Shown here: positions 1-64,000 of the stretch, one piece after another | Layout of the letters: each line of letters begins with the position of its first letter | How positions within the stretch are numbered: the stretch's first letter is position 1 | Source of the DNA: Paraburkholderia sprentiae WSM5005 | GTDB lineage: Bacteria > Pseudomonadota > Gammaproteobacteria > Burkholderiales > Burkholderiaceae | DNA length: 64,000 nucleotides | Assembly (NCBI RefSeq): GCF_001865575.2 | Contig: NZ_CP017561.2 | Location: 2,542,001 to 2,606,000, forward strand | Reading direction: 5' to 3' | Notes under the pieces: generated by a model | What the model saw: only the letters and a program-made list of their open reading frames with translations | Told to the model about the DNA's origin: nothing | Databases searched by the model: none | Program-made: the position numbers and the translations under genes

Positions 1-748
1 CATCCTCGCGGTGCGCGTCGAAGCCGGCGGAGATGAACAGCATTTCCGGCCTGAACTCGTGCAGGCGCGGCAACCACAGCATGTCGACCGCTTCGCGCAC
101 GGCCATGCCGTTCGAGCGCGCCGGCATCGGCACGTTGCACATGTTGGACGCCTGGTTGTCGGCGCCGGTAAACGGATAGAACGGGTGCTGGAAGATGCTG
201 CACATCAGCACGCGCGGGTCGCCCGAGAACGCGGCCTCGGTGCCGTTGCCGTGATGCACGTCGAAATCGATGATGGCGACGCGCGCGAGGCCATGCACGT
301 CGAGCGCATGGCGCGCGGCGACCGCGACGTTGTTGAAAAAGCAGAAGCCCATCGCGCGCGCCGGCTCGGCGTGATGGCCCGGTGGCCGTACGCTGCAGAA
401 CGCGTTGTCATAACGGCCTTCGATCACCGCGTCGGTGGCGGCGACTGCCGCGCCCGCCGCGCGCAACGCGGCCTGCCACGTGTGCGGGTTCATCGACGTG
501 TCGGGATCGATTTCGGCGACGCCCTCGACGGGCGCGCGGCCACGGATGTAGTCGACGTGCGCCTGCGTGTGCACGCGCAGCAGCGCGGCCTCGTCGACGA
601 GCGGCGGCGACTCGCGCTCGATCAGCGCGTCGATGCGGCTCGCGATCAGCTGATCTTCGATCGCCTGCAGGCGCGCGGGACACTCGGGATGCCACTGTCC
701 CATGTCATGCAGCAGACAGTCGGGATGGGAATAGAAGCCTGTTGCCAT
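1..748 (-). CDS. Histone deacetylase family protein (acetylpolyamine or acetoin-utilisation type hydrolase), 3' end outside window
   Basis: Reading the complement from the ATG at 748 gives a protein starting MATGFYSHPDCLLHDMG. It continues into an arginase/deacetylase fold with a PGHHAE motif near residue 122 and the zinc-ligand motif DFDVHHGNGT near residue 160. These are the hallmarks of class II-like bacterial HDAC family amidohydrolases, which remove acetyl groups from polyamines or protein lysines in the cytoplasm. About 249 codons are present of a usual 300 to 310, and the frame is still open at base 1, so the C-terminus lies outside the window. The gene is divergent from mltB. The substrate cannot be told from sequence alone. 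Family assignment is firm; the exact function is inferred. Confidence 0.88.
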   Translation of the reverse strand, partial: MATGFYSHPDCLLHDMGQWHPECPARLQAIEDQLIASRIDALIERESPPLVDEAALLRVHTQAHVDYIRGRAPVEGVAEIDPDTSMNPHTWQAALRAAGAAVAATDAVIEGRYDNAFCSVRPPGHHAEPARAMGFCFFNNVAVAARHALDVHGLARVAIIDFDVHHGNGTEAAFSGDPRVLMCSIFQHPFYPFTGADNQASNMCNVPMPARSNGMAVREAVDMLWLPRLHEFRPEMLFISAGFDAHRED

Positions 749-992
749 AGTTTGTGTTGTGCGTGTTTTCTACGGCGCGGCGCATGGACTGCGCGCGCGG
801 CGTGTCTCCGTCGAGCGGCGCACGCTCGCGCGCGCCAATATTCGTCAAGTTACCACAGGGCGCCGCTGTCGCTCATTCGGCACTGTTTTGCACAAGCCGT
901 CGGGTATACTTCCCCGACCCATTACTCGCCGTTTCATTCCTGCCGCTTTCCGCCTGCTCCCAGCCTTTCACGCATCGCGCTCACTGCTCACC

Positions 993-2261
993 ATGACCGT
1001 CAAGCTTGCTCTGTCCGCACGATCCCCACGCAACCGGCTTCGCCTCCGCATCTTCGCCGCTTCACTGACCGTCGCATCGTGCATGTTCGTCGCAGCAAGT
1101 CACGCGAGCGCGCAAAGCGCCAGGAAGAAAGCCCCGGTGCTGGTCGCGCAGAGCCAGCCGCAGCAGCCGGTACCACAAGGGCAAACGTTCGAGGAAGAGA
1201 TCATTCCGCAGCGCTACGCGCACAACGCGAACGTCGATGCGTTCATCAACGAGATGGTGGCGCGCTACGATTTCGACGAAGCGGCGCTGCACGCGTTGTT
1301 CGCTAGCGTCAGCTATTCGGCGACCGCAGTAAAGCTCGTCACCCCGTCGCCGACGCCTTCGATCAAGAACTGGCGCTCGTATCAGGCGCGCTTCCTTGAC
1401 CCGGTGCGTGTCAACGCCGGCGTGCAGTTCTGGCGCGAGAACCGGGCCACGCTGCAGCGCGCGTATCAGGAGTTCGGCGTGCCGCCGGAGACGATCGTCG
1501 GCATCATCGGCGTCGAGACGATCTACGGTCGCTACATGGGCAACTTCCGCGTGCTCGATGCGCTGACCACGCTCAGCTTCGATTACCCGAACACCGCGAA
1601 TCGCGCGGACCGCCAGGCAACCTTCCGCAAGAATCTCGAAGACTATCTGGTGTGGACGCGCGACGCGCAGATCGACCCGAACACGGTGCTCGGCTCGTAC
1701 ACGGGCGCGATCGGCATTCCGCAGTTCCTGCCGAGCAGCATCGTCCAGTACGCGGTCGACTACGAGGGCAACAAGCGCGTCGACCTGCGCACGAGCGATG
1801 CCGATGCGATCGGCAGCGTCGCGAACTATCTGCGTCAGAATGGCTGGGAAAGCGGCCGGCCGGTGGTGTGGGGAATCGGCTCGGACGCGGGCAGCCTGGG
1901 TGTCGCACAGGCGGCCGCCAATGGTCAGCCGGAGCCGCACTGGCCGCTCGACCAGTTGCTGCGCGCCGGGCTCGTGCTGAACGAGCCGAACGTCGATATC
2001 GCTTCCGAAGCGGGCACGCCGGTCACGGTGGTCGATCTGCCGACGCCGGGGCGTGGCACCGAGTTCGTACTAGGCTTGAAGAACTTCTACGTACTCACGC
2101 GCTACAACCGTAGCTTCTTCTATGCGCTCGCGGTGTATCAGCTGGGCCAGAAGGTCAAGGCGCAGATGGAAGCGATCGACACGGCGAATGCCGCGAAGGC
2201 GGCCAACAACGGCAGCGCGCCGCAAGGTCAGCCGGATCAGTCGAACCCTGATTCGCAGTGA
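993..2261 (+). CDS. mltB: Lytic murein transglycosylase B
   Basis: A 422-residue exported transglycosylase that would cleave the MurNAc-GlcNAc bond of peptidoglycan and form 1,6-anhydro ends. Residues 1 to about 41 look like a long signal peptide with a basic N-terminus, a hydrophobic core and an ASA/Q cleavage site. I see no lipobox cysteine at that site, so it may be a soluble periplasmic form. The SLT_2-type domain follows, with the catalytic glutamate expected at Glu175 in GVETIYGRYMG. IGIPQFLPSS near residue 245 and RYNRSFFYALAV near residue 370 are also typical of MltB. The open frame extends upstream, but the ATG at 993 is where the signal peptide begins. The C-terminal tail is Ala, Asn and Gln rich and probably disordered. 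Confidence 0.9.
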   Translation: MTVKLALSARSPRNRLRLRIFAASLTVASCMFVAASHASAQSARKKAPVLVAQSQPQQPVPQGQTFEEEIIPQRYAHNANVDAFINEMVARYDFDEAALHALFASVSYSATAVKLVTPSPTPSIKNWRSYQARFLDPVRVNAGVQFWRENRATLQRAYQEFGVPPETIVGIIGVETIYGRYMGNFRVLDALTTLSFDYPNTANRADRQATFRKNLEDYLVWTRDAQIDPNTVLGSYTGAIGIPQFLPSSIVQYAVDYEGNKRVDLRTSDADAIGSVANYLRQNGWESGRPVVWGIGSDAGSLGVAQAAANGQPEPHWPLDQLLRAGLVLNEPNVDIASEAGTPVTVVDLPTPGRGTEFVLGLKNFYVLTRYNRSFFYALAVYQLGQKVKAQMEAIDTANAAKAANNGSAPQGQPDQSNPDSQ

Positions 2262-2303
2262 GTCGCGCCGCGAGTCGCCATGCGCGTCTCGGTGAAAGGA
2301 CGT

Positions 2304-2333
2304 AAAAAAGCGCCGGCTCGACCGGCGCTTTTC
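2304..2333. terminator. Bidirectional rho-independent terminator between mltB and cysM
   Basis: An 8-bp GC-rich stem (AGCGCCGG / CCGGCGCT) with a 5-base loop is flanked by an A-run on the left and a T-run on the right. It could therefore end both the rightward mltB transcript and the leftward cysM transcript. Confidence 0.85.
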
Positions 2334-2370
2334 ATTGGCTCGCACGCCCGCGAAGGCCCCAGCCAACCGC

Positions 2371-3273
2371 TTACGCGGGAAACACCCCGGTGGACAGATA
2401 GCGGTCGCCGCGGTCGCAGACGATGAACACGATGGTCGCGTTCTCGACCTGATGCGCGATGCGCAGCGCCACTTCGCACGCGCCGCCCGACGAAATGCCC
2501 GCGAAGATACCTTCGACCGACGCCAGGCGGCGAGCCATCGCCTCGGCCGCGGATTGACCGACGTTCTCCACGCGGTCGACGCGGCTGCGGTCGAAAATCT
2601 TCGGCAGATATGCTTCCGGCCATTTGCGAATGCCCGGAATGCGCGAGCCCTCTTCGGGCTGCGCACCGATGATTTCTATCTGCTGGTTCTGCGTTTTGAG
2701 ATACGTGGACACGCCCATGATCGTGCCGGTCGTGCCCATCGACGACACGAAGTGTGTGATGCGCCCTTCCGTGTCACGCCAGATTTCCGGGCCTGTGCCC
2801 TCGATATGCGAGGCCGGATTGTCCGGGTTCGCGAACTGATCGAGGATGATGCCCTTGCCTTCGCGCTGCATCTGCTCGGCCAGATCGCGCGCGTACTCCA
2901 TGCCGCCTTTGACCGGCGTCAGAACGATTTGCGCGCCGTAGGCGGCCATGCTCTGACGGCGCTCGACCGACAGATCTTCCGGCATGATCAGCACCATCTT
3001 GTAGCCACGGACCGCTGCGGCCATCGCAAGCGCGATACCGGTGTTGCCGCTCGTCGATTCGATCAGCGTGTCGCCCGGCTTGATGCGTCCGCGCGCTTCC
3101 GCCTTCTTGATCATCGACAACGCCGGGCGGTCCTTCACGGAGCCCGCCGGATTGTTGCCCTCGAGCTTCGCAAGGATCACATTGTTGCGGCTGCGGATCT
3201 CGTCGTCGGGAAGCCGGACGAGTTGTACGAGCGGCGTATTGCCGATCGTGTCTTCAATCGTTTTGTATGCCAT
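2371..3273 (-). CDS. cysM: Cysteine synthase B (O-acetylserine sulfhydrylase B)
   Basis: A 300-residue PLP enzyme that makes L-cysteine from O-acetylserine and sulfide or thiosulfate. The PLP lysine lies in NNPAGSVKDRPALSM near residue 46. The substrate loop TSGNTGIALAM, FVSSMGTTGT and the C-terminal ICDRGDRYLSTGVF all match the CysM subgroup rather than CysK, and length is normal. It is the last gene of the long minus-strand run, about 240 bases downstream of the ComEA-like gene and beyond that gene's terminator. It therefore probably has its own promoter. A TAGAAT -10-like element (complement of 3320-3325) sits about 50 bases upstream. The ribosome binding site before the ATG is weak. Confidence 0.95.
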   Translation of the reverse strand: MAYKTIEDTIGNTPLVQLVRLPDDEIRSRNNVILAKLEGNNPAGSVKDRPALSMIKKAEARGRIKPGDTLIESTSGNTGIALAMAAAVRGYKMVLIMPEDLSVERRQSMAAYGAQIVLTPVKGGMEYARDLAEQMQREGKGIILDQFANPDNPASHIEGTGPEIWRDTEGRITHFVSSMGTTGTIMGVSTYLKTQNQQIEIIGAQPEEGSRIPGIRKWPEAYLPKIFDRSRVDRVENVGQSAAEAMARRLASVEGIFAGISSGGACEVALRIAHQVENATIVFIVCDRGDRYLSTGVFPA

Positions 3274-3390
3274 ATGGGGTCTAGCGATCGATGCGCGAAA
3301 GAGGGTCTTTAATGCATCGATTCTAAACCACGATGTCCGACGTTGCCCTGCAGCCCTGGTGCGCGCATGGATGCATGCGGGTTGCTACGC

Positions 3391-3421
3391 AAAAAAACGC
3401 CCGCGGCTTCGAGCCGCGGGC
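3391..3421 (-). terminator. Rho-independent terminator of the ComEA-like gene
   Basis: A perfect 10-bp stem (GCCCGCGGCT / AGCCGCGGGC) with a TCG loop is followed on the minus strand by a run of seven T. It lies about 90 bases past the ComEA-like stop codon and separates that gene from cysM. Confidence 0.9.
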
Positions 3422-3513
3422 AATCGTGTGTATCAATCGAAGGAACGGACCTTCGCGAACCTCGCGCATTGCAAACCGCACGTCAGCATGGCATGCACAA
3501 GGCCCGCGACCGC

Positions 3514-3888
3514 TTACTTCTTCACCGCCACGGCGGCAGCGCCCTTCTGCGCGGCGCCCGCAGCGGCCGTAGCGGCCGGCTCCTTACCCGTTGCAGCTGC
3601 CGCAACCTGCGTGCTAGCAGCCGCGCCAGCCGGTCCGATAGCGAGACCCTCCGCCTGCAGGCGCTCGATGGTGTGGCCACCCATGCCCTTGACGCGCTTG
3701 CCGAGATCGGCCGCGTCCTTGAATGGGCCGTGCGCATTGCGTTCGTCGAGAATCGCTTTGGCTTTGGAAGGACCGATGCCCTTGATGCCGCGCAGCGCGT
3801 CTTCGTTAGCCGTGTTGACGTCGACCGCCGCATAGGCGTGGCCGAAAGCGGCAAGCATCGCCGCGGTAACCAGTACTTTTCGAAACAT
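3514..3888 (-). CDS. ComEA-like helix-hairpin-helix DNA-binding protein, exported
   Basis: A 124-residue protein with an N-terminal signal peptide (MFRKVLVTAAMLAAFGHAYA) and then one HhH domain. That domain holds VNTANEDALRGIKGIGPSKA and a second hairpin, GKRVKGMGGHTIERL, near residues 65 to 80. This is the ComEA type of non-specific double-strand DNA binder used in the periplasm during natural transformation. The last 40 residues are an Ala, Thr and Lys rich low-complexity tail. The start at 3888 is chosen because GGGAGA precedes it by 7 bases. An upstream in-frame start would spoil the signal peptide. It lies about 80 bases downstream of hldD and ends at a strong terminator. A competence role is inferred from the family only. 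Confidence 0.88.
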   Translation of the reverse strand: MFRKVLVTAAMLAAFGHAYAAVDVNTANEDALRGIKGIGPSKAKAILDERNAHGPFKDAADLGKRVKGMGGHTIERLQAEGLAIGPAGAAASTQVAAAATGKEPAATAAAGAAQKGAAAVAVKK

Positions 3889-3966
3889 ATTGGAATCTCC
3901 CTGTTGCCACTGCCCGGCGACCATCACCGGCCAGGAGATTCCAGTTTAAAGAGGATGCCGTACAAA

Positions 3967-4959
3967 TTACACCTGGCCGAACAGCCAGCGCACGTAACGA
4001 TCGACACCTTCCTGCACGCTCAGAAACGGCGCGTCGTAGCCGGCCGCGCGCAGCTTCGACTGATCGGCCTGGGTGAAGCACTGATACTTGCCGCGCAGCG
4101 CGTCGGGGAACGGAATATAGTCGATGAGCCCGCGTTGCACCTGATCCGCGAGCGACAGCGCCGGCTCGTTGTTCAGCGCGCGCAGCGTGTTGACCACGGT
4201 GCTCGCGATGTCGTTGAACGGCTGCGCGCGGCCGGTGCCGAGATTGAAAATGCCCGACTTCTCCGGATGATCGAAGAAGAACAGGTTGACCTTGACGACG
4301 TCTTCGACCGAGATGAAATCGCGCGTCTGCTCACCGGCCGCATAACCGTTGTATTCGCCGAACAGTTTGACCTTGCCCTCGGCGCGGAACTGGTTGAAGT
4401 TGTGAAACGCGACCGACGCCATGCGCGCCTTATGCGTTTCGCGCGGACCGTACACATTGAAATAACGAAAGCCCGCTATCTGGCTTTTCGCGGTGGGCAG
4501 CACGCGGCGGATCACCTGGTCGAACAGGAACTTGGAATAGCCGTATACGTTGAGCGGCTGTTCGACCTCGCGCTCCTCGACGAAGCGGCTCGAGCCGCCA
4601 TACGTCGCTGCCGACGACGCGTACAGAAACTGGATGTTCTGCGCGAGGCAGACGTCGAGCACGTCGCGGCTATAGCGATAGTTGTTGTCCATCATGTAGC
4701 GGCCGTCGGTTTCCATCGTGTCCGAGCAGGCGCCTTCATGGAAGATCGCGCGCACCTTGCCGAAGTCGCCGCGCCGGAAGCGCTCGACGAATTCGGTTTT
4801 GTCGAGATAGTCGTCGATTTCGCAGTCGACCAGATTCCTGAACTTGTCCGCGCGCGTCAGGTTATCGACGGCGACGATGCGTTGTTCGCCGCGCTCGTTG
4901 AGCGCCTTGACGAGATTGCTGCCGATAAAACCGGCCGCGCCGGTGACGATTACGGTCAT
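3967..4959 (-). CDS. hldD: ADP-L-glycero-D-manno-heptose 6-epimerase
   Basis: A 330-residue NAD(P)-dependent short-chain epimerase that converts ADP-D,D-heptose to ADP-L,D-heptose for the LPS inner core. The N-terminal Rossmann motif [15 protein letters not shown] and the YGYSKFLFD catalytic Tyr-x3-Lys near residue 140 are clear. [14 protein letters not shown] and the closing segment YVRWLFGQV are as in the RfaD/HldD family, and length is normal. The heptose kinase gene lies 86 bases upstream on the same strand, so two steps of the same pathway are adjacent. It is probably co-transcribed with the kinase and ugd. Confidence 0.95.
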
Positions 4960-5045
4960 GATGATCCTGCGATAGTGAGCTTCGTTCGGTCAACACCGCG
5001 CGGGGTGCACTGGCCCGTCAGGACGACGGGGCCCCGCGGGCTGCA

Positions 5046-6053
5046 TCAGGAAAAGAGTTCGTCGTAGTCGACGGTGGCGGTGCCGAGTTTGCCGACCACG
5101 ATGCCGGCCGCGCGATTCGCGAGCCCGACGGCGTCGACCAACGAAAGACCCGCGCCGAGCATCGCGGCGAGCGTCGCGATCACGGTGTCGCCGGCGCCCG
5201 AGACATCATACACTTCGCGCGCAACGGCCGACGCGTGGAGGATGCCGTCGTCTGAGAAGAGCGTCATGCCCTCCTCCGAGCGCGTGAGCAGCAACGCCTT
5301 GAACTGAAGTTCGGCGCGCAGCTTCGTGACGCGAGCGATCAAATCTTCCTCGGACTTCCATTGTCCGACGACCTCGCGCAATTCCGCGCGATTCGGCGTG
5401 ATCAGCGTCGCGCCGCGATAGCGCTCCCAGTCGTCGCCCTTCGGATCGACGAGCACCGGTTTGCCGGCCGCATGCGCCTTCGCGATCATTTGCGTCACGT
5501 GCGTGAGGCCGCCCTTCGCGTAGTCGGACATCAGGATCACGTCGTATGTCGGCAGCAGTTCGTCGAAACGCGCGAGGCCCGCGAGCAGCACCTCATGTGC
5601 CGGCGAGTTTTCAAAGTCGACGCGCAGCAACTGTTGCTGACGCGACAGCACGCGCAGCTTGATCGTCGTCAGCAAAGCCGGATCGCGTTCGAGATGCGGC
5701 GTCACGCCGCTTTCGCCGAGCAGCTGCACGATGCGCTCGCCGGGCTCGTCATGACCGACCACGCACAAAAGCCCCGCCTGGGCGCTGAGCGCGACCGCGT
5801 TGCGCGCGACGTTCGCCGCGCCGCCCAGCCGATCTTCCTGGCGCTGCACGTGCACGACCGGCACGGGCGCCTCAGGAGAGATGCGGTTCACGTCGCCGAA
5901 CCAGTAACGGTCGAGCATCACGTCGCCGACCACCAGCACGCGCGCTGCGTTGAGCTGCGCGCGCGGCACGATCGGGAGCTTCTGCGCCGCCGCGGACGCA
6001 GGCGCCGCGGGCATGGACTCAGGCATCGGCCGGAAGTTCAGAGGGTTGGGCAT
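5046..6053 (-). CDS. rfaE1: D-glycero-beta-D-manno-heptose-7-phosphate kinase (RfaE domain I)
   Basis: A PfkB/ribokinase-family sugar kinase of about 335 residues. It would phosphorylate heptose-7-phosphate to the 1,7-bisphosphate in ADP-heptose synthesis. Landmarks are [17 protein letters not shown], the substrate loop [12 protein letters not shown] and the ATP and anion-hole motif [14 protein letters not shown] near the C-terminus. The adenylyltransferase half found in E. coli HldE is absent, so this is the stand-alone kinase and an RfaE2 partner must lie elsewhere. I place the start at the ATG at 6053, which overlaps the ugd 3' end by 35 bases. ATGs at 6026 and 6014 are also possible because no ribosome binding site is decisive. 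The overlap suggests translational coupling to ugd. Confidence 0.93.
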
Positions 6054-7422
6054 AGGGGCGTCCAATGGCGTGGTAGTCGATACCGAGCTCGGTCATCGCG
6101 TCCAGTTCGTACAGATTGCGGCCGTCGAAAATCAGCGGTGTCTTCAGCACCGATTTCAGATGCACGAAATCAGGACTCTTGAACTCTTTCCATTCGGTCA
6201 CGATCACGAGCGCGTCGGCGCCGATCAGTGTTTCGTCCTGGGTGCTCGCAAACGTGAGGCGCTCGAGCTGCTCGGGCGCCGCCTCGAGATCCATCGCGAA
6301 TACGCGACGCGCCTCGGTCACGGCGACTGGATCGTACGCGCGCACGTTTGCGCCGCGCGCGAGCAACTCGCCGATCACGCGACGGCTCGGCGCCTCGCGC
6401 ATGTCGTCGGTATTCGGCTTGAACGCGAGACCCCACACCGCGAACGCACGGCCCCTCAGATCCTCGCCGAGCTTCGCGGTGACCTTGTTCACGAGCACGT
6501 CCTTCTGCCGGCCGTTCACCTCCTCGACCGCCTCAAGAATGCGCAGGTTATGGCCGCTTTCACTCGCGGTGCGGATCAACGCCTGCACGTCCTTCGGGAA
6601 GCACGAGCCGCCATAGCCGCAGCCCGCATACAGGAAGTGATAGCCGATGCGCGGATCGGAACCGATGCCGCGACGCACCGCTTCGATGTCGGCGCCGACC
6701 TTATCGGCGAGATTCGACATCTCGTTCATGAACGAGATGCGCGTCGCGAGCATCGCGTTTGCCGCGTACTTCGTGAATTCGGCCGAGCGTACGTCCATGT
6801 ACAGTGTGCGCTCGTGATTGCGGTTGAAGGGCGCATACAGACGCTTCATCATTTCGCGCGCGCGCACCCCCGGTTCGTCTTCGTCGATGCCGATCACGAT
6901 GCGATCGGGGCGCATGAAGTCGTCGACGGCCGCGCCTTCCTTCAGGAACTCGGGGTTCGACACGACCGAGAAGCGATGCTGCGCGCTGCCGGCGAGCCCG
7001 CGCTTGGCCAGTTCTTCGTCGATCACCGCGCGCACGCGCTGCGCGGTGCCGACCGGCACCGTCGATTTGTCGACGATCACCTTGAAACCGTTCATCGTAC
7101 GGCCGATGTTGCGCGCGGCCTCGAGCACGTATTGCAGGTCGGCGGAGCCGTCTTCGTCGGGCGGCGTGCCGACCGCGATGAACTGCACGTCGCCGTGCGC
7201 GACGCTCGCCGCAACATCGGTTGAGAACGTAATGCGGCCGGCCGCGCGCGTGCGGGCGATCATCTCCTGCAAGCCCGGTTCGTGAATCGGCACACCGCCT
7301 TTGTTGAGGATGTCGATCTTGCGCTGATCGACGTCGAGACAGAAGACGTCGTTGCCGATTTCAGCGAGACACGCGCCGGTGACAAGGCCCACATAGCCGG
7401 TGCCGATAATGGTGATTTTCAT
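6019..7422 (-). CDS. ugd: UDP-glucose 6-dehydrogenase
   Basis: A 467-residue NAD-dependent enzyme that oxidises UDP-glucose to UDP-glucuronate. The product supplies 4-amino-arabinose lipid A modification and polysaccharides. The N-terminal NAD fold is [20 protein letters not shown]. The catalytic cysteine lies in [10 protein letters not shown] near residue 268, and the C-terminal domain holds [17 protein letters not shown]. Length matches the family. It sits between lapB and rfaE1 on the same strand, about 125 bases after lapB, and its 3' end overlaps rfaE1. This places an envelope sugar-nucleotide gene beside LPS regulators and heptose genes. Confidence 0.95.
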
Positions 7423-7547
7423 ACGCTTTCCGGTTGAAGGTTCCGGTGATGAATGCCGGTTATGAGACCGGCGATAAATTCGTTGCGAAGGTCACGGGTG
7501 GTCGCGCGGCAATCAGGGCCGACGCGGCCAACGCGGCCCGTGCGGCG

Positions 7548-8723
7548 TCAGTTCGACGCGGTAATCGGCTCGACGCGGCGCGGCGCATAGGTTTCCCAAC
7601 CGCTGCAACCCGGGCACTGCCAGTAGAAAAGCCGCGCCCTGAAACCGCAATTCTGGCACGTGTAGCGCGGCAGATTCTTGGTGCGCTGGCGGATCAGTGT
7701 GCGCATGAGCTCGAGCTCGCTGCGCCGCGGCTCTTCGGCGACGGCCTGTTGTGCTTCGAGCAGGCGCGTCATGCCGGCCAGATTCGGCGACTTCTGCATT
7801 TGCGTGCGCGCGAGCGCATGCGCGGCATCGGCGCCGCGCAGCGACGCGACGTGCTGATACGCGACGTCGAGCAGATCGTTGCTCGGATGACGGTCGACCC
7901 ACGTGGTCAGCAGATCAGCGCCCTCCTGCGCGCGGCCAAGCGCTTCATAAGCCTTCATGATCTTCTCGGCGACGAGCGGCAGATACGCGGGATTCTGCTC
8001 CTCGACGCCGCGCCATTGCCCGATCGCCGCTTCCGGCCCGCCGCCGGCCGCGTCGACATCACCGAACAGGATCGTCGCGCGCACGTTGGTGGGGTTAGCC
8101 TTCAGCGCGAGCCCGAGCTGATGACGCGCTTCGTCCGGGTTGTTCTGCTGCAGCGCTTCCTGAGCAAGTTCGCAATGGAACTGCGCGATTTCCTTGTCGA
8201 GCGACGGTGCGCCCATCGTTTCGAGGTGTCGCGCGGTATCGATCGACTTGACCCAGTCCTTCTCGATCTCGTAGATCGTCAATAGCGCGCGTTGAGCGCC
8301 GAGTGCGTAATCGCCCGCCTGCAGCGAGCGGAAGGTTTCTTCGGCACGGTCCAGCAGACCCGCTTTCAGGAAGTCCTGGCCGAGCTCGTACAGCGCGTGA
8401 TCGCGCTCACTGACAGGCAGGTCCGCGCGGCTCAACAGATTCTGATGCACGCGGATCGCGCGGTCCGTTTCGCCGCGCCGGCGGAACAGATTGCCGAGCG
8501 CGAAGTGTAGTTCGACCGTTTCAGGGTCGAGCTTGACGACTTCGATGAATGCGTCGATCGCCTGGTCGGGCTGTTCGTTGAGCAGGAAGTTCAGGCCGCG
8601 AAAATACGAACGCGGCAGGTTGGCGCTTTCGGACAGCAGCGTCTTGAGGTCGTAGCGCGCGGCCATCCAGCCGAGCGCGAACGCGACGGGTATGACCAGC
8701 AGCCACCAGAAGTCTAGATCCAT
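7548..8723 (-). CDS. lapB: Lipopolysaccharide assembly protein B (TPR protein with rubredoxin-like zinc module)
   Basis: A 391-residue inner-membrane-anchored protein. The N-terminus MDLDFWWLLVIPVAFALGW is a membrane anchor. TPR repeats occupy residues 40 to about 330. The C-terminus carries a rubredoxin-like metal site, CQNCGFRARLFYWQCPGC. This architecture is LapB (YciM), which in E. coli helps FtsH degrade LpxC and couples LPS synthesis to transport. I take the ATG at 8723 because it opens with the anchor helix, although the frame remains open upstream. It follows lapA by 68 bases, and that gap contains a hairpin with a short T-run. The downstream neighbours are LPS sugar genes, which fits the role. 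Confidence 0.94.
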   Translation of the reverse strand: MDLDFWWLLVIPVAFALGWMAARYDLKTLLSESANLPRSYFRGLNFLLNEQPDQAIDAFIEVVKLDPETVELHFALGNLFRRRGETDRAIRVHQNLLSRADLPVSERDHALYELGQDFLKAGLLDRAEETFRSLQAGDYALGAQRALLTIYEIEKDWVKSIDTARHLETMGAPSLDKEIAQFHCELAQEALQQNNPDEARHQLGLALKANPTNVRATILFGDVDAAGGGPEAAIGQWRGVEEQNPAYLPLVAEKIMKAYEALGRAQEGADLLTTWVDRHPSNDLLDVAYQHVASLRGADAAHALARTQMQKSPNLAGMTRLLEAQQAVAEEPRRSELELMRTLIRQRTKNLPRYTCQNCGFRARLFYWQCPGCSGWETYAPRRVEPITASN

Positions 8724-8756
8724 GCGATTAATGCAAATGTGCCGGAAGCGGAAACG

Positions 8757-8781
8757 AAAAGCCGCGCTCAGAGCGCGCGGC
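8757..8781 (-). terminator. Hairpin with short T-run in the lapA-lapB gap (possible attenuator)
   Basis: On the minus strand a GC-rich stem (GCCGCGCGCT / AGCGCGGC, with a bulge) is followed by TTTT and then CGTTTCC. It lies between the lapA stop and the lapB start. The T-run is short, so partial termination or RNA processing is more likely than a full stop. Confidence 0.4.
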
Positions 8782-8791
8782 GCAAGACAGC

Positions 8792-9085
8792 TCAGATCAG
8801 CGGTGGCAGCGGCGGCTGCTCGACGACGGCCGGGGCTTCGCGCGCCACGCGCAGTTCGCGCCTGAGCCGACCATTCTCCATGCGCAGACGCACGACGGCC
8901 GGCATCGCCGACACGAGCCCCGCGAGCAAGCCGATCACGAAAAACGCGAGACCGATCAGAATCAGAGGCGCCGACCAGACGTAGCCAGCGAGGAAATTCA
9001 GCGTAGCGGGTTGCGTGTTGGAGAGCGCCAGCACAAGCAGCAGCACGAACACCAGCACGCGGATCAGCCAGACGATAAATTTCAT
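8792..9085 (-). CDS. lapA: Lipopolysaccharide assembly protein A domain protein (DUF1049)
   Basis: A 97-residue inner-membrane protein with two hydrophobic helices, at residues 3-22 and 40-63. They are separated by SNTQPATLNFLAGYVWSAPL, the usual LapA/YciS signature. A charged cytoplasmic segment (RLRMENGRLRRELRVAREA) may form a short coiled coil, and the tail is proline rich. In E. coli LapA sits with LapB and takes part in LPS assembly. The start at 9085 gives a membrane helix at once. The same-strand order ihfB, lapA, lapB is conserved in many proteobacteria and supports the name. Confidence 0.88.
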   Translation of the reverse strand: MKFIVWLIRVLVFVLLLVLALSNTQPATLNFLAGYVWSAPLILIGLAFFVIGLLAGLVSAMPAVVRLRMENGRLRRELRVAREAPAVVEQPPLPPLI

Positions 9086-9280
9086 GAAGAGGATCTCTTG
9101 ACGGCAGTTGCGGTGTGACGCCGGCTCGATGACGCGTCGCGCCACGGTGTTGCCCGCGCCGAAGTGACCCGTATTGTAATGGATGCCCTCGCGGCTGGGC
9201 AGCGCGTGGCGGGACCAAGCACTTACGGGCGATTCGCGAAATGCAACGGTCGTACCGGAATGCGCCCTGAAACCATGGAC

Positions 9281-9308
9281 AAAAAAAAAAGCGCCCGAAG
9301 GCGCTTTT
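9281..9308 (-). terminator. Rho-independent terminator downstream of ihfB
   Basis: The stem GCGCC / GGCGC with a 4-base loop is followed on the minus strand by a run of ten T. It lies about 75 bases after the ihfB stop. It should end the rpsA-ihfB transcript, so lapA-lapB would need read-through or its own promoter in the roughly 195 bases that remain. I recognise no clear promoter there. Confidence 0.82.
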
Positions 9309-9380
9309 CCTGGTCTTTTGACGACTGGCTTTGGCCGCTGACGCTAGCTATGCCACGCTGCAAGACATACAGCGGAGTCA

Positions 9381-9704
9381 TTAAAGGTCGTCATCCGGCT
9401 CGTCGGCCTTCAGCGGTTCCCCCGCGCGACGATCCACCCGCTCGCGCAATTCCTTGCCCGGCTTGAAGTGCGGTACGTACTTCTCGGGTACCAGCACCTT
9501 CTCGCCCGACTTCGGATTGCGTCCGACGCGGGAGGGACGGCGGTTGAGGCCGAAGCTGCCGAAGCCACGAATTTCGATGCGGTGACCTTTGGCAAGCGCC
9601 TCCGACATCGCATCGAGCATCGTCTTCACCGCGAAATCCGCATCTTTGAGAACCAGTTGCGGAAATCGCGTAGCCAGTTGGGCGACCAATTCCGATTTGG
9701 TCAT
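9381..9704 (-). CDS. ihfB: Integration host factor subunit beta
   Basis: A 107-residue DNA-bending HU/IHF family protein. Together with IhfA it introduces sharp bends at specific sites in replication, recombination and sigma-54 promoters. Landmarks are [17 protein letters not shown], the beta-arm [20 protein letters not shown] and [28 protein letters not shown]. The tail after residue 94 ([13 protein letters not shown]) is acidic and longer than in E. coli, as is common in Burkholderia. It starts 21 bases after rpsA behind an AGAGG ribosome binding site. The rpsA-ihfB pairing is conserved across beta- and gammaproteobacteria. Confidence 0.97.
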
Positions 9705-9725
9705 ACTGCAGCAGACCTCTCAGGC

Positions 9726-11441
9726 TTACTGGTTTTGGCCGTCGAGCTTAGCCTTCAGCAACGCACCGAGGTTCGTCGTGCCGGTAGCGGCTGCGCTCGA
9801 ATCGGAAGCAGCGAGGCCGCGGATGGCTTCCTGCTGCTCAGCCGAATCCTTCGCCTTGATCGACAGGTTGATGCCACGCGATTTGCGATCGATGTTAATG
9901 ACCATCGCGTTGACTTTGTCGCCTTCCTTCAGCACGTTGCGAGCGTCTTCCACGCGGTCTTGCGCGATTTCCGAAGCACGCAGATAGCCTTCGACTTCAC
10001 CCGACAGCTGCACAACAGCGCCCTTCGCGTCCACCGACTTGACGGTACCGTCGACGACCGAGCCCTTGTCGTTCATTGCAACGTAGTTGCTGAACGGGTC
10101 GCCTTCGAGCTGCTTGATACCCAGCGAAATGCGTTCCTTCTCGACGTCGATGCCGAGAACGATCGCTTCCACTTCGTCGCCCTTCTTGTACTTGCGAACG
10201 GCTTCCTCGCCGGTTTCGCTCCACGACAGATCCGACAGGTGAACCAGGCCGTCGATGCCGCCCGGCAGACCGATGAACACGCCGAAGTCGGTGATCGACT
10301 TGATAGCGCCGCTGATCTTGTCGCCTTTCTTGAAGTTGCGGCTGAAGTCGTCCCACGGGTTCGGCTTGCATTGCTTCATGCCGAGGCTGATACGACGGCG
10401 GTCTTCGTCGATTTCGAGAACCATGACTTCGACTTCGTCGCCCAACTGGACAACTTTCGACGGAGCAACGTTCTTGTTGGTCCAGTCCATTTCCGACACG
10501 TGGACAAGGCCTTCGATGCCCGATTCAACTTCGACGAACGCGCCGTAGTCGGTGATGTTGGTGACCTTACCGAACAGACGCGTGCCCGACGGGTAACGGC
10601 GCGAGATGCCTTCCCACGGATCGTCGCCCAGTTGCTTGATACCGAGCGAAACGCGGTTCTTTTCCTGGTCGAACTTGAGGATCTTCGCGGTGACTTCCTG
10701 GCCAACCGACAGAACTTCGCTCGGGTGACGCACACGACGCCACGCGATGTCGGTGATGTGCAGCAGGCCGTCGATACCGCCGAGGTCCACGAACGCGCCG
10801 TAGTCGGTGATGTTCTTGACCACGCCTTCGACGATCGCGCCTTCCTTCAGCGTTTCCAGCAGCTTCGCGCGCTCTTCGCCTTGCGTTGCCTCGATGACGG
10901 CGCGGCGCGACAGCACGACGTTGTTACGCTTGCGGTCCAGCTTGATGACGCGGAATTCGAGCGTCTTGCCTTCGTACGGAGTCGTGTCCTTGACCGGACG
11001 CGTGTCAACCAGCGAACCCGGCAGGAACGCGCGGATGCCGTTGACCATCACGGTCATGCCACCCTTGACCTTGCCCGTGATCGTGCCGGTCACGAGTTCG
11101 TTGTTGTCCAGCGCCTTTTCCAGCGACAGCCACGAAGCCAGACGCTTCGCCTTGTCACGCGACAGGATCGTGTCGCCATAGCCGTTTTCCAGTGCGTCGA
11201 TCGCGACGGAAACGAAGTCGCCCGCCTGCACTTCTACCTCGCCCGCGTCGTTCAGGAACTCTTCTAGCGGGATGTAGGCTTCGGACTTCAGACCAGCGTT
11301 CACGACCACGAAGTTGTGGTCGACACGCACGACTTCGGCGGAGATCACTTCGCCAGCGCGCATGTCCTGCTTGGTCAGCGACTCTTCGAACAGAGCCGCA
11401 AAAGATTCGGTATTCGGGGTAGAGGTTTGCAGGTCGGACAT
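9726..11441 (-). CDS. rpsA: 30S ribosomal protein S1
   Basis: A protein of about 571 residues with six S1 RNA-binding repeats. Repeats 3 to 6 are plainest, each with a [19 protein letters not shown] strand and a LVHxSD/E motif. S1 melts mRNA structure and recruits mRNA to the 30S subunit. I use the ATG at 11441 ([13 protein letters not shown]) because it matches the usual Burkholderia N-terminus. An in-frame ATG at 11459 would add MQTLIF, and neither has a strong ribosome binding site, which is common for rpsA. The 181-base gap to cmk holds a terminator-like hairpin, so rpsA probably also has its own promoter. S1 is known to autoregulate in E. coli. Confidence 0.97.
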
Positions 11442-11536
11442 AAAAATCAGAGTTTGCATGGTCTTCGCAGCGCCTGGCTCACCGGATCAGCGAGCAACTG
11501 CGGCAAATACGCGAATGCCACGCGGGGTTAAAGGGT

Positions 11537-11567
11537 TAAAAACAACGCTTCGCGACCATCGCGAAGC
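11537..11567 (-). terminator. Terminator-like hairpin between cmk and rpsA
   Basis: A perfect 8-bp stem (GCTTCGCG / CGCGAAGC) with a 5-base loop is followed on the minus strand by GTTGTTTTT. It could end the upstream cmk transcript or act as a leader attenuator for rpsA, whose ATG is about 100 bases further on. Confidence 0.55.
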
Positions 11568-11622
11568 ACGTACCAACAACGGAACTGCCGCTGTCTGGCC
11601 GCTGCAGCGTAACCGTTTTCAG

Positions 11623-12309
11623 TTACGCATGGGGGACCAGCGCTTCATACCATTGCACCACCTGCTCGACCGCCTGGTCGATCGACAATGCCGAGGTATC
11701 AAGCAGTTTTGCATCCGCCGCGGGCTTGAGCGGCGCGGCCGCGCGCTGACTGTCACGCTCGTCGCGCTCACGCAAATCCCGGAGCAAGTCATCTATATTA
11801 GCAGAAAATCCTTTTTGGATCAATTGCTTATGCCGCCGCGTCGCGCGGGCCTCGACGCTCGCGGTCATGAACACCTTTAGCACGGCGTCCTGGAAGATTA
11901 CAGTCCCCATGTCGCGACCGTCGGCGACGAGCCCCGGCTCTTTGCGAAAGGCGCGCTGACGCGCCACCAGCGCGGCTCGCACCGGCGCGTGCACGGCGAT
12001 CGCCGAGGCGCGACTGCCCACTTCCTCGGCGCGAATTTCTGCCGATACGTCGACGCCGTCGAGCTGCGCGAGCCCCTCGCGAAACGTGATATGGAGGTCG
12101 TCGATCAGTTCGACAAGTGCGTCGACGTCGTCCGGTGCGATGCCGTAACGCAGACTCGCGAGTGCCGCGAGCCGGTATAGCGCGCCGCTGTCGAGCAGGT
12201 GAAAGCCGAGGTTGGCGGCCACCATCGCGGCCACAGTGCCTTTGCCGGAGGCGCTCGGGCCGTCGATCGTAATGACGGGCGTCTGGTGAAAGGGACGGGT
12301 CGGTTTCAT
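11623..12309 (-). CDS. cmk: Cytidylate kinase
   Basis: A 228-residue NMP kinase that phosphorylates CMP and dCMP using ATP. The P-loop is [11 protein letters not shown], with Ala in place of the more usual Gly. It is followed by [11 protein letters not shown], the substrate motif [12 protein letters not shown] near residue 130, and the lid segment [12 protein letters not shown]. Length is normal. It starts 46 bases after aroA on the same strand. The aroA-cmk-rpsA order is widespread in proteobacteria. Confidence 0.95.
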
Positions 12310-12355
12310 CGAAAAAGTCGCACGTCAGGCGATTCGCACGCGAATCTGGGTTGAA

Positions 12356-13660
12356 TCAGGGATGCGCGAGCGCGGCGAAGCGCTCGAAATAATCGGGGAA
12401 CGTCTTGCCGACGCACTTCGGGTCGTTGATGCGCACCGGCACGCCGCCCAGACTCACGAGCGAGAAGCACATCGCCATGCGGTGATCGTCGTAGGTGTCG
12501 ATCGCGGCATTTGCGATCAGCTTTTCGGGCGGCGTGACGACGAGGAAATCCTCGCCCTCCTGCACCTTCGCGCCGACCTTGCGCAGCTCGGTCGCCATCG
12601 CGGCGATGCGGTCGGTTTCCTTCACGCGCCAGCTCCCGATGTTGCGCAGCGTGGTCGTGCCGTCCGCGAACAGCGCGGCGACGGCGATCGTCATCGCCGC
12701 GTCGGGGATCAGGTTGAAATCCATGTCGATCGGATCGAGCTTGCCGTGGTCGTTGCCGACACCGCGCACTTCGATCCAGTCGTCGCCCATCTGCAGGTTC
12801 GCGCCCATTTTGATGAGCGCATCGGCAAAGCCGACATCGCCCTGGATGCTCGCGCGGCCCACGCCTTCCACTTTCAGAGGCCCGCCGCCGAGCGCACCGG
12901 CGGCGAGAAAATACGACGCCGACGACGCATCCCCTTCCACCATGATCGTGCCCGGCGACTGATACCGCTGCCCCGCCGGCACCACGAACTGGTGCCAGCC
13001 GTGACGCTCGACCTTGATGCCGAAGCGCTCCATCAGCTTGATCGTGATCTCGATGTACGGCTTGGAGATCAGCTCGCCGTCGACCTGCACGGTGGTGACG
13101 CCGCTCGATGTGCGCAACAGCGGCAGTGTCATCAACAGCGAAGTCAGGAACTGGCTCGACACATCGCCACGCACGCGGATCGGCGCGTCGGCCGTGATCT
13201 GCGCGGGGCGGATGCGCAGCGGCGGATAGCCGTCGTTCTGCTCGTAGTCGATCTTCGCACCGATCTGGCGCAGACCGTCGACGAGATCGCCGATCGGCCG
13301 CTCGTGCATGCGCCGCACGCCGTGGATCCGGTAGTCGCCGCCATTCACGGCGAGCGCCGCGGTCAGCGGGCGCACCGCCGTGCCCGCGTTGCCGAGGAAC
13401 AGGTCGGCCGTACGCGCGGTGAACGCGCCGCGCGTGCCGCTCACGACGCAGGTGTCGCCGTCGCGCTTCAAGCGTACGCCGAGCTTTTCGAGCGCGTCGA
13501 GCATCACGCGGGTGTCGTCGGAATCGAGCAGGTTCGTGATCGTCGTCTCGCCTTCGGCGAGCGCGGCAAGCAGCAGCACGCGGTTCGAGATGCTCTTCGA
13601 GCCGGGCAGACGAACCGTGCCGGACGCACGGGAAAAGGGTCCGAGATCGAGGAATTCCAT
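12356..13660 (-). CDS. aroA: 3-phosphoshikimate 1-carboxyvinyltransferase (EPSP synthase)
   Basis: A 434-residue enzyme of the shikimate pathway that joins PEP to shikimate-3-phosphate. The active-site segments are [17 protein letters not shown] near residue 18, [14 protein letters not shown] near residue 90 and [19 protein letters not shown] near residue 340. It resembles class I enzymes, with Val where many have Met in GNAGTAMRP. It begins 18 bases after tyrA in the same operon and is followed by cmk. Its position between prephenate dehydrogenase and cmk is typical of Burkholderia. Confidence 0.96.
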
Positions 13661-13678
13661 GATGAGTCCAGTTTCCGG

Positions 13679-14620
13679 TTATTTCGACGCATCGCTGTCG
13701 GCCACACCAGCCGCGCGCTGCTCCTGCCACTGACTGCGTGCGACGCGCGAGCGCGCGAACACCGCTTCGAGCGCGGCGCCGTCGCCGGCTTCGATCGCCG
13801 CGCGCAGGCGCGCGAGCACCGCGGTGTAGCCGTCAAGTTCGTCGAGCAGCGCCGCACGATTGGCGACACATACGTCGCGCCACATTTCCGGACTCGACGC
13901 GGCGATGCGCGTAAAGTCGCGAAATCCGCCCGCCGCGAACGAGAACTTCAACGCGGCGTCGGGCGAACTGAGGATCTGCTCGACGAGCGCGAACGACAGC
14001 ACGTGCGGCAGATGACTGACGGAGGCGAACACGCGGTCGTGCTGCTGCGGCGTCATGTCCCGCACCAATGCACCGGTGGCGCGCCACATCGCAGCGACGC
14101 GCTCGACCGATGCCGGCGTGTTCTCCGGCAGCGGGCACAGCACGACGTTGCGGTTCACGTACAGCTCGGGCAACGCGGCATCGACACCGCTCGACTCGCG
14201 GCCGGCGATCGGATGCCCCGGCACGAACTGGCCGATCCGCGCGCCGAGCGCTGCGCGTGCGGCGGCGACCACGTCGGACTTGGTGCTGCCCGCATCGGTG
14301 ACGATCGTACTGGCGTCGAGATGCGGCGCGATACGCTCGAGCAGCGGCTGCGTCTGCGCGACCGGCGCCGCGAGCAGCGCGAAGTCCGCGCCCGCGAGCG
14401 CGTCGCGCAGTGCGACGTCGTCGTGGAGCGCCGCGGCGCCGTCGATCACACCGAGCGCCAACGCGCGTTCGCTCGAGGCGGACGTCCGTCCCACGCCAAT
14501 TACCGTGCGCGCTCCGCCGGCCTCGCCGCGTTCACGCAACGCGCGCGCGAGCGATCCGCCGATCAGGCCGACACCGAAAATCACCAGCTTGTCAAAAGAA
14601 AACGCGGCCACGTCGCTCAC
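13679..14620 (-). CDS. tyrA: Prephenate dehydrogenase
   Basis: A protein of about 313 residues that oxidatively decarboxylates prephenate to 4-hydroxyphenylpyruvate for tyrosine. The NAD fold is FDKLVIFGVGLIGGSLARAL. VTDAGSTKSDVV and FVPGHPIAGRESSGVDAA are the standard TyrA substrate motifs. There is no ATG near the N-terminus. I choose the GTG at 14620 (VSDVAAFSF), with a second GTG at 14611 as the alternative. A TTG further upstream would add a Cys and Arg rich stretch unlike the family. No chorismate mutase domain is fused. It sits between hisC and aroA. Confidence 0.92.
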   Translation of the reverse strand: MSDVAAFSFDKLVIFGVGLIGGSLARALRERGEAGGARTVIGVGRTSASSERALALGVIDGAAALHDDVALRDALAGADFALLAAPVAQTQPLLERIAPHLDASTIVTDAGSTKSDVVAAARAALGARIGQFVPGHPIAGRESSGVDAALPELYVNRNVVLCPLPENTPASVERVAAMWRATGALVRDMTPQQHDRVFASVSHLPHVLSFALVEQILSSPDAALKFSFAAGGFRDFTRIAASSPEMWRDVCVANRAALLDELDGYTAVLARLRAAIEAGDGAALEAVFARSRVARSQWQEQRAAGVADSDASK

Positions 14621-14681
14621 ACAATACGGACAATAAGCGCGCCGCTCCTGCCGGCCGACGCGCGGGGTCAAGGATCAACGC

Positions 14682-15803
14682 TTATCCTGCGGCAGGCTCG
14701 GCAAGCGCTTTTTGGAGCGCCGCGAGGAACGCCTCGTTTTCCTGCGGCAAGCCGATCGTGACGCGCAGCCACTGCGGCAAGCCGTAGTTGTGGACCGGTC
14801 GCACGATCACGGCCTGCTTCAGCAGCGCGAGGTTCACCCGGGCGCCGGCCTCGTCGTCGCTGCCGACGCGCACGAGCACGAAGTTGCCTTCGGATGGCAC
14901 ATATTCGAGGCCCAGTCTGTCGAACGCGTCGATCAGAAGCCGGTAGCCCTGCGCGTTCAGCGCCGCGCTCTTCTGCAGAAACGCGTTGTCGTTCAGCGCC
15001 GCAACCGCCGCGGCTTGCGCGAGCGTATTCACGTTGAATGGCTGACGCAAACGGTTCAGCAGATCGGTCAGTTCGGGCTTTGCGATCGCGAAGCCGATGC
15101 GCAAGCCAGCGAGACCGAACGCCTTCGAAAAGGTGCGCGACACAAGCAGGTTCGGATAGCGGCGCACCCAGTCGATCGAGTCGTAGCGCTTATGCGCAGA
15201 CAGATACTCGGTGTACGCCTCGTCGAGCACGACGACCACATGGCGTGGCACCTTGTCGATGAACGCCTCGAGTGTCGGACCATCGACGAACGTGCCGGTC
15301 GGATTGTTCGGATTTGCGACGAACACGAGACGTGTGTCGTCGTCGATCGCGGCGCGCATCGCGTCGAGGTCGTGACCATAGCGCACGGCCGGCACGACGA
15401 TCGCGCGCGCGCCGACGCCTTGCGTCGCGAGCGCATAGACCGCGAACGAGTACTGCGAGAACACGACCGCCTGGCCGTTCTCGACGAACGCGTGCGCGGC
15501 GAGTTCGAGGATGTCGTTGCTGCCGTTGCCGAGCGTGATCCACTCGGCCGGCACGCCGTAGCGCGCGGCGAGCGCCGCCTTCAGCTCGAAACCGTTCGAG
15601 TCCGGATAGCGGCCGAGATCGGCGATCGCCTGCGCCATCGCGCGCTGCGCGGATTCCGGCATGCCGAGCGGATTCTCGTTCGATGCAAGCTTCACGATGC
15701 TCGCCTCTTCGAGACCGAACTCGCGGGCCACTTCCGAGATCGGCTTGCCGGCAATGTACGGCGCGATCGCTCGCACATAGGAAGGGCCGAGAGACGCTGT
15801 CAT
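14682..15803 (-). CDS. hisC: Histidinol-phosphate aminotransferase family protein
   Basis: A 373-residue class I/II PLP aminotransferase. The PLP lysine is in SRTFSKAFGLAGLRIG near residue 230. Other motifs are NPNNPTGTFV, VVLDEAYTEYL and the C-terminal RVTIGLPQEN. GGAG lies 7 bases before the ATG at 15803. HisC converts imidazole-acetol phosphate to histidinol phosphate, and homologues in this operon can also transaminate aromatic keto acids. Lying between pheA and tyrA and away from other his genes, this copy plausibly serves phenylalanine and tyrosine synthesis. That role is inference from context. Confidence 0.93.
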   Translation of the reverse strand: MTASLGPSYVRAIAPYIAGKPISEVAREFGLEEASIVKLASNENPLGMPESAQRAMAQAIADLGRYPDSNGFELKAALAARYGVPAEWITLGNGSNDILELAAHAFVENGQAVVFSQYSFAVYALATQGVGARAIVVPAVRYGHDLDAMRAAIDDDTRLVFVANPNNPTGTFVDGPTLEAFIDKVPRHVVVVLDEAYTEYLSAHKRYDSIDWVRRYPNLLVSRTFSKAFGLAGLRIGFAIAKPELTDLLNRLRQPFNVNTLAQAAAVAALNDNAFLQKSAALNAQGYRLLIDAFDRLGLEYVPSEGNFVLVRVGSDDEAGARVNLALLKQAVIVRPVHNYGLPQWLRVTIGLPQENEAFLAALQKALAEPAAG

Positions 15804-15884
15804 GAAAATCTCCGAACGACGATGAATAGTGAAATATGCGTTCGGGCAACGCACGCGACGCCGCCCGGTCTCCGCTGCCCGCCC

Positions 15885-16964
15885 TTAGCGGGCGCGCGGA
15901 TACGAGCCGAGTATCTTCAGGAACGCGGCCTTCTCGCCGAGCCCGGCGAGCGCGGCGGCCACGGCCGGATCGTCGCGATGGCCTTCGACGTCGATATAGA
16001 AGTAGTACTCCCACGTGCCGACGCGCGCCGGGCGCGATTCGAAACGCGTCATCGACACGCCGTGGCGCGCGAGCGGCTCGAGCAGCTTGACCATCGCGCC
16101 CGGTTCGTTCACGACCGACACGATCAGCGAGGTCTGGTCGTAGCCGCTCGGACCGGTCGGCTGCTTGCCGATCATCACGAAGCGCGTGCGGTTGTGCGGA
16201 TCGTCCTGAATCAGCGCGTTGGTGACCTGCAGACCGTAGTGGATCGCGGCGCGGTCGCCGGCGATGGCCGCGACGGTCGAATCTTCGGCCGCCATCCGCG
16301 CGGCTTGCGCATTGCTCGAGACCGCCTGGCGCTCAAGGTGCGGCGCGTTCGTCGACAGCCAGCGCTGGCACTGCGCGAGCGCCTGCGCATGCGCGCATAC
16401 GCGCGTGACGCCAGCGAGCCCGTTCTGCGTAAGCAGGTTGTGACGGATCGGCAAAGCGAGTTCGCCGCCGATGGTCAGCTGCGTTTGCAGCAGCAGATCC
16501 AGCGTGCGCGATACCGCGCCTTCGGTCGAATTCTCGACGGGCACGACGCCGTAGTCGGCGGCGCCCGCCTCGACGGAGCGGAACACTTCGTCGATTGACG
16601 GGCACGGCAGGCCTTCGATCGACTGACCGAAGTACTCGTGCATCGCCTGTTCGCTATAGGTCCCTACCGGCCCGAGGTACGCGGCTTTGATCGCCTTTTC
16701 GAGCGCGCGGCTTGCGGCCATGATCTCGCGCCAGATGGCGCTAATGTGTTCATCCGCGAGCGGCCCCGCGTTCATTTCCTGCAGGCGCGCGATCACCTGC
16801 ATCTCGCGCTCGGGTCGGAACACCGGCGCGTTGAAATGCTTCTTGACCTCGCCGACTTCGAGCGCGACCGACGCACGCTGGTTCAGCAGCGCGATCAGCT
16901 GCGCGTCGAGCGCGTCGATGCGATCACGCAGAGGTTTGAGTCGTGTATTGAGTTCGTCGTCCAT
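15885..16964 (-). CDS. pheA: P-protein: bifunctional chorismate mutase / prephenate dehydratase
   Basis: A 359-residue bifunctional enzyme of phenylalanine synthesis. Residues 1 to about 90 form an AroQ chorismate mutase (LRDRIDALDAQLIALLNQRA). Residues 95 to 275 are the prephenate dehydratase, starting AAYLGPVGTYSEQA and carrying PVENSTEGAVSRTLDLL and NRTRFVMIG. The C-terminal ACT domain from about 282 has the TRFESRPAR motif that binds phenylalanine for feedback control. All domains look intact. It follows serC by 63 bases and precedes hisC by 81 bases. Confidence 0.96.
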   Translation of the reverse strand: MDDELNTRLKPLRDRIDALDAQLIALLNQRASVALEVGEVKKHFNAPVFRPEREMQVIARLQEMNAGPLADEHISAIWREIMAASRALEKAIKAAYLGPVGTYSEQAMHEYFGQSIEGLPCPSIDEVFRSVEAGAADYGVVPVENSTEGAVSRTLDLLLQTQLTIGGELALPIRHNLLTQNGLAGVTRVCAHAQALAQCQRWLSTNAPHLERQAVSSNAQAARMAAEDSTVAAIAGDRAAIHYGLQVTNALIQDDPHNRTRFVMIGKQPTGPSGYDQTSLIVSVVNEPGAMVKLLEPLARHGVSMTRFESRPARVGTWEYYFYIDVEGHRDDPAVAAALAGLGEKAAFLKILGSYPRAR

Positions 16965-17027
16965 GCGTAAAACGGCTCTGCCGGGTAACTGCTGGAAAAG
17001 ATGCGCACACCTGCCGGTCAGTGTGAC

Positions 17028-18110
17028 TCAGGCGCTGCGCTGTTCGAATTCCTTCATGTATTCGACAAGCGCTTTGACGCCTTCGAGCGGGACGGCGTTA
17101 TAAATCGACGCCCGCATGCCGCCGACGGACTTGTGGCCCTTTAGCTGCACCAATCCCCGCGCTTTCGCGCCGGACAGGAAATCTTCGTTGCGCGACTCAT
17201 CGGCGAGGAAGAACGGTACGTTCATCCGTGAGCGGGAGCCACGCTCGACCTTGTTCAGATAGAAGCTGCTCGAGTCGATCGTGTCGTACAACAGCTTCGC
17301 TTTTTCGAGGTTGCGCGCCTCCATCGCCGTGAGGCCGCCCAGCTTCTTCAACCACTTGAACACGAGCCCGGCGATATAGATTGCATAGGTGGGCGGCGTG
17401 TTGTACATCGAATTGTTTTCCGCGACGGTCTTCCATTCAAACGCCGACGGGCAGATCGGCATCGCGCGATCGAGCATGTCCTCGCGCACGATCACGACCG
17501 TCACGCCGGCCATGCCGATGTTTTTCTGCGCCCCCCCGAACAGCACACCGTACTTGGCGATGTCCATTGGGCGCGACAGGATATGCGACGACGCGTCCGC
17601 GACGAGCGGAATATCGCCGAGGTCGGGAATCTCGAACGTTTCGACGCCGTGAATGGTCTCGTTCGTGCACAGGTGCACGTAGGCCGGATCGTCCGAGAGC
17701 TGCCATTCCGAGCGCGCCGGCGCGCGGGTGAAGCCCTCGGCCGTCTGGCCGCTCGCAGCCAGGTGCACGCTGCCGTATTTCTGCGCTTCCTTGAACGACT
17801 TCTGCGACCACGAGCCCGTCACGACGAAATCCGCGCGCGGTTTCGAGCCGAGCAGGTTCATGGGCACGATCGCGTTTTCGCCGAGTCCGCCCCCCTGCAG
17901 GAACAGAATCCGGTGGCTTGCCGGCACCTGCAGCAGTTCGCGCAGGTCGGTCAGCGCTTCCTCGTGGATCGACATGAACTCCTTGCCGCGATGGCTCATT
18001 TCCATCACGCTCATACCACTGCCCTGCCAATTCAGCATCTCGTCGGCTGCCTGGCGCAGCACTTCTTCGGGCATGGCCGCCGGGCCGGCGGCAAAATTAA
18101 AGACGCGCAT
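17028..18110 (-). CDS. serC: Phosphoserine aminotransferase
   Basis: A 360-residue class V PLP aminotransferase that makes 3-phosphoserine from 3-phosphohydroxypyruvate. It also serves pyridoxine synthesis in many proteobacteria. It begins [18 protein letters not shown], a SerC signature. The PLP lysine is in [12 protein letters not shown] near residue 197, and the C-terminus has [14 protein letters not shown]. The start at 18110 is supported by an AGGA ribosome binding site. The frame is open upstream, but that extension is not SerC-like. serC next to pheA and hisC is the classic supraoperon arrangement. Confidence 0.96.
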
Positions 18111-18313
18111 GTGAGGTCCTGGAAGCGGGCGCGAAAAGCAGAGTCGCGCGGGAATCGGCGAAGAGATCTGCGAAATGGCTCGCCGAAAAAGAAAATGGCC
18201 GTCTACGCCAGTGCGCAAACAGCCATTATCGCATTGTCGCCGCCAAGCCGCCACGCCGGTTGGCCCGGCGGTGCAGTCACAGGCTGGCTGATCAGCACAG
18301 CCTGCGAGCGGAT

Positions 18314-18919
18314 TTACTTGGCAGCCGGCTTGACCGACGCGACTTCCTTATCGGCCTGGTCACGCGTTGCCTTGATCGATTCCGGCATGTACTTCTGCAT
18401 CAGGCCGTTCACGACATCGCGGCCAACCTGGTCTTGCACCTGGATGAACTTGCGGCCGGTCGGGCTCTTGTAGAACGTGGTCAGATCCTTGATTTCCGAC
18501 GTGCTGTAGTACTTCGCGTACGCGTCGTACTGAGCTTGCATTGCGTCCTGACGGAAACTGTCAGTTGCGAACACCTGGCCCGCGCTGTCCACCAGCTTCG
18601 GCACCGCGTTCTTCTGCAGCGACGGCACGGCGGCCTGCTTCTGCTTGTCCGTCATCGTCTTATTCTCGGTCAGCGCGTCCGACAGGATTGCCGGCACGAG
18701 CTGCTTGGCCTGCATCTGCGCGCTGTTGCCGATTGCGCCAACGAGCTTCTGCGCGTCGATGGCGTCGAGCAAGTCCTTGATGGCAGCCTGCTTGGCCGGA
18801 TCAACCGGTGCTGCTGCGGCAGCAGGAGCCGCGGGCGCCTGGTTCTGCAACGCTTGAGCCATGGCGAAGGTCGGCACAATGGCAGCCAGCAACATCAGTT
18901 GTTTGAATCGTTTTTGCAT
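18314..18919 (-). CDS. Exported DUF2059 domain protein
   Basis: A 201-residue protein with a signal peptide ([21 protein letters not shown]) and an Ala/Pro linker. From about residue 45 comes a helical DUF2059 domain recognisable by [25 protein letters not shown] near residues 140-165. The function of the family is unknown, and it is periplasmic by prediction. The ATG at 18919 has GGGAG about 6 bases upstream. A GTG one codon earlier is also possible. It lies between gyrA and serC with gaps of 124 and 203 bases, so its inclusion in the operon is likely but not certain. Confidence 0.85.
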
Positions 18920-19043
18920 CACTACTCCCTAAGAGAAATTAACTTGGACTGCACGCCGCATGGGAAAGCGTACCGGCCAGATACGCGGTGACCCGCAACG
19001 TAGCTTCAACGTATTAACTGAGACTGAAAGCAGCTGGCACGGA

Positions 19044-21680
<2,637 letters not shown>

Positions 21681-21757
21681 TATCCGTATCTTTTACGTGC
21701 GAAGGCGCGGGTTCGCCGCATCTTCGCGTAAGCATTGCAGGCGCAACGCATCACGCG

Positions 21758-21766
21758 ATTCTAACA
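21758..21766 (-). promoter_or_regulatory. Putative extended -10 of the gyrA promoter
   Basis: The minus strand reads TGTTAGAAT, an extended -10 (TG, one base, TAGAAT), about 80 bases before the gyrA ATG. No good -35 is visible, which is acceptable for an extended -10 promoter. Confidence 0.4.
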
Positions 21767-22033
21767 TGGCGCGCATTCACGCCCAGCGACGGTACGTATA
21801 CATATTAGAGGCGGACCCCGCCAACACCTCGCCGACAGCCGGAGTTGGGTGCCGTCAGGCGCGATTCGTGCGTCGGGCCGATTCGCCGCTCAGCCACAGC
21901 TGGCGGACCATTCACGGAGAAAACATTTGTTGCGCATGCACCACAATTGGAGGGGGATTTGATCGGGGGCGGATTTTTTTTTCGTCGGAAGGGAACGATA
22001 TGGCAAAATGCCAACGCACAAAGAGTCAGACAC

Positions 22034-22088
22034 TGCTCGAAGTCTACACAGACGGTTTTTGTTCCGCACCAATGTTATACTTCGAGCA
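22034..22088. repeat. Inverted repeat framing the ompA promoter
   Basis: TGCTCGAAGT at 22034-22043 and its exact complement ACTTCGAGCA at 22079-22088 are separated by 35 bases. The right arm overlaps a -10-like hexamer TATACT (22076-22081) and ends about 70 bases before the ompA ATG. It could be a protein-binding pair or a hairpin in the 5' region. Confidence 0.6.
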
Positions 22089-22157
22089 ATGTATGACTGG
22101 TCTTCGTCAACAGGCTCGCAGTAAACCTGCGGTAATCTCAATTTCGAGAGGAGAAAT

Positions 22158-22805
22158 ATGAATAAACTTTCAAAGCTCGCGTTCATTGCAGCTACCGCAG
22201 TTATGGCTGCATCCGCCATGGCCCAGTCGGTGCCGGCGTCGCGACAGGCTACCAACGATAACTGGGTGAATGGTACTGGCGAATACGTGTGGATGAACGG
22301 CACGAACGAGCTTTGCTGGCGCGATGCATTCTGGACGCCCGCAACGGCTAACGCCAAGTGCGACGGCGCCCTCGTTGCTCAAGCTCCGACCCCGCCGGCA
22401 CCGGTCGCTCCCGCTCCGGCCATCACCAGCCAAAAGATTACGTATCAAGCCGATGCGCTGTTCGATTTCGACAAGGCAATCCTGAAGCCGGCTGGCAAGG
22501 AACGTCTGAGCGAACTGGCATCGAAGATCCAGGGCATCAACCTCGAAGTCGTCGTCGCTACGGGTCACACCGACCGCATCGGTTCGGACGCCTACAACGA
22601 CCGTCTGTCGCTGCGCCGCGCTCAAGCTGTGAAGGCCTTCCTGGTCAGCAAGGGCGTCGAAGCCAACCGTATCTACACGGAAGGCAAGGGCCGTCGCAAC
22701 CCGGTTACCACCGGTTGCAACCAGAAGAACCGCAAGCAACTCATCGCCTGCCTCGCACCGGACCGTCGCGTGGAAGTCGAAGTTGTCGGCACGCCGAAGC
22801 AGTAA
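22158..22805 (+). CDS. ompA: OmpA family outer membrane protein
   Basis: A 215-residue protein with a signal peptide (MNKLSKLAFIAATAVMAASA). A short Trp-rich segment (NWVNGTGEYVWMNGTNELCW) follows, then a Pro/Ala linker near residues 75-92. The C-terminal OmpA peptidoglycan-binding domain has FDFDKAILKPAGKERL, GHTDRIGSDAYNDRLSLRRA and DRRVEVEV. The 8-strand beta-barrel of E. coli OmpA is missing. It is therefore a short OmpA-like protein tethering outer membrane and murein, common in Burkholderia. Codon choice is notably biased and AGGAG precedes the start, which fits high expression. A strong terminator follows. Confidence 0.92.
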   Translation: MNKLSKLAFIAATAVMAASAMAQSVPASRQATNDNWVNGTGEYVWMNGTNELCWRDAFWTPATANAKCDGALVAQAPTPPAPVAPAPAITSQKITYQADALFDFDKAILKPAGKERLSELASKIQGINLEVVVATGHTDRIGSDAYNDRLSLRRAQAVKAFLVSKGVEANRIYTEGKGRRNPVTTGCNQKNRKQLIACLAPDRRVEVEVVGTPKQ

Positions 22806-22828
22806 GCTGGAAAATTACCGCAGTATCG

Positions 22829-22857
22829 AAAGCCCCGCTTCGGCGGGGCTTTTTTTA
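22829..22857 (+). terminator. Rho-independent terminator of ompA
   Basis: A perfect 8-bp stem (AGCCCCGC / GCGGGGCT) with a TTCG tetraloop is followed by a run of seven T, about 25 bases after the ompA stop. Confidence 0.93.
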
Positions 22858-22978
22858 TGCGTGGGCGCGCATCAGCACCCGCTAGCCGCCGTGCTTTTGC
22901 CGCCCTTTCTCTCGCCCTATATACTCAGGGTTTATCCTCGAGCGTCCGCTCACCGCTTTCATCGAGGCAGCCTTCGCC

Positions 22979-23677
22979 ATGACCAACGCCGATCCCCACG
23001 AACTACAGAAATTCAGCGACCTCGCGCATCGTTGGTGGGACCCGAACGCCGAATTCAAACCGCTGCACGAACTGAATCCGATTCGCCTGCGCTGGATCGA
23101 TGCGCACGCGCATCTTGCCGGCAAAAAGGTGCTCGATATCGGCTGCGGCGGCGGCATCCTGTCGGAATCGATGGCGGGTCTGGGCGCTCAAGTGAAGGGC
23201 ATCGACCTGTCGACGCAGGCACTCGGTGTCGCCGATCTTCACAGTCTTGAAAGTGGCGTAACCGTCGATTACGAAGAAATCGCCGCCGAGGCGCTGGCCG
23301 CGCGCGAACCGGGCACGTATGACGCGGTCACCTGCATGGAGATGCTCGAGCACGTGCCGCGGCCGGCCGCGATCGTCGAGGCCTGCAAGAGTCTTGTCAA
23401 GCCGGGTGGCTGGGTGTTTTTCTCCACGCTGAATCGCAACGTGAAGTCGTATCTGTTCGCGGTGATCGGCGCCGAATACATCGCGCGAATGTTGCCGAAG
23501 GGCACGCACGACTACGCGCGCTTCATCCGCCCGTCGGAACTCGCCGGCTTCGCGCGCGCCGCGGAGCTGCGCACGGCCGACATCAAGGGCATCGTATACA
23601 ACCCGGTCAGCAAGCATTTCGCGCTGTCGTCCGACACGAGCGTCAACTATATGCTCGCCTGCCGCCGCGACGCCTGA
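22979..23677 (+). CDS. ubiG: Ubiquinone biosynthesis O-methyltransferase (UbiG)
   Basis: A 232-residue class I SAM methyltransferase that performs both O-methylations in ubiquinone synthesis. The N-terminus [19 protein letters not shown] (here [15 protein letters not shown]) is diagnostic. The SAM site is [16 protein letters not shown] near residue 52. [11 protein letters not shown] and the membrane-interacting stretch around [22 protein letters not shown] are also present. It follows the ompA terminator and precedes gph by 37 bases, so ubiG-gph probably form an operon. Confidence 0.96.
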
Positions 23678-23714
23678 CCTGCCAGAACCGCCCCGCCGCA
23701 TCCAAAACGAACCA

Positions 23715-24428
23715 ATGAGCGACCCGACTTCCCTGCCGCAACGCGAAGACAACGACGACACGCTCGGCTTTTGCCTCGCCGTGCTTTTTGACCTCGACGG
23801 CACGCTTGCCGACACGGCGCCCGACCTCGCCGCCGCCGTCAACAAGATGCGCCACGACCGAGGACTCGAGATGGTGCCGCTCGAAAATCTGCGCCCGCTG
23901 GCTTCGGCCGGAGCGCGCGGACTTATCTGCGGCGCGTTCGGCATCGGCCCGGACCATCACGAATTTGCATCGATGCGCGAGGAGTTTCTGGCGAACTACG
24001 AAGCGGATCTGTGCATCGAGACGACGCTCTTTCCGGGAATCGCGGAAGTGCTCGACGAACTCGATGCGCGCGGTGTGCGCTGGGGCATCGTCACGAACAA
24101 GGTCGCGCGGCTCACCGAGCCGCTTGTGGCGCAACTCGGGCTCGAGGAGCGCGCCGGCTGCGTGGTGAGTGGCGACACGACCCCGCATTCGAAACCGCAC
24201 CCCGCGCCGCTGCTGCACGCGGCCCGCGAGCTGGACGTCGCGCCCGAGCGCGTCGTCTATATCGGCGACGATCTGCGCGACGTGCAGGCCGGTTTTGCCG
24301 CCGGGATGAAGACCGTAGCCGCGGCGTACGGCTATTGCGGCAACGACATTCCGCCGACACGGTGGCACGCGCAGCACGTCGTGGCAACGACGGCCGAGTT
24401 GCAGACGCTGCTGCGCGATATCGGCTGA
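23715..24428 (+). CDS. gph: Phosphoglycolate phosphatase
   Basis: A 237-residue HAD phosphatase that dephosphorylates 2-phosphoglycolate, for example from DNA repair. HAD motif I is VLFDLDGTLADT with the nucleophilic Asp near residue 27. Motif II is WGIVTNK, motif III is the Lys in PHSKPHP, and motif IV is YIGDDLRDVQAG. The cap domain sits between motifs I and II as in Gph. Some HAD proteins in this position are annotated as MupP-like MurNAc-6P phosphatases. Sequence alone does not exclude that activity. Confidence 0.88.
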   Translation: MSDPTSLPQREDNDDTLGFCLAVLFDLDGTLADTAPDLAAAVNKMRHDRGLEMVPLENLRPLASAGARGLICGAFGIGPDHHEFASMREEFLANYEADLCIETTLFPGIAEVLDELDARGVRWGIVTNKVARLTEPLVAQLGLEERAGCVVSGDTTPHSKPHPAPLLHAARELDVAPERVVYIGDDLRDVQAGFAAGMKTVAAAYGYCGNDIPPTRWHAQHVVATTAELQTLLRDIG

Positions 24429-24520
24429 CAGATCGACTGAACGGCGCGTCCGACACACTTGCTACCTGGCTGCATCATTAGCGCCGACCCAAGAGGCGCG
24501 ACGCGGCCCTCGATCTATTG

Positions 24521-24526
24521 TAAAAT
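24521..24526 (+). promoter_or_regulatory. Putative -10 of the ssrA promoter
   Basis: TAAAAT is preceded directly by TTG, about 35 bases before the mature tmRNA 5' end. No convincing -35 is seen. A small perfect hairpin (GCTCAT / ATGAGC, 24535-24550) lies in the short leader that RNase P would remove. Confidence 0.4.
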
Positions 24527-24560
24527 CCCCTTTGGCTCATAGATATGAGCAACGAACCGC

Positions 24561-24930
24561 GGGGGCGACCTGGTTTCGACAGGGGTTGCGAAGCGGCTAG
24601 GGCATGTCGAGGACCCGTCACCTCGTTAATCAATGGGAAAAACGTAACTGCAAACGACGATACGTTCGCACTGGCAGCCTAAGGGCCGCCGTCCTCTGCC
24701 TAGTTCACTGACGGGCTAGTGTCGCAAGACCGGTAGCAATACCGACAGAGGTCATATACGTCAGTTAAGCCTTGGCGGCGTCACGACGTCCGGGTCGAAA
24801 ATTTGGTGAATCGCCGTAGCGCAGCGTGTTCGTCCGCGTCGCTGCGGTTAAACCAAAAGACAGAACTAAACATGTAGAACTGGTCGTAGAGGACTTCTGG
24901 ACGCGGGTTCGATTCCCGCCGCCTCCACCA
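24561..24930 (+). ncRNA. ssrA: Transfer-messenger RNA (tmRNA)
   Basis: A one-piece tmRNA of about 370 nucleotides that rescues stalled ribosomes and tags the nascent chain. The 5' end GGGGGCGACCTGGTTTCGAC pairs with the 3' CGCCTCC before an encoded ACCA to form the 7-bp acceptor stem. The GGTTCGATTCC T-arm is at 24906-24916. The tag frame runs 24650-24682 and encodes ANDDTFALAA then TAA, the Burkholderia-type tag with a GCA resume codon. Not a permuted two-piece form, since both acceptor halves are in normal order. It is followed by its own terminator. Confidence 0.97.
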
Positions 24931-24960
24931 AACACTCGGGCGTTCGTGATGAACGGCCTG

Positions 24961-24997
24961 AAAAAACCCCGGTAGCGTAACGCTGCCGGGGTTTTTT
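24961..24997 (+). terminator. Rho-independent terminator of ssrA
   Basis: A 12-bp stem (ACCCCGGTAGCG / CGCTGCCGGGGT, one G-U pair) with a TAA loop is flanked by A6 and T6, 30 bases past the tmRNA 3' end. Confidence 0.93.
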
Positions 24998-25034
24998 ATT
25001 GTCAGCATCGATCGAGCAAAGCCCGGGCGAACGT

Positions 25035-25301
25035 TCATTCGTCTTTCGGGCACTGCAGATTGCAGCCATTCGGATCGCCCAGGTCACCGCGCTTGCGCGC
25101 ATGCGAGCGTTGGCCGTGCTGATACTTGTCCGACGGCGCGGACGCGGCGAACGGCATCTGCGGATGCTCGTTGAGGCGGAATTCATCGTTCAGGATGCCG
25201 CCTGGCACGCCCGGGGAGTTTTGCGCGAAGGCCACAGAAACGGTGGCACAAAGCACACCAGCCGCGGCAGCGACGGTACATGCGTGGAGCAGAGCTTTCA
25301 T
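25035..25301 (-). CDS. Small exported protein of unknown function
   Basis: An 88-residue protein with a clear signal peptide (MKALLHACTVAAAAGVLCAT, cleavage probably after VAFA). The mature part of about 62 residues is polar and rich in Pro, His, Asp and Asn, and ends GDPNGCNLQCPKDE. Its two cysteines could form a disulfide. I do not recognise a family. It is convergent with ssrA and lies downstream of the fds regulator on the same strand, with a 130-base gap, so co-transcription is uncertain. Confidence 0.65.
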   Translation of the reverse strand: MKALLHACTVAAAAGVLCATVSVAFAQNSPGVPGGILNDEFRLNEHPQMPFAASAPSDKYQHGQRSHARKRGDLGDPNGCNLQCPKDE

Positions 25302-25431
25302 GTCGGTTCGGCGCGTCTTGGCGCGCGGCTAGAGCGGATGCGAAGCCAAGAGGGTAGCCGAAACCGGCGCACTTCGCAGCGGCGCGCGCCATCCGCGATC
25401 GCTTTTCTGATTACGTGCGCTTACGCCGCCG

Positions 25432-26511
25432 TTACGCGAGCGCACCGCCGAGCCCCTCGTCCAGATCGACGAGCCTGCCGCAGTCGCGCGGATCATAGCC
25501 GTCGAGCTGCTCGACCCGATGGTGAAACGCGCTGCCGCGCAGCAGATCGATCACTGTGGCGAGCGGCGCGCGAGCGAGGTGTGCGCGGTCGCACGCGAAG
25601 TAGTAGTCCTCGTCGACGATCGGAATGAAGTCGAGCCCGAAGTGATGCGCGGCCGGCTCCACGCCGAAGCCTATGTCCGCCATGCCGCTCGCGACGAACG
25701 CGGCGATCGCCGAGTGCGTCAACTCGGCCGACGCATAGCCGTTGACGCGGTCCGGGTCCACGCCGAGCCGGCGCAGCGCGAGATCTAGCAGCATCCGCGT
25801 ACCCGAGCCCGGCTGGCGGTTGACGAAGCGGATGTCGTCGCGGGCAAGGTCGCCGAGCCCGCCGATCCGCTTCGGATTGCCCTTGCCGATGAAAAGACCC
25901 TGCTTGCGGCGGGTCAGATGCACGAGCACGTGGCGCTGCGGGTCGAGCCAGCGCCGGTAGGTGTCGGCGCACACCGCACGAAACTCGCCGAGCGGCAAAT
26001 GAAAACCCGCCAGATCGCACTCGCCGCGCGCGAGCGCGCTGACCGCGTCGGCACTGTCGCGGTATTTGATCTCGACCGGCAGATCTTTGGCGACCAGCGC
26101 AGTCACGAGCGCGGCCACCGCATAGCCGTGCGACGCGTGGATCCGCACGTCATCTGCGGGGGGCGCGAGCCAGCGATTCAGATCGCTCGCCACTTCGCTC
26201 GCGAGCGCCTGCAGATTGCCGTCGAGCCGCTCGCCGCAGAGCCGCTGCCCGCGCAGCACCGCGTGACCGAGCTCGGAGAGCACCGAGCCGCGCCCGCGCT
26301 CTTTCGCGATCAACGGACCGCCAAGCCGCCCCTCGATGCTGCGCAGCAACCCCCATGCGTGCCGGTAGGACAAACCCTTAAGCGTCGCGGCTTGCGCAAT
26401 GCTGCCCGATTCGTTGACGAGCGCAAGCAGCGGCACCACGTCCGACAGGCTGGCCTCGCGGCCATCCGCGCCCTTCACCACCAGTTCAACCTGGCATTCG
26501 ATCCTGACCAT
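25432..26511 (-). CDS. ModE-like HTH regulator fused to a periplasmic-binding-type domain, divergent from fds operon
   Basis: A 359-residue regulator. Residues 1 to about 90 form a ModE/LysR-type winged helix (LLALVNESGSIAQAATLKGL, SYRHAWGLLRSIEGRLG). Residues 110 to 345 resemble the PBP-like small-molecule domain of molybdate-binding proteins and LysR regulators, with NRQPGSGTRMLLDLALRRLG near residue 235. Proteins of this build occur next to molybdenum enzymes. Its divergent place beside a molybdenum formate dehydrogenase makes it the likely regulator of that operon, sensing molybdate, formate or a related anion. The ligand is inferred. It may be functionally equivalent to regulators named FdsR, but I do not assign the symbol. 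Confidence 0.85.
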   Translation of the reverse strand: MVRIECQVELVVKGADGREASLSDVVPLLALVNESGSIAQAATLKGLSYRHAWGLLRSIEGRLGGPLIAKERGRGSVLSELGHAVLRGQRLCGERLDGNLQALASEVASDLNRWLAPPADDVRIHASHGYAVAALVTALVAKDLPVEIKYRDSADAVSALARGECDLAGFHLPLGEFRAVCADTYRRWLDPQRHVLVHLTRRKQGLFIGKGNPKRIGGLGDLARDDIRFVNRQPGSGTRMLLDLALRRLGVDPDRVNGYASAELTHSAIAAFVASGMADIGFGVEPAAHHFGLDFIPIVDEDYYFACDRAHLARAPLATVIDLLRGSAFHHRVEQLDGYDPRDCGRLVDLDEGLGGALA

Positions 26512-26589
26512 ATATGCTTGACTCTTTCCTATTGCACGCGCCGGTTGGGCCGCCTATCTTTCGGCTATACCATATCGAATAAGCGAAGC

Positions 26590-26603
26590 ATACGTGCACG
26601 TAT
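26590..26603. promoter_or_regulatory. Perfect 14-bp palindrome upstream of fdsG (candidate operator)
   Basis: ATACGTGCACGTAT reads the same on both strands and fits an ATAC-N6-GTAT dyad like many LysR-class sites. It lies between the two divergent genes, next to a TATTAT -10-like hexamer (26601-26606). Confidence 0.6.
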
Positions 26604-26631
26604 TATGAATAACAAGTGCATATATCGCTTT

Positions 26632-26638
26632 GGAGGAG
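26632..26638 (+). promoter_or_regulatory. Strong ribosome binding site that decides the fdsG start
   Basis: GGAGGAG is followed 8 bases later by the in-frame TTG at 26647. The in-frame ATG at 26605 has no Shine-Dalgarno sequence and sits in the promoter and operator DNA. The TTG is therefore preferred. Confidence 0.65.
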
Positions 26639-26646
26639 CCCCCACT

Positions 26647-27132
26647 TTGGACGATTCTCTCGCCACGGCGCCGGATCAGCTCGTGCAGCGTCACGCGCAG
26701 CCGGGCCGTTCGCTCATCACGATCCTGCACGCGATCCAGGACGAACTTGGCTATGTGCCGGCTGCGGCGGTCGAACCGCTCGCCCGCGCGCTGAACCTGT
26801 CGCGTGCGGAAGTGCACGGCGTCATCAGCTATTACCATCACTTTCGCACCACGCCGGCCGCGCCCGTCACGGTCCAGCTTTGCCGCGCCGAGGCGTGCCG
26901 CAGCATGGGCACCGAGGCGCTCGCACAGCACATCGAGGCGCACACCGGCTGCCGCTTCGACGCCGGTCATCACGACGGCGCAACAGTAGAGCTCGAATCG
27001 GTGTACTGCCTCGGCCAATGCGCGCTGTCGCCGGCGCTGATGCTCAACGGCACGCTGCACGCGCGCGTGTCGCCGCAAAAATTCGATGCGCTGCTCGCCG
27101 CGGCCCGCAAACGCGTGGAGGTGCCGGCATGA
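26647..27132 (+). CDS. fdsG: NAD-dependent formate dehydrogenase gamma subunit
   Basis: A protein of about 161 residues of the NuoE-like thioredoxin-fold [2Fe-2S] family. Landmarks are SLITILHAIQDELGYVP, HGVISYYHHFRTTP and the cluster ligands CRAEAC and CLGQC. With FdsB it forms the diaphorase half of the soluble FDH that passes formate electrons to NAD+. I use a TTG start for the reasons given at the ribosome binding site. The ATG start at 26605 would add 14 residues. Its stop overlaps the fdsB ATG (ATGA), which implies coupled translation. Confidence 0.9.
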   Translation: MDDSLATAPDQLVQRHAQPGRSLITILHAIQDELGYVPAAAVEPLARALNLSRAEVHGVISYYHHFRTTPAAPVTVQLCRAEACRSMGTEALAQHIEAHTGCRFDAGHHDGATVELESVYCLGQCALSPALMLNGTLHARVSPQKFDALLAAARKRVEVPA

Positions 27133-28703
27133 CGCGCCTCTATGTTCCGCGAGATTCATCGGCGCTCGCGCTCGGCGCCGATGCCCTGGCTGAAGCCATC
27201 GCCAGCGAAGCCGCGCGCCGCGGCGTTGAAATCGAACTGATCCGCAACGGTTCGCGCGGGTTGCTGTGGCTCGAACCGCTCGTCGAAGTCGCGACGCCTG
27301 AAGGCCGCATCGGCTATGCGAATGTCGAGGTCGAAGACGTCGCCGCGTTGTTCGACGCGGGCTTCATCGACGGCGGCGAGCATGCGCGGCGCGTCGGCGT
27401 GGTCGACGAGATCCCGTATCTGAAGAAGCAGCAGCGCCTGACCTTCGCGCGCATCGGCATCACCGACCCGCTCTCGATCGACGACTACCTCACGCACGGC
27501 GGCCTCGAAGGCTTACGCAACGTGCTGCAAACCGACGGCGACAGCGTTTGCGAAGCCTTGATCGAATCGGGTCTGCGCGGCCGCGGCGGCGCGGCATTCC
27601 CGGCCGGCATCAAGTGGCGCACGGTGCGCGGCGCGAAGGCTGCGCAGAAGTACATCGTCTGCAATGCCGACGAGGGCGACTCGGGCACCTTCTCCGATCG
27701 TCTCGTGATGGAAAGCGATCCATACGTGCTGATCGAAGGCATGATCATCGCGGGCGTCGTGACCGGCGCGAGCGTCGGCTACATCTATGTGCGCAGCGAA
27801 TACCCGCACTCGATCGCGACGCTCGAAGCGGCCATCGCCCGTGCGCGTCAAGCTGGCTGGCTCGGCGACAGCGTGCTCTCGAGCGGGCAGCGCTTCGAGC
27901 TGTTCGTCGCGAAAGGCGCGGGCTCGTATGTGTGCGGCGAGGAAACCGCGCTGCTCGAATCGCTCGAAGGCAAGCGCGGCATCGTCCGCGCGAAACCGCC
28001 CGTGCCCGCGCTCGCGGGTCTGTACGGCCAGCCCACCGTGATCAACAACGTGATCACGTTCGCCACGGTGCCGATCATCTTCGCGCGTGGCGCGGCGTTC
28101 TATAAGGACTTCGGCATCGGCCGCTCGCGCGGCACGCTGCCGTTCCAGCTGGCCGGCAACATCAAGCGGGGCGGCCTCGTCGAACTCGCGTTCGGCGTGA
28201 CGCTGCGCGAACTGCTCGACGACTTCGGCGGCGGCACCGCGAGCGGCCGGCCGGCGCGCGCGGTGCAGGTGGGCGGCCCGCTCGGCACCTATCTGCCGCC
28301 AAGCCAGTGGGACATTCCAATGGACTACGAAGCCTATGCGGCGGTCGGCGCGGTGATCGGCCACGGCGGTCTGGTCGTGCATGACGACACGTCGAACCTT
28401 GCCGAGCTGGCGCAATACGCGATGCACTTCTGCGCGCTCGAATCGTGCGGCAAATGCACGCCGTGCCGGATCGGCTCGACGCGCGGCGTCGAAGTGATCG
28501 CGCGGATTCGTAACGGCGACACGTCGACGCGTCAGGTGCAATTGCTGCGCGATCTGTGCGACACGATGGTGTCCGGCTCGCTGTGCGCGATGGGCGGCAT
28601 GACGCCGTATCCGGTGTTGTCCGCGCTCGATCATTTCCCTGAAGACTTCGGTCTCGCCGCCGATCCCACTGCCGACCACGCCATCAAAGCGACCGCGGCC
28701 TGA
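27129..28703 (+). CDS. fdsB: NAD-dependent formate dehydrogenase beta subunit (NADH- and FMN-binding)
   Basis: A 524-residue NuoF-like flavoprotein. The first 90 or so residues are a thioredoxin-like extension. The FMN/NADH region follows, with GLRGRGGAAFPAGIKW, CNADEGDSGTFSDR and GSYVCGEETALLESLEG. Near residue 440 is the [4Fe-4S] motif ESCGKCTPCRIG. It accepts electrons from FdsA clusters and reduces NAD+ in the cytoplasm. Length matches known FdsB. It overlaps fdsG by 4 bases and precedes fdsA by 15 bases. Confidence 0.95.
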   Translation: MTRLYVPRDSSALALGADALAEAIASEAARRGVEIELIRNGSRGLLWLEPLVEVATPEGRIGYANVEVEDVAALFDAGFIDGGEHARRVGVVDEIPYLKKQQRLTFARIGITDPLSIDDYLTHGGLEGLRNVLQTDGDSVCEALIESGLRGRGGAAFPAGIKWRTVRGAKAAQKYIVCNADEGDSGTFSDRLVMESDPYVLIEGMIIAGVVTGASVGYIYVRSEYPHSIATLEAAIARARQAGWLGDSVLSSGQRFELFVAKGAGSYVCGEETALLESLEGKRGIVRAKPPVPALAGLYGQPTVINNVITFATVPIIFARGAAFYKDFGIGRSRGTLPFQLAGNIKRGGLVELAFGVTLRELLDDFGGGTASGRPARAVQVGGPLGTYLPPSQWDIPMDYEAYAAVGAVIGHGGLVVHDDTSNLAELAQYAMHFCALESCGKCTPCRIGSTRGVEVIARIRNGDTSTRQVQLLRDLCDTMVSGSLCAMGGMTPYPVLSALDHFPEDFGLAADPTADHAIKATAA

Positions 28704-28718
28704 CTCCAGGAGTTCACC

Positions 28719-31703
28719 ATGTCCGACCAGTTCAACTCCCATGCCGGCGCCCCGAAGGAAGTCCCCCTGGGGGGCGGCTGCGGCTCAGGCAACTGCGCAT
28801 GCAAGTCGCAGGCCGTGGCACGCGCCGCCAAGCCCTTCTCCGACGAAACCGACTACGGTACCCCCGCCCGCCACTCGGACGTCGACGTGACGCTCGAAAT
28901 CGACGGTCAGGCGGTGACCGTACCGGCCGGCACGTCGGTGATGCGCGCGGCGGCCGAAGCTGGCGTCAACGTGCCGAAGCTGTGCGCGACCGATTCGCTC
29001 GAACCGTTCGGCTCGTGCCGCCTGTGTCTCGTCGAAATCGAAGGACGGCGCGGCTACCCGGCCTCGTGCACGACGCCGGTCGAAGCCGGCATGAAGGTGC
29101 GCACGCAGACCGACCGTCTGCAGTCGCTGCGTCGCAACGTGATGGAGCTGTACATTTCCGACCATCCGCTCGATTGCCTGACCTGCCCCGCCAACGGCGA
29201 CTGCGAACTGCAGGACATGGCGGGCGTGACCGGCCTGCGCGAAGTGCGCTACGGCTTCGACGGCGCGAATCATCTGAAGGACCAAAAGGACGAATCGAAT
29301 CCGTACTTCACCTACGACCCGGCGAAGTGCATCGTCTGCAATCGCTGCGTGCGCGCGTGCGAGGAAACCCAGGGCACGTTCGCGCTGACGATCACCGGAC
29401 GCGGCTTCGAATCGCGCGTCGCGGCGAGCGAGAACCAGCCGTTCATGGAATCGGAGTGCGTGTCGTGCGGCGCGTGCGTGGCCGCGTGCCCGACCGCGAC
29501 GTTGCAGGAAAAGACCGTCGTGATGCTCGGCCAGCCCGAGCACTCGGTCGTCACCACTTGCGCGTATTGCGGCGTCGGCTGCTCGTTCAAGGCCGAGATG
29601 AAGGGCAACCAGGTCGTGCGGATGGTGCCGCACAAGAACGGCCAGGCCAACGAAGGCCATGCGTGCGTCAAGGGCCGCTTCGCGTGGGGCTACGCGACCC
29701 ATAAGGACCGCATCACGAAGCCGATGATCCGCGCGAAGATCACCGACCCGTGGCGCGAAGTCAGCTGGGACGAAGCGATCTCGTACGCGGCGTCGGAATT
29801 CCGCCGCATCCAGGCCAAGCACGGCCGCGATTCGATCGGCGGCATCACGTCGTCGCGCTGCACGAACGAAGAGACTTACCTCGTGCAGAAGCTGGTGCGC
29901 GCCGCGTTCGGCAATAACAACGTCGACACCTGCGCGCGCGTGTGCCATTCGCCGACCGGCTACGGTCTGAAGACGACGATCGGCGAATCGGCGGGCACCC
30001 AGACGTTCGCATCGGTCGACAAGGCCGACGTCATCATGGTGATCGGCGCCAATCCGACCGACGGCCACCCGGTGTTCGCCTCACGCCTGAAGCGCCGCGT
30101 GCGCGAGGGGGCGAAGCTGATCGTCGTCGATCCGCGCCGGATCGATATCGTCGATACGCCGCACGTCAAGGCGTCGCATCACCTGCAATTGCGGCCCGGC
30201 ACCAACGTCGCGCTCGTCAACGCGCTCGCGCATGTAATCGTCACCGAGGGTTTGCTCGACGAAGCGTTCGTCGCCGAGCGCTGCGAAACGCGCGCGTTCG
30301 AGCAGTGGCGCGATTTCGTCGTGCTGCCGGAGAACTCGCCCGAAGCGACCGAAGCGGCGACCGGCGTGCCCGCGCAACAGGTGCGCGAAGCCGCGCGCAT
30401 CTACGCGAGCGCCGGCAACGCCGCGATCTACTACGGCCTCGGCGTCACCGAACACGCGCAAGGCTCGACGATGGTGATCGGTATCGCGAACCTCGCGATG
30501 GCGACCGGCAACATCGGGCGCGAAGGCGTCGGCGTGAATCCGCTGCGCGGCCAGAACAATGTGCAGGGCTCGTGCGACATGGGCTCGTTCCCGCACGAGC
30601 TGCCCGGCTATCGTCACATCGGCGATCCGCTCGTGCGCGCGCAGTTCGAAAACGAGTGGGCTGTCACGCTGCAACCGGAACCGGGCCTGCGCATTCCGAA
30701 CATGTTCGACGCCGCGCTGCACGGCAGCTTCAAGGGCCTGTACTGCCAGGGCGAGGACATCGTGCAGTCGGACCCGAACACGCATCATGTGGCGGCGGCG
30801 CTATCGTCGATGGAATGCATCGTGGTGCAGGACATCTTCCTGAACGAGACCGCCAAGTATGCGCACGTGCTGCTGCCCGGCTCGTCGTTCCTCGAAAAGG
30901 ACGGCACCTTCACCAATGCCGAGCGCCGCATCTCGCGCGTGCGCAAGGTGATGCCGCCGCTTGGCGGTTACGCGGACTGGGAAGTCACGCTGCTGCTGTC
31001 GCGCGCGCTCGGCTACGAGATGGACTACACGCATCCGTCCGAGATCATGGATGAAATCGCGCGGCTCACACCGACCTTCCACGGCGTGTCGTATCAGAAG
31101 CTCGACGAAATGGGCAGCATCCAGTGGCCGTGCAACGAGGACGCGCCCGACGGCACGCCGACGATGCACGTCGATACCTTCGTGCGCGGCAAGGGCAAGT
31201 TCGTGATCACGAAGTTCTTCGCGTCACCAGAGAAGGTCACGCGCAAGTATCCGCTGCTGCTGACGACCGGCCGCATCCTGTCACAGTACAACGTCGGCGC
31301 GCAGACGCGCCGCACCGAGAACTCGCGCTGGCATGACGAAGACCGGCTCGAACTGCATCCGCACGATGCGCAGGAGCGCGGCATCAAAACCGGCGACTGG
31401 GTCGGCATCGAATCGCGCGCGGGACAGACCGTGTTGCGCGCCAAGGTGACGGAGCGGATGCAGCCGGGCGTCGTCTATACGACGTTCCACTTCCCCGAAT
31501 CGGGTGCGAACGTGATCACGACCGACAGCTCCGACTGGGCGACCAACTGCCCGGAATACAAGGTGACCGCGGTGCAGGTGATGCCGGTCGAGCAGCCGTC
31601 GCAATGGCAGAAGGAGTATTCGCGCTTCAATAGCGAACAGCTCGAACTGCTGAAGCAGCGCGAGCTGGCCAATGCGGCCGCGGCCGTCACCGCGGGCAAA
31701 TGA
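28719..31703 (+). CDS. fdsA: NAD-dependent formate dehydrogenase alpha subunit (molybdenum catalytic subunit)
   Basis: A 994-residue catalytic subunit. After a Gly/Cys-rich N-terminus comes a [2Fe-2S] ferredoxin domain (EPFGSCRLCLVEIEGR). A NuoG-type Cys/His cluster (HPLDCLTCPANGDCELQ) and two [4Fe-4S] ferredoxin motifs (CIVCNRCVRAC, CVSCGACVAAC) follow. The FDH-type [4Fe-4S] ligand set starts at CAYCGVGC, and the bis-MGD domain follows it. The Mo ligand is Cys409 in ARVCHSPTGYG, encoded by TGC, so this is a cysteine and not a selenocysteine enzyme. AGGAG precedes the ATG. Formate is oxidised to CO2 here, and the complex is known to be reversible in related bacteria. Confidence 0.96.
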   Translation: MSDQFNSHAGAPKEVPLGGGCGSGNCACKSQAVARAAKPFSDETDYGTPARHSDVDVTLEIDGQAVTVPAGTSVMRAAAEAGVNVPKLCATDSLEPFGSCRLCLVEIEGRRGYPASCTTPVEAGMKVRTQTDRLQSLRRNVMELYISDHPLDCLTCPANGDCELQDMAGVTGLREVRYGFDGANHLKDQKDESNPYFTYDPAKCIVCNRCVRACEETQGTFALTITGRGFESRVAASENQPFMESECVSCGACVAACPTATLQEKTVVMLGQPEHSVVTTCAYCGVGCSFKAEMKGNQVVRMVPHKNGQANEGHACVKGRFAWGYATHKDRITKPMIRAKITDPWREVSWDEAISYAASEFRRIQAKHGRDSIGGITSSRCTNEETYLVQKLVRAAFGNNNVDTCARVCHSPTGYGLKTTIGESAGTQTFASVDKADVIMVIGANPTDGHPVFASRLKRRVREGAKLIVVDPRRIDIVDTPHVKASHHLQLRPGTNVALVNALAHVIVTEGLLDEAFVAERCETRAFEQWRDFVVLPENSPEATEAATGVPAQQVREAARIYASAGNAAIYYGLGVTEHAQGSTMVIGIANLAMATGNIGREGVGVNPLRGQNNVQGSCDMGSFPHELPGYRHIGDPLVRAQFENEWAVTLQPEPGLRIPNMFDAALHGSFKGLYCQGEDIVQSDPNTHHVAAALSSMECIVVQDIFLNETAKYAHVLLPGSSFLEKDGTFTNAERRISRVRKVMPPLGGYADWEVTLLLSRALGYEMDYTHPSEIMDEIARLTPTFHGVSYQKLDEMGSIQWPCNEDAPDGTPTMHVDTFVRGKGKFVITKFFASPEKVTRKYPLLLTTGRILSQYNVGAQTRRTENSRWHDEDRLELHPHDAQERGIKTGDWVGIESRAGQTVLRAKVTERMQPGVVYTTFHFPESGANVITTDSSDWATNCPEYKVTAVQVMPVEQPSQWQKEYSRFNSEQLELLKQRELANAAAAVTAGK

Positions 31704-31711
31704 GGCGAGCG

Positions 31712-31966
31712 ATGGACAAACGGAATCTGATCGACATGGCGAACCGGATCGGCGACTTCTTCGAGTCGATGCCCGACCACGAGGAAGCGCTGACCGGCGT
31801 CGCCGAGCATATCCGCCGCTCCTGGGAGCCGCGCATGCGGCGCGCGCTGCTCTCGACGCTCGACGAAGCGCCGGACAAGTATGGCATCGCGCTATCGGAC
31901 TTCACGCGCGAGGCGATCGTCCGGTATCGCGAGAAGTTGACGCCGGCGCAGGCGTCGGCGGCTTAG
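31712..31966 (+). CDS. fdsD: Formate dehydrogenase delta subunit
   Basis: A protein of about 84 residues: MANRIGDFFESMPDHEEALT, then a helical region with HIRRSWEPRMRRALL. This matches the small FdsD subunit, which is needed for a stable, active FDS complex in relatives. The ATG at 31712 has GAGGCGAG just upstream. An ATG at 31700 that overlaps the fdsA stop would add MRRA. It is the last gene of the operon. The cofactor-sulfuration gene fdsC, usually between fdsA and fdsD, is missing here. Confidence 0.9.
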   Translation: MDKRNLIDMANRIGDFFESMPDHEEALTGVAEHIRRSWEPRMRRALLSTLDEAPDKYGIALSDFTREAIVRYREKLTPAQASAA

Positions 31967-32066
31967 GCTTTAGGCCGTTCGCTCGATCACCGGGGCGCGA
32001 CGGCGCCCTCTCCGCCGCGCGCGTGCCTGTGCCCACGGCCACGCAACGGGCAACAGGCGGCTCTGA

Positions 32067-33791
32067 TCACAACGTCGCCTGCTCCGGTATTTCTCCCCCC
32101 ACCGCAAACCACGCCTCGCAGTGCCGTACGAGACCGTGCAGGTCCGAGCCGGTGCGTCCGCGCGCGCCAATATAGCCGTCCGGCCGCACCAGGTAAAACG
32201 ACGGCCGCGTGCGCCCATACGATTCGGACAGCGCCGGGCCGCCATCACCGCTCGTATCGGTGACGCGCCAGATGCGTACCGCGTTTGGCAGCAGCCGCTC
32301 GACCTCGGCGGCGAGCTTTTCCACCTCGGGGTCCGGCGGCGCCGCATGTTTCGCGGCCGGGTCGAGCGGGGTGCCGTCGACGGCCAGCGGCGGCACCAGC
32401 AGAAACAGCGAGAAGAACGCCGGATCGTGCAGATCGAAAATGCAGCCGACGCCCGGCGCGCGACCGAGCGGACCGTCGACGACATGCACCAGCGCATCGG
32501 GCGCGCGCTCGCCCGCGCGCGGGCCGCCGTCGAGCACGCGTTCGAGCGTCAGCGGACTGCGCCGGTACTGGATCGACAGCTCGCTGATCGTCGCACGCGC
32601 GGCATCGCGCAGCGGACCGAGCGCGGCCAGCACCGGCATCACGCGCTCGCGCAGCAGCTTCAGCGGACCGTGATCGGCCTCGGCCATCTGCGTGATGAAT
32701 CCTGTTTGCCGCAGCACCTCGCGCTCGATCGGATGCCGTTCGGCGTGGTACGTGTCGAGCAGGCGATCCGGCGCCGCGCCGCCGATCACGCGGGCGAGCT
32801 TCCAGCCGAGATTTAGCGCTTCCTGGATGCCGGTATTCATGCCTTGCGCGCCCGCGGGGCTGTGCACGTGCGCGGCATCGCCGGCGAGGAAGACGCGGCC
32901 CACGCGCAGCCGATCGACCATCCGGCTGTTCACGTGGAAATACGCCGACCACGCGAGATCCGACACGTCGACGCGCTCGCGCACGCGTCGCGCGATCAGC
33001 GCCTTGCATTGTTCGAGCGACGGCGCCGGCGCCGGGTCCAACGGCGGCTCGCCGAGCACCGCGGGGGTCGGCGGCGCGGCGCGGCCGGACGGCTCGACCG
33101 CGTGATCGGCGATCAGGCGATGGCGGCCGTGGCCCATCGGGAACAGTGCAACGAGACCGTCTCCGGACGCGAAGATGTGGAACTCGTCGTCGGGCCAGTC
33201 GGTTTCGGCGTGCAGGTCGGCGAGCAGGAAGGTCTGTTCGAAGGTCTTGCCCTCGAAGTTCAGGCCGAGCCGGTGGCGAATCGCGCTATGGGCGCCGTCG
33301 GCCGCGATCAGATACGACGGGCGCATGGTTTCCGTGTGGCCGTTGGCGCGGCGCAGCGTCGTCTGAATGCTCGCGGAGCCTTGCATGAACGCCATCAGCT
33401 CGACGCCGCGCTCGACCGTCACGCCGAGCGTCGCGAGATGCTCGGTCAGGAGCCGCTCGGTCACCGACTGGTCGAGAAACAGCAGATACGGATAGCGCGT
33501 GTGCAGCGGATCGAAATCGAGCTGCGCAAGCCGCATGCCGTTCGAAAACAGATTCGCGACGCGCGCGCGATGGCCGAGCTCGAGAAACGGCTCGATCAGC
33601 CGATGCTGTTCGAGCAGTTCGAGCGTGCGGGCCTGAATGCCGATCGCGCGCGAGTACGGATTCGGCTGCGGCGCCTTGTCGATCAGACGCACAGGAATGT
33701 GAGCGCGCGCGAGACTCATCGCTGCGGCAAGTCCGGTGGGACCGGCCCCGACGATCAGCACCGGCGACGCGTCGTAGGCGGCAGCGTCCAT
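32067..33791 (-). CDS. FAD-dependent aromatic hydroxylase-type monooxygenase
   Basis: A 574-residue class A flavin monooxygenase of the phenol or 3-(3-hydroxyphenyl)propionate hydroxylase type. The FAD Rossmann motif is VLIVGAGPTGLAAAMSLARA. The DG motif region is YLIAADGAHSAIRHRLG near residue 165. The second FAD motif is GRVFLAGDAAHVHSPAGAQG near residue 295. A thioredoxin-like C-terminal domain follows residue 400. A good GGAG site lies 8 bases before the ATG at 33791. It is convergent with fdsD and has no pathway neighbours, so the substrate cannot be named. Confidence 0.88.
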   Translation of the reverse strand: MDAAAYDASPVLIVGAGPTGLAAAMSLARAHIPVRLIDKAPQPNPYSRAIGIQARTLELLEQHRLIEPFLELGHRARVANLFSNGMRLAQLDFDPLHTRYPYLLFLDQSVTERLLTEHLATLGVTVERGVELMAFMQGSASIQTTLRRANGHTETMRPSYLIAADGAHSAIRHRLGLNFEGKTFEQTFLLADLHAETDWPDDEFHIFASGDGLVALFPMGHGRHRLIADHAVEPSGRAAPPTPAVLGEPPLDPAPAPSLEQCKALIARRVRERVDVSDLAWSAYFHVNSRMVDRLRVGRVFLAGDAAHVHSPAGAQGMNTGIQEALNLGWKLARVIGGAAPDRLLDTYHAERHPIEREVLRQTGFITQMAEADHGPLKLLRERVMPVLAALGPLRDAARATISELSIQYRRSPLTLERVLDGGPRAGERAPDALVHVVDGPLGRAPGVGCIFDLHDPAFFSLFLLVPPLAVDGTPLDPAAKHAAPPDPEVEKLAAEVERLLPNAVRIWRVTDTSGDGGPALSESYGRTRPSFYLVRPDGYIGARGRTGSDLHGLVRHCEAWFAVGGEIPEQATL

Positions 33792-33950
33792 GCGGAACTC
33801 CGGAGGCAACAATGTTTTCTAGTGTACGCCGCCGCCCAAGCGGTACGCCCGTCGCAGACGATGCGCCCGCGATCCGCGCAAATCCGGGCCCCGCGCGCAA
33901 GTATGGGAAAATGCGGCCTCAGTCTGATTGATCCCAATGCCCTCCCCGTC

Positions 33951-35798
33951 ATGCAACCTGTATTTGACCGCGCGTTCGCGGCACATCGTGACGGCCGCCT
34001 CGACGACGCCGAACGCGACTACCGCACCACGCTCGAGCACAACCCCAGCCACGTCGACGCGCTGCATCTGCTCGGCGTGCTGCGCCACCAGCAGGGCCAG
34101 CACGCGGAGGCCGCGTCGCTCGTGCGGCGCGCGGTCGACCTGCGCCCTGAAGACGCGGCGCTGCAACTGAACCTTGGCAATGCGCTGAAGGCCCTCGGCC
34201 AGATCGACGCCGCGATCGAGCAGTTCCGCAACGCGCTGACGCTCGCGCCGGCCTTCCCGATGGCGCACTACAACCTCGGCAACGCGTACGCGTCGCTCGG
34301 CCGTCACGAAGACGCCGCCGATGCGTTCGAACGCTCGCTGCGCCTGCAGCCGGACGACGCGTCATCGCACAACAATCTCGGCAACGCGCTGCACGCGCTC
34401 GGCCGTCACGCGGAGGCGATCGCGTCGTTCCGGCGCGCGCTCGAGCTGCGCCCCGGTCACGCGGGCGCGCTGAACAACATGGGCATGTCGCTGAACGCGC
34501 TGGATCGGCCGAACGAGGCGGTGCCCTGCTTCGAGGCCGCGCTCGCCGCTGAGCCGCGCTTCGTCGCTGCGCATTTCAATCTCGCGAATACCTTCGATGC
34601 GATCGGCCGCCATGCGCAGGCGGTCGCGTCGTTTGAAGCGGCGCTGCGTCTGCAGCCGAACCTGCCGCCCGCGATCTATGGCATGGGCAACGCGCTCGCG
34701 GCGCTCGGCCGTGCCGAACAGGCCCTGCCGTATCTGGAGCGCGCGGTCGGGCTCGATCCGCAATTCGCGCTCGCCTGGCTTGCGCTGGGTACCGCGCATC
34801 AGGCGCTCGGCGCGCACGCGGCCGCGGTGCGCGCGCTCGATCAGGCGCTGCGGCTGCGTCCTGATCTCGCGTCCGCGCATATGAACCGTGCGCTCGCCTG
34901 GCTCGCGATGCGCGACTTCGAGCGCGGGCTGCCCGAATACGAATGGCGCTTGCAGACCGTCGCGCAACCCGCCATCCAGACGCTGCCGCGCTGGCACGGC
35001 GAGTCGATCGGCAAGCACACGCTGCTGATCCATGCCGAACAGGGTTTCGGCGACACCTTGCAGTTCGTGCGCTTCGTACCGCTTGCCGCGCAACGCGCCG
35101 CGCGCGTCGTGCTCGAAGTACAGCCGCAGTTGGTGCCGCTACTCGCCCCCGCCGCGCAGACGTGGCGCGTGTCGCTGATCGCTCAGGGCCAGCCGCGCCC
35201 CGCCGCCGATCTGCAGATTCCGCTGCTGAGTCTGCCGCTCGCGCTCGGCACACGCTACGACACGATCGAGGCGCGCACGCCGTATCTGAACGTGCCGCCT
35301 GCCTATCGCCGCAAATGGCGCGGCTCGCTCGGCGGTCAGGCGAAGCGCAAGATCGGGCTCGCGTGGTCGGGGCGCATTCAGCGCAACGAAACTCGCACGA
35401 TGCCGCTCGCCGTGCTCGAGCCGCTGTTCGCGCTCGATGGCATCGACTGGATCGTGCTGCAGCCCGATCTGTCCGAAGACGAACGCGCGGCGCTCGACGC
35501 GCATCCCCGCGCGGGCGCGATCCATCGCTTCGACCACCGCATCGGCGACTTCGCGGATACCGCGGCGATCGTCGAGCGGCTCGACGCGGTGGTGTCGATC
35601 GACACATCGATCGCGCACCTCGCGGGCGCGCTGCGCAAACCGCTATGGCTGATGCTGCCGTTCGCGGCCGACTGGCGCTGGTTCGACGACGACCGGCGCA
35701 GCCCGTGGTATCCCGGTGCGACGCTCGTGCGTCAGCCGAGGCCGGGCGCGTGGGATGAAGTGGTCGATAGGATCGCCAACGAATTGCGGCACGGCTAA
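33951..35798 (+). CDS. TPR-repeat protein with glycosyltransferase-like (GT9/GT41-type) C-terminal domain
   Basis: A 615-residue protein. About ten tandem TPRs fill residues 10 to 350, many with the LNNLGNAL or HYNLGNAY consensus. The C-terminal 230 residues carry EQGFGDTLQFVRFVPLA, KIGLAWSGR and VSIDTSIAHLAGALRKPLW. Those are the nucleotide-sugar and acceptor motifs of heptosyltransferase-like domains often fused to TPRs. It may modify proteins or glycans, but no substrate can be given. The ATG at 33951 is preferred to one at 33903. The gene is divergent from the monooxygenase and ends at a strong terminator. Confidence 0.82.
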   Translation: MQPVFDRAFAAHRDGRLDDAERDYRTTLEHNPSHVDALHLLGVLRHQQGQHAEAASLVRRAVDLRPEDAALQLNLGNALKALGQIDAAIEQFRNALTLAPAFPMAHYNLGNAYASLGRHEDAADAFERSLRLQPDDASSHNNLGNALHALGRHAEAIASFRRALELRPGHAGALNNMGMSLNALDRPNEAVPCFEAALAAEPRFVAAHFNLANTFDAIGRHAQAVASFEAALRLQPNLPPAIYGMGNALAALGRAEQALPYLERAVGLDPQFALAWLALGTAHQALGAHAAAVRALDQALRLRPDLASAHMNRALAWLAMRDFERGLPEYEWRLQTVAQPAIQTLPRWHGESIGKHTLLIHAEQGFGDTLQFVRFVPLAAQRAARVVLEVQPQLVPLLAPAAQTWRVSLIAQGQPRPAADLQIPLLSLPLALGTRYDTIEARTPYLNVPPAYRRKWRGSLGGQAKRKIGLAWSGRIQRNETRTMPLAVLEPLFALDGIDWIVLQPDLSEDERAALDAHPRAGAIHRFDHRIGDFADTAAIVERLDAVVSIDTSIAHLAGALRKPLWLMLPFAADWRWFDDDRRSPWYPGATLVRQPRPGAWDEVVDRIANELRHG

Positions 35799-35803
35799 TA
35801 ACG

Positions 35804-35830
35804 AAAAACCCCGCTTTCGCGGGGTTTTTT
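35804..35830. terminator. Bidirectional rho-independent terminator between the TPR gene and the MFS gene
   Basis: A 10-bp stem (AAAACCCCGC / GCGGGGTTTT) with a TTTC loop sits between two convergent genes and has A and T runs on the two sides. Confidence 0.92.
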
Positions 35831-35855
35831 GCTTTCAGAAGACGAGGCGAATCCG

Positions 35856-37157
35856 TCAGGCCGCCCGATACTGGTTGCGCGCCTCCGGCGTGCGGTACAG
35901 GAACAGCGTCGCGAGCAGACCGCAGATCGCCGCCGCGCCCAACACCAGACCCGGCGCCGCCTTGTTGCTGGTCACGTGGATCAGCAGCGTGGCGATGGCC
36001 GGCGTGAAGCCGCCGATCGTCGTCGCCAGACTGTACGCGAGCGAGAAACCGGCGGTACGCACTTCGACCGGCATCACCTCGGTCAGCGCGACCACCATCG
36101 CGCCGTTGTAGGAGCCGTAGAGGAACGATAGCCACAGCTGCACCGCGAGCAGTCGCGCGAACGACGGTTCGGCGACGAGCCATTGCAGCGCCGGATACGC
36201 GGTGAGGATCGTCAGGATCGTGAACGCGAGCAGCACCGGGCGGCGGCCGATGCGGTCCGACAGCGCGCCCGCGAGCGGCAGCCAGATCAGGTTCGAGATA
36301 CCGACGCAGACGGTGACGACGAGCGTGTCGAGTGCCGACAGCTTCAGCACTTCCCTGCCGAAGGTCGGCGTGTAAGCAGTGATCGTGTAGAACGACACCG
36401 TCGTCATGATGACCATGCCCATGCCGCCCAGCACGACCGGGTAGTTCGCGAGCATCGACTTCATGATCTCGCCCATGCTCGGACGGTGCTTGCGCTTCGT
36501 GAACTCCTCGGTTTCCTGCAGCGAACGGCGGACGATGAACAGGAACGGCACGATCAGGCAGCCGATCAGGAACGGCACGCGCCAGCCCCACGCGAACATC
36601 TGGTCGGCGGGCAGCAGCTTGTTGAGCAGCACGCCGATCAGCGCGGCGAACACCACCGCGACCTGCTGGCTGCCCGACTGCCATGAGCAATAGAAGCCCT
36701 TGTTACCCTTCGTCGCGATCTCCGACAGGTACACCGACACGCCGCCGAGCTCGACGCCGGCCGAGAAGCCTTGCAGCAGCCGACCGAGCAACACGAGCAC
36801 CGGCGCCAGGAGCCCGATGGTCGCGTAGCCCGGTATCGCCGCGACGGTCAGCGTGCCGAGCGCCATCAGGCTCAGCGTGAGGATCAGGCCCTTGCGACGG
36901 CCGTGATGGTCGATGTAGGCGCCGAGCACGATCGCGCCAAGCGGACGCATCAGGAAGCCCGCGCCGAACACGGACAGCGACAGCATCAGCGACGCGAAAT
37001 CGCTGCCGCTCGGGAAGTAGGTCTTGGCAATCGCCGAAGCGTAATAGCCGTAGACCATGAAGTCGTACATCTCAAGAAAGTTGCCGCTGACGACGCGGAA
37101 CACTGTCTTGACCTTGGATTCTTCGGTGGTGGAAGCGGCGTGAGTCGCAGTAGACAT
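35856..37157 (-). CDS. MFS transporter, metabolite:H+ symporter type (citrate/tricarballylate-like)
   Basis: A 433-residue protein with twelve predicted membrane helices. It carries the MHS-family motifs [15 protein letters not shown] near residue 26, [20 protein letters not shown] near residue 72 and [15 protein letters not shown] near residue 122. These place it with proton-coupled citrate, tricarballylate or alpha-ketoglutarate carriers in the inner membrane. [22 protein letters not shown] near residue 365 is typical of CitA/TcuC. The start at 37157 has GAGAG upstream. No catabolic genes lie next to it, so the substrate stays open. Confidence 0.85.
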
Positions 37158-37482
37158 GACACTCTCGGATAGGCCCGCCGCCGCGTCGGACGGATCGACG
37201 CTGACGCTGACGCACGGGCAATGGGAACGATCCACTGCGTTTGGCAAGCGGATGCCGCGGGCGGGCACGCACGCATCAGCAGAAGCGCACCCGGGGCGCC
37301 GCATTGTGTTGTCCCCGGCGTTCGTCTGATACCAGGGTAAACGCTGAGCTTGATGCGAGCCCGATGCCAGGTAATGCTACTGCTGATGAGGTCGCCGCGA
37401 AACGCATACAGTTTGCTTACGCGCGACACCGGCGGGCGGAGCGATAGACTGTCCGCGCGAGGCCATTCAGCCGATTACTCCA
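37158..37482. other. Intergenic region between divergent MFS and GNAT genes
   Basis: A 325-base gap that should carry both promoters. I see no gene and no firm promoter. Two similar 13-15 base segments (ACCAGGGTAAACGCT and GCCAGGTAATGCT) form an imperfect direct repeat about 45 bases apart that could be regulator half-sites. Confidence 0.4.
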
Positions 37483-38007
37483 ATGCTCAGCACCTCTGCT
37501 CTTTCCGTGCGCCCCGCGATGCTCGAGGACGCCGCGCTGATTGCGTCGATCCACAGCGTCAGCTGGCAGGCGACCTATCGCGGTCTGTTGCCCGACGCGT
37601 TCCTCGATGGCGAAGTCACGCGCGAACGCGCCGCCTATTGGGAAGCGCGTCTCGGCGCGCCGGGCGGCGAGCGCCGGATCGTGCTGCTCGCCGAGCTGGC
37701 CGGCGCGCCGATCGGCTTCGTGTGCGTCGAGCGTCAGCCCGAGTCCGCGTGGGGGGTGCTGCTCGACAACCTGCATGCGCTGCCCGGTTATCAAGGCATC
37801 GGGGTCGGCAAAACGCTGATGCGCGCGGCCGTTGACTGGACCCGCGCGCAGGGCGAGGCACAGCTCTATCTGTACGTGCTCGAGGGCAATACCGCGGCGA
37901 TCGGCTTTTACGAGCGGCACGGCTGGCAGTTCGTCGGCGCGGAGCCTGACCATATGGGCGGCGTCGACATCACCGCGTTGCGCTATGTGTACCGGTTGAA
38001 GCCTTGA
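37483..38007 (+). CDS. GNAT family N-acetyltransferase
   Basis: A 174-residue acetyl-CoA-dependent acetyltransferase. The N-terminal SVRPAMLEDAALIASIHSVS is the usual GNAT beta1-alpha1. Motif A (LPGYQGIGVGKTLMRAA) near residue 110 binds the acetyl-CoA pyrophosphate. LYLYVLEGNTAAIGFYERHG is motif B. Closest in feel to the RimI or small-molecule N-acetyltransferase group, but the substrate is unknown. It stands alone between an MFS gene and a hypothetical gene. Confidence 0.9.
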   Translation: MLSTSALSVRPAMLEDAALIASIHSVSWQATYRGLLPDAFLDGEVTRERAAYWEARLGAPGGERRIVLLAELAGAPIGFVCVERQPESAWGVLLDNLHALPGYQGIGVGKTLMRAAVDWTRAQGEAQLYLYVLEGNTAAIGFYERHGWQFVGAEPDHMGGVDITALRYVYRLKP

Positions 38008-38119
38008 GCGCCGCGGCGACGGCGCACGCACGTGATGTCTTCGTTTTCGGAGTCATCTGAAGGGTGGACGACGTGGTTTCGAGGGATCATTTCCTGTTGC
38101 CGATGGCTTCAAGAAACCG

Positions 38120-39145
38120 ATGACCAGCACGCCGCTCACCTTGATCGAAGGCGCATTCGCGCTTCCCCGTCTCCGTCCGCTCGACCACTTGCCCGAACCG
38201 TTCGGCGGCGATTGGGCGTTGCGGCCCCTCGGTCAGCGCTGGCGGGCTGGACTCGATTCGCTGTATACAGCGCTGCTGCGCAACGTCTGCGTCAGCGATC
38301 AGCAGTTGCTGTCGTATGAGCAGTGGGTGTTGCTCGACGGCGTGCTGATCGGCGCGAAGCGCCCGGCAGAGGCGCCGGTCGCGCGGGCCACGCCCCCTGC
38401 CTCGGAACCTGCGCATGCCGCCAAGGCGACGCGTCCCGTTACGCAACGGAGCGTGCCTGCGCGTCCAATGCGAATCACGCTCAAGCCCCGCTCGCCGCGA
38501 ATCGCGCAGCGGCGCACTGTGTGGCATCGGCGTAGGGGCGCGGCGAGCGCCTGTGTAATCGGCTGCGTCGCGCTGCTGGCGTGGTGGATGGCCGATCAGC
38601 CTCTGGCACCTCGTCACATCGCGTCTGACATGCTGAAATCGGCGCAAGCTCTGATCGCCCGTCGCGACGCGCCGGCGCCCATCGAAGCGCGTCGTGCGCA
38701 GCATCAGCTCGCCAGACCCGAAGCACGCGTGATTGCCGAATCCTTGGCACCGGTTCCCGCGCTCCCTCCATTACCTGCCGACGTGTCCGCCGCACCCGCG
38801 CGCATCGCGGCTTCGCCTCAGCGCACCGCCACGCGGCATCAGTCCGCGCCGCGTGAGGCAGTTCATTCGTCTGCCGCGCGTCGTGTGCTCCGCGCGCAAA
38901 CGCATCAGCTTGGTGCGGATCGACATGCCGCGAATGAGTCGTTGCGTGCGTCGCGCGTGCAAAAAACCCGGTTCGGCGAAGACGAATACGCTGACGTGAC
39001 GACGGTCGCCACGATGTCTTTGCGCGACGGCGCACCGCTGCCGCGCTCGGCCGTTTCGAACAAGCGGCCGTCGAACAGCACTGAGTGGATGAACCACATG
39101 TCGCAGCGTCGCATCACCGAAATCCCGGAACAATTCGCGCCATGA
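38120..39145 (+). CDS. Hypothetical protein with one transmembrane segment
   Basis: A 341-residue protein I do not recognise. Residues 1 to about 80 look folded (FGGDWALRPLGQRWRAGLDSLYTALLRN; SYEQWVLLDGVLIGAKRP). Residues 80-140 are a basic, Pro/Ala-rich linker. A single hydrophobic helix (GAASACVIGCVALLAWWMA) sits near residues 140-158. The remaining 180 residues are low complexity and rich in Ala, Arg, Ser and Pro, so probably extended in the periplasm. Folded cytoplasmic head, one membrane pass and a long disordered tail suggest a membrane-anchored adaptor. Codon use is like its neighbours, which supports a real gene. Confidence 0.6.
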   Translation: MTSTPLTLIEGAFALPRLRPLDHLPEPFGGDWALRPLGQRWRAGLDSLYTALLRNVCVSDQQLLSYEQWVLLDGVLIGAKRPAEAPVARATPPASEPAHAAKATRPVTQRSVPARPMRITLKPRSPRIAQRRTVWHRRRGAASACVIGCVALLAWWMADQPLAPRHIASDMLKSAQALIARRDAPAPIEARRAQHQLARPEARVIAESLAPVPALPPLPADVSAAPARIAASPQRTATRHQSAPREAVHSSAARRVLRAQTHQLGADRHAANESLRASRVQKTRFGEDEYADVTTVATMSLRDGAPLPRSAVSNKRPSNSTEWMNHMSQRRITEIPEQFAP

Positions 39146-39154
39146 GCGCCGCCG

Positions 39155-39388
39155 TTATTTCGACGCAGGCAAATCGGCTTCGGCCTGCTGCTGCAAGCGC
39201 GTGACCTCGCTGCGAAGGCTGACGCAACTGCGCCTGCGCTTTGTGGCGTTAGCTCGCCGAGAGCCGGCCGCGTGCCCGCCAGCGGCGCGCTCACACTGTC
39301 CCGCTGCGCCACTGCGACGCCCGTATGCCACTACGCAGTAGGCACCGGCGAGCAACATCGCGCGCCGAATAATCGAGGAGTACTGCAT
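39155..39388 (-). CDS. Small hypothetical protein, possibly membrane-anchored
   Basis: A possible 77-residue protein starting MQYSSIIRRAMLLAGAYCVVAYG, a short hydrophobic N-terminus. It ends SLRSEVTRLQQQAEADLPASK, which looks like a short coiled coil. The middle is Arg, Ala and Gly rich and less protein-like. AGACAGG lies upstream of the ATG. It is convergent with the 341-residue hypothetical gene, 9 bases apart. The good ends and odd middle could mean a frameshifted remnant. Confidence is modest. Confidence 0.4.
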   Translation of the reverse strand: MQYSSIIRRAMLLAGAYCVVAYGRRSGAAGQCERAAGGHAAGSRRANATKRRRSCVSLRSEVTRLQQQAEADLPASK

Positions 39389-39572
39389 ACCTGTCTGCTC
39401 CACGCAAATCCAGAATCGCGTTGGATAATCGCGGGGATTGACCGCGACGCGAAGCGCTTGGCCTCTGCATCGGCAGGCTCGAAATCGAGATAGATCGCGC
39501 GACAGGTCCGCAGCCGCGGCAGCGCGGCTCAACCACAACCGTGCACGCCGCGCCGACGCAAACCCGCCACGC

Positions 39573-41039
39573 CTAAAACCGCGTCTCCCGCGCGACGCGC
39601 AGGAATGTATCGAGCAATGGCGTGCAATCGAGCAGCTCCGGCCCGCCCGCGCGATGAAACTCCGGGTGCCACTGCACCCCCATCACGAACGGCGCGCGCC
39701 GGTAGCGCACCGCCTCGATGATGCCGTCCGACGCCGAGACCGCCTCGATATTCAGATCGCGGCCCAGCGTCTTCACCGCTTGATGGTGGATCGAGTTGAC
39801 GATTGCGTCGCGTCGCCCGGGGAACATGTTGGCCAGCGTCGAGCCATCGGGAAAGTGCACGCCGTGCCGGTGCTGATCGTAATTCTCGTTGACGTGCGCG
39901 TTCGCGGTCGGCACATCCGTTGCGATGTCCTGATACAGCGTGCCGCCGAACGCGACGTTGATCAGCTGGCAGCCACGGCACACGCCGAGCACCGGCTTGC
40001 CCGACTCGATGAACTCGTGCAGCAGCTCGAGCTCGTACATGTCGCGCACGCGGTCGCCGGGCCATTCGTGGCTGTTCGCCGCTTCTGCATAGGTCTGGGG
40101 CGACACGTCGGCGCCGCCTTGCAGCAACAGGCCATCGAGGTGCTTTGCATAGTCGCGCAGGCGGATGTTGCTCGGGTGCAGCATGCCCTGATGACCGACG
40201 GTCGGGATCATGAACACCAGCACGTCGCGTGACATCACCCAGTGCGCGATCGACTCCTCCAGATACTGCAGCGTCTTGCCGCGTAAGCCCTTCGCACCCG
40301 GTTCCGGGTGGAAGATGCGCGCCGACACGCCGATGCGCAGTGTGCGCTGCGTGATTCGCTGCCCGGCGCGATCGAACAGTTGCCGCGCGCGCGCCGCGAT
40401 GATGCGGCCGAACACGCTCCACGCCGAGTCGCTCTGCTTCAGGTAGCGCGGCGGCGACGGTGGAAGCGCGTTCGGCGGCGGCGGGTTCGTGGCGCTGAAA
40501 TCGGGTGCCGCGCCGAAACCGGGCGGCGGCGAGCCGGGCGCACGCGTCGTGGCCGCGGCAGCGTGCTCGGTGGCGATTTCGTCGTCGGTCATGAGGTCCG
40601 CGGCGGTGACGCCGCCCGCGGGCGGCTCGCCTGCGGTCGCCGTCGGCTTCACAACCGGATCGGGTTTGGCCGTGCTCGCGCCGGCCGTGCTCGCGCCGGC
40701 GGTGCGCGTACCGGCGCGCCGCGCTTCGCGCTCGTGCACCGCGGCTTCCTGCCGCGCTGTCGATTCGGCGGCGGCGCTGCGCGCCTCGGCCGCGTCGCGC
40801 AGCCGCGCCGTTCGCGGGTCTTCGGGGGTGACCGTCGATGCGCTGATCGGATCGTCGGTCGACGATCTCGCGGCCGCCTGCTCGGCGGCCGGGCTCGTGT
40901 CTTTGGCGACCGACTGGGTGGCATCTTCACGCGACGCGGGAAGCGACGCGGCCGGTTCGACCGGCGCGCCGCTCGGCGCGGTTGAGGCCGGCTGCGGACT
41001 GCCGGTCGTGCCGGCGTTTTCGGGTTTGTTTTCGCTCAT
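39573..41039 (-). CDS. Class I glutamine amidotransferase-type hydrolase (gamma-glutamyl-GABA hydrolase-like) with long disordered N-terminus
   Basis: A 488-residue protein. The last 255 residues are a peptidase C26/PuuD-type domain. The nucleophile is in VLGVCRGCQLINVAFGG near residue 355, the His/Glu pair is in GVQWHPEFH, and LLLQGGADVSPQTY is also seen. The first 210 residues are Ala, Pro, Ser and Thr rich with no fold in sight, and include a short tandem repeat. PuuD domains normally stand alone at about 250 residues. The enzyme would cleave gamma-glutamyl conjugates, as in putrescine catabolism, but no puu genes are nearby. The ATG at 41039 is chosen. A start nearer the domain is possible, yet the reading frame has coding character throughout. 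Confidence 0.82.
   Translation of the reverse strand: MSENKPENAGTTGSPQPASTAPSGAPVEPAASLPASREDATQSVAKDTSPAAEQAAARSSTDDPISASTVTPEDPRTARLRDAAEARSAAAESTARQEAAVHEREARRAGTRTAGASTAGASTAKPDPVVKPTATAGEPPAGGVTAADLMTDDEIATEHAAAATTRAPGSPPPGFGAAPDFSATNPPPPNALPPSPPRYLKQSDSAWSVFGRIIAARARQLFDRAGQRITQRTLRIGVSARIFHPEPGAKGLRGKTLQYLEESIAHWVMSRDVLVFMIPTVGHQGMLHPSNIRLRDYAKHLDGLLLQGGADVSPQTYAEAANSHEWPGDRVRDMYELELLHEFIESGKPVLGVCRGCQLINVAFGGTLYQDIATDVPTANAHVNENYDQHRHGVHFPDGSTLANMFPGRRDAIVNSIHHQAVKTLGRDLNIEAVSASDGIIEAVRYRRAPFVMGVQWHPEFHRAGGPELLDCTPLLDTFLRVARETRF
40671..40715. repeat. 15-bp tandem repeat inside the amidotransferase-type gene
   Basis: Two perfect copies of CGTGCTCGCGCCGGC (40671-40685 and 40686-40700) are followed by a diverged third. 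On the coding strand they encode AGAST-type pentapeptides in the disordered N-terminus, a site prone to slippage in frame. Confidence 0.8.
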
Positions 41040-41167
41040 GACTGTCGGATGGGCGCCTACCACGCGAACGAATGAATATGCCCTGATTATCCGTCAGCGC
41101 AGCAGGCCCGGCAAACCCGCACACAATTACTCACACTGTTGCGAAGCGTTACACCGGACCCGATGAG

Positions 41168-42925
41168 TCAAGGATCTGGCTGCTCTTCGAACGTTTCCCG
41201 CAACGCAATCTGCATCGATGCGTGAATCTTCACGCACCAGCGCCATACGAGCGCGAGCAGCAGCGCGGCGCATGTGAGCACCGCGACGAGCAGGCCCGTC
41301 GGCGGCAGGATGCTGCCCGAGAGCGCCGCCACCAGCAGAAACACGCCGATCATCGACACGATCGGCAAGAGCTCGGCGATCGCGTGACGCAGCGCGCTCG
41401 TGAGGCGCCCCGCGGTGGCCCCCTGCACGCTGAGTTCGGCGAACAGCAACGCGAGCGACTTGGTCTTGCGATAGACGGCCACCAGAAACGGCAGCGAGAC
41501 AACCAGCGCGACACTCCACTGCACGACACGTTGCAGCGGCTCGTCGTCGAGCCAGTGCGAGAGCAGCCGGCCACTATGCGGCGCGCTATACGAGACGGCC
41601 AGGAAAATCGCCGCGACGAGCGCAAGATTCAACGCGATCTGCAATACGATGCGCCGCGTCATGCTGATGAGCGTCGGCTCGCTGCGCGCCGTGGTCAGGC
41701 CGCGCAGCCATTGCCCGTACATGCCGAACACGTTGGACAACGTGGCGGGCATCGCGTGCGCGATGCGGCGCGTGAGCGGATCGGCGACGCGGATCAGGTA
41801 CGGCGTCGTCAGCGTGGTCAACGCCGAGACGGCGACCGCGATCGGATACAGAAACCCGCTCGTCACCTTCAATGTCACACCGAGCGTCGCGATAATGAAC
41901 GAGAACTCGCCGATCTGCGACACGGTCATGCCGACGCGCATCGAGGTGCCCGCGTCCTGCCCCGACAGAAACGTGCCGAGCCCGCACGACACGATCTTGC
42001 CGACGATCACCGCCAGCGTGATGACCGCGATCGGCCACCCGTAGTCGAGCATCACGGCCGGGTTCAGCATCAGCCCGATGGTCACGAAGAAGATTGCGGA
42101 AAACGCGTCGCGCAGCGGCGCGATCAGATGCTCGATCCGATGCAGATGGCGCGACTCGGCCATGATCGCGCCGATCAGGAACGCGCCGAGCGCAACGCTG
42201 TAGTCGAGCTTGAGGACCAGCAGACAGAAGCCGAAACAGAAGCCGAGCACGGACACGAGCATCATCTCGTCGCTACCGGTGCGCGCGACGTAGTTCAGCG
42301 CGCGCGGCACGAGCAGCACGCCGACCAGCAGCGACACCGTCATGAACAGCAGCAGCTTGCCGAGCGTCACGGCGGCGAGCCCGGCCGAGAGCTGTCCGGT
42401 CTGCGCGATGCCGGCCAGCAGCACGAGCATCGCGATGCCGAGAATATCCTCGACGATCAGAATGCCGAACACGAGCTGCGCGAAGCTTTCGCGTTTGAGC
42501 CCGAGGTCGGATAGCGCCTTCACGATGATCGTGGTCGACGAGATCGCGAGGATCGCGCCGAGGAACAGCGAGTCCATCGGGCTCCAGCCTAATGCGCTGC
42601 CGATCTCGTAGCCGATCCACAGCATCAGCACGATCTCGGACAGCGCGGCGACGATCGCCGTCGCGCCGACCTTGAACACCTTGCGCAGGCTGAATTCCAG
42701 ACCCAGCGAAAACATCAGGAACACGACGCCCAGTTCGCCGAGCGTCTGGATCGTCTGTTCGTCGTGGATCAGCTGGAACGGCGGCGTGTACGGCCCGATG
42801 ATCACGCCAGCCGCGATATAGCCGAGCACCACCGGCTGCTTCAAGCGATGAAACAGCACGGTGACGACGCCGGCCAGCGCCATCACGACGGCCAGATCCT
42901 GGATGAAGCCGATGCCATGATGCAT
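41168..42925 (-). CDS. CPA2-family monovalent cation:proton antiporter (YbaL/Kef-like)
   Basis: A 585-residue inner-membrane protein. Residues 1 to about 390 hold the Na+/H+ exchanger domain with LKQPVVLGYIAAGVIIGPYTPPF, AISSTTIIVKALSDLG and LVFGILIVEDILGIAMLV, all typical of YbaL. In place of the TrkA-N (RCK) NAD-binding domain of E. coli YbaL and KefB/C, the C-terminal 190 residues carry three or so more membrane helices (IALNLALVAAIFLAV; LLPIVSMIGVFLLVAAL; LLVAVLTCAALLLALVW). Gating is thus likely to differ. A strong AAGGAAGG site precedes the ATG at 42925. Confidence 0.88.
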   Translation of the reverse strand: MHHGIGFIQDLAVVMALAGVVTVLFHRLKQPVVLGYIAAGVIIGPYTPPFQLIHDEQTIQTLGELGVVFLMFSLGLEFSLRKVFKVGATAIVAALSEIVLMLWIGYEIGSALGWSPMDSLFLGAILAISSTTIIVKALSDLGLKRESFAQLVFGILIVEDILGIAMLVLLAGIAQTGQLSAGLAAVTLGKLLLFMTVSLLVGVLLVPRALNYVARTGSDEMMLVSVLGFCFGFCLLVLKLDYSVALGAFLIGAIMAESRHLHRIEHLIAPLRDAFSAIFFVTIGLMLNPAVMLDYGWPIAVITLAVIVGKIVSCGLGTFLSGQDAGTSMRVGMTVSQIGEFSFIIATLGVTLKVTSGFLYPIAVAVSALTTLTTPYLIRVADPLTRRIAHAMPATLSNVFGMYGQWLRGLTTARSEPTLISMTRRIVLQIALNLALVAAIFLAVSYSAPHSGRLLSHWLDDEPLQRVVQWSVALVVSLPFLVAVYRKTKSLALLFAELSVQGATAGRLTSALRHAIAELLPIVSMIGVFLLVAALSGSILPPTGLLVAVLTCAALLLALVWRWCVKIHASMQIALRETFEEQPDP

Positions 42926-43135
42926 GCGCGCCTTCCTTACAAAAAGTAATCTGCGAAAGCGCAGTGTAACAAACGGCCCCACCGTGTTTTCGGCGGATGC
43001 GCCCGTCGCGCGGCACCGGCCGCCCCGGGCCGCGCGGCCGCAAAACCTTGCTCTACAATGCGGACGGACCTTTCCCGTTGGCGACACTGCCCCGCTCATG
43101 CGCCCGACCGGCGCTCAACCGGATCTACCGACATC

Positions 43136-44515
43136 ATGGCCACTGAATTCGCCCCTTTTCCGCCGCTTGCCCAGCTTGCCGCCGATCTCGCCGCCGGCCG
43201 CAGCACGAGCCGCGCGCTCGTCGAAACCGCGCTCGAGCGGATCGCCGACCCCGCGGGCCAAGGCGCCGCCGTCTTCATGCACGTCGACGCCGAGGCCGCG
43301 CGCGCCGCCGCCGACGCGCACGACCGCCTGCGCGCGGCCGGCACCGTGCTGTCGCCGCTCGCCGGGATTCCGGTGTCGGTCAAGGACCTGTTCGACATCG
43401 AAGGCCAGCCGACCCGCGCGGGCTCCGTCGTACTCGCCGACGCGCCCGCGGCGAAAGCCGATGCGGTCGCGGTCGCGCGTCTGAAGCGGGCCGGCGCCGT
43501 GATCGTCGGGCGCACCAACATGAGCGAGTTCGCGTTTTCCGGGCTCGGCCTGAATCCGCACTACGGCCATCCGCTGTCGCCGTACCGGCGCGGCGTGAAG
43601 GGCGACGAACGGGTCTCGGGCGGATCGTCATCGGGCGCGGCGGCTTCGGTCGCCGACGGCATGGCCGCGGTCGCGCTCGGCACCGACACCGGCGGGTCGA
43701 TCCGCATTCCGGCCGCCTTGTGCGGGCTGACCGGCTTCAAGCCGACCGCCGCGCGCATCCCGAAGCAGGGCGGCGTGCCGCTGTCGCCGACGCTCGATTC
43801 GTTCGGGCCGATCGGCCTGTCGGTCGCATGCTGCGCGCTGGTCGACCGGATGCTTGCCGGGCTCGAGCCACGCATCCCGGCCGCGCGGCCGCTCGAGGGC
43901 GTGCGCCTGGGCGTGCTGACCCACTTCGTGACCGACGGCGTCGAGCCCGAGGTCGCGCGCGCGATCGATACCGCGCTCAAGCATCTGGAAGCGGCCGGCG
44001 CGATCGTCAGCGAGGTGCGCTTCGCGCCACTCGACCGCCTGCCGGAAATCAACCGCTTCGGCTTTGCGCCGATCGAAGCGTATGCGTGGCATCGTCCGCT
44101 GCTCGACAAGCACCACGACCAGTACGACCCGCGCGTGCTGGTGCGCATCATGAAGGGACAGCCGGCCAGCGCGGCCGACTATCTGGACCTGCTCGCCGAG
44201 CGCGAGGCGATGCTCGACGAAGCCGCACGCACGCTGTGGCAGCGTTTCGACGCGGTCGTCGCGCCGACGGTGCCGGTCGTGCCGCCGCGTCTGGCCGACC
44301 TGCTGCACGACGACGGCACGTTCGGACGCACCAACGCGCTGATCTTGCGCAACCCGGGCGTGTTCAACTTCCTCGACAGCTGCGCACTCTCGCTGCCGTG
44401 CCATCTGCGCGGCGACGCGCCGGTCGGCCTGATGCTGGCGGGCGCCCCGCACGCCGACGACGCGCTGCTTGCGATCGGCCGCGCGGCCGAGGCGGTGCTG
44501 AACGCGATCCGGTAA
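43136..44515 (+). CDS. Amidase (amidase signature family)
   Basis: A 459-residue Ser-cisSer-Lys hydrolase. The catalytic lysine is in GIPVSVKDLFDIEG near residue 84. The serines are in VSGGSSSGAAASV near residue 161 and GTDTGGSIRIPAALCG near residue 185. The family acts on many amides, from aliphatic amides to Glu-tRNA(Gln) in GatA. Here there is no gatB or gatC nearby, and the C-terminal part is not GatA-like, so it is a catabolic or biosynthetic amidase of unknown substrate. It is divergent from the antiporter gene and followed by dsbB 99 bases later. Confidence 0.9.
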   Translation: MATEFAPFPPLAQLAADLAAGRSTSRALVETALERIADPAGQGAAVFMHVDAEAARAAADAHDRLRAAGTVLSPLAGIPVSVKDLFDIEGQPTRAGSVVLADAPAAKADAVAVARLKRAGAVIVGRTNMSEFAFSGLGLNPHYGHPLSPYRRGVKGDERVSGGSSSGAAASVADGMAAVALGTDTGGSIRIPAALCGLTGFKPTAARIPKQGGVPLSPTLDSFGPIGLSVACCALVDRMLAGLEPRIPAARPLEGVRLGVLTHFVTDGVEPEVARAIDTALKHLEAAGAIVSEVRFAPLDRLPEINRFGFAPIEAYAWHRPLLDKHHDQYDPRVLVRIMKGQPASAADYLDLLAEREAMLDEAARTLWQRFDAVVAPTVPVVPPRLADLLHDDGTFGRTNALILRNPGVFNFLDSCALSLPCHLRGDAPVGLMLAGAPHADDALLAIGRAAEAVLNAIR

Positions 44516-44614
44516 AGCGCGGCGCTGCAATCGTCAGGCAATAAACGGCGCGGCCGGGGTTCGCGCTAGAATCGCGGGCACCCGCCCTTTCGTCTCCAGA
44601 CCATTCGAAGATCC

Positions 44615-45124
44615 ATGAATAACGACTCCGCGATGCTGCGCCGCGAGCGCACCCTGCTGGTTCTGCTCGGCCTGATTTGCGTCGCCCTCGTGGGCGGTGC
44701 GTTGTACCTGCAGTTCGGCCTGCGCGAAGACCCGTGCCCGCTGTGCATCATCCAGCGCTATTTCTTCCTGCTGATCGCGATCTTCGCGTTCCTCGGTGCG
44801 CGCTTGAACCACTGGCGTGGCGTGCGCGTGCTCGAAGTAATGGCCGCGCTGTCGGCACTCGCTGGCATCGCGACCGCGGCGCGCCACGTTTACATCCAGG
44901 CGAATCCGGGCTTTAGCTGCGGCTTCGACGCGCTGCAGCCGGTGGTGGACAGTTTGCCGCCCGCGCAATGGTTGCCGAGCGTGTTCAAGGTCGCCGGCTT
45001 GTGCGAAACCGCCTATCCGCCGATTCTCGGGCTGACGCTGCCGATGTGGTCCGGTGTCGCGTTCATCGTCGCGTTCGTCGCGCTGATGCTGAGCCTCGTG
45101 CGCAATCGCCGTCGGGTGGCCTGA
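44615..45124 (+). CDS. dsbB: Disulfide bond formation protein B
   Basis: A 169-residue inner-membrane quinone reductase that reoxidises DsbA. Four hydrophobic helices are evident. The first periplasmic loop has the redox pair in [14 protein letters not shown] near residue 41-44. The second loop has Cys in [13 protein letters not shown] and [12 protein letters not shown]. All four cysteines are present, and the helix-3 region [15 protein letters not shown] is conserved. Length is normal. It is followed by a long composite terminator. Confidence 0.94.
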
Positions 45125-45450
45125 CGGCGGTGAAGCCCCGCCGAGCGCGCTTCGAACGCCGTCTGAAGCGCCGAGCGACGCCGGACTTCGTGTTGCCCAT
45201 GCCGGGCAAGCGACGTCCGGCGTTTTTTCTGCGCGGCGCTCGCCGATCGCTCGCCCTGGTTGTCGTTCGCCGCCGCGCGAATCGCGCCAGGATCATGACC
45301 GCCGCCGCATAAGCTTCATGCGACGCGGAAAATATTTTGCGGCCCCGGTAGTGCTATCTTCAGGTATGGATGGCGATCTACGTGCGCGAGGCCGGTTTTT
45401 GCGACCCCATGCGTAACGCGCGCCCGGTCCGCACTGTCTTCCGATTCGCC
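45125..45450. other. Intergenic region between dsbB and xdhA
   Basis: A 326-base gap. The left part holds the dsbB terminator. The right part has an A/T-rich patch (GGAAAATATTTTGC, about 45327-45340) and a TATCTT hexamer at 45355-45360 that could belong to the xdh promoter, though spacing to a -35 is poor. In-frame ATGs at 45366 and 45370 precede the chosen xdhA start but would add a non-family N-terminus. Confidence 0.45.
45178..45228 (+). terminator. Rho-independent terminator of dsbB with a nested hairpin
   Basis: The outer 9-bp stem (ACGCCGGAC / GTCCGGCGT) encloses a second perfect stem (TTGCCC / GGGCAA). The structure ends in a run of six T. Confidence 0.85.
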
Positions 45451-46989
45451 ATGACAACGCAAACCATCCGCTTCTATCATCAGGGGTCCGTCCGCGAGGT
45501 CGCGGGCGTCCCGCCGACGCGCACCGTGCTGCAACACCTGCGCGAGGACTTGCGCTGCACCGGCACCAAGGAAGGCTGCGCGGAAGGCGACTGCGGCGCG
45601 TGCACGGTCGTGATCGGCGAACTCGACGCGCGCGGCGAACTCGCGTTGAAGGCGGTCAACGCCTGCATCCAGTTCCTGCCGACGCTCGACGGCCGCGCCC
45701 TGTTCACCGTCGAAGACCTGCGCGCCGCGAGCGGCGCACTGCATCCGGTACAGCAGGCGCTGGTCGACTGCCACGGTTCGCAATGCGGCTTCTGCACGCC
45801 CGGCTTCGTGATGTCGATGTGGGCGCTCTACGAGAACCAGCCGGCCAGCGCCGGCCTGCCGACCCGCGACGAGATCGGCGCCGCGCTGTCCGGCAATCTG
45901 TGCCGCTGCACGGGCTACCGGCCGATCATCGATGCCGCGCAGAAGATGTTCGACTACGCGCAGCATCCGCGTGTCGCGCTCGATCGCGAGACCATCGCGG
46001 CCACGCTGCGCACCCTGCGACGCGAAGACACGTTCGAATACAGCGCGCCCGACACCCGCGGCACCGCATTCGGCTCGCCCACCTTCCACGCCCCGCTCAC
46101 GCTCGACGCGTTCGCGACGCTGCGCGCCCAGCATCCGCACGCGCGCATCGTCGCGGGCAGCACCGACGTCGGCCTGTGGGTCACCAAGCAGTTTCGCGAT
46201 CTCGGCGAGCTGCTGTACATCGGCAACGTCGCGGCGTTGAAGACCATCGCGCGCGACGCGCAAACGCTGGAGATCGGCGCAGCGGTCACGCTCGAAGACG
46301 CGTACGCGGCGCTCACCGCCGACTACCCCGAACTCGCCGAACTGTGGACGCGCTTCGCATCGCTGCCGATCCGCAATGCGGGCACGCTCGGCGGCAACGT
46401 CGCGAACGGCTCGCCGATCGGCGATTCGATGCCCGCACTGCTCGCGCTCGGCGCCGAGGTCGTGCTGCGCCGCGATCGCACGACCCGCACGCTGCCGCTC
46501 GACGCGTTCTATCTCGGCTATCAGAAGACCGCGCTCGCGGCCGGCGAATTCGTGTGCGCGCTGCGCGTGCCGCGCCCGGCCGGCGCGCTGCGGTTTCGCA
46601 CGTACAAGGTGGCGAAGCGTTACGATCAGGACATCTCGGCGGTGTGCGCGGCGTTTGCGCTGCACGTCGCGGACGATCGCACGATCCGCGCGGCGCGCGT
46701 CGCGTTCGGCGGCATGGCGGCGACACCGAAGCGCGCCGCGCACACCGAAGCCGCGCTCACTGACGCGGCGTGGAACGAACAGACCGTGCGGCGCGCGATG
46801 GACGCGCTCGCCGCCGACTACCAGCCGCTCACCGACATGCGCGCGTCGAGCGCGTATCGGCTAAAGGTCGCGCGCAATCTGCTGTGGCGCTTCTACCTCG
46901 AAACGCGCGACGACGCGCCGCTCGCGCTGTGCGACGTGAATGCGTTCGCGTTCGAAGCCAACGCAATCGTCGCGAAGGAGCCGCTGTGA
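45451..46989 (+). CDS. xdhA: Xanthine dehydrogenase small subunit (2Fe-2S and FAD)
   Basis: A 512-residue subunit of the molybdenum hydroxylase that oxidises hypoxanthine and xanthine to urate. The N-terminal plant-type [2Fe-2S] is CTGTKEGCAEGDCGACTV near residue 33. The second cluster follows, with CHGSQCGFCTPGFVMS and GNLCRCTGYRPII. The FAD domain starts around residue 195 and holds ARIVAGSTDVGLWVTKQ and RNAGTLGGNVANGSPIGDS. The start at 45451 gives the family N-terminus. Its stop overlaps the xdhB start by one base. Confidence 0.95.
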   Translation: MTTQTIRFYHQGSVREVAGVPPTRTVLQHLREDLRCTGTKEGCAEGDCGACTVVIGELDARGELALKAVNACIQFLPTLDGRALFTVEDLRAASGALHPVQQALVDCHGSQCGFCTPGFVMSMWALYENQPASAGLPTRDEIGAALSGNLCRCTGYRPIIDAAQKMFDYAQHPRVALDRETIAATLRTLRREDTFEYSAPDTRGTAFGSPTFHAPLTLDAFATLRAQHPHARIVAGSTDVGLWVTKQFRDLGELLYIGNVAALKTIARDAQTLEIGAAVTLEDAYAALTADYPELAELWTRFASLPIRNAGTLGGNVANGSPIGDSMPALLALGAEVVLRRDRTTRTLPLDAFYLGYQKTALAAGEFVCALRVPRPAGALRFRTYKVAKRYDQDISAVCAAFALHVADDRTIRAARVAFGGMAATPKRAAHTEAALTDAAWNEQTVRRAMDALAADYQPLTDMRASSAYRLKVARNLLWRFYLETRDDAPLALCDVNAFAFEANAIVAKEPL

Positions 46990-49410
46990 TGAACCGGACC
47001 GATGCCTTTATCGAACGCGCGGGCGAGCGTGCCGATCAACGCGAGGACGCGTCGATCGGTGTGCCGCTGCCGCACGAATCCGCCGCGCTGCACGTGAGCG
47101 GCGAAGCGACCTACACCGACGACATCGCCGAGTTGCACGGCACGCTGCACGCGGCGCTCGGTCTGTCGCGCCACGCGCATGCGCGCATCGTGTCGATGGA
47201 TCTCGACGCGGTGAGACACTCGCCCGGCGTGGTCGCGGTGTTGTGCGCCGACGATATTCCCGGCGAAAACAATTGCGGCCCGGTGCTGCACGACGATCCG
47301 ATCCTCGCCGACGGCGAAGTGCTCTATCTGGGCCAGCCGGTCTTCGCGGTGATCGCCGAGAGCCACGAGCTGGCACGCCGCGCGGCCGCGCTCGCGAAAA
47401 GCGACGACGTGATCCGTTACGAGCCGCTCGACGCGATCCTCACCGCCACCGAGGCGAAAGCCGCGAAGCAGTTCGTGCTGCCGCCGCTGCATCTGCGGCG
47501 CGGCGATCCCGACGCGAAGATCGCGGTCGCGCCGCATCGGCTGGCCGGCACATTCGAGGTCGGCGGCCAGGAGCAGTTCTATCTCGAAGGTCAGGTCGCG
47601 TACGCGGTGCCGAAGGAAATGGACGGCATGCTCGTCTACAGTTCGACGCAGCATCCGAGCGAGATGCAGCAGGTCGTCGCGCATATGCTCGGCTGGCCCG
47701 CGCATAACGTCGTGTGCGAATGCCGGCGCATGGGCGGCGGCTTCGGTGGCAAGGAATCGCAATCGGCGCTGTTCGCGTGCGTGGCCGCGCTCGCCGCGCA
47801 GTCCTTGCGTCGGCCGGTCAAGCTGCGCGCCGATCGCGACGACGACTTCCTGATCACCGGCAAGCGCCACGACGCGGTCTACGAATACGAAGCGGGCTTC
47901 GACGACAGTGGGCGTCTCACCGGCGTGCGCGTCGAAATCGCGCTGCGTGCCGGCTATTCGGCTGACCTGTCCGGCGCGGTCGCAACGCGCGCGGTGTGCC
48001 ACTTCGACAATGCGTACTACCTGCCCGACGTCGATATCGTCGCGCTGTGCTGCAAGACCAACACGCAGTCGAACACCGCGTTTCGCGGCTTCGGCGGACC
48101 GCAGGGCGCGCTCGTGATGGAGGTGCTCCTCGACGGCATCGCGCGCGAGTTGCGGCTCGATCCCCTCGACGTGCGGCTCGCGAATTACTACGGCATCGGC
48201 GAGCGCAATACGACGCCGTACGGACAGCGCGTCGAAGACAACATCATTGCGCCTTTGACCGACGCGCTACTCGATTCGAGCGACTACCGCGCGCGGCGCG
48301 CGGCGCTCGCCGAATTCAACGCAACCAGTCCGGTGCTCAAACGCGGCCTCGCGTTTTCACCGGTCAAGTTCGGCATCTCGTTCAACGTGCCGTTCCTGAA
48401 TCAGGCCGGTGCGCTCGTGCACGTGTACAAGGACGGCTCCGTGCTCGTCAATCACGGCGGCACCGAGATGGGCCAGGGTCTCAACACGAAGGTCGCGCAG
48501 GTGGTCGCGAATCAGTTCGGCTTGCCGTTCTCGCGCGTGCGGGTGAGCGCGACCGATACATCGAAGATCGCCAACACCTCGGCGACCGCCGCCTCGACCG
48601 GCAGCGATCTGAACGGCATGGCCGCCGAAGCCGCCGCGCAGACGATCCGCGGGCGGCTCGCCGAACTCGCGGCGCGCCAGCTCGGCGGCGACGCGAATGA
48701 CGTGCAGTTCACGGGCGGCATCGTGTCGGTCAATGGCGGCGCGCTGCCGTTCGACCAGCTCGTCAACGCCGCCTATCTCGCGCGCGTGCAGCTGTGGTCG
48801 GACGGCTTCTATGCGACGCCGAAAGTGCATTGGGATGCGCAGACGCTGACCGGTCATCCGTTCTACTACTTCGCGTATGGCGCGGCGGTGTCGGAGGTCG
48901 TGGTCGATACGCTGACCGGCGAGTGGAAGCTGGTGCGCACGGACGTGTTGCACGACGCGGGTCAATCGATCAATCCGGCGATCGATCTCGGCCAGATCGA
49001 AGGCGGCTTCATTCAGGGCATGGGTTGGCTCACCAGCGAAGAGCTGTGGTGGAACCGCGACGGCCGCCTGATGACGCACGCGCCGTCGACGTACAAGATT
49101 CCCGCGGTCAGCGACACACCCGCCGCGTTCCACGTGCGGCTCTACGACCACAGCAACGCGGAGCCGACCGTGTTCCGCTCGAAGGCGGTCGGCGAGCCAC
49201 CGCTATTGCTGGCGTTCTCCGTGTTTCTCGCGATTCGCGACGCGGTCGCGGCCGCGGTGCCGGGCGCGCGACCTGCTCCGCCGTTGCGCGCGCCGGCGAC
49301 GCCCGAGGCGATACTCGATGCGTTGGACGCGTTGAACGCGTCGCACGCCGCAGACCCGACCGAACCCGCCGCGCCAACACCTCACGCGGTCCTATACGGA
49401 GAATCGCCGG

Positions 49411-49430
<20 letters not shown>
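46989..49430 (+). CDS. xdhB: Xanthine dehydrogenase large (molybdopterin-binding) subunit
   Basis: An 813-residue molybdenum-cofactor subunit. Early motifs are SAALHVSGEATYTDDIAEL and GGQEQFYLEGQ. Moco and substrate motifs are MGGGFGGKESQ near residue 253, AFRGFGGPQGALVME near residue 365 and GTEMGQGLNTKVAQV near residue 494. The catalytic base glutamate is expected in KAVGEPPLLLAFSV near residue 735. All conserved blocks look intact. Translation is probably coupled to xdhA, and its last 20 bases overlap xdhC. Confidence 0.95.
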
Positions 49431-51536
<2,106 letters not shown>

Positions 51537-51610
51537 TGGACTTCAACTGACGGGCCACGGCTGAAGTCGGCGGCTTGCCTGCAGCTTCTATATTCGGAGA
51601 CAGTTTTGCC

Positions 51611-52990
51611 ATGACTGAATCGGCTCATCCGGCAGAACCGGCACAAGCGGCGCAAATCGCATTCCGCGCGCCTCTGCTGACGTTTAACGGCGATCCGGCG
51701 CACGCGCCGAACGCGGTGGTGTTCCACGAGGACGGTCTGCTGATCGTCGAAGGCGGCCGCGTCGTCGCGGCGGACGCGTATGCGGCGCTGGCGTCGCGGC
51801 TCGCGCCCGCCACACAGATCGTCGAGCGGCGCGACAAGCTGATCGTGCCGGGCTTCATCGATACGCACATCCACTATCCGCAAACCGACATGATCGCGTC
51901 GCCGGCGCCGGGTCTGCTGCCGTGGCTCGACACCTACACGTTCCCGACCGAGCGCCGCTTCGCCGATATCGCGCGCGCGCGCGACACCGCTAGCTTTTTC
52001 CTCGACGAACTGCTCGCGTGCGGCACCACGACCGCGCTCGTGTACTGCACGGTGCACAAGGAATCCGCCGATGCCCTCTTCGCCGAGAGTGAAGCGCGCA
52101 ACCTGCGCATGGTAGCGGGCAAGGTGCTGATGGACCGCCACTGCCCTGAGTTCCTGCGCGACACCGCACAATCGGGCTACGACGACAGCGCCGAGCTGAT
52201 CGCCCGCTGGCACGAGCGCGGCCGGCAGATGTACGCGCTGACGCCGCGCTTCGCGCCGACCTCGACCGAGGCGCAACTCGAAGCGTGTGGCGCGCTCGCG
52301 CAACGGCATCCGGATGTGTTCATCCAGAGCCACGTCGCGGAAAACACCGATGAAGTCAAATGGGTCGCCGAGCTGTTCCCCGGCCACCGCAGCTATCTCG
52401 ACGTCTACGATCACTTCGGCTTACTGCGCCGTCGCGCGGTCTACGGCCATTGCATCTACCTCGACGACGAGGACCGCAAGCGCATGGCGCAAACCGGTGC
52501 GCTCGCGTCGCACTGCCCGACATCGAACCTGTTCCTCGGCAGCGGCCTGTTCGACTTCGAGAAGGCCGACTCGGCCGGCATGCCGATCGCGCTCGCGACC
52601 GATGTCGGCGGCGGCACGTCGTTTTCGATGCTGCAGACGATGAACGAGGCACACAAGGTCGCACGTCTCGGCGGTCATCATCTGACGGCGACGCGCATGT
52701 TCTATCTCGCGACCGCCGGCGCGGCCGAAGCGCTCGATCTCGCCGACAAGATCGGCACGCTGAGGGACGGCTCGGAAGCAGACTTCGTCGTGCTCGATCC
52801 GCAGGCGACACCGCTGCTCGCGCGCCGTACCGCGCGGCGCGAATCGCTCGAGGAGCTGCTGTTCGCGTTCGCGCTGCTCGGCGACGACCGCGCGGTGTAC
52901 GAAACCTATGCGGCCGGCAAGCGCGTGCATCGCCGCGACGACGCGCGCCAGCGCGTGCCGGGGCGCGTCGTCGCGCATGAGGTGGGCTGA
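51611..52990 (+). CDS. guaD: Guanine deaminase
   Basis: A 459-residue amidohydrolase converting guanine to xanthine. The metal-binding motif is VPGFIDTHIHYPQTDMI near residue 80. YTFPTERRFAD, QSHVAENTDEVKWV near residue 238, YGHCIYLDDEDR near residue 277 and ATDVGGGTSFSMLQTM near residue 330 are the guanine deaminase signatures. It lies 74 bases after the deaminase gene on the same strand and completes the purine block. A GGAG site sits about 10 bases before the ATG at 51611. Confidence 0.95.
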   Translation: MTESAHPAEPAQAAQIAFRAPLLTFNGDPAHAPNAVVFHEDGLLIVEGGRVVAADAYAALASRLAPATQIVERRDKLIVPGFIDTHIHYPQTDMIASPAPGLLPWLDTYTFPTERRFADIARARDTASFFLDELLACGTTTALVYCTVHKESADALFAESEARNLRMVAGKVLMDRHCPEFLRDTAQSGYDDSAELIARWHERGRQMYALTPRFAPTSTEAQLEACGALAQRHPDVFIQSHVAENTDEVKWVAELFPGHRSYLDVYDHFGLLRRRAVYGHCIYLDDEDRKRMAQTGALASHCPTSNLFLGSGLFDFEKADSAGMPIALATDVGGGTSFSMLQTMNEAHKVARLGGHHLTATRMFYLATAGAAEALDLADKIGTLRDGSEADFVVLDPQATPLLARRTARRESLEELLFAFALLGDDRAVYETYAAGKRVHRRDDARQRVPGRVVAHEVG

Positions 52991-53026
52991 AGGCTGGCTT
53001 CACGCCGAGGCGAACCGGGCCGCGCC

Positions 53027-54253
53027 TCAGCCCGGCTTGCACACCTCGTGCAACGCGTTGAGCCGCCGCACCGGGTCCGCGACATACGGATTCGACTCGT
53101 CCCACGCATAACCGGCGAGCACCGCGCAGATCATGCGACGAATCGTCGGTGTCTGCTCCGGGTAGTAGATGATGTCCTGCAGCTCGCCCGTGTACCAGCG
53201 CTCGACGAACGCGCGGAACGTATCGATGCCCTTGCGCAACGGCACGTCGTAATCGGCTGACCAGTCGACCGTGTTGCCGTCGAGCTGCCGGTTCAGCGTG
53301 CGCGCCGCCAGATGCGCGGAGCGCAGCGCGATCGTCACGCCCGACGAAAACACCGGGTCGAGAAACTCGCCCGCGTTGCCGAGCAACGCATAGCCCGGCC
53401 CATGCAGACTCGCGACGTTCGCCGCATAACCGCCGATCTGCCGCACCTGCATCAGGAACGGCGCCCGCCCGATCAGCCGGTTCAGCGTCGGCTCCTGCTG
53501 GATCAGCGCGCGCAGCGTCGCGTCGCGCTGCGCTTGCGGCACATCGAGAAAGCTCGCCTCGGCGACACATCCCACCGAAGCACGGCCGCCTGCGAGCGGA
53601 ATCATCCAGAACCACACGTCGCGACGCTCGGGATGCGTGGCGATGCAAATCTTGTTGCGATCGATGTCGCCGGGAGCCAGATCATCGCGCACATGCGTGA
53701 AGAGCGCGGCGCGCGTCGGCATCCGCGTCGGCGTCTCCAGTTCCAGCAGGCGCGGCAGCACGCGCCCGAAACCGCTCGCATCGAGCACGAAACGCGCTTC
53801 GACCTGATACCCGTGCCCCGCTTCGTCGGCGACCTCGAGCAGCGGCGTCGTATCGGTGCGCATCGCGCTCACCGTGTGGCCGAAACGCACGTCGGCGCCC
53901 TGCGCGGCCGCGCAGCGAATCAGCACGTCGTCGAACAGCGCGCGCTCGACCTGGTACGTGGTGCCCCAGCCCGGCGAATACTTGTCGCGAAAGTCGAACG
54001 ACGAGCGCTGGTCGCGATTCACGAAATACGCGCCGTTCTTGTACTGGAAGCCCGCCTCGACGACGGCCTGCAACATGCCGGCCTCTTCGACGTACGCCAT
54101 GCTTTGCGGCAACAGGCTCTCGCCGATCGAGAAGCGCGGAAAATGCTGACGCTCCAGCACCAGCACCGAGCGGCCTGCTTGACGCAACAGCGCGGCAGCC
54201 ACCGAACCGGCCGGACCGGCACCGATGATCGCGACATCGACCACGGTCCGCAT
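53027..54253 (-). CDS. FAD-dependent oxidoreductase, tryptophan-halogenase/geranylgeranyl-reductase-like
   Basis: A 408-residue flavoprotein. The N-terminal dinucleotide site is VVDVAIIGAGPAGSVAAALL, followed by FPRFSIGESLLPQSMAYVEEAG, a hallmark of the halogenase-like group. The later motif GPGYALLGNAGEFLDPVFSSG near residue 290 completes the FAD site. No WxWxIP halogenase motif was seen, although WFWMIPL is close to it. Proteins of this type recur at the edge of aryl polyene clusters. It is the last gene in the leftward direction, separated from the ketosynthase block by a rightward methyltransferase. Role in polyene tailoring is inference. Confidence 0.82.
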   Translation of the reverse strand: MRTVVDVAIIGAGPAGSVAAALLRQAGRSVLVLERQHFPRFSIGESLLPQSMAYVEEAGMLQAVVEAGFQYKNGAYFVNRDQRSSFDFRDKYSPGWGTTYQVERALFDDVLIRCAAAQGADVRFGHTVSAMRTDTTPLLEVADEAGHGYQVEARFVLDASGFGRVLPRLLELETPTRMPTRAALFTHVRDDLAPGDIDRNKICIATHPERRDVWFWMIPLAGGRASVGCVAEASFLDVPQAQRDATLRALIQQEPTLNRLIGRAPFLMQVRQIGGYAANVASLHGPGYALLGNAGEFLDPVFSSGVTIALRSAHLAARTLNRQLDGNTVDWSADYDVPLRKGIDTFRAFVERWYTGELQDIIYYPEQTPTIRRMICAVLAGYAWDESNPYVADPVRRLNALHEVCKPG

Positions 54254-54398
54254 TGAAGAATCGCTATTCAATTCACTGCTCCAACGGTTTGCATGCGTTG
54301 CTGCAACGCATGCGGGGGTTTCATGCAACGCGCCACATCGCGCGATGCAGCGTCTTGTCGATACAATCCTCCCTCCACAGCAACAACGACGTTTCGCC

Positions 54399-54404
54399 GG
54401 GGAG
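54399..54404 (+). promoter_or_regulatory. Ribosome binding site supporting a GTG start for the methyltransferase
   Basis: CGGGGAG (core 54399-54404) is followed 6 bases later by GTG at 54411. Upstream in-frame starts give a sequence overlapping the divergent gene and unlike methyltransferases. Confidence 0.6.
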
Positions 54405-54410
54405 TGCATC

Positions 54411-55145
54411 GTGCCGTCATCCGAACTGTCCAGTGTGCCCTTTGTGCCGGAGACGGCCTTTGGTACCTGGTTCCTGCGCACGCACACGTGGGAGCACCAC
54501 GTGTTGCGGGTAGCGATCAACGATCTGAAGCGCCTGATCGATGCGCCATTGCCCGACGCGCCGGTCATCGTCGATGCGGGCTGCGGGCAAGGCGTTTCGT
54601 TTCGCCTGCTCGCTGAGGCGTTCCGACCGCGCCGCATCGTCGGCGTCGATTTTCACGCACCGTCGCTGACGCTCGCCGCGCGGGCCGCGCACGCCTGCCG
54701 CGAGATGCTCGCCGACATCGAACTGCTGCATGGCGACTGCGCGCAACTGCCGCTGCCCGATGCGAGCGCCGACATCGTGTTCTGCCATCAGACCTTCCAT
54801 CATCTCGTCGAGCAGGAGCGCGCGCTCGCCGAATTCCACCGCGTGCTCAAACCCGGCGGCGTGCTGCTATTCGCGGAATCGACCGATGCGTACATCAAGT
54901 CGTGGGTGATCCGGCTGTTGTTTCGTCATCCCATGCAGGTGCAAAAGAGCGCCGACGGCTATCTCGACATGATCCGCCGCGGCGGCTTCAGCTTCGGCTC
55001 TCACCATGTTTCGCTGCCGTACCTGTGGTGGAGCCGCGCGACCGACTTCGGTCTGCTCGAACGACTCGGTTTGTACCGGCCGCAACCCGGCAAGCGTCGC
55101 GAGACGCTGGTCAATGTCGCGGCCGTGAAAGCTGGCGAAGCCTGA
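54411..55145 (+). CDS. SAM-dependent class I methyltransferase, polyene cluster-associated
   Basis: A protein of about 244 residues. The SAM site is VIVDAGCGQGVSFRLLAEAF near residue 52, then IVGVDFHAPSLTLAARAA. Motif II is DIVFCHQTFHHLVEQERALAEFHRVLKPGGVLLFAE. It is the only rightward gene in the aryl-polyene-like block, divergent from the FAD oxidoreductase and convergent with the lipoprotein gene. Known aryl polyene clusters include a methyltransferase that modifies the aryl head group. That function is inferred for this gene. It begins at GTG. Confidence 0.82.
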   Translation: MPSSELSSVPFVPETAFGTWFLRTHTWEHHVLRVAINDLKRLIDAPLPDAPVIVDAGCGQGVSFRLLAEAFRPRRIVGVDFHAPSLTLAARAAHACREMLADIELLHGDCAQLPLPDASADIVFCHQTFHHLVEQERALAEFHRVLKPGGVLLFAESTDAYIKSWVIRLLFRHPMQVQKSADGYLDMIRRGGFSFGSHHVSLPYLWWSRATDFGLLERLGLYRPQPGKRRETLVNVAAVKAGEA

Positions 55146-55152
55146 CTCGAAG

Positions 55153-55575
55153 TCAGCCCGCGTCCAGCACCACCAGTTGGCCGCGCACCGCGATCGCGGC
55201 CGCGCTCGGGCTCACGCCGCAGGTGAAGTCGCTCGACGAGTCGGTTTCGGTGCTATGAAAGCGCGTCGACACGTCGATCACCGCATTCGCGTGACGCTCG
55301 CGCGCCGCGGCGCGCAGCTTGCCGACCGCTTCGGCGAGCGCCAGGTGGCACGCTTCGTTCGGCTCGGACATCTTGCGCGCAATGCGCACCGAATACGACA
55401 CTTCGCCGAGCCGCGTCTTCACCGGCTGGTGAGGTTGATCGCCGAAGTACACCGGCACCTCGCCGCGCGATTCGCCACCCGACGCCGCGAACGGCAGCGA
55501 TTTCACTTCCGTGCCGCAGCCGGCCTGCGTCAATGCCACCACCAACATCGCACCCACCAAAGAAAACCTTTTCAT
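55153..55575 (-). CDS. Small lipoprotein, polyene cluster-associated
   Basis: A 140-residue protein with a lipoprotein signal (MKRFSLVGAMLVVALTQAGC; lipobox LTQAGC). The mature part has YSVRIARKMSEPNEACHLALAEAV and then GKLRAAARERHANAVIDVSTRFHS, which resembles the small YbjQ-like fold often mislabelled as an excinuclease subunit in aryl polyene clusters. It would sit on the inner face of the outer membrane or in the inner membrane. It lies 82 bases downstream of the first ketosynthase gene. Function unknown. Confidence 0.78.
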   Translation of the reverse strand: MKRFSLVGAMLVVALTQAGCGTEVKSLPFAASGGESRGEVPVYFGDQPHQPVKTRLGEVSYSVRIARKMSEPNEACHLALAEAVGKLRAAARERHANAVIDVSTRFHSTETDSSSDFTCGVSPSAAAIAVRGQLVVLDAG

Positions 55576-55657
55576 TCTTATCCTCTTCCCTGTCTACGCA
55601 TTTGCGGCCGCTTGCGCGCGGCGCGGCCAGTGATCGTGGCGAGTCGGTGCAGCTGAG

Positions 55658-56896
55658 TCAAACGCCTCGCCACGCTTCGAACATCAGGCTCGCGCAACTG
55701 CCGCCGAACCCGAATGAAATCGACATCGCCGTGTCGATGCGTGCATCGCGCGCGGTGCGCGCGAGCGGCATGTCGTGCACTTGCGGCTCCAGCGCGTCGA
55801 GCTCGGCCGTCCCCGCGATAAAACCGTCGCGCATCATCAACAGCGTATAGATCGCTTCATGCGCGCCGCACGCGCCAAGCGAATGCCCGGTCATGCCCTT
55901 GGTCGACGAAAACGCCGGCACCCCTTGGCCCGATGCGCCGAACACGTCGCGCAACGCGTGCAGTTCTTCGAGATCGCCGAGCGGTGTCGACGGCGCATGC
56001 GTGTTCACGTAGTCGGGACGGCGGCCCGCCGGTCCGAGCGCACCGCGCATCGCGCGCGCGATGCCGGCCGCGCGCGGCGCGACCATGCCCGCGCGATCCG
56101 TGCCATCGCCGAAACCCGTCAGCTCCGCGTAGATGCGCGCGCCGCGCGCGAGCGCATGATCGAGCGCTTCGAGCACCAGCACGCCACCGCCCGACGCAAT
56201 CACGAAACCGTCGCGCTGCGTGTCGTACGGCCGCGATGCGCGGTGAGGCGTGTCATTGAAGCGGCGCGACAGCGCGCCCATCGCGTCGAACATCAGCGTC
56301 ATATTGTCGTGTAGCGCTTCGCTGCCGCCCGCGAGCACGATCTGCTGCCGCCCGGTCTGGATCAGTTGCATCGCCTGACCGATCGCGAGCGCCGACGTCG
56401 TGCATGCCGACGACGGCGAATAGCTGACGCCTTCGAGCCCGAATGTCTGCGCGACGTTCGCCGACGCGGTGCTGCTCATCGCATGCGGCACCGTGTACGG
56501 CGTCACCTTGTCGACGCCGCGCGTTTGCGCGATCGCGAGCGCCGCGTCGTAGCTCGCCATCGCGCCGACGCCCGAGCCGATCACGACGCCCGCGCGCGGC
56601 GACTGCAAGGCCGCGACGGCGAGCCCGGCATCGTCGATCGCACGCTGCGCCGCGTGGCACGCGAAGCGCGCGGTGTCGCCCATGAAGCGTTCGCGCTTGC
56701 GCTCGAATGGCGCCTCGCGCGCGACCGACGCGACGCCGGCCACCTGCGACGCAAACCCGCGCTCGCGCCACGCATCGATCCGCTCGACGCGCGAGCGCCC
56801 AGCGCGCAACGCAGCCGAGACATCGTCGAGCGTATTGCCGAGACACGACACGATGCCCATGCCGGTCACGACCACGCGTTGCAGGCTGACGCTCAT
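55658..56896 (-). CDS. Beta-ketoacyl-ACP synthase A (KAS I/II type), aryl polyene cluster
   Basis: A 412-residue thiolase-fold condensing enzyme. The nucleophile is the Cys in SSACTTSALAIGQAM near residue 160. The two histidines are in YVNTHAPSTPLGD near residue 297 and STKGMTGHSLGACGAHE near residue 332. The Lys of the second motif is also present, so the catalytic set looks complete. Such enzymes extend the polyene chain with malonyl-ACP. It overlaps the upstream ketosynthase gene by 4 bases (ATGA) and is the last ketosynthase of the block. Confidence 0.92.
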   Translation of the reverse strand: MSVSLQRVVVTGMGIVSCLGNTLDDVSAALRAGRSRVERIDAWRERGFASQVAGVASVAREAPFERKRERFMGDTARFACHAAQRAIDDAGLAVAALQSPRAGVVIGSGVGAMASYDAALAIAQTRGVDKVTPYTVPHAMSSTASANVAQTFGLEGVSYSPSSACTTSALAIGQAMQLIQTGRQQIVLAGGSEALHDNMTLMFDAMGALSRRFNDTPHRASRPYDTQRDGFVIASGGGVLVLEALDHALARGARIYAELTGFGDGTDRAGMVAPRAAGIARAMRGALGPAGRRPDYVNTHAPSTPLGDLEELHALRDVFGASGQGVPAFSSTKGMTGHSLGACGAHEAIYTLLMMRDGFIAGTAELDALEPQVHDMPLARTARDARIDTAMSISFGFGGSCASLMFEAWRGV

Positions 56897-58119
56897 CGAA
56901 CGCGCCGGAAAATCAGCGACGTGTTGATGCCGCCGAACGCGAAGTTGTTGCTCATCACGTACTCGGCGTCGATCTCGCGTGCGCCGCCGACGATGTAGTC
57001 GAGCGGCGCGCAGGCCGGATCGACGTTCTCGAGATTCAGCGTCGGCACGTACCAGTTGCGCTTCATCATCTCGATCGTCCACCACGCCTCGATCGCGCCG
57101 CACGCGCCGAGCGTGTGGCCGACATAGCTTTTCAGCGAGCTGATCGGCATGCGCGCGCCGAAGGTCCGCGCGGTCGCATGGCTTTCGGCCATGTCGCCGC
57201 GATCGGTCGACGTGCCGTGCGCGTTCACATAGGCAATCGCCTCGGGCGGCAATTGAGCGTCGCGCAGCGCCAGTTGCATCGCGAGCGCCATCGTGTCGGC
57301 GGTCGGTTGCGTCATGTGCGCGCCGTCCGAGTTGCAGCCGAAGCCGACGACCTCCGCGTGAATCCGTGCGCCGCGCGCCAGCGCGTGCTCGTATTCTTCG
57401 AGCACCAGCGTCGCCGCGCCCTCGCCGACCACGAGGCCGTCGCGCGCGGCATCGAACGGACGCGGCGTGAGATGCGGCTCGCCGTTGCGCGTGCTGGTCG
57501 CGTACAGTGCGTCGAACACGGCGACCGCCGGGCCCGACAACTCTTCCGCGCCGCCTGCCAGCATCAGCGTCTGCTTGCCGGACTGGATCGCCTCGTACGC
57601 GTAGCCGATCGCCTGGCTGCCCGACGCGCATGCACACGAGGTCGGGATGATGCGGCCTTTCAGATCCCAGAACAGGCTCACGTTGACGGCCGTGGTGTGC
57701 GGCATCATCTGCACGTAGCTGTTCGACGTGACGTTGCTCATCGAGCCGGTTTCGAGCATCGTGCCGAACGCGCGGATCGGCTGCACGGAACCCGACGACG
57801 ACCCGTACGCGACGCCCATGCGGCCGTCGGCGATGCTGGTGTCGTCGGCAAGGCCCGCGTCGGCGAGCGCGAGTTCGCTCGCGCGCACCGAGTACAGCGA
57901 TACCGGGCCCATCGAGCGCACCTTCTTGCGCGGGTAATGCGCGGGGGTGGTGAACTCGGGCAGCGGACACGCGAGCCGCGTATGCAGTGACGCGAAGTAG
58001 TCCCACTCGGGCATGCGCCGCACCGCGTTCTCGCCGCGTTTCAGGCGGGTTTCGACCGCGTCCCAGCTATCGCCGAACGCGGTCACGCCGCCCATGCCGG
58101 TAATGACGACGCGCTTCAT
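56893..58119 (-). CDS. Beta-ketoacyl-ACP synthase B (FabF type), aryl polyene cluster
   Basis: A 408-residue ketosynthase beginning MKRVVITGMGGVTAFGDSWD. The active Cys is in PTSCACASGSQAIGYAYEA near residue 165. The histidines are in YVNAHGTSTDRGDMAE near residue 303 and SLKSYVGHTLGACGAIEA near residue 338. VMSNNFAFGGINTSLIFR closes the fold. In the transcription order it follows the ketoreductase gene directly, sharing one base with its stop. The run KS-dehydratase-ketoreductase-KS matches the core of known aryl polyene clusters. Confidence 0.93.
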   Translation of the reverse strand: MKRVVITGMGGVTAFGDSWDAVETRLKRGENAVRRMPEWDYFASLHTRLACPLPEFTTPAHYPRKKVRSMGPVSLYSVRASELALADAGLADDTSIADGRMGVAYGSSSGSVQPIRAFGTMLETGSMSNVTSNSYVQMMPHTTAVNVSLFWDLKGRIIPTSCACASGSQAIGYAYEAIQSGKQTLMLAGGAEELSGPAVAVFDALYATSTRNGEPHLTPRPFDAARDGLVVGEGAATLVLEEYEHALARGARIHAEVVGFGCNSDGAHMTQPTADTMALAMQLALRDAQLPPEAIAYVNAHGTSTDRGDMAESHATARTFGARMPISSLKSYVGHTLGACGAIEAWWTIEMMKRNWYVPTLNLENVDPACAPLDYIVGGAREIDAEYVMSNNFAFGGINTSLIFRRVR

Positions 58120-58844
58120 CAGATCATCCCGCCGTTCACGCCGATCACCTGGCGCGTCAGGTACGACGCGCCATCCGACATCAGAAAGCTCACGACCGAC
58201 GCGACCTCGGCCGGCTGGCCGACCCGGTTCATCGGCACGGTCTTCAGCGCGTGATCGAGCGTCATCTGTTCGAGCATGCCGGTTTCGATCAACCCCGGCG
58301 CGACGCAATTGACGGTGATATTGCGCGACGCGAGCTCGACCGCGAGCGCCTTGCTCGCGCCGATGAGTCCGGCCTTCGCCGCGCTGTAGTTGACCTGGCC
58401 GCGATTGCCCATGACCCCCGACACCGACGCGATCGTCACGATGCGTCCGCCCTGGCGCGCGCGCACCATCGGCATCGTCAGCGGATGCACGACGTTGTAG
58501 AACGCGTCGAGGCCGGTTTCGATCACGACGTCCCAGTCTTCTTCGGTGAGCGCCGGGAACGCGGCGTCGCGCGTGACGCCCGCGCTGCACACGATGCCGT
58601 AGTAGGGACCGTGCGCGGCCAGGTCCGCCTCGAGCGCCTCGCGGCACGCGGCGCGCTCGCGCACGTCGAATTGCAGCACCCGCGCGATGCCGCCCTGCGC
58701 GGCGATGCCCGTCGCGACCGCATCGGCTTCGCTGCGTCCCGTGCGGCAATGCACGGTCACGGCGAAGCCGTCGGCGGCCAACTTGTACGCAATCGCGCGG
58801 CCGATGCCGCGGCTTGCGCCGGTAACGAGAACTCGCCGGCTCAT
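58119..58844 (-). CDS. 3-oxoacyl-ACP reductase (FabG type), aryl polyene cluster
   Basis: A 241-residue SDR ketoreductase. The NADPH motif is RVLVTGASRGIGRAIAYKLA at the N-terminus. The catalytic triad Ser, Tyr and Lys is in IASVSGVMGNRGQVNYSAAKAG near residues 138-155. The C-terminus VNGGMI is typical. It reduces the 3-keto group after each condensation. GGGAG lies about 9 bases before the ATG. Its start overlaps the dehydratase stop by 4 bases. Confidence 0.94.
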   Translation of the reverse strand: MSRRVLVTGASRGIGRAIAYKLAADGFAVTVHCRTGRSEADAVATGIAAQGGIARVLQFDVRERAACREALEADLAAHGPYYGIVCSAGVTRDAAFPALTEEDWDVVIETGLDAFYNVVHPLTMPMVRARQGGRIVTIASVSGVMGNRGQVNYSAAKAGLIGASKALAVELASRNITVNCVAPGLIETGMLEQMTLDHALKTVPMNRVGQPAEVASVVSFLMSDGASYLTRQVIGVNGGMI

Positions 58845-59332
58845 GAACTGACACTCCCTTCGATGAATGACTGAAAATCGGGCGGTTGAAACACCTTGAT
58901 CACGGCTTCTGCGCAGCGCACGCCGCCGTCGTCGTCGAGCGTGCATTCGTAGGCGCCGTGGCCTGCTTCGCTGCGAAGCAGTTCGCTCACCTGAACGCGC
59001 AAACGCGCGCCGCTTCGGAACGCCGGTTGCAGCGCCCGATAGCTGCGCGAGCCGAGCAGCACGCCGGCACGGGCCTGGCCGCCGGCGCGCATCGCGATGA
59101 GCGCGACGTGCGCGGCGATCGCTTGCGCCATCACCTCGATGCCGATCCATGCGGGCATCGCGCCGGCGGCATCCGCATACCATGCATGCGGGTCGACGTT
59201 GGCGAACGCGCTCAACGTGGTGTCGGCGAAGCTGTCGATCGCATCGAGCAGCAGCATGCTGCCGCGATGCGGGATCATCGCCTCGATCGGTTGCCGCGCG
59301 AGTTGCGCGTCGGTCAGCAGAGAAGTCGTCAT
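58841..59332 (-). CDS. Hotdog-fold 3-hydroxyacyl-ACP dehydratase (FabZ-like), aryl polyene cluster
   Basis: A 163-residue dehydratase. IEAMIPHRGSMLLLDAI near residue 16 carries the FabZ-type catalytic histidine. The acidic partner is Glu in AWIGIEVMAQAIAAH near residue 66. It would remove water from the 3-hydroxyacyl-ACP to set each double bond of the polyene. Since no enoyl reductase is seen in the block, unsaturation would be kept. It starts 6 bases after the ketosynthase stop, and its stop overlaps the ketoreductase start. Confidence 0.9.
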   Translation of the reverse strand: MTTSLLTDAQLARQPIEAMIPHRGSMLLLDAIDSFADTTLSAFANVDPHAWYADAAGAMPAWIGIEVMAQAIAAHVALIAMRAGGQARAGVLLGSRSYRALQPAFRSGARLRVQVSELLRSEAGHGAYECTLDDDGGVRCAEAVIKVFQPPDFQSFIEGSVSS

Positions 59333-59337
59333 GCGTG

Positions 59338-60522
59338 TTACCGGGCCAGAATCAGGCTGACATTGCTGCCGCCGAATGCGAACGAGTTGCTCATTGCGTA
59401 CTGCGTGGCCGTGCCGCGCGGCAGATAGCGCGCGCCGTCGACGAGGTCGAGCGCGGGCAGCGCGGGATCGACCTCGCCGTCCCACAGATGCGGCGGCAAC
59501 GTCGCGTTCTCGCGCGCGAGCGTGAGCCACGCGAAGCCCACTTCGGTCGCGCCGGCCGCGCCGAGCTGGTGGCCGGTGAGCGGCTTGGTGCCGCTCGCGG
59601 CGACGCCGTCGGGGAATACGCGCGCCATCAGATGCGCTTCCATGTCGTCGTTCTTCTGCGTGGCGGTCGCGTGCAGATTCACATAGCCCACCGCCGACGC
59701 CGCGATGCCCGCGTCCGCCAGCGCCTCGCGCAACGCGATTTCGCCGCCGACGCCGTGCGGGTCCGGCGCCGAAATATGATGCGCGTCGCTCGATTCGCCG
59801 AGACCCGCGAGCCGCACCGCCGCTTCGTCGCGACTCATCAGGAACACGGCCGCGCCCTCACCGACGTTGATGCCGCAACGGTTGCGGCTCATCGGATTGG
59901 TGCGCAAGCGGCTGGTCGATTCGAGCGACGCAAAGCCCTGCACGGTCAACTCGCAGAGCGAATCGACGCCACCGACGACAACCGCATCGCATAACCGCAA
60001 TTGCAGCAGCCGACGCGCCGACGCAAACGCCTTGGCACTCGACGTGCAGGCGGTCGAAATCGTGAACGCCGGCCCCTGCAGGTCGAGCGCGGCGGCCGCG
60101 AATGGCGCGGCGGTGCCGATTTCCATCTGCCGGTAATTGAAGCTGCCCGGCAATTCGCCGGCTTGCGCGTGATAGACGAACGCGGTCTCGGCCGCCTCGA
60201 TGCCCGACGTGCTGGTGCCAAGCACGACGCCGATGCGCTCAGGGCCGTAGCGCTCGCGCGCGGCTTCGATCGCGGGCGCGATCTGCGCGAGCGCCGCGAG
60301 CAGCAGCCGGTTGTTGCGGCAGTCGTAGCGCGCGAGATCGGCGCGCGGCGCGAGATCGAGCGGCGCAAGCACGCTGCCGACAAACGCATCGCCGATGCCG
60401 GTATGCACGTTGCCCATGCCGCGCGAGCGCGCGGCCGCGAGCGCCGGCACGATCTCGTCGACGTCGTCGCCGAGCGCGTTGATCATGCCGAGCGCGTGCA
60501 AATAAACTGATGGCGCGTTCAT
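59338..60522 (-). CDS. Beta-ketoacyl-ACP synthase C, aryl polyene cluster
   Basis: A 394-residue ketosynthase. The nucleophile is in ISTACTSSAKAFASA near residue 157. The histidines are in YVNLHATATQKNDDME near residue 278 and GTKPLTGHQLGAAGATE near residue 313. MSNSFAFGGSNVSLIL closes the sequence. GTSTSGIEAAE and NYRQMEIG suggest it is more divergent than the other two ketosynthases. GGAGGG precedes its ATG. Its first bases overlap the MMPL exporter stop by 4. It heads the order KS-dehydratase-ketoreductase-KS. Confidence 0.92.
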   Translation of the reverse strand: MNAPSVYLHALGMINALGDDVDEIVPALAAARSRGMGNVHTGIGDAFVGSVLAPLDLAPRADLARYDCRNNRLLLAALAQIAPAIEAARERYGPERIGVVLGTSTSGIEAAETAFVYHAQAGELPGSFNYRQMEIGTAAPFAAAALDLQGPAFTISTACTSSAKAFASARRLLQLRLCDAVVVGGVDSLCELTVQGFASLESTSRLRTNPMSRNRCGINVGEGAAVFLMSRDEAAVRLAGLGESSDAHHISAPDPHGVGGEIALREALADAGIAASAVGYVNLHATATQKNDDMEAHLMARVFPDGVAASGTKPLTGHQLGAAGATEVGFAWLTLARENATLPPHLWDGEVDPALPALDLVDGARYLPRGTATQYAMSNSFAFGGSNVSLILAR

Positions 60523-62981
60523 GCCGCCCTCCGTGATTCCGATGGCATGCCGATAGGCGCAAGCAGCACCGCGACCGCGATGCCGAGCGCGAGCGTCGTG
60601 CCGAAGCTTCTGAGCGCGGGCATCGCGCTGATGCCGAGCATGCCGAACGACAACAACGCGGTGGCCGCCGACAGCAACACGCCGGTCCACACCGCGCCGA
60701 GATTCGCATCCGCGCGCGAACAGCCTTCGCGCAGAAACACCGCATAGTTTGCGCCGACGCCGAGCACCAGCATCAGCGCGAGCCAGTTGAACAGATTGAG
60801 CGGCACGCCCGCATAACCGAACACCGCCAACGCGACGCCGAGCGCGAGCAGCACGGGCAAAGTCGTCGCGATACCGCCGCGGGCGCCGTAGCGCAGCATC
60901 AGCAGCGCGCACACCAGCGCGAGCGCGCCGCCCAACCACCAGCCGGTGTCCACGCGATACGCGCCGAACAGCTTCGACACGCTCGCGGCCTTGTCGACGA
61001 ACACGATGCCGGGTAAGCCGTGTGCGAGCGCGATCAGCGCGGGCTCGTTGCGCGGCGTCACGCCTTGCGGGATCACAACGGCGGCGTAGCCTGCTGGCGC
61101 ATGCGCTGGGTTCGCCCGGTCCGATCCCACCGCGCCGAGCCACAGATGCCGATACGGCTGCGACCAGGGCGCCGCGAGCCAGCGCTCGACGGTGAGCGGC
61201 GCTGCCGGCTTCGCGAACGCGGCGAGCCACGCATCGGCGACTTCGTCCTTGAAGCCGGCTTGCAGCAGCGTCGCGCGCAACGCGGCCGGATCGTGGAACG
61301 CGTGCTGCGCGAGCAGCGCGCGATCGTCGTGCTGACGCTGCGCGGACGGTACGAACTGCGCGACCGACTGATAGCCGCCGACGCTATCCGCGGTGCCGTT
61401 CAGCGCATCGAGCTTCGCGCCGAGCGCTTCGGCGCGTTGCAGCACCGCTTCCTGGGTCGCGCCGCGCACGACGAAAAACTGCGCGCTGTTATCGACGCCG
61501 ACCGCTGCGCGCACCGTGTCTTCCTGCGCGACCAGCGACGCGTCGCGCTGGATCAGCAGATGAACGTCGTCGTCGCTCGTCAAACGCAGCCAGCCGGGCA
61601 CCGCCGCGATCAGCAGCAGCGCCGCGACCAGCCACGCGCGTTTGCCGCCGAGCGCCTGCTGCCAGCGCGCGAGCAGCCGCGCCGCGCCCGCGAACACGCG
61701 TTGCGGGCTGCGCTTGGGCGCGCGCGTGAGCAGCGCGGGCAGCAGCGACAGCACCGACGCGAACGCAGTCGTAATGCCCACCATCGCGAAACACGCGATC
61801 TGCTTCAACGCGGGGAACGGCACCCAGATCAGGATCGCGTAGCCGAGCAGACTCGTCGCGAGCGCAACGCTGAGCGCGGGCCGCACCGTGCGCGCGCCGC
61901 GCCGCGCCTCCCAGTCGCGGCCCGCGCCGAGGTAGACGACGAAATACTGGATCGAATAGTCGACCGCCTCGCCGATCAGGCTCGCACCGAACACGAGCGT
62001 CAGCAGATGCAGCTTGCCGAACACCAGCAGCGTGGCCGCGAGCGCGCAGACGATGCCGAGCGCTGTCGATACGAAGCCAAGCAGCAATAGACGCGGCGAG
62101 CGGAACACCCACGTCATCAGCAGCGCGATGCCGCACAGCGACGCGATACCGATGATGTGCACTTCGCGTTCGGATGCGCTGCGCGCGGCCTCGGCATAGA
62201 ACACGGCGCCGGTGCGCGCCAGCGATACGTCGGGGAACGTCTGACGCAAGCTGCTTTGCGCATCGGCGAGCGCCGCGCGCACCGCCTGCTGCGTCTTCGT
62301 TTCGTAGGCGGAGCCGGGCAGCGTCGCGACGATCAGCACGCTGGTCGTGTCGCCCTGCGCGTCGTGACGATGCGACACGAGCAGGCTGTCCTCGACTTCG
62401 AGATTCGACGTCGCGAGCGGCAGATTGCCGAGCCAGCGTTCGAGCCAACCGAACGGATCGTCGGCGAGCTGGGTGCTGAGGCCGCCTTGCAGCGGGCTAT
62501 AGATGCGTCGCGCGAGCAGGTCGTGCAGCGTCGTTGCGCTGGCGCTCGCGAGCGCGCTGCGATCGGCCGGCGCGAGCAGGCCAAAGCGATACGGCAGGTA
62601 CAGCGCCGCGATCTGTGACAGGTCGAATGGCGGCAACTCGGCCGTCACCGATGCGAATGCGCCGCTCTTTTGCAACGACGCACCCAGTTGCTTCGCGGCC
62701 GCTTTCGCGTGTGCATCGTCGCGGCTCGTGACGAGCAACACGGTGCGGTCGCCCAGCGCGCCGGCGAGCGTGTCGACCGCTTTTTCGGCGACCGGGTCCG
62801 CTTCGGTTGCGGGCAGCAGTGCGAGCAGATTGGTTTCGAGCGGCGACGCTGCCGCGAAGCGCCAGCCGCAATAGAGCGCCGCCAGCAGCGCGAGCGCGAG
62901 CCATGCGGCACGCACGCCCCATGCGCGCTTTGCGGCTTGTTTCGCGGCCTGTTTCGCGGCTCGCTGCTGCGGCACCGCCAT
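60519..62981 (-). CDS. MMPL/RND-family lipid exporter, aryl polyene cluster
   Basis: An 820-residue inner-membrane protein with about twelve helices in two halves: one helix, a large periplasmic loop, then five helices, repeated. Helix-rich stretches include IIGIASLCGIALLMTWVF and WWLGGALALVCALLML. LVFGASLIGEAVDYSIQYF and LMLVLGVGANYAVFLREG are the paired RND/MMPL motifs with acidic and polar residues in helices 4 and 10. It should move the polyene lipid out of the inner membrane to the LolA-like carrier encoded next door. The N-terminus has an AAKQAAKQAAKRA repeat. Its start shares a base with the preceding stop. Confidence 0.9.
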   Translation of the reverse strand: MAVPQQRAAKQAAKQAAKRAWGVRAAWLALALLAALYCGWRFAAASPLETNLLALLPATEADPVAEKAVDTLAGALGDRTVLLVTSRDDAHAKAAAKQLGASLQKSGAFASVTAELPPFDLSQIAALYLPYRFGLLAPADRSALASASATTLHDLLARRIYSPLQGGLSTQLADDPFGWLERWLGNLPLATSNLEVEDSLLVSHRHDAQGDTTSVLIVATLPGSAYETKTQQAVRAALADAQSSLRQTFPDVSLARTGAVFYAEAARSASEREVHIIGIASLCGIALLMTWVFRSPRLLLLGFVSTALGIVCALAATLLVFGKLHLLTLVFGASLIGEAVDYSIQYFVVYLGAGRDWEARRGARTVRPALSVALATSLLGYAILIWVPFPALKQIACFAMVGITTAFASVLSLLPALLTRAPKRSPQRVFAGAARLLARWQQALGGKRAWLVAALLLIAAVPGWLRLTSDDDVHLLIQRDASLVAQEDTVRAAVGVDNSAQFFVVRGATQEAVLQRAEALGAKLDALNGTADSVGGYQSVAQFVPSAQRQHDDRALLAQHAFHDPAALRATLLQAGFKDEVADAWLAAFAKPAAPLTVERWLAAPWSQPYRHLWLGAVGSDRANPAHAPAGYAAVVIPQGVTPRNEPALIALAHGLPGIVFVDKAASVSKLFGAYRVDTGWWLGGALALVCALLMLRYGARGGIATTLPVLLALGVALAVFGYAGVPLNLFNWLALMLVLGVGANYAVFLREGCSRADANLGAVWTGVLLSAATALLSFGMLGISAMPALRSFGTTLALGIAVAVLLAPIGMPSESRRAA

Positions 62982-63694
62982 CACGGTGCTCCGAACAGGC
63001 TGCGCTCGTCCGGCGTCGGCTCGGCGACGGCCGTGCTGTCGGCGAACTCGAGCTTCGTCACGTCGCCGTTCGCGAGCGTGATGCGCAGGCTTTGCAGATA
63101 ATCGCCGCCGCTCATGTCGAGGCCCTTGATCGACTGCGCGAGCTGCGGTTGATTCGGCGTGAGTCGCATGCGCCATTGCGTGGCGTTGCCTTCGGCGCTC
63201 ACGTCGAACTGCGAGTACAGCGCCGACAGATCGCCGCCGAGCATCGCGCGCATCATCTTCGACACCTGCGCGACGCCGCGCGTGGCCTGCGCGCTATGCG
63301 TGCTGACGCGATGGCCGCTGGCGTCGAGCTGCGCGACGTTAGCGTCGGTGATCACGTAGGTGGCCTTGTAGGGCGTGTCGATCTGCCAGATCACACCGCG
63401 CTCGCGGAAGAACAGCAACGTGCCGTTGCTGACGAGCGGCTGCTTCATCGCGGCGAGCGTCTGCGTCTGCGTGAATCGCGCGCGCACGCCCTTGGGTTGC
63501 GCGAGATGCGCGGCGATCTGCGAGACCAGCGCGGCGTTGGCGTTGCTGGCGGCACTGTTGGCGGTCTCGTTGGTCGGGGCTGGGTTGCTTGCGGTAGCCG
63601 CAGCGGCCGACCCCGCGGGCAATGCGAGCACCCCCATCACGCCGATCACCCGCGCGAGCCGCGACACGACGACTGTCAGCGCACGGCGATTCAT
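62981..63694 (-). CDS. LolA-like outer-membrane lipid carrier protein, aryl polyene cluster
   Basis: A 237-residue exported protein. After a signal peptide (MNRRALTVVVSRLARVIGVM to AGSAAAA) comes a short Asn/Ala linker and a LolA-type fold. Typical segments are ARFTQTQTLAAMKQPLVSNG, LLFFRERGVIWQIDTPYKATYVI and LQSLRITLANGDVTKLEFAD. It should shuttle the lipid pigment across the periplasm from the MMPL exporter. The ATG at 63694 overlaps the thioesterase stop by 4 bases. Another ATG at 63703 adds MGT. Confidence 0.85.
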   Translation of the reverse strand: MNRRALTVVVSRLARVIGVMGVLALPAGSAAAATASNPAPTNETANSAASNANAALVSQIAAHLAQPKGVRARFTQTQTLAAMKQPLVSNGTLLFFRERGVIWQIDTPYKATYVITDANVAQLDASGHRVSTHSAQATRGVAQVSKMMRAMLGGDLSALYSQFDVSAEGNATQWRMRLTPNQPQLAQSIKGLDMSGGDYLQSLRITLANGDVTKLEFADSTAVAEPTPDERSLFGAP

Positions 63695-64000
63695 CGTCCC
63701 CATACACGCCCCAGCTTGTCGAATACGACCGGCGGCGACACGAACTGCAATTCCTCGGTGGCGGCATCGACGGCGACCTGGATCGTATAGCCCTTCGTGA
63801 GTCGCGTGCCCGACGCGCAATCGACGATTTCATAGCCTATTTTCAGGCGGTTTTCGTATTCGAGCAGTTGGGCGCGCACTTCGAGCGTCTGTCCGTACAC
63901 GGCGGGCCGTACGTATTTCAGATGCGCCTCGACGATCGGCCATAGATAGCCGGACGCCCGCATCTCGCGATAGTCGTAGTCGAACGCGCGCAGCAGCGCC
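63691..64000 (-). CDS. Hotdog-fold acyl-CoA/acyl-ACP thioesterase, 5' end outside window
   Basis: The C-terminal 102 or so residues of a 4-hydroxybenzoyl-CoA-type thioesterase. They include ALLRAFDYDYREMRASGYLW, PIVEAHLKYVRPAVYGQTLE and GYEIVDCASGTRLTKGYTIQ. The frame is still open at base 64000, so the N-terminus and the catalytic Asp lie outside. It is the first gene of the leftward block visible here. Its 4-base overlap with the LolA-like gene places it in the same operon. Role in releasing or priming the aryl chain is inferred. Confidence 0.85.
   Translation of the reverse strand, partial: ALLRAFDYDYREMRASGYLWPIVEAHLKYVRPAVYGQTLEVRAQLLEYENRLKIGYEIVDCASGTRLTKGYTIQVAVDAATEELQFVSPPVVFDKLGRVWGR

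Follow-up and report, generated by a model that had tools for sequence, protein, structure and literature searches.

The right end of the stretch analyzed here (the window: 64,000 nucleotides, contig 1, bases 2542001-2606000, in a five-contig genome of 7.84 Mb) carries ketosynthase, exporter, and halogenase-like genes and stops within a gene, which raises the question of what kind of pathway these genes belong to and what a halogenase-like protein would do in it. An initial annotation, made from the letters of the window, had proposed an aryl-polyene-type cluster. When the sequence beyond base 64000 was fetched, the whole cluster was found to span 53027-71872 (18.8 kb) and to encode 19 proteins. 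Of this complete aryl polyene (APE) cluster, the window holds the downstream 11 kb, up to the edge that interrupts it.

Gene content and extent of the cluster

All genes named in the initial annotation are open frames with no internal stop. The leftmost gene encodes the halogenase-like FAD protein (408 amino acids [aa]; minus strand), whose most likely extent is 53027-54253, although the longest frame extends to 54637. This longer frame was searched and matched PF04820 (1.3e-24) and PF01494. After 91 bases follows the gene of a SAM-dependent methyltransferase (266 aa; most likely 54345-55145; PF08241, 9.1e-26), which is located on the plus strand, opposite to the rest of the cluster and divergent from the halogenase-like gene. 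The small lipoprotein (140 aa; 55153-55575, minus strand) is an open frame with a lipobox read by eye. It gave no Pfam or NCBIfam family in profile searches and no match at E 1 or better in BLAST against E. coli ApeA and ApeN; by position alone, it is a candidate stand-in for one of these two proteins.

The lipoprotein gene lies 82 bases downstream of an extra FabB-like ketosynthase gene (55658-56896; FabB model, 475 bits versus a cutoff of 630), the first of eight leftward (minus-strand) genes between 55658 and 64131. The next genes encode a ketosynthase related to ApeR (56893-58119; 60% to E. coli), a ketoreductase related to ApeQ (58119-58844; 63% to E. coli), a dehydratase related to ApeP (58841-59332; PF22817, 8e-15; 28% to E. 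coli), and a ketosynthase related to ApeO (59338-60522; 44% to E. coli). The ketoreductase, annotated as FabG, is of the FabG2 type and exceeds the NCBIfam cutoff (TIGR01831, 425 bits), and the FabZ-like dehydratase is of the ApeP type. Each of the three ketosynthases predicted in the window contains PF00109 and PF02801 and the active-site Cys and His; two His were found in the extra ketosynthase, and one His of the ApeO-like protein was read by eye. The MMPL/RND exporter is an ApeM relative (60519-62981; 31% to E. coli ApeM, 5e-80), for which matches to the NCBIfam RND/HpnN models were under their cutoffs. The LolA-like carrier (ApeL relative; 62981-63694; PF19574, 2.8e-15) and the 4HBT thioesterase (ApeK relative; 63691-64000 in the window; PF13279, 1.8e-14; 55% to E. 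coli) were likewise recovered. The statement that most leftward genes overlap also held, as six of the seven junctions are overlaps of 1 or 4 bases and the remaining one is a 5-base gap.

The thioesterase gene is complete only at 64131, and the cluster genes continue on the minus strand to 71872. The genes that had been expected right of the edge were all detected at 64128-71872, so that the carrier protein and priming genes, whose absence from the next 8 kb would have spoken against the proposed cluster, are present there. These are an aromatic amino acid ammonia-lyase (64128-65753; Lyase_aromatic, 3.7e-160), the glycosyltransferase-acyltransferase ApeJ (65740-67467), an aryl (AMP) ligase fused to an ApeI-like dehydratase (ApeH-I; 67464-69173), the two acyl carrier proteins (ACPs) ApeF (69841-70092) and ApeE (70095-70394), and a second acyltransferase, ApeD (70369-71163). 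The lyase start codon was taken from the printed bases, and the searches were run without the first residue. The same part encodes ApeG (69173-69841; 44% to E. coli), for which no Pfam family was found, and the chain-length-factor-like ketosynthase ApeC (71147-71872). Both ACPs contain the DSI site, and ApeC has no Cys motif.

On the left flank, a guanine-deaminase-like gene (sequence read by eye) is convergent with the cluster. A Mn2+ riboswitch (yybP-ykoY; 51.2 bits, barely above the gathering score) begins about 440 bases to the right of the cluster on the other strand, upstream of a membrane protein gene (L004 8313-8526, equivalent to window positions 72313-72526). Elsewhere in the window, a tmRNA gene was detected at 24561-24930 (RF00023, 219 bits).

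Class of the cluster and comparison with known pigment clusters

The 19 proteins were searched against the ape stretch of E. coli CFT073 as the reference, and ape gene functions were assigned from Table 1 of PMC8253772. Fourteen of the 19 proteins matched 15 E. coli ape genes (R, Q, P, O, M, L, K, J, I, H, G, F, E, D, and C) with the order kept, H and I being fused here. The other five have no place of their own in E. coli ape: the halogenase-like protein, the methyltransferase, the lipoprotein, the extra FabB-like ketosynthase, and the lyase, whose gene is inserted between J and K. For E. coli ApeA, ApeB, and ApeN, BLAST against the 19 proteins gave nothing better than E 0.1 (methyltransferase and ApeB, E 0.35); the methyltransferase here is a different one, encoded on the opposite strand. 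The features of an APE cluster are present, namely, ApeO with a chain-length-factor-like ApeC, a ketoreductase, and a dehydratase; dedicated ACPs (PF00550 twice); an aryl-ACP ligase (AMP-binding domain in the ApeI-like fusion); and the genes for transport and attachment (ApeD, G, J, K, L, and M), identified by the search against E. coli ape.

The arrangement was compared with other Burkholderiales. A search of 200 genomes drawn across the order yielded 14 halogenase-like matches at E 1e-100, one of them in the source genome, and the surroundings of the other 13 (L102 and L134-L145) were read. These are APE operons with the order seen here, except that the halogenase-like gene is located between the ApeM and ApeO relatives in all 13, whereas in the present cluster it occupies the downstream end. 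The lyase gene is at the same place as here, between the ApeK and ApeJ relatives, in 7 of the 13. An ApeN-like gene was detected in nine, in contrast to the present cluster; as the other four also gave no ApeN match, ApeN (DUF3261) and the ApeA lipoprotein were not treated as APE defining. According to PMC3949708, which refers to its Table S7, Burkholderia has polyene genes. Among the titles and abstract openings listed from the open-licence literature on aryl polyenes with Burkholderia halogenase, ammonia lyase, or Paraburkholderia, no description of this variant was found.

Gene set, order, and families support the aryl-polyene-type interpretation, and on the sequence evidence it is virtually certain that the region is an APE cluster; the cluster type together with the overall pathway scheme is highly probable. 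Since it carries genes resembling those of a tyrosine ammonia-lyase (TAL) and a halogenase, the cluster could instead be of the flexirubin or the xanthomonadin/arcuflavin type, which is very improbable. The flexirubin cluster flxA-flxY of Chitinophaga pinensis shares the start with TAL and 4-coumarate ligase, as well as LolA, exporter, acyltransferase, and glycosyltransferase genes, in the gene descriptions given by PMC3992019. Flexirubins, however, are esters of a dialkylresorcinol, and dar genes were not seen among the genes of the cluster; the flexirubin models also stayed under the NCBIfam cutoffs (FlxA, 323 versus 700; FlxB, 257 versus 340). Halogenase, LolA, exporter, acyltransferase, AMP-ligase, and methyltransferase genes are common to the xanthomonadin/arcuflavin clusters described in PMC3949708 and PMC3691225, and the arcuflavin gene list of PMC3949708 includes the halogenase. 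Their start is 3-hydroxybenzoate made by XanB2, but no such gene was recognized within the cluster, and a chorismatase of the XanB2 kind is absent from the families found for the cluster's own proteins. Against both types, the gene order here is that of E. coli ape. The individual ketosynthase, ketoreductase, and dehydratase proteins do resemble the FabB, FabF, FabG, and FabZ models, as they would in a normal locus for fatty acid synthesis with only a superficial likeness to a pigment cluster, but these proteins, taken together with the exporter, the LolA-like carrier, the aryl ligase-ApeI fusion, and the two ACPs, follow the ape order, and such a locus is hardly conceivable. The closest matches were therefore not to a different type of locus, the other finding that would have contradicted the initial annotation.

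Predicted pathway and proposed roles of the lyase and the flavoprotein

The pathway was read from the observed gene set, gene order, families, active-site motifs, and conservation, and each substrate and product in it is a prediction. The ammonia-lyase would deaminate tyrosine to 4-coumarate, which the ligase portion of the ApeH-I fusion would load onto ApeE or ApeF. With help from ApeR and the extra FabB-like ketosynthase, ApeO and ApeC would extend the chain with malonyl units; reduction by ApeQ and dehydration by ApeP and ApeI in each round would yield a conjugated polyene. The methyltransferase and the flavin halogenase may modify the aryl head. ApeK, ApeD, and ApeJ would act in release and attachment to lipid, and ApeG, ApeL, ApeM, and the lipoprotein in transfer to the outer membrane. 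The predicted product is an aryl polyene, a yellow membrane pigment. With regard to a possible protective role, PMC3691225 reports greater sensitivity to light and H2O2 for white mutants in a related cluster of Lysobacter.

In the R. sphaeroides TAL, the selectivity position is His89 (PMC9002059). The lyase of the cluster has a full Lyase_aromatic domain with the MIO-forming ASG site, and its best solved relatives are tyrosine aminomutases; its RYHGCG aligned to SHSAG of the tyrosine aminomutase, at the position of the selectivity His. HutH-type enzymes too have His at this position. The NCBIfam scores (426 bits for the BagA/FevW tyrosine lyase and 413 and 407 for the HutH models) were all under the cutoffs, and sequence models alone do not decide between these readings. 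A HutH function is nevertheless disfavored because the genome has another relative of the lyase (38%) at C1:1173314 and because the lyase gene is located in the ape operon. Tyrosine is probably the substrate.

The halogenase-like protein was aligned to the PDB chains 3nix, ChlB4, 3e1t, 5buk, and 8zop. The halogenase motifs GxGxxG, WxWxIP, and Fx.Px.Sx.G, as given in PMC7336383 and PMC8407142, were common to all (WFWMIP and FLDPVFSSG here), as was the Lys of FQYKNGA, a candidate catalytic Lys. Among the matches listed, the best named ones were from Burkholderia sp. H160, Paraburkholderia podalyriae, and P. monticola (91-92%), which makes a Paraburkholderia the most likely source organism; weaker halogenase-like matches exist at 29-35%. 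Eighty of 90 confirmed halogenase-like loci were used as named loci, and the motifs were found in all 78 proteins recovered from them (L069 and L070 were not recovered), GxGxxG having been required by the filter itself. The motifs do not prove halogenation, however, because 3nix, the closest solved relative, has the same motifs and is titled flavoprotein/dehydrogenase. The protein could accordingly be a monooxygenase or another flavoenzyme acting on the polyene, and not a halogenase. In line with this, the NCBIfam score for the halogenase CmlS was 140 versus a cutoff of 900, the next model was the monooxygenase QhpG, also under its cutoff, and related pigments can be free of halogen, as reported in PMC3691225 for a species without the halogenase gene. 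The motif set with the Lys stretch and its recurrence in the recovered proteins argue against it. Halogenation is moderately favored, and another flavoenzyme function is a serious but less probable alternative. No flavin reductase for a halogenase was identified among the 19 genes.

Conservation and the halogenase-like gene outside ape clusters

The find is routine for the genus. The cluster belongs to a well-known pigment family and is an APE cluster of the kind usual in its genus, equipped with the lyase and halogenase-like options that occur in Burkholderiales. Of 58 relatives searched, 34 belong to the same genus, and strong matches among these were found for ApeP in 28, the halogenase-like protein in 27 (leaving 7 without one), the lyase in 27, and the methyltransferase in 25. 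The lyase and halogenase-like genes were both present in 26 genomes and were located on one contig, about 9 to 11 kb apart, in 25 of them (in G019, on two contigs). Eight of the genus relatives were viewed more closely. Four (G003, G022, G029, and G031) have the gene order seen here over the 20 kb read; the stretches of G003, G022, and G029 are truncated on one side. The cluster of G014 has no lyase gene, and that of G010 (L099) has neither this gene nor the halogenase-like and methyltransferase genes, indicating that all three are optional parts. The resulting map of two of them, the lyase, which would alter the starter, and the halogenase-like gene, which would alter the head, may be the useful outcome of the comparison, along with the pattern of gene retention described below. 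The G010 lyase gene is located elsewhere in the same genome (L098 13097-14962), where it adjoins a stretch of 26 residues matching the tail of ApeJ, together with a distant match to a thioesterase; this setting suggests a rearrangement. In G008 (L105), the ape genes are broken over several frames.

An ApeO relative was found within the stored flank in 69 of the 80 named halogenase-like loci and was missing in 11, of which L015 and L066 end at a contig edge and were set aside. In the genomes of the nine remaining ape-less loci (L041, L049, L052, L055, L058, L063, L064 [5.5 kb upstream only], L075, and L078), ApeJ was not found at E 1e-60, whereas it was found at this threshold in all three ape-bearing comparison genomes. 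A divergent ApeO (45-49%) was detected in eight of the nine. The L058 genome departs from this pattern, wholly or in part, since it gave no ApeO at E 1e-60 and yet has a ketoreductase of the second-cluster kind (50%). In the 20-kb stretches read, these eight genomes show a second cluster, in which ACP, ligase-dehydratase, acyltransferase, LolA, exporter, ketosynthase, chain-length-factor-like, and dehydratase matches were present in all eight, ApeG in six, and a glycosyltransferase in six, the other two running to the end of the stretch. In L125, a polysaccharide deacetylase gene is located between the exporter and ketosynthase genes, and this enzyme is also part of the arcuflavin gene list of PMC3949708. 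The deacetylase and the gene content suggest that this second cluster is xanthomonadin-like.

The pN/pS of the halogenase-like gene was 0.06-0.15 in 15 pairs of six ape-less Paraburkholderia loci, 0.03-0.13 among L063, L075, and L078 (three pairs), and 0.24 (median; range, 0.10-0.44) in 55 pairs from ten ape-bearing loci and the window. As divergence differs between the sets, these values were read only for their common sign, purifying selection. Purifying selection without the ape core indicates that the gene is kept working in these genomes. The possibility that the halogenase-like gene is a chance neighbor of the cluster was rejected, because it is located in ape operons in all 13 order-wide matches, ApeO is nearby in 69 of the 80 named loci, and the gene is under purifying selection.

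The ketoreductase genes differed among the ape-less genomes. The second cluster of L041, L052, L055, and L064 includes a ketoreductase gene, 50-52% to ApeQ, which is the only match in the genome at E 1e-60. In L049, L063, L075, and L078, the cluster stretch showed no ketoreductase, and the only match in the genome at this threshold is an ApeQ relative (82-83%) that adjoins the halogenase-like gene. The ape ketoreductase is also the only one in L062 and L067, which are Ralstonia type and have both clusters. Three of the four genomes with the ketoreductase and halogenase-like pair come from Ralstonia or its vicinity, so that perhaps only two or three independent events are represented; most of the genomes are drafts. 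This retention pattern predicts one tailoring enzyme able to serve two polyene pathways. A tentative and rather doubtful extension is that the aryl polyene made by Burkholderiales is halogenated and primed with 4-coumarate and that the halogenase, alone or with the ApeQ-type ketoreductase, outlives the lost ape core and serves the second, xanthomonadin-like cluster. The tyrosine starter, the halogenation, and the service to a second cluster are unproven predictions.

A second polyene cluster in the source genome was not supported: an ApeO search at E 1e-30 gave ApeO itself, the ApeR relative in the cluster, and one 31% match elsewhere. The second, divergent polyene-type cluster was read in 10 genomes (L123-L126 and L128-L133), with a ketoreductase match within the stretch in four and none in six. 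In L063, a Ralstonia genome without an ape cluster, the ketoreductase and halogenase-like pair (9237-11242) is located amid flagellar genes, as read by eye.
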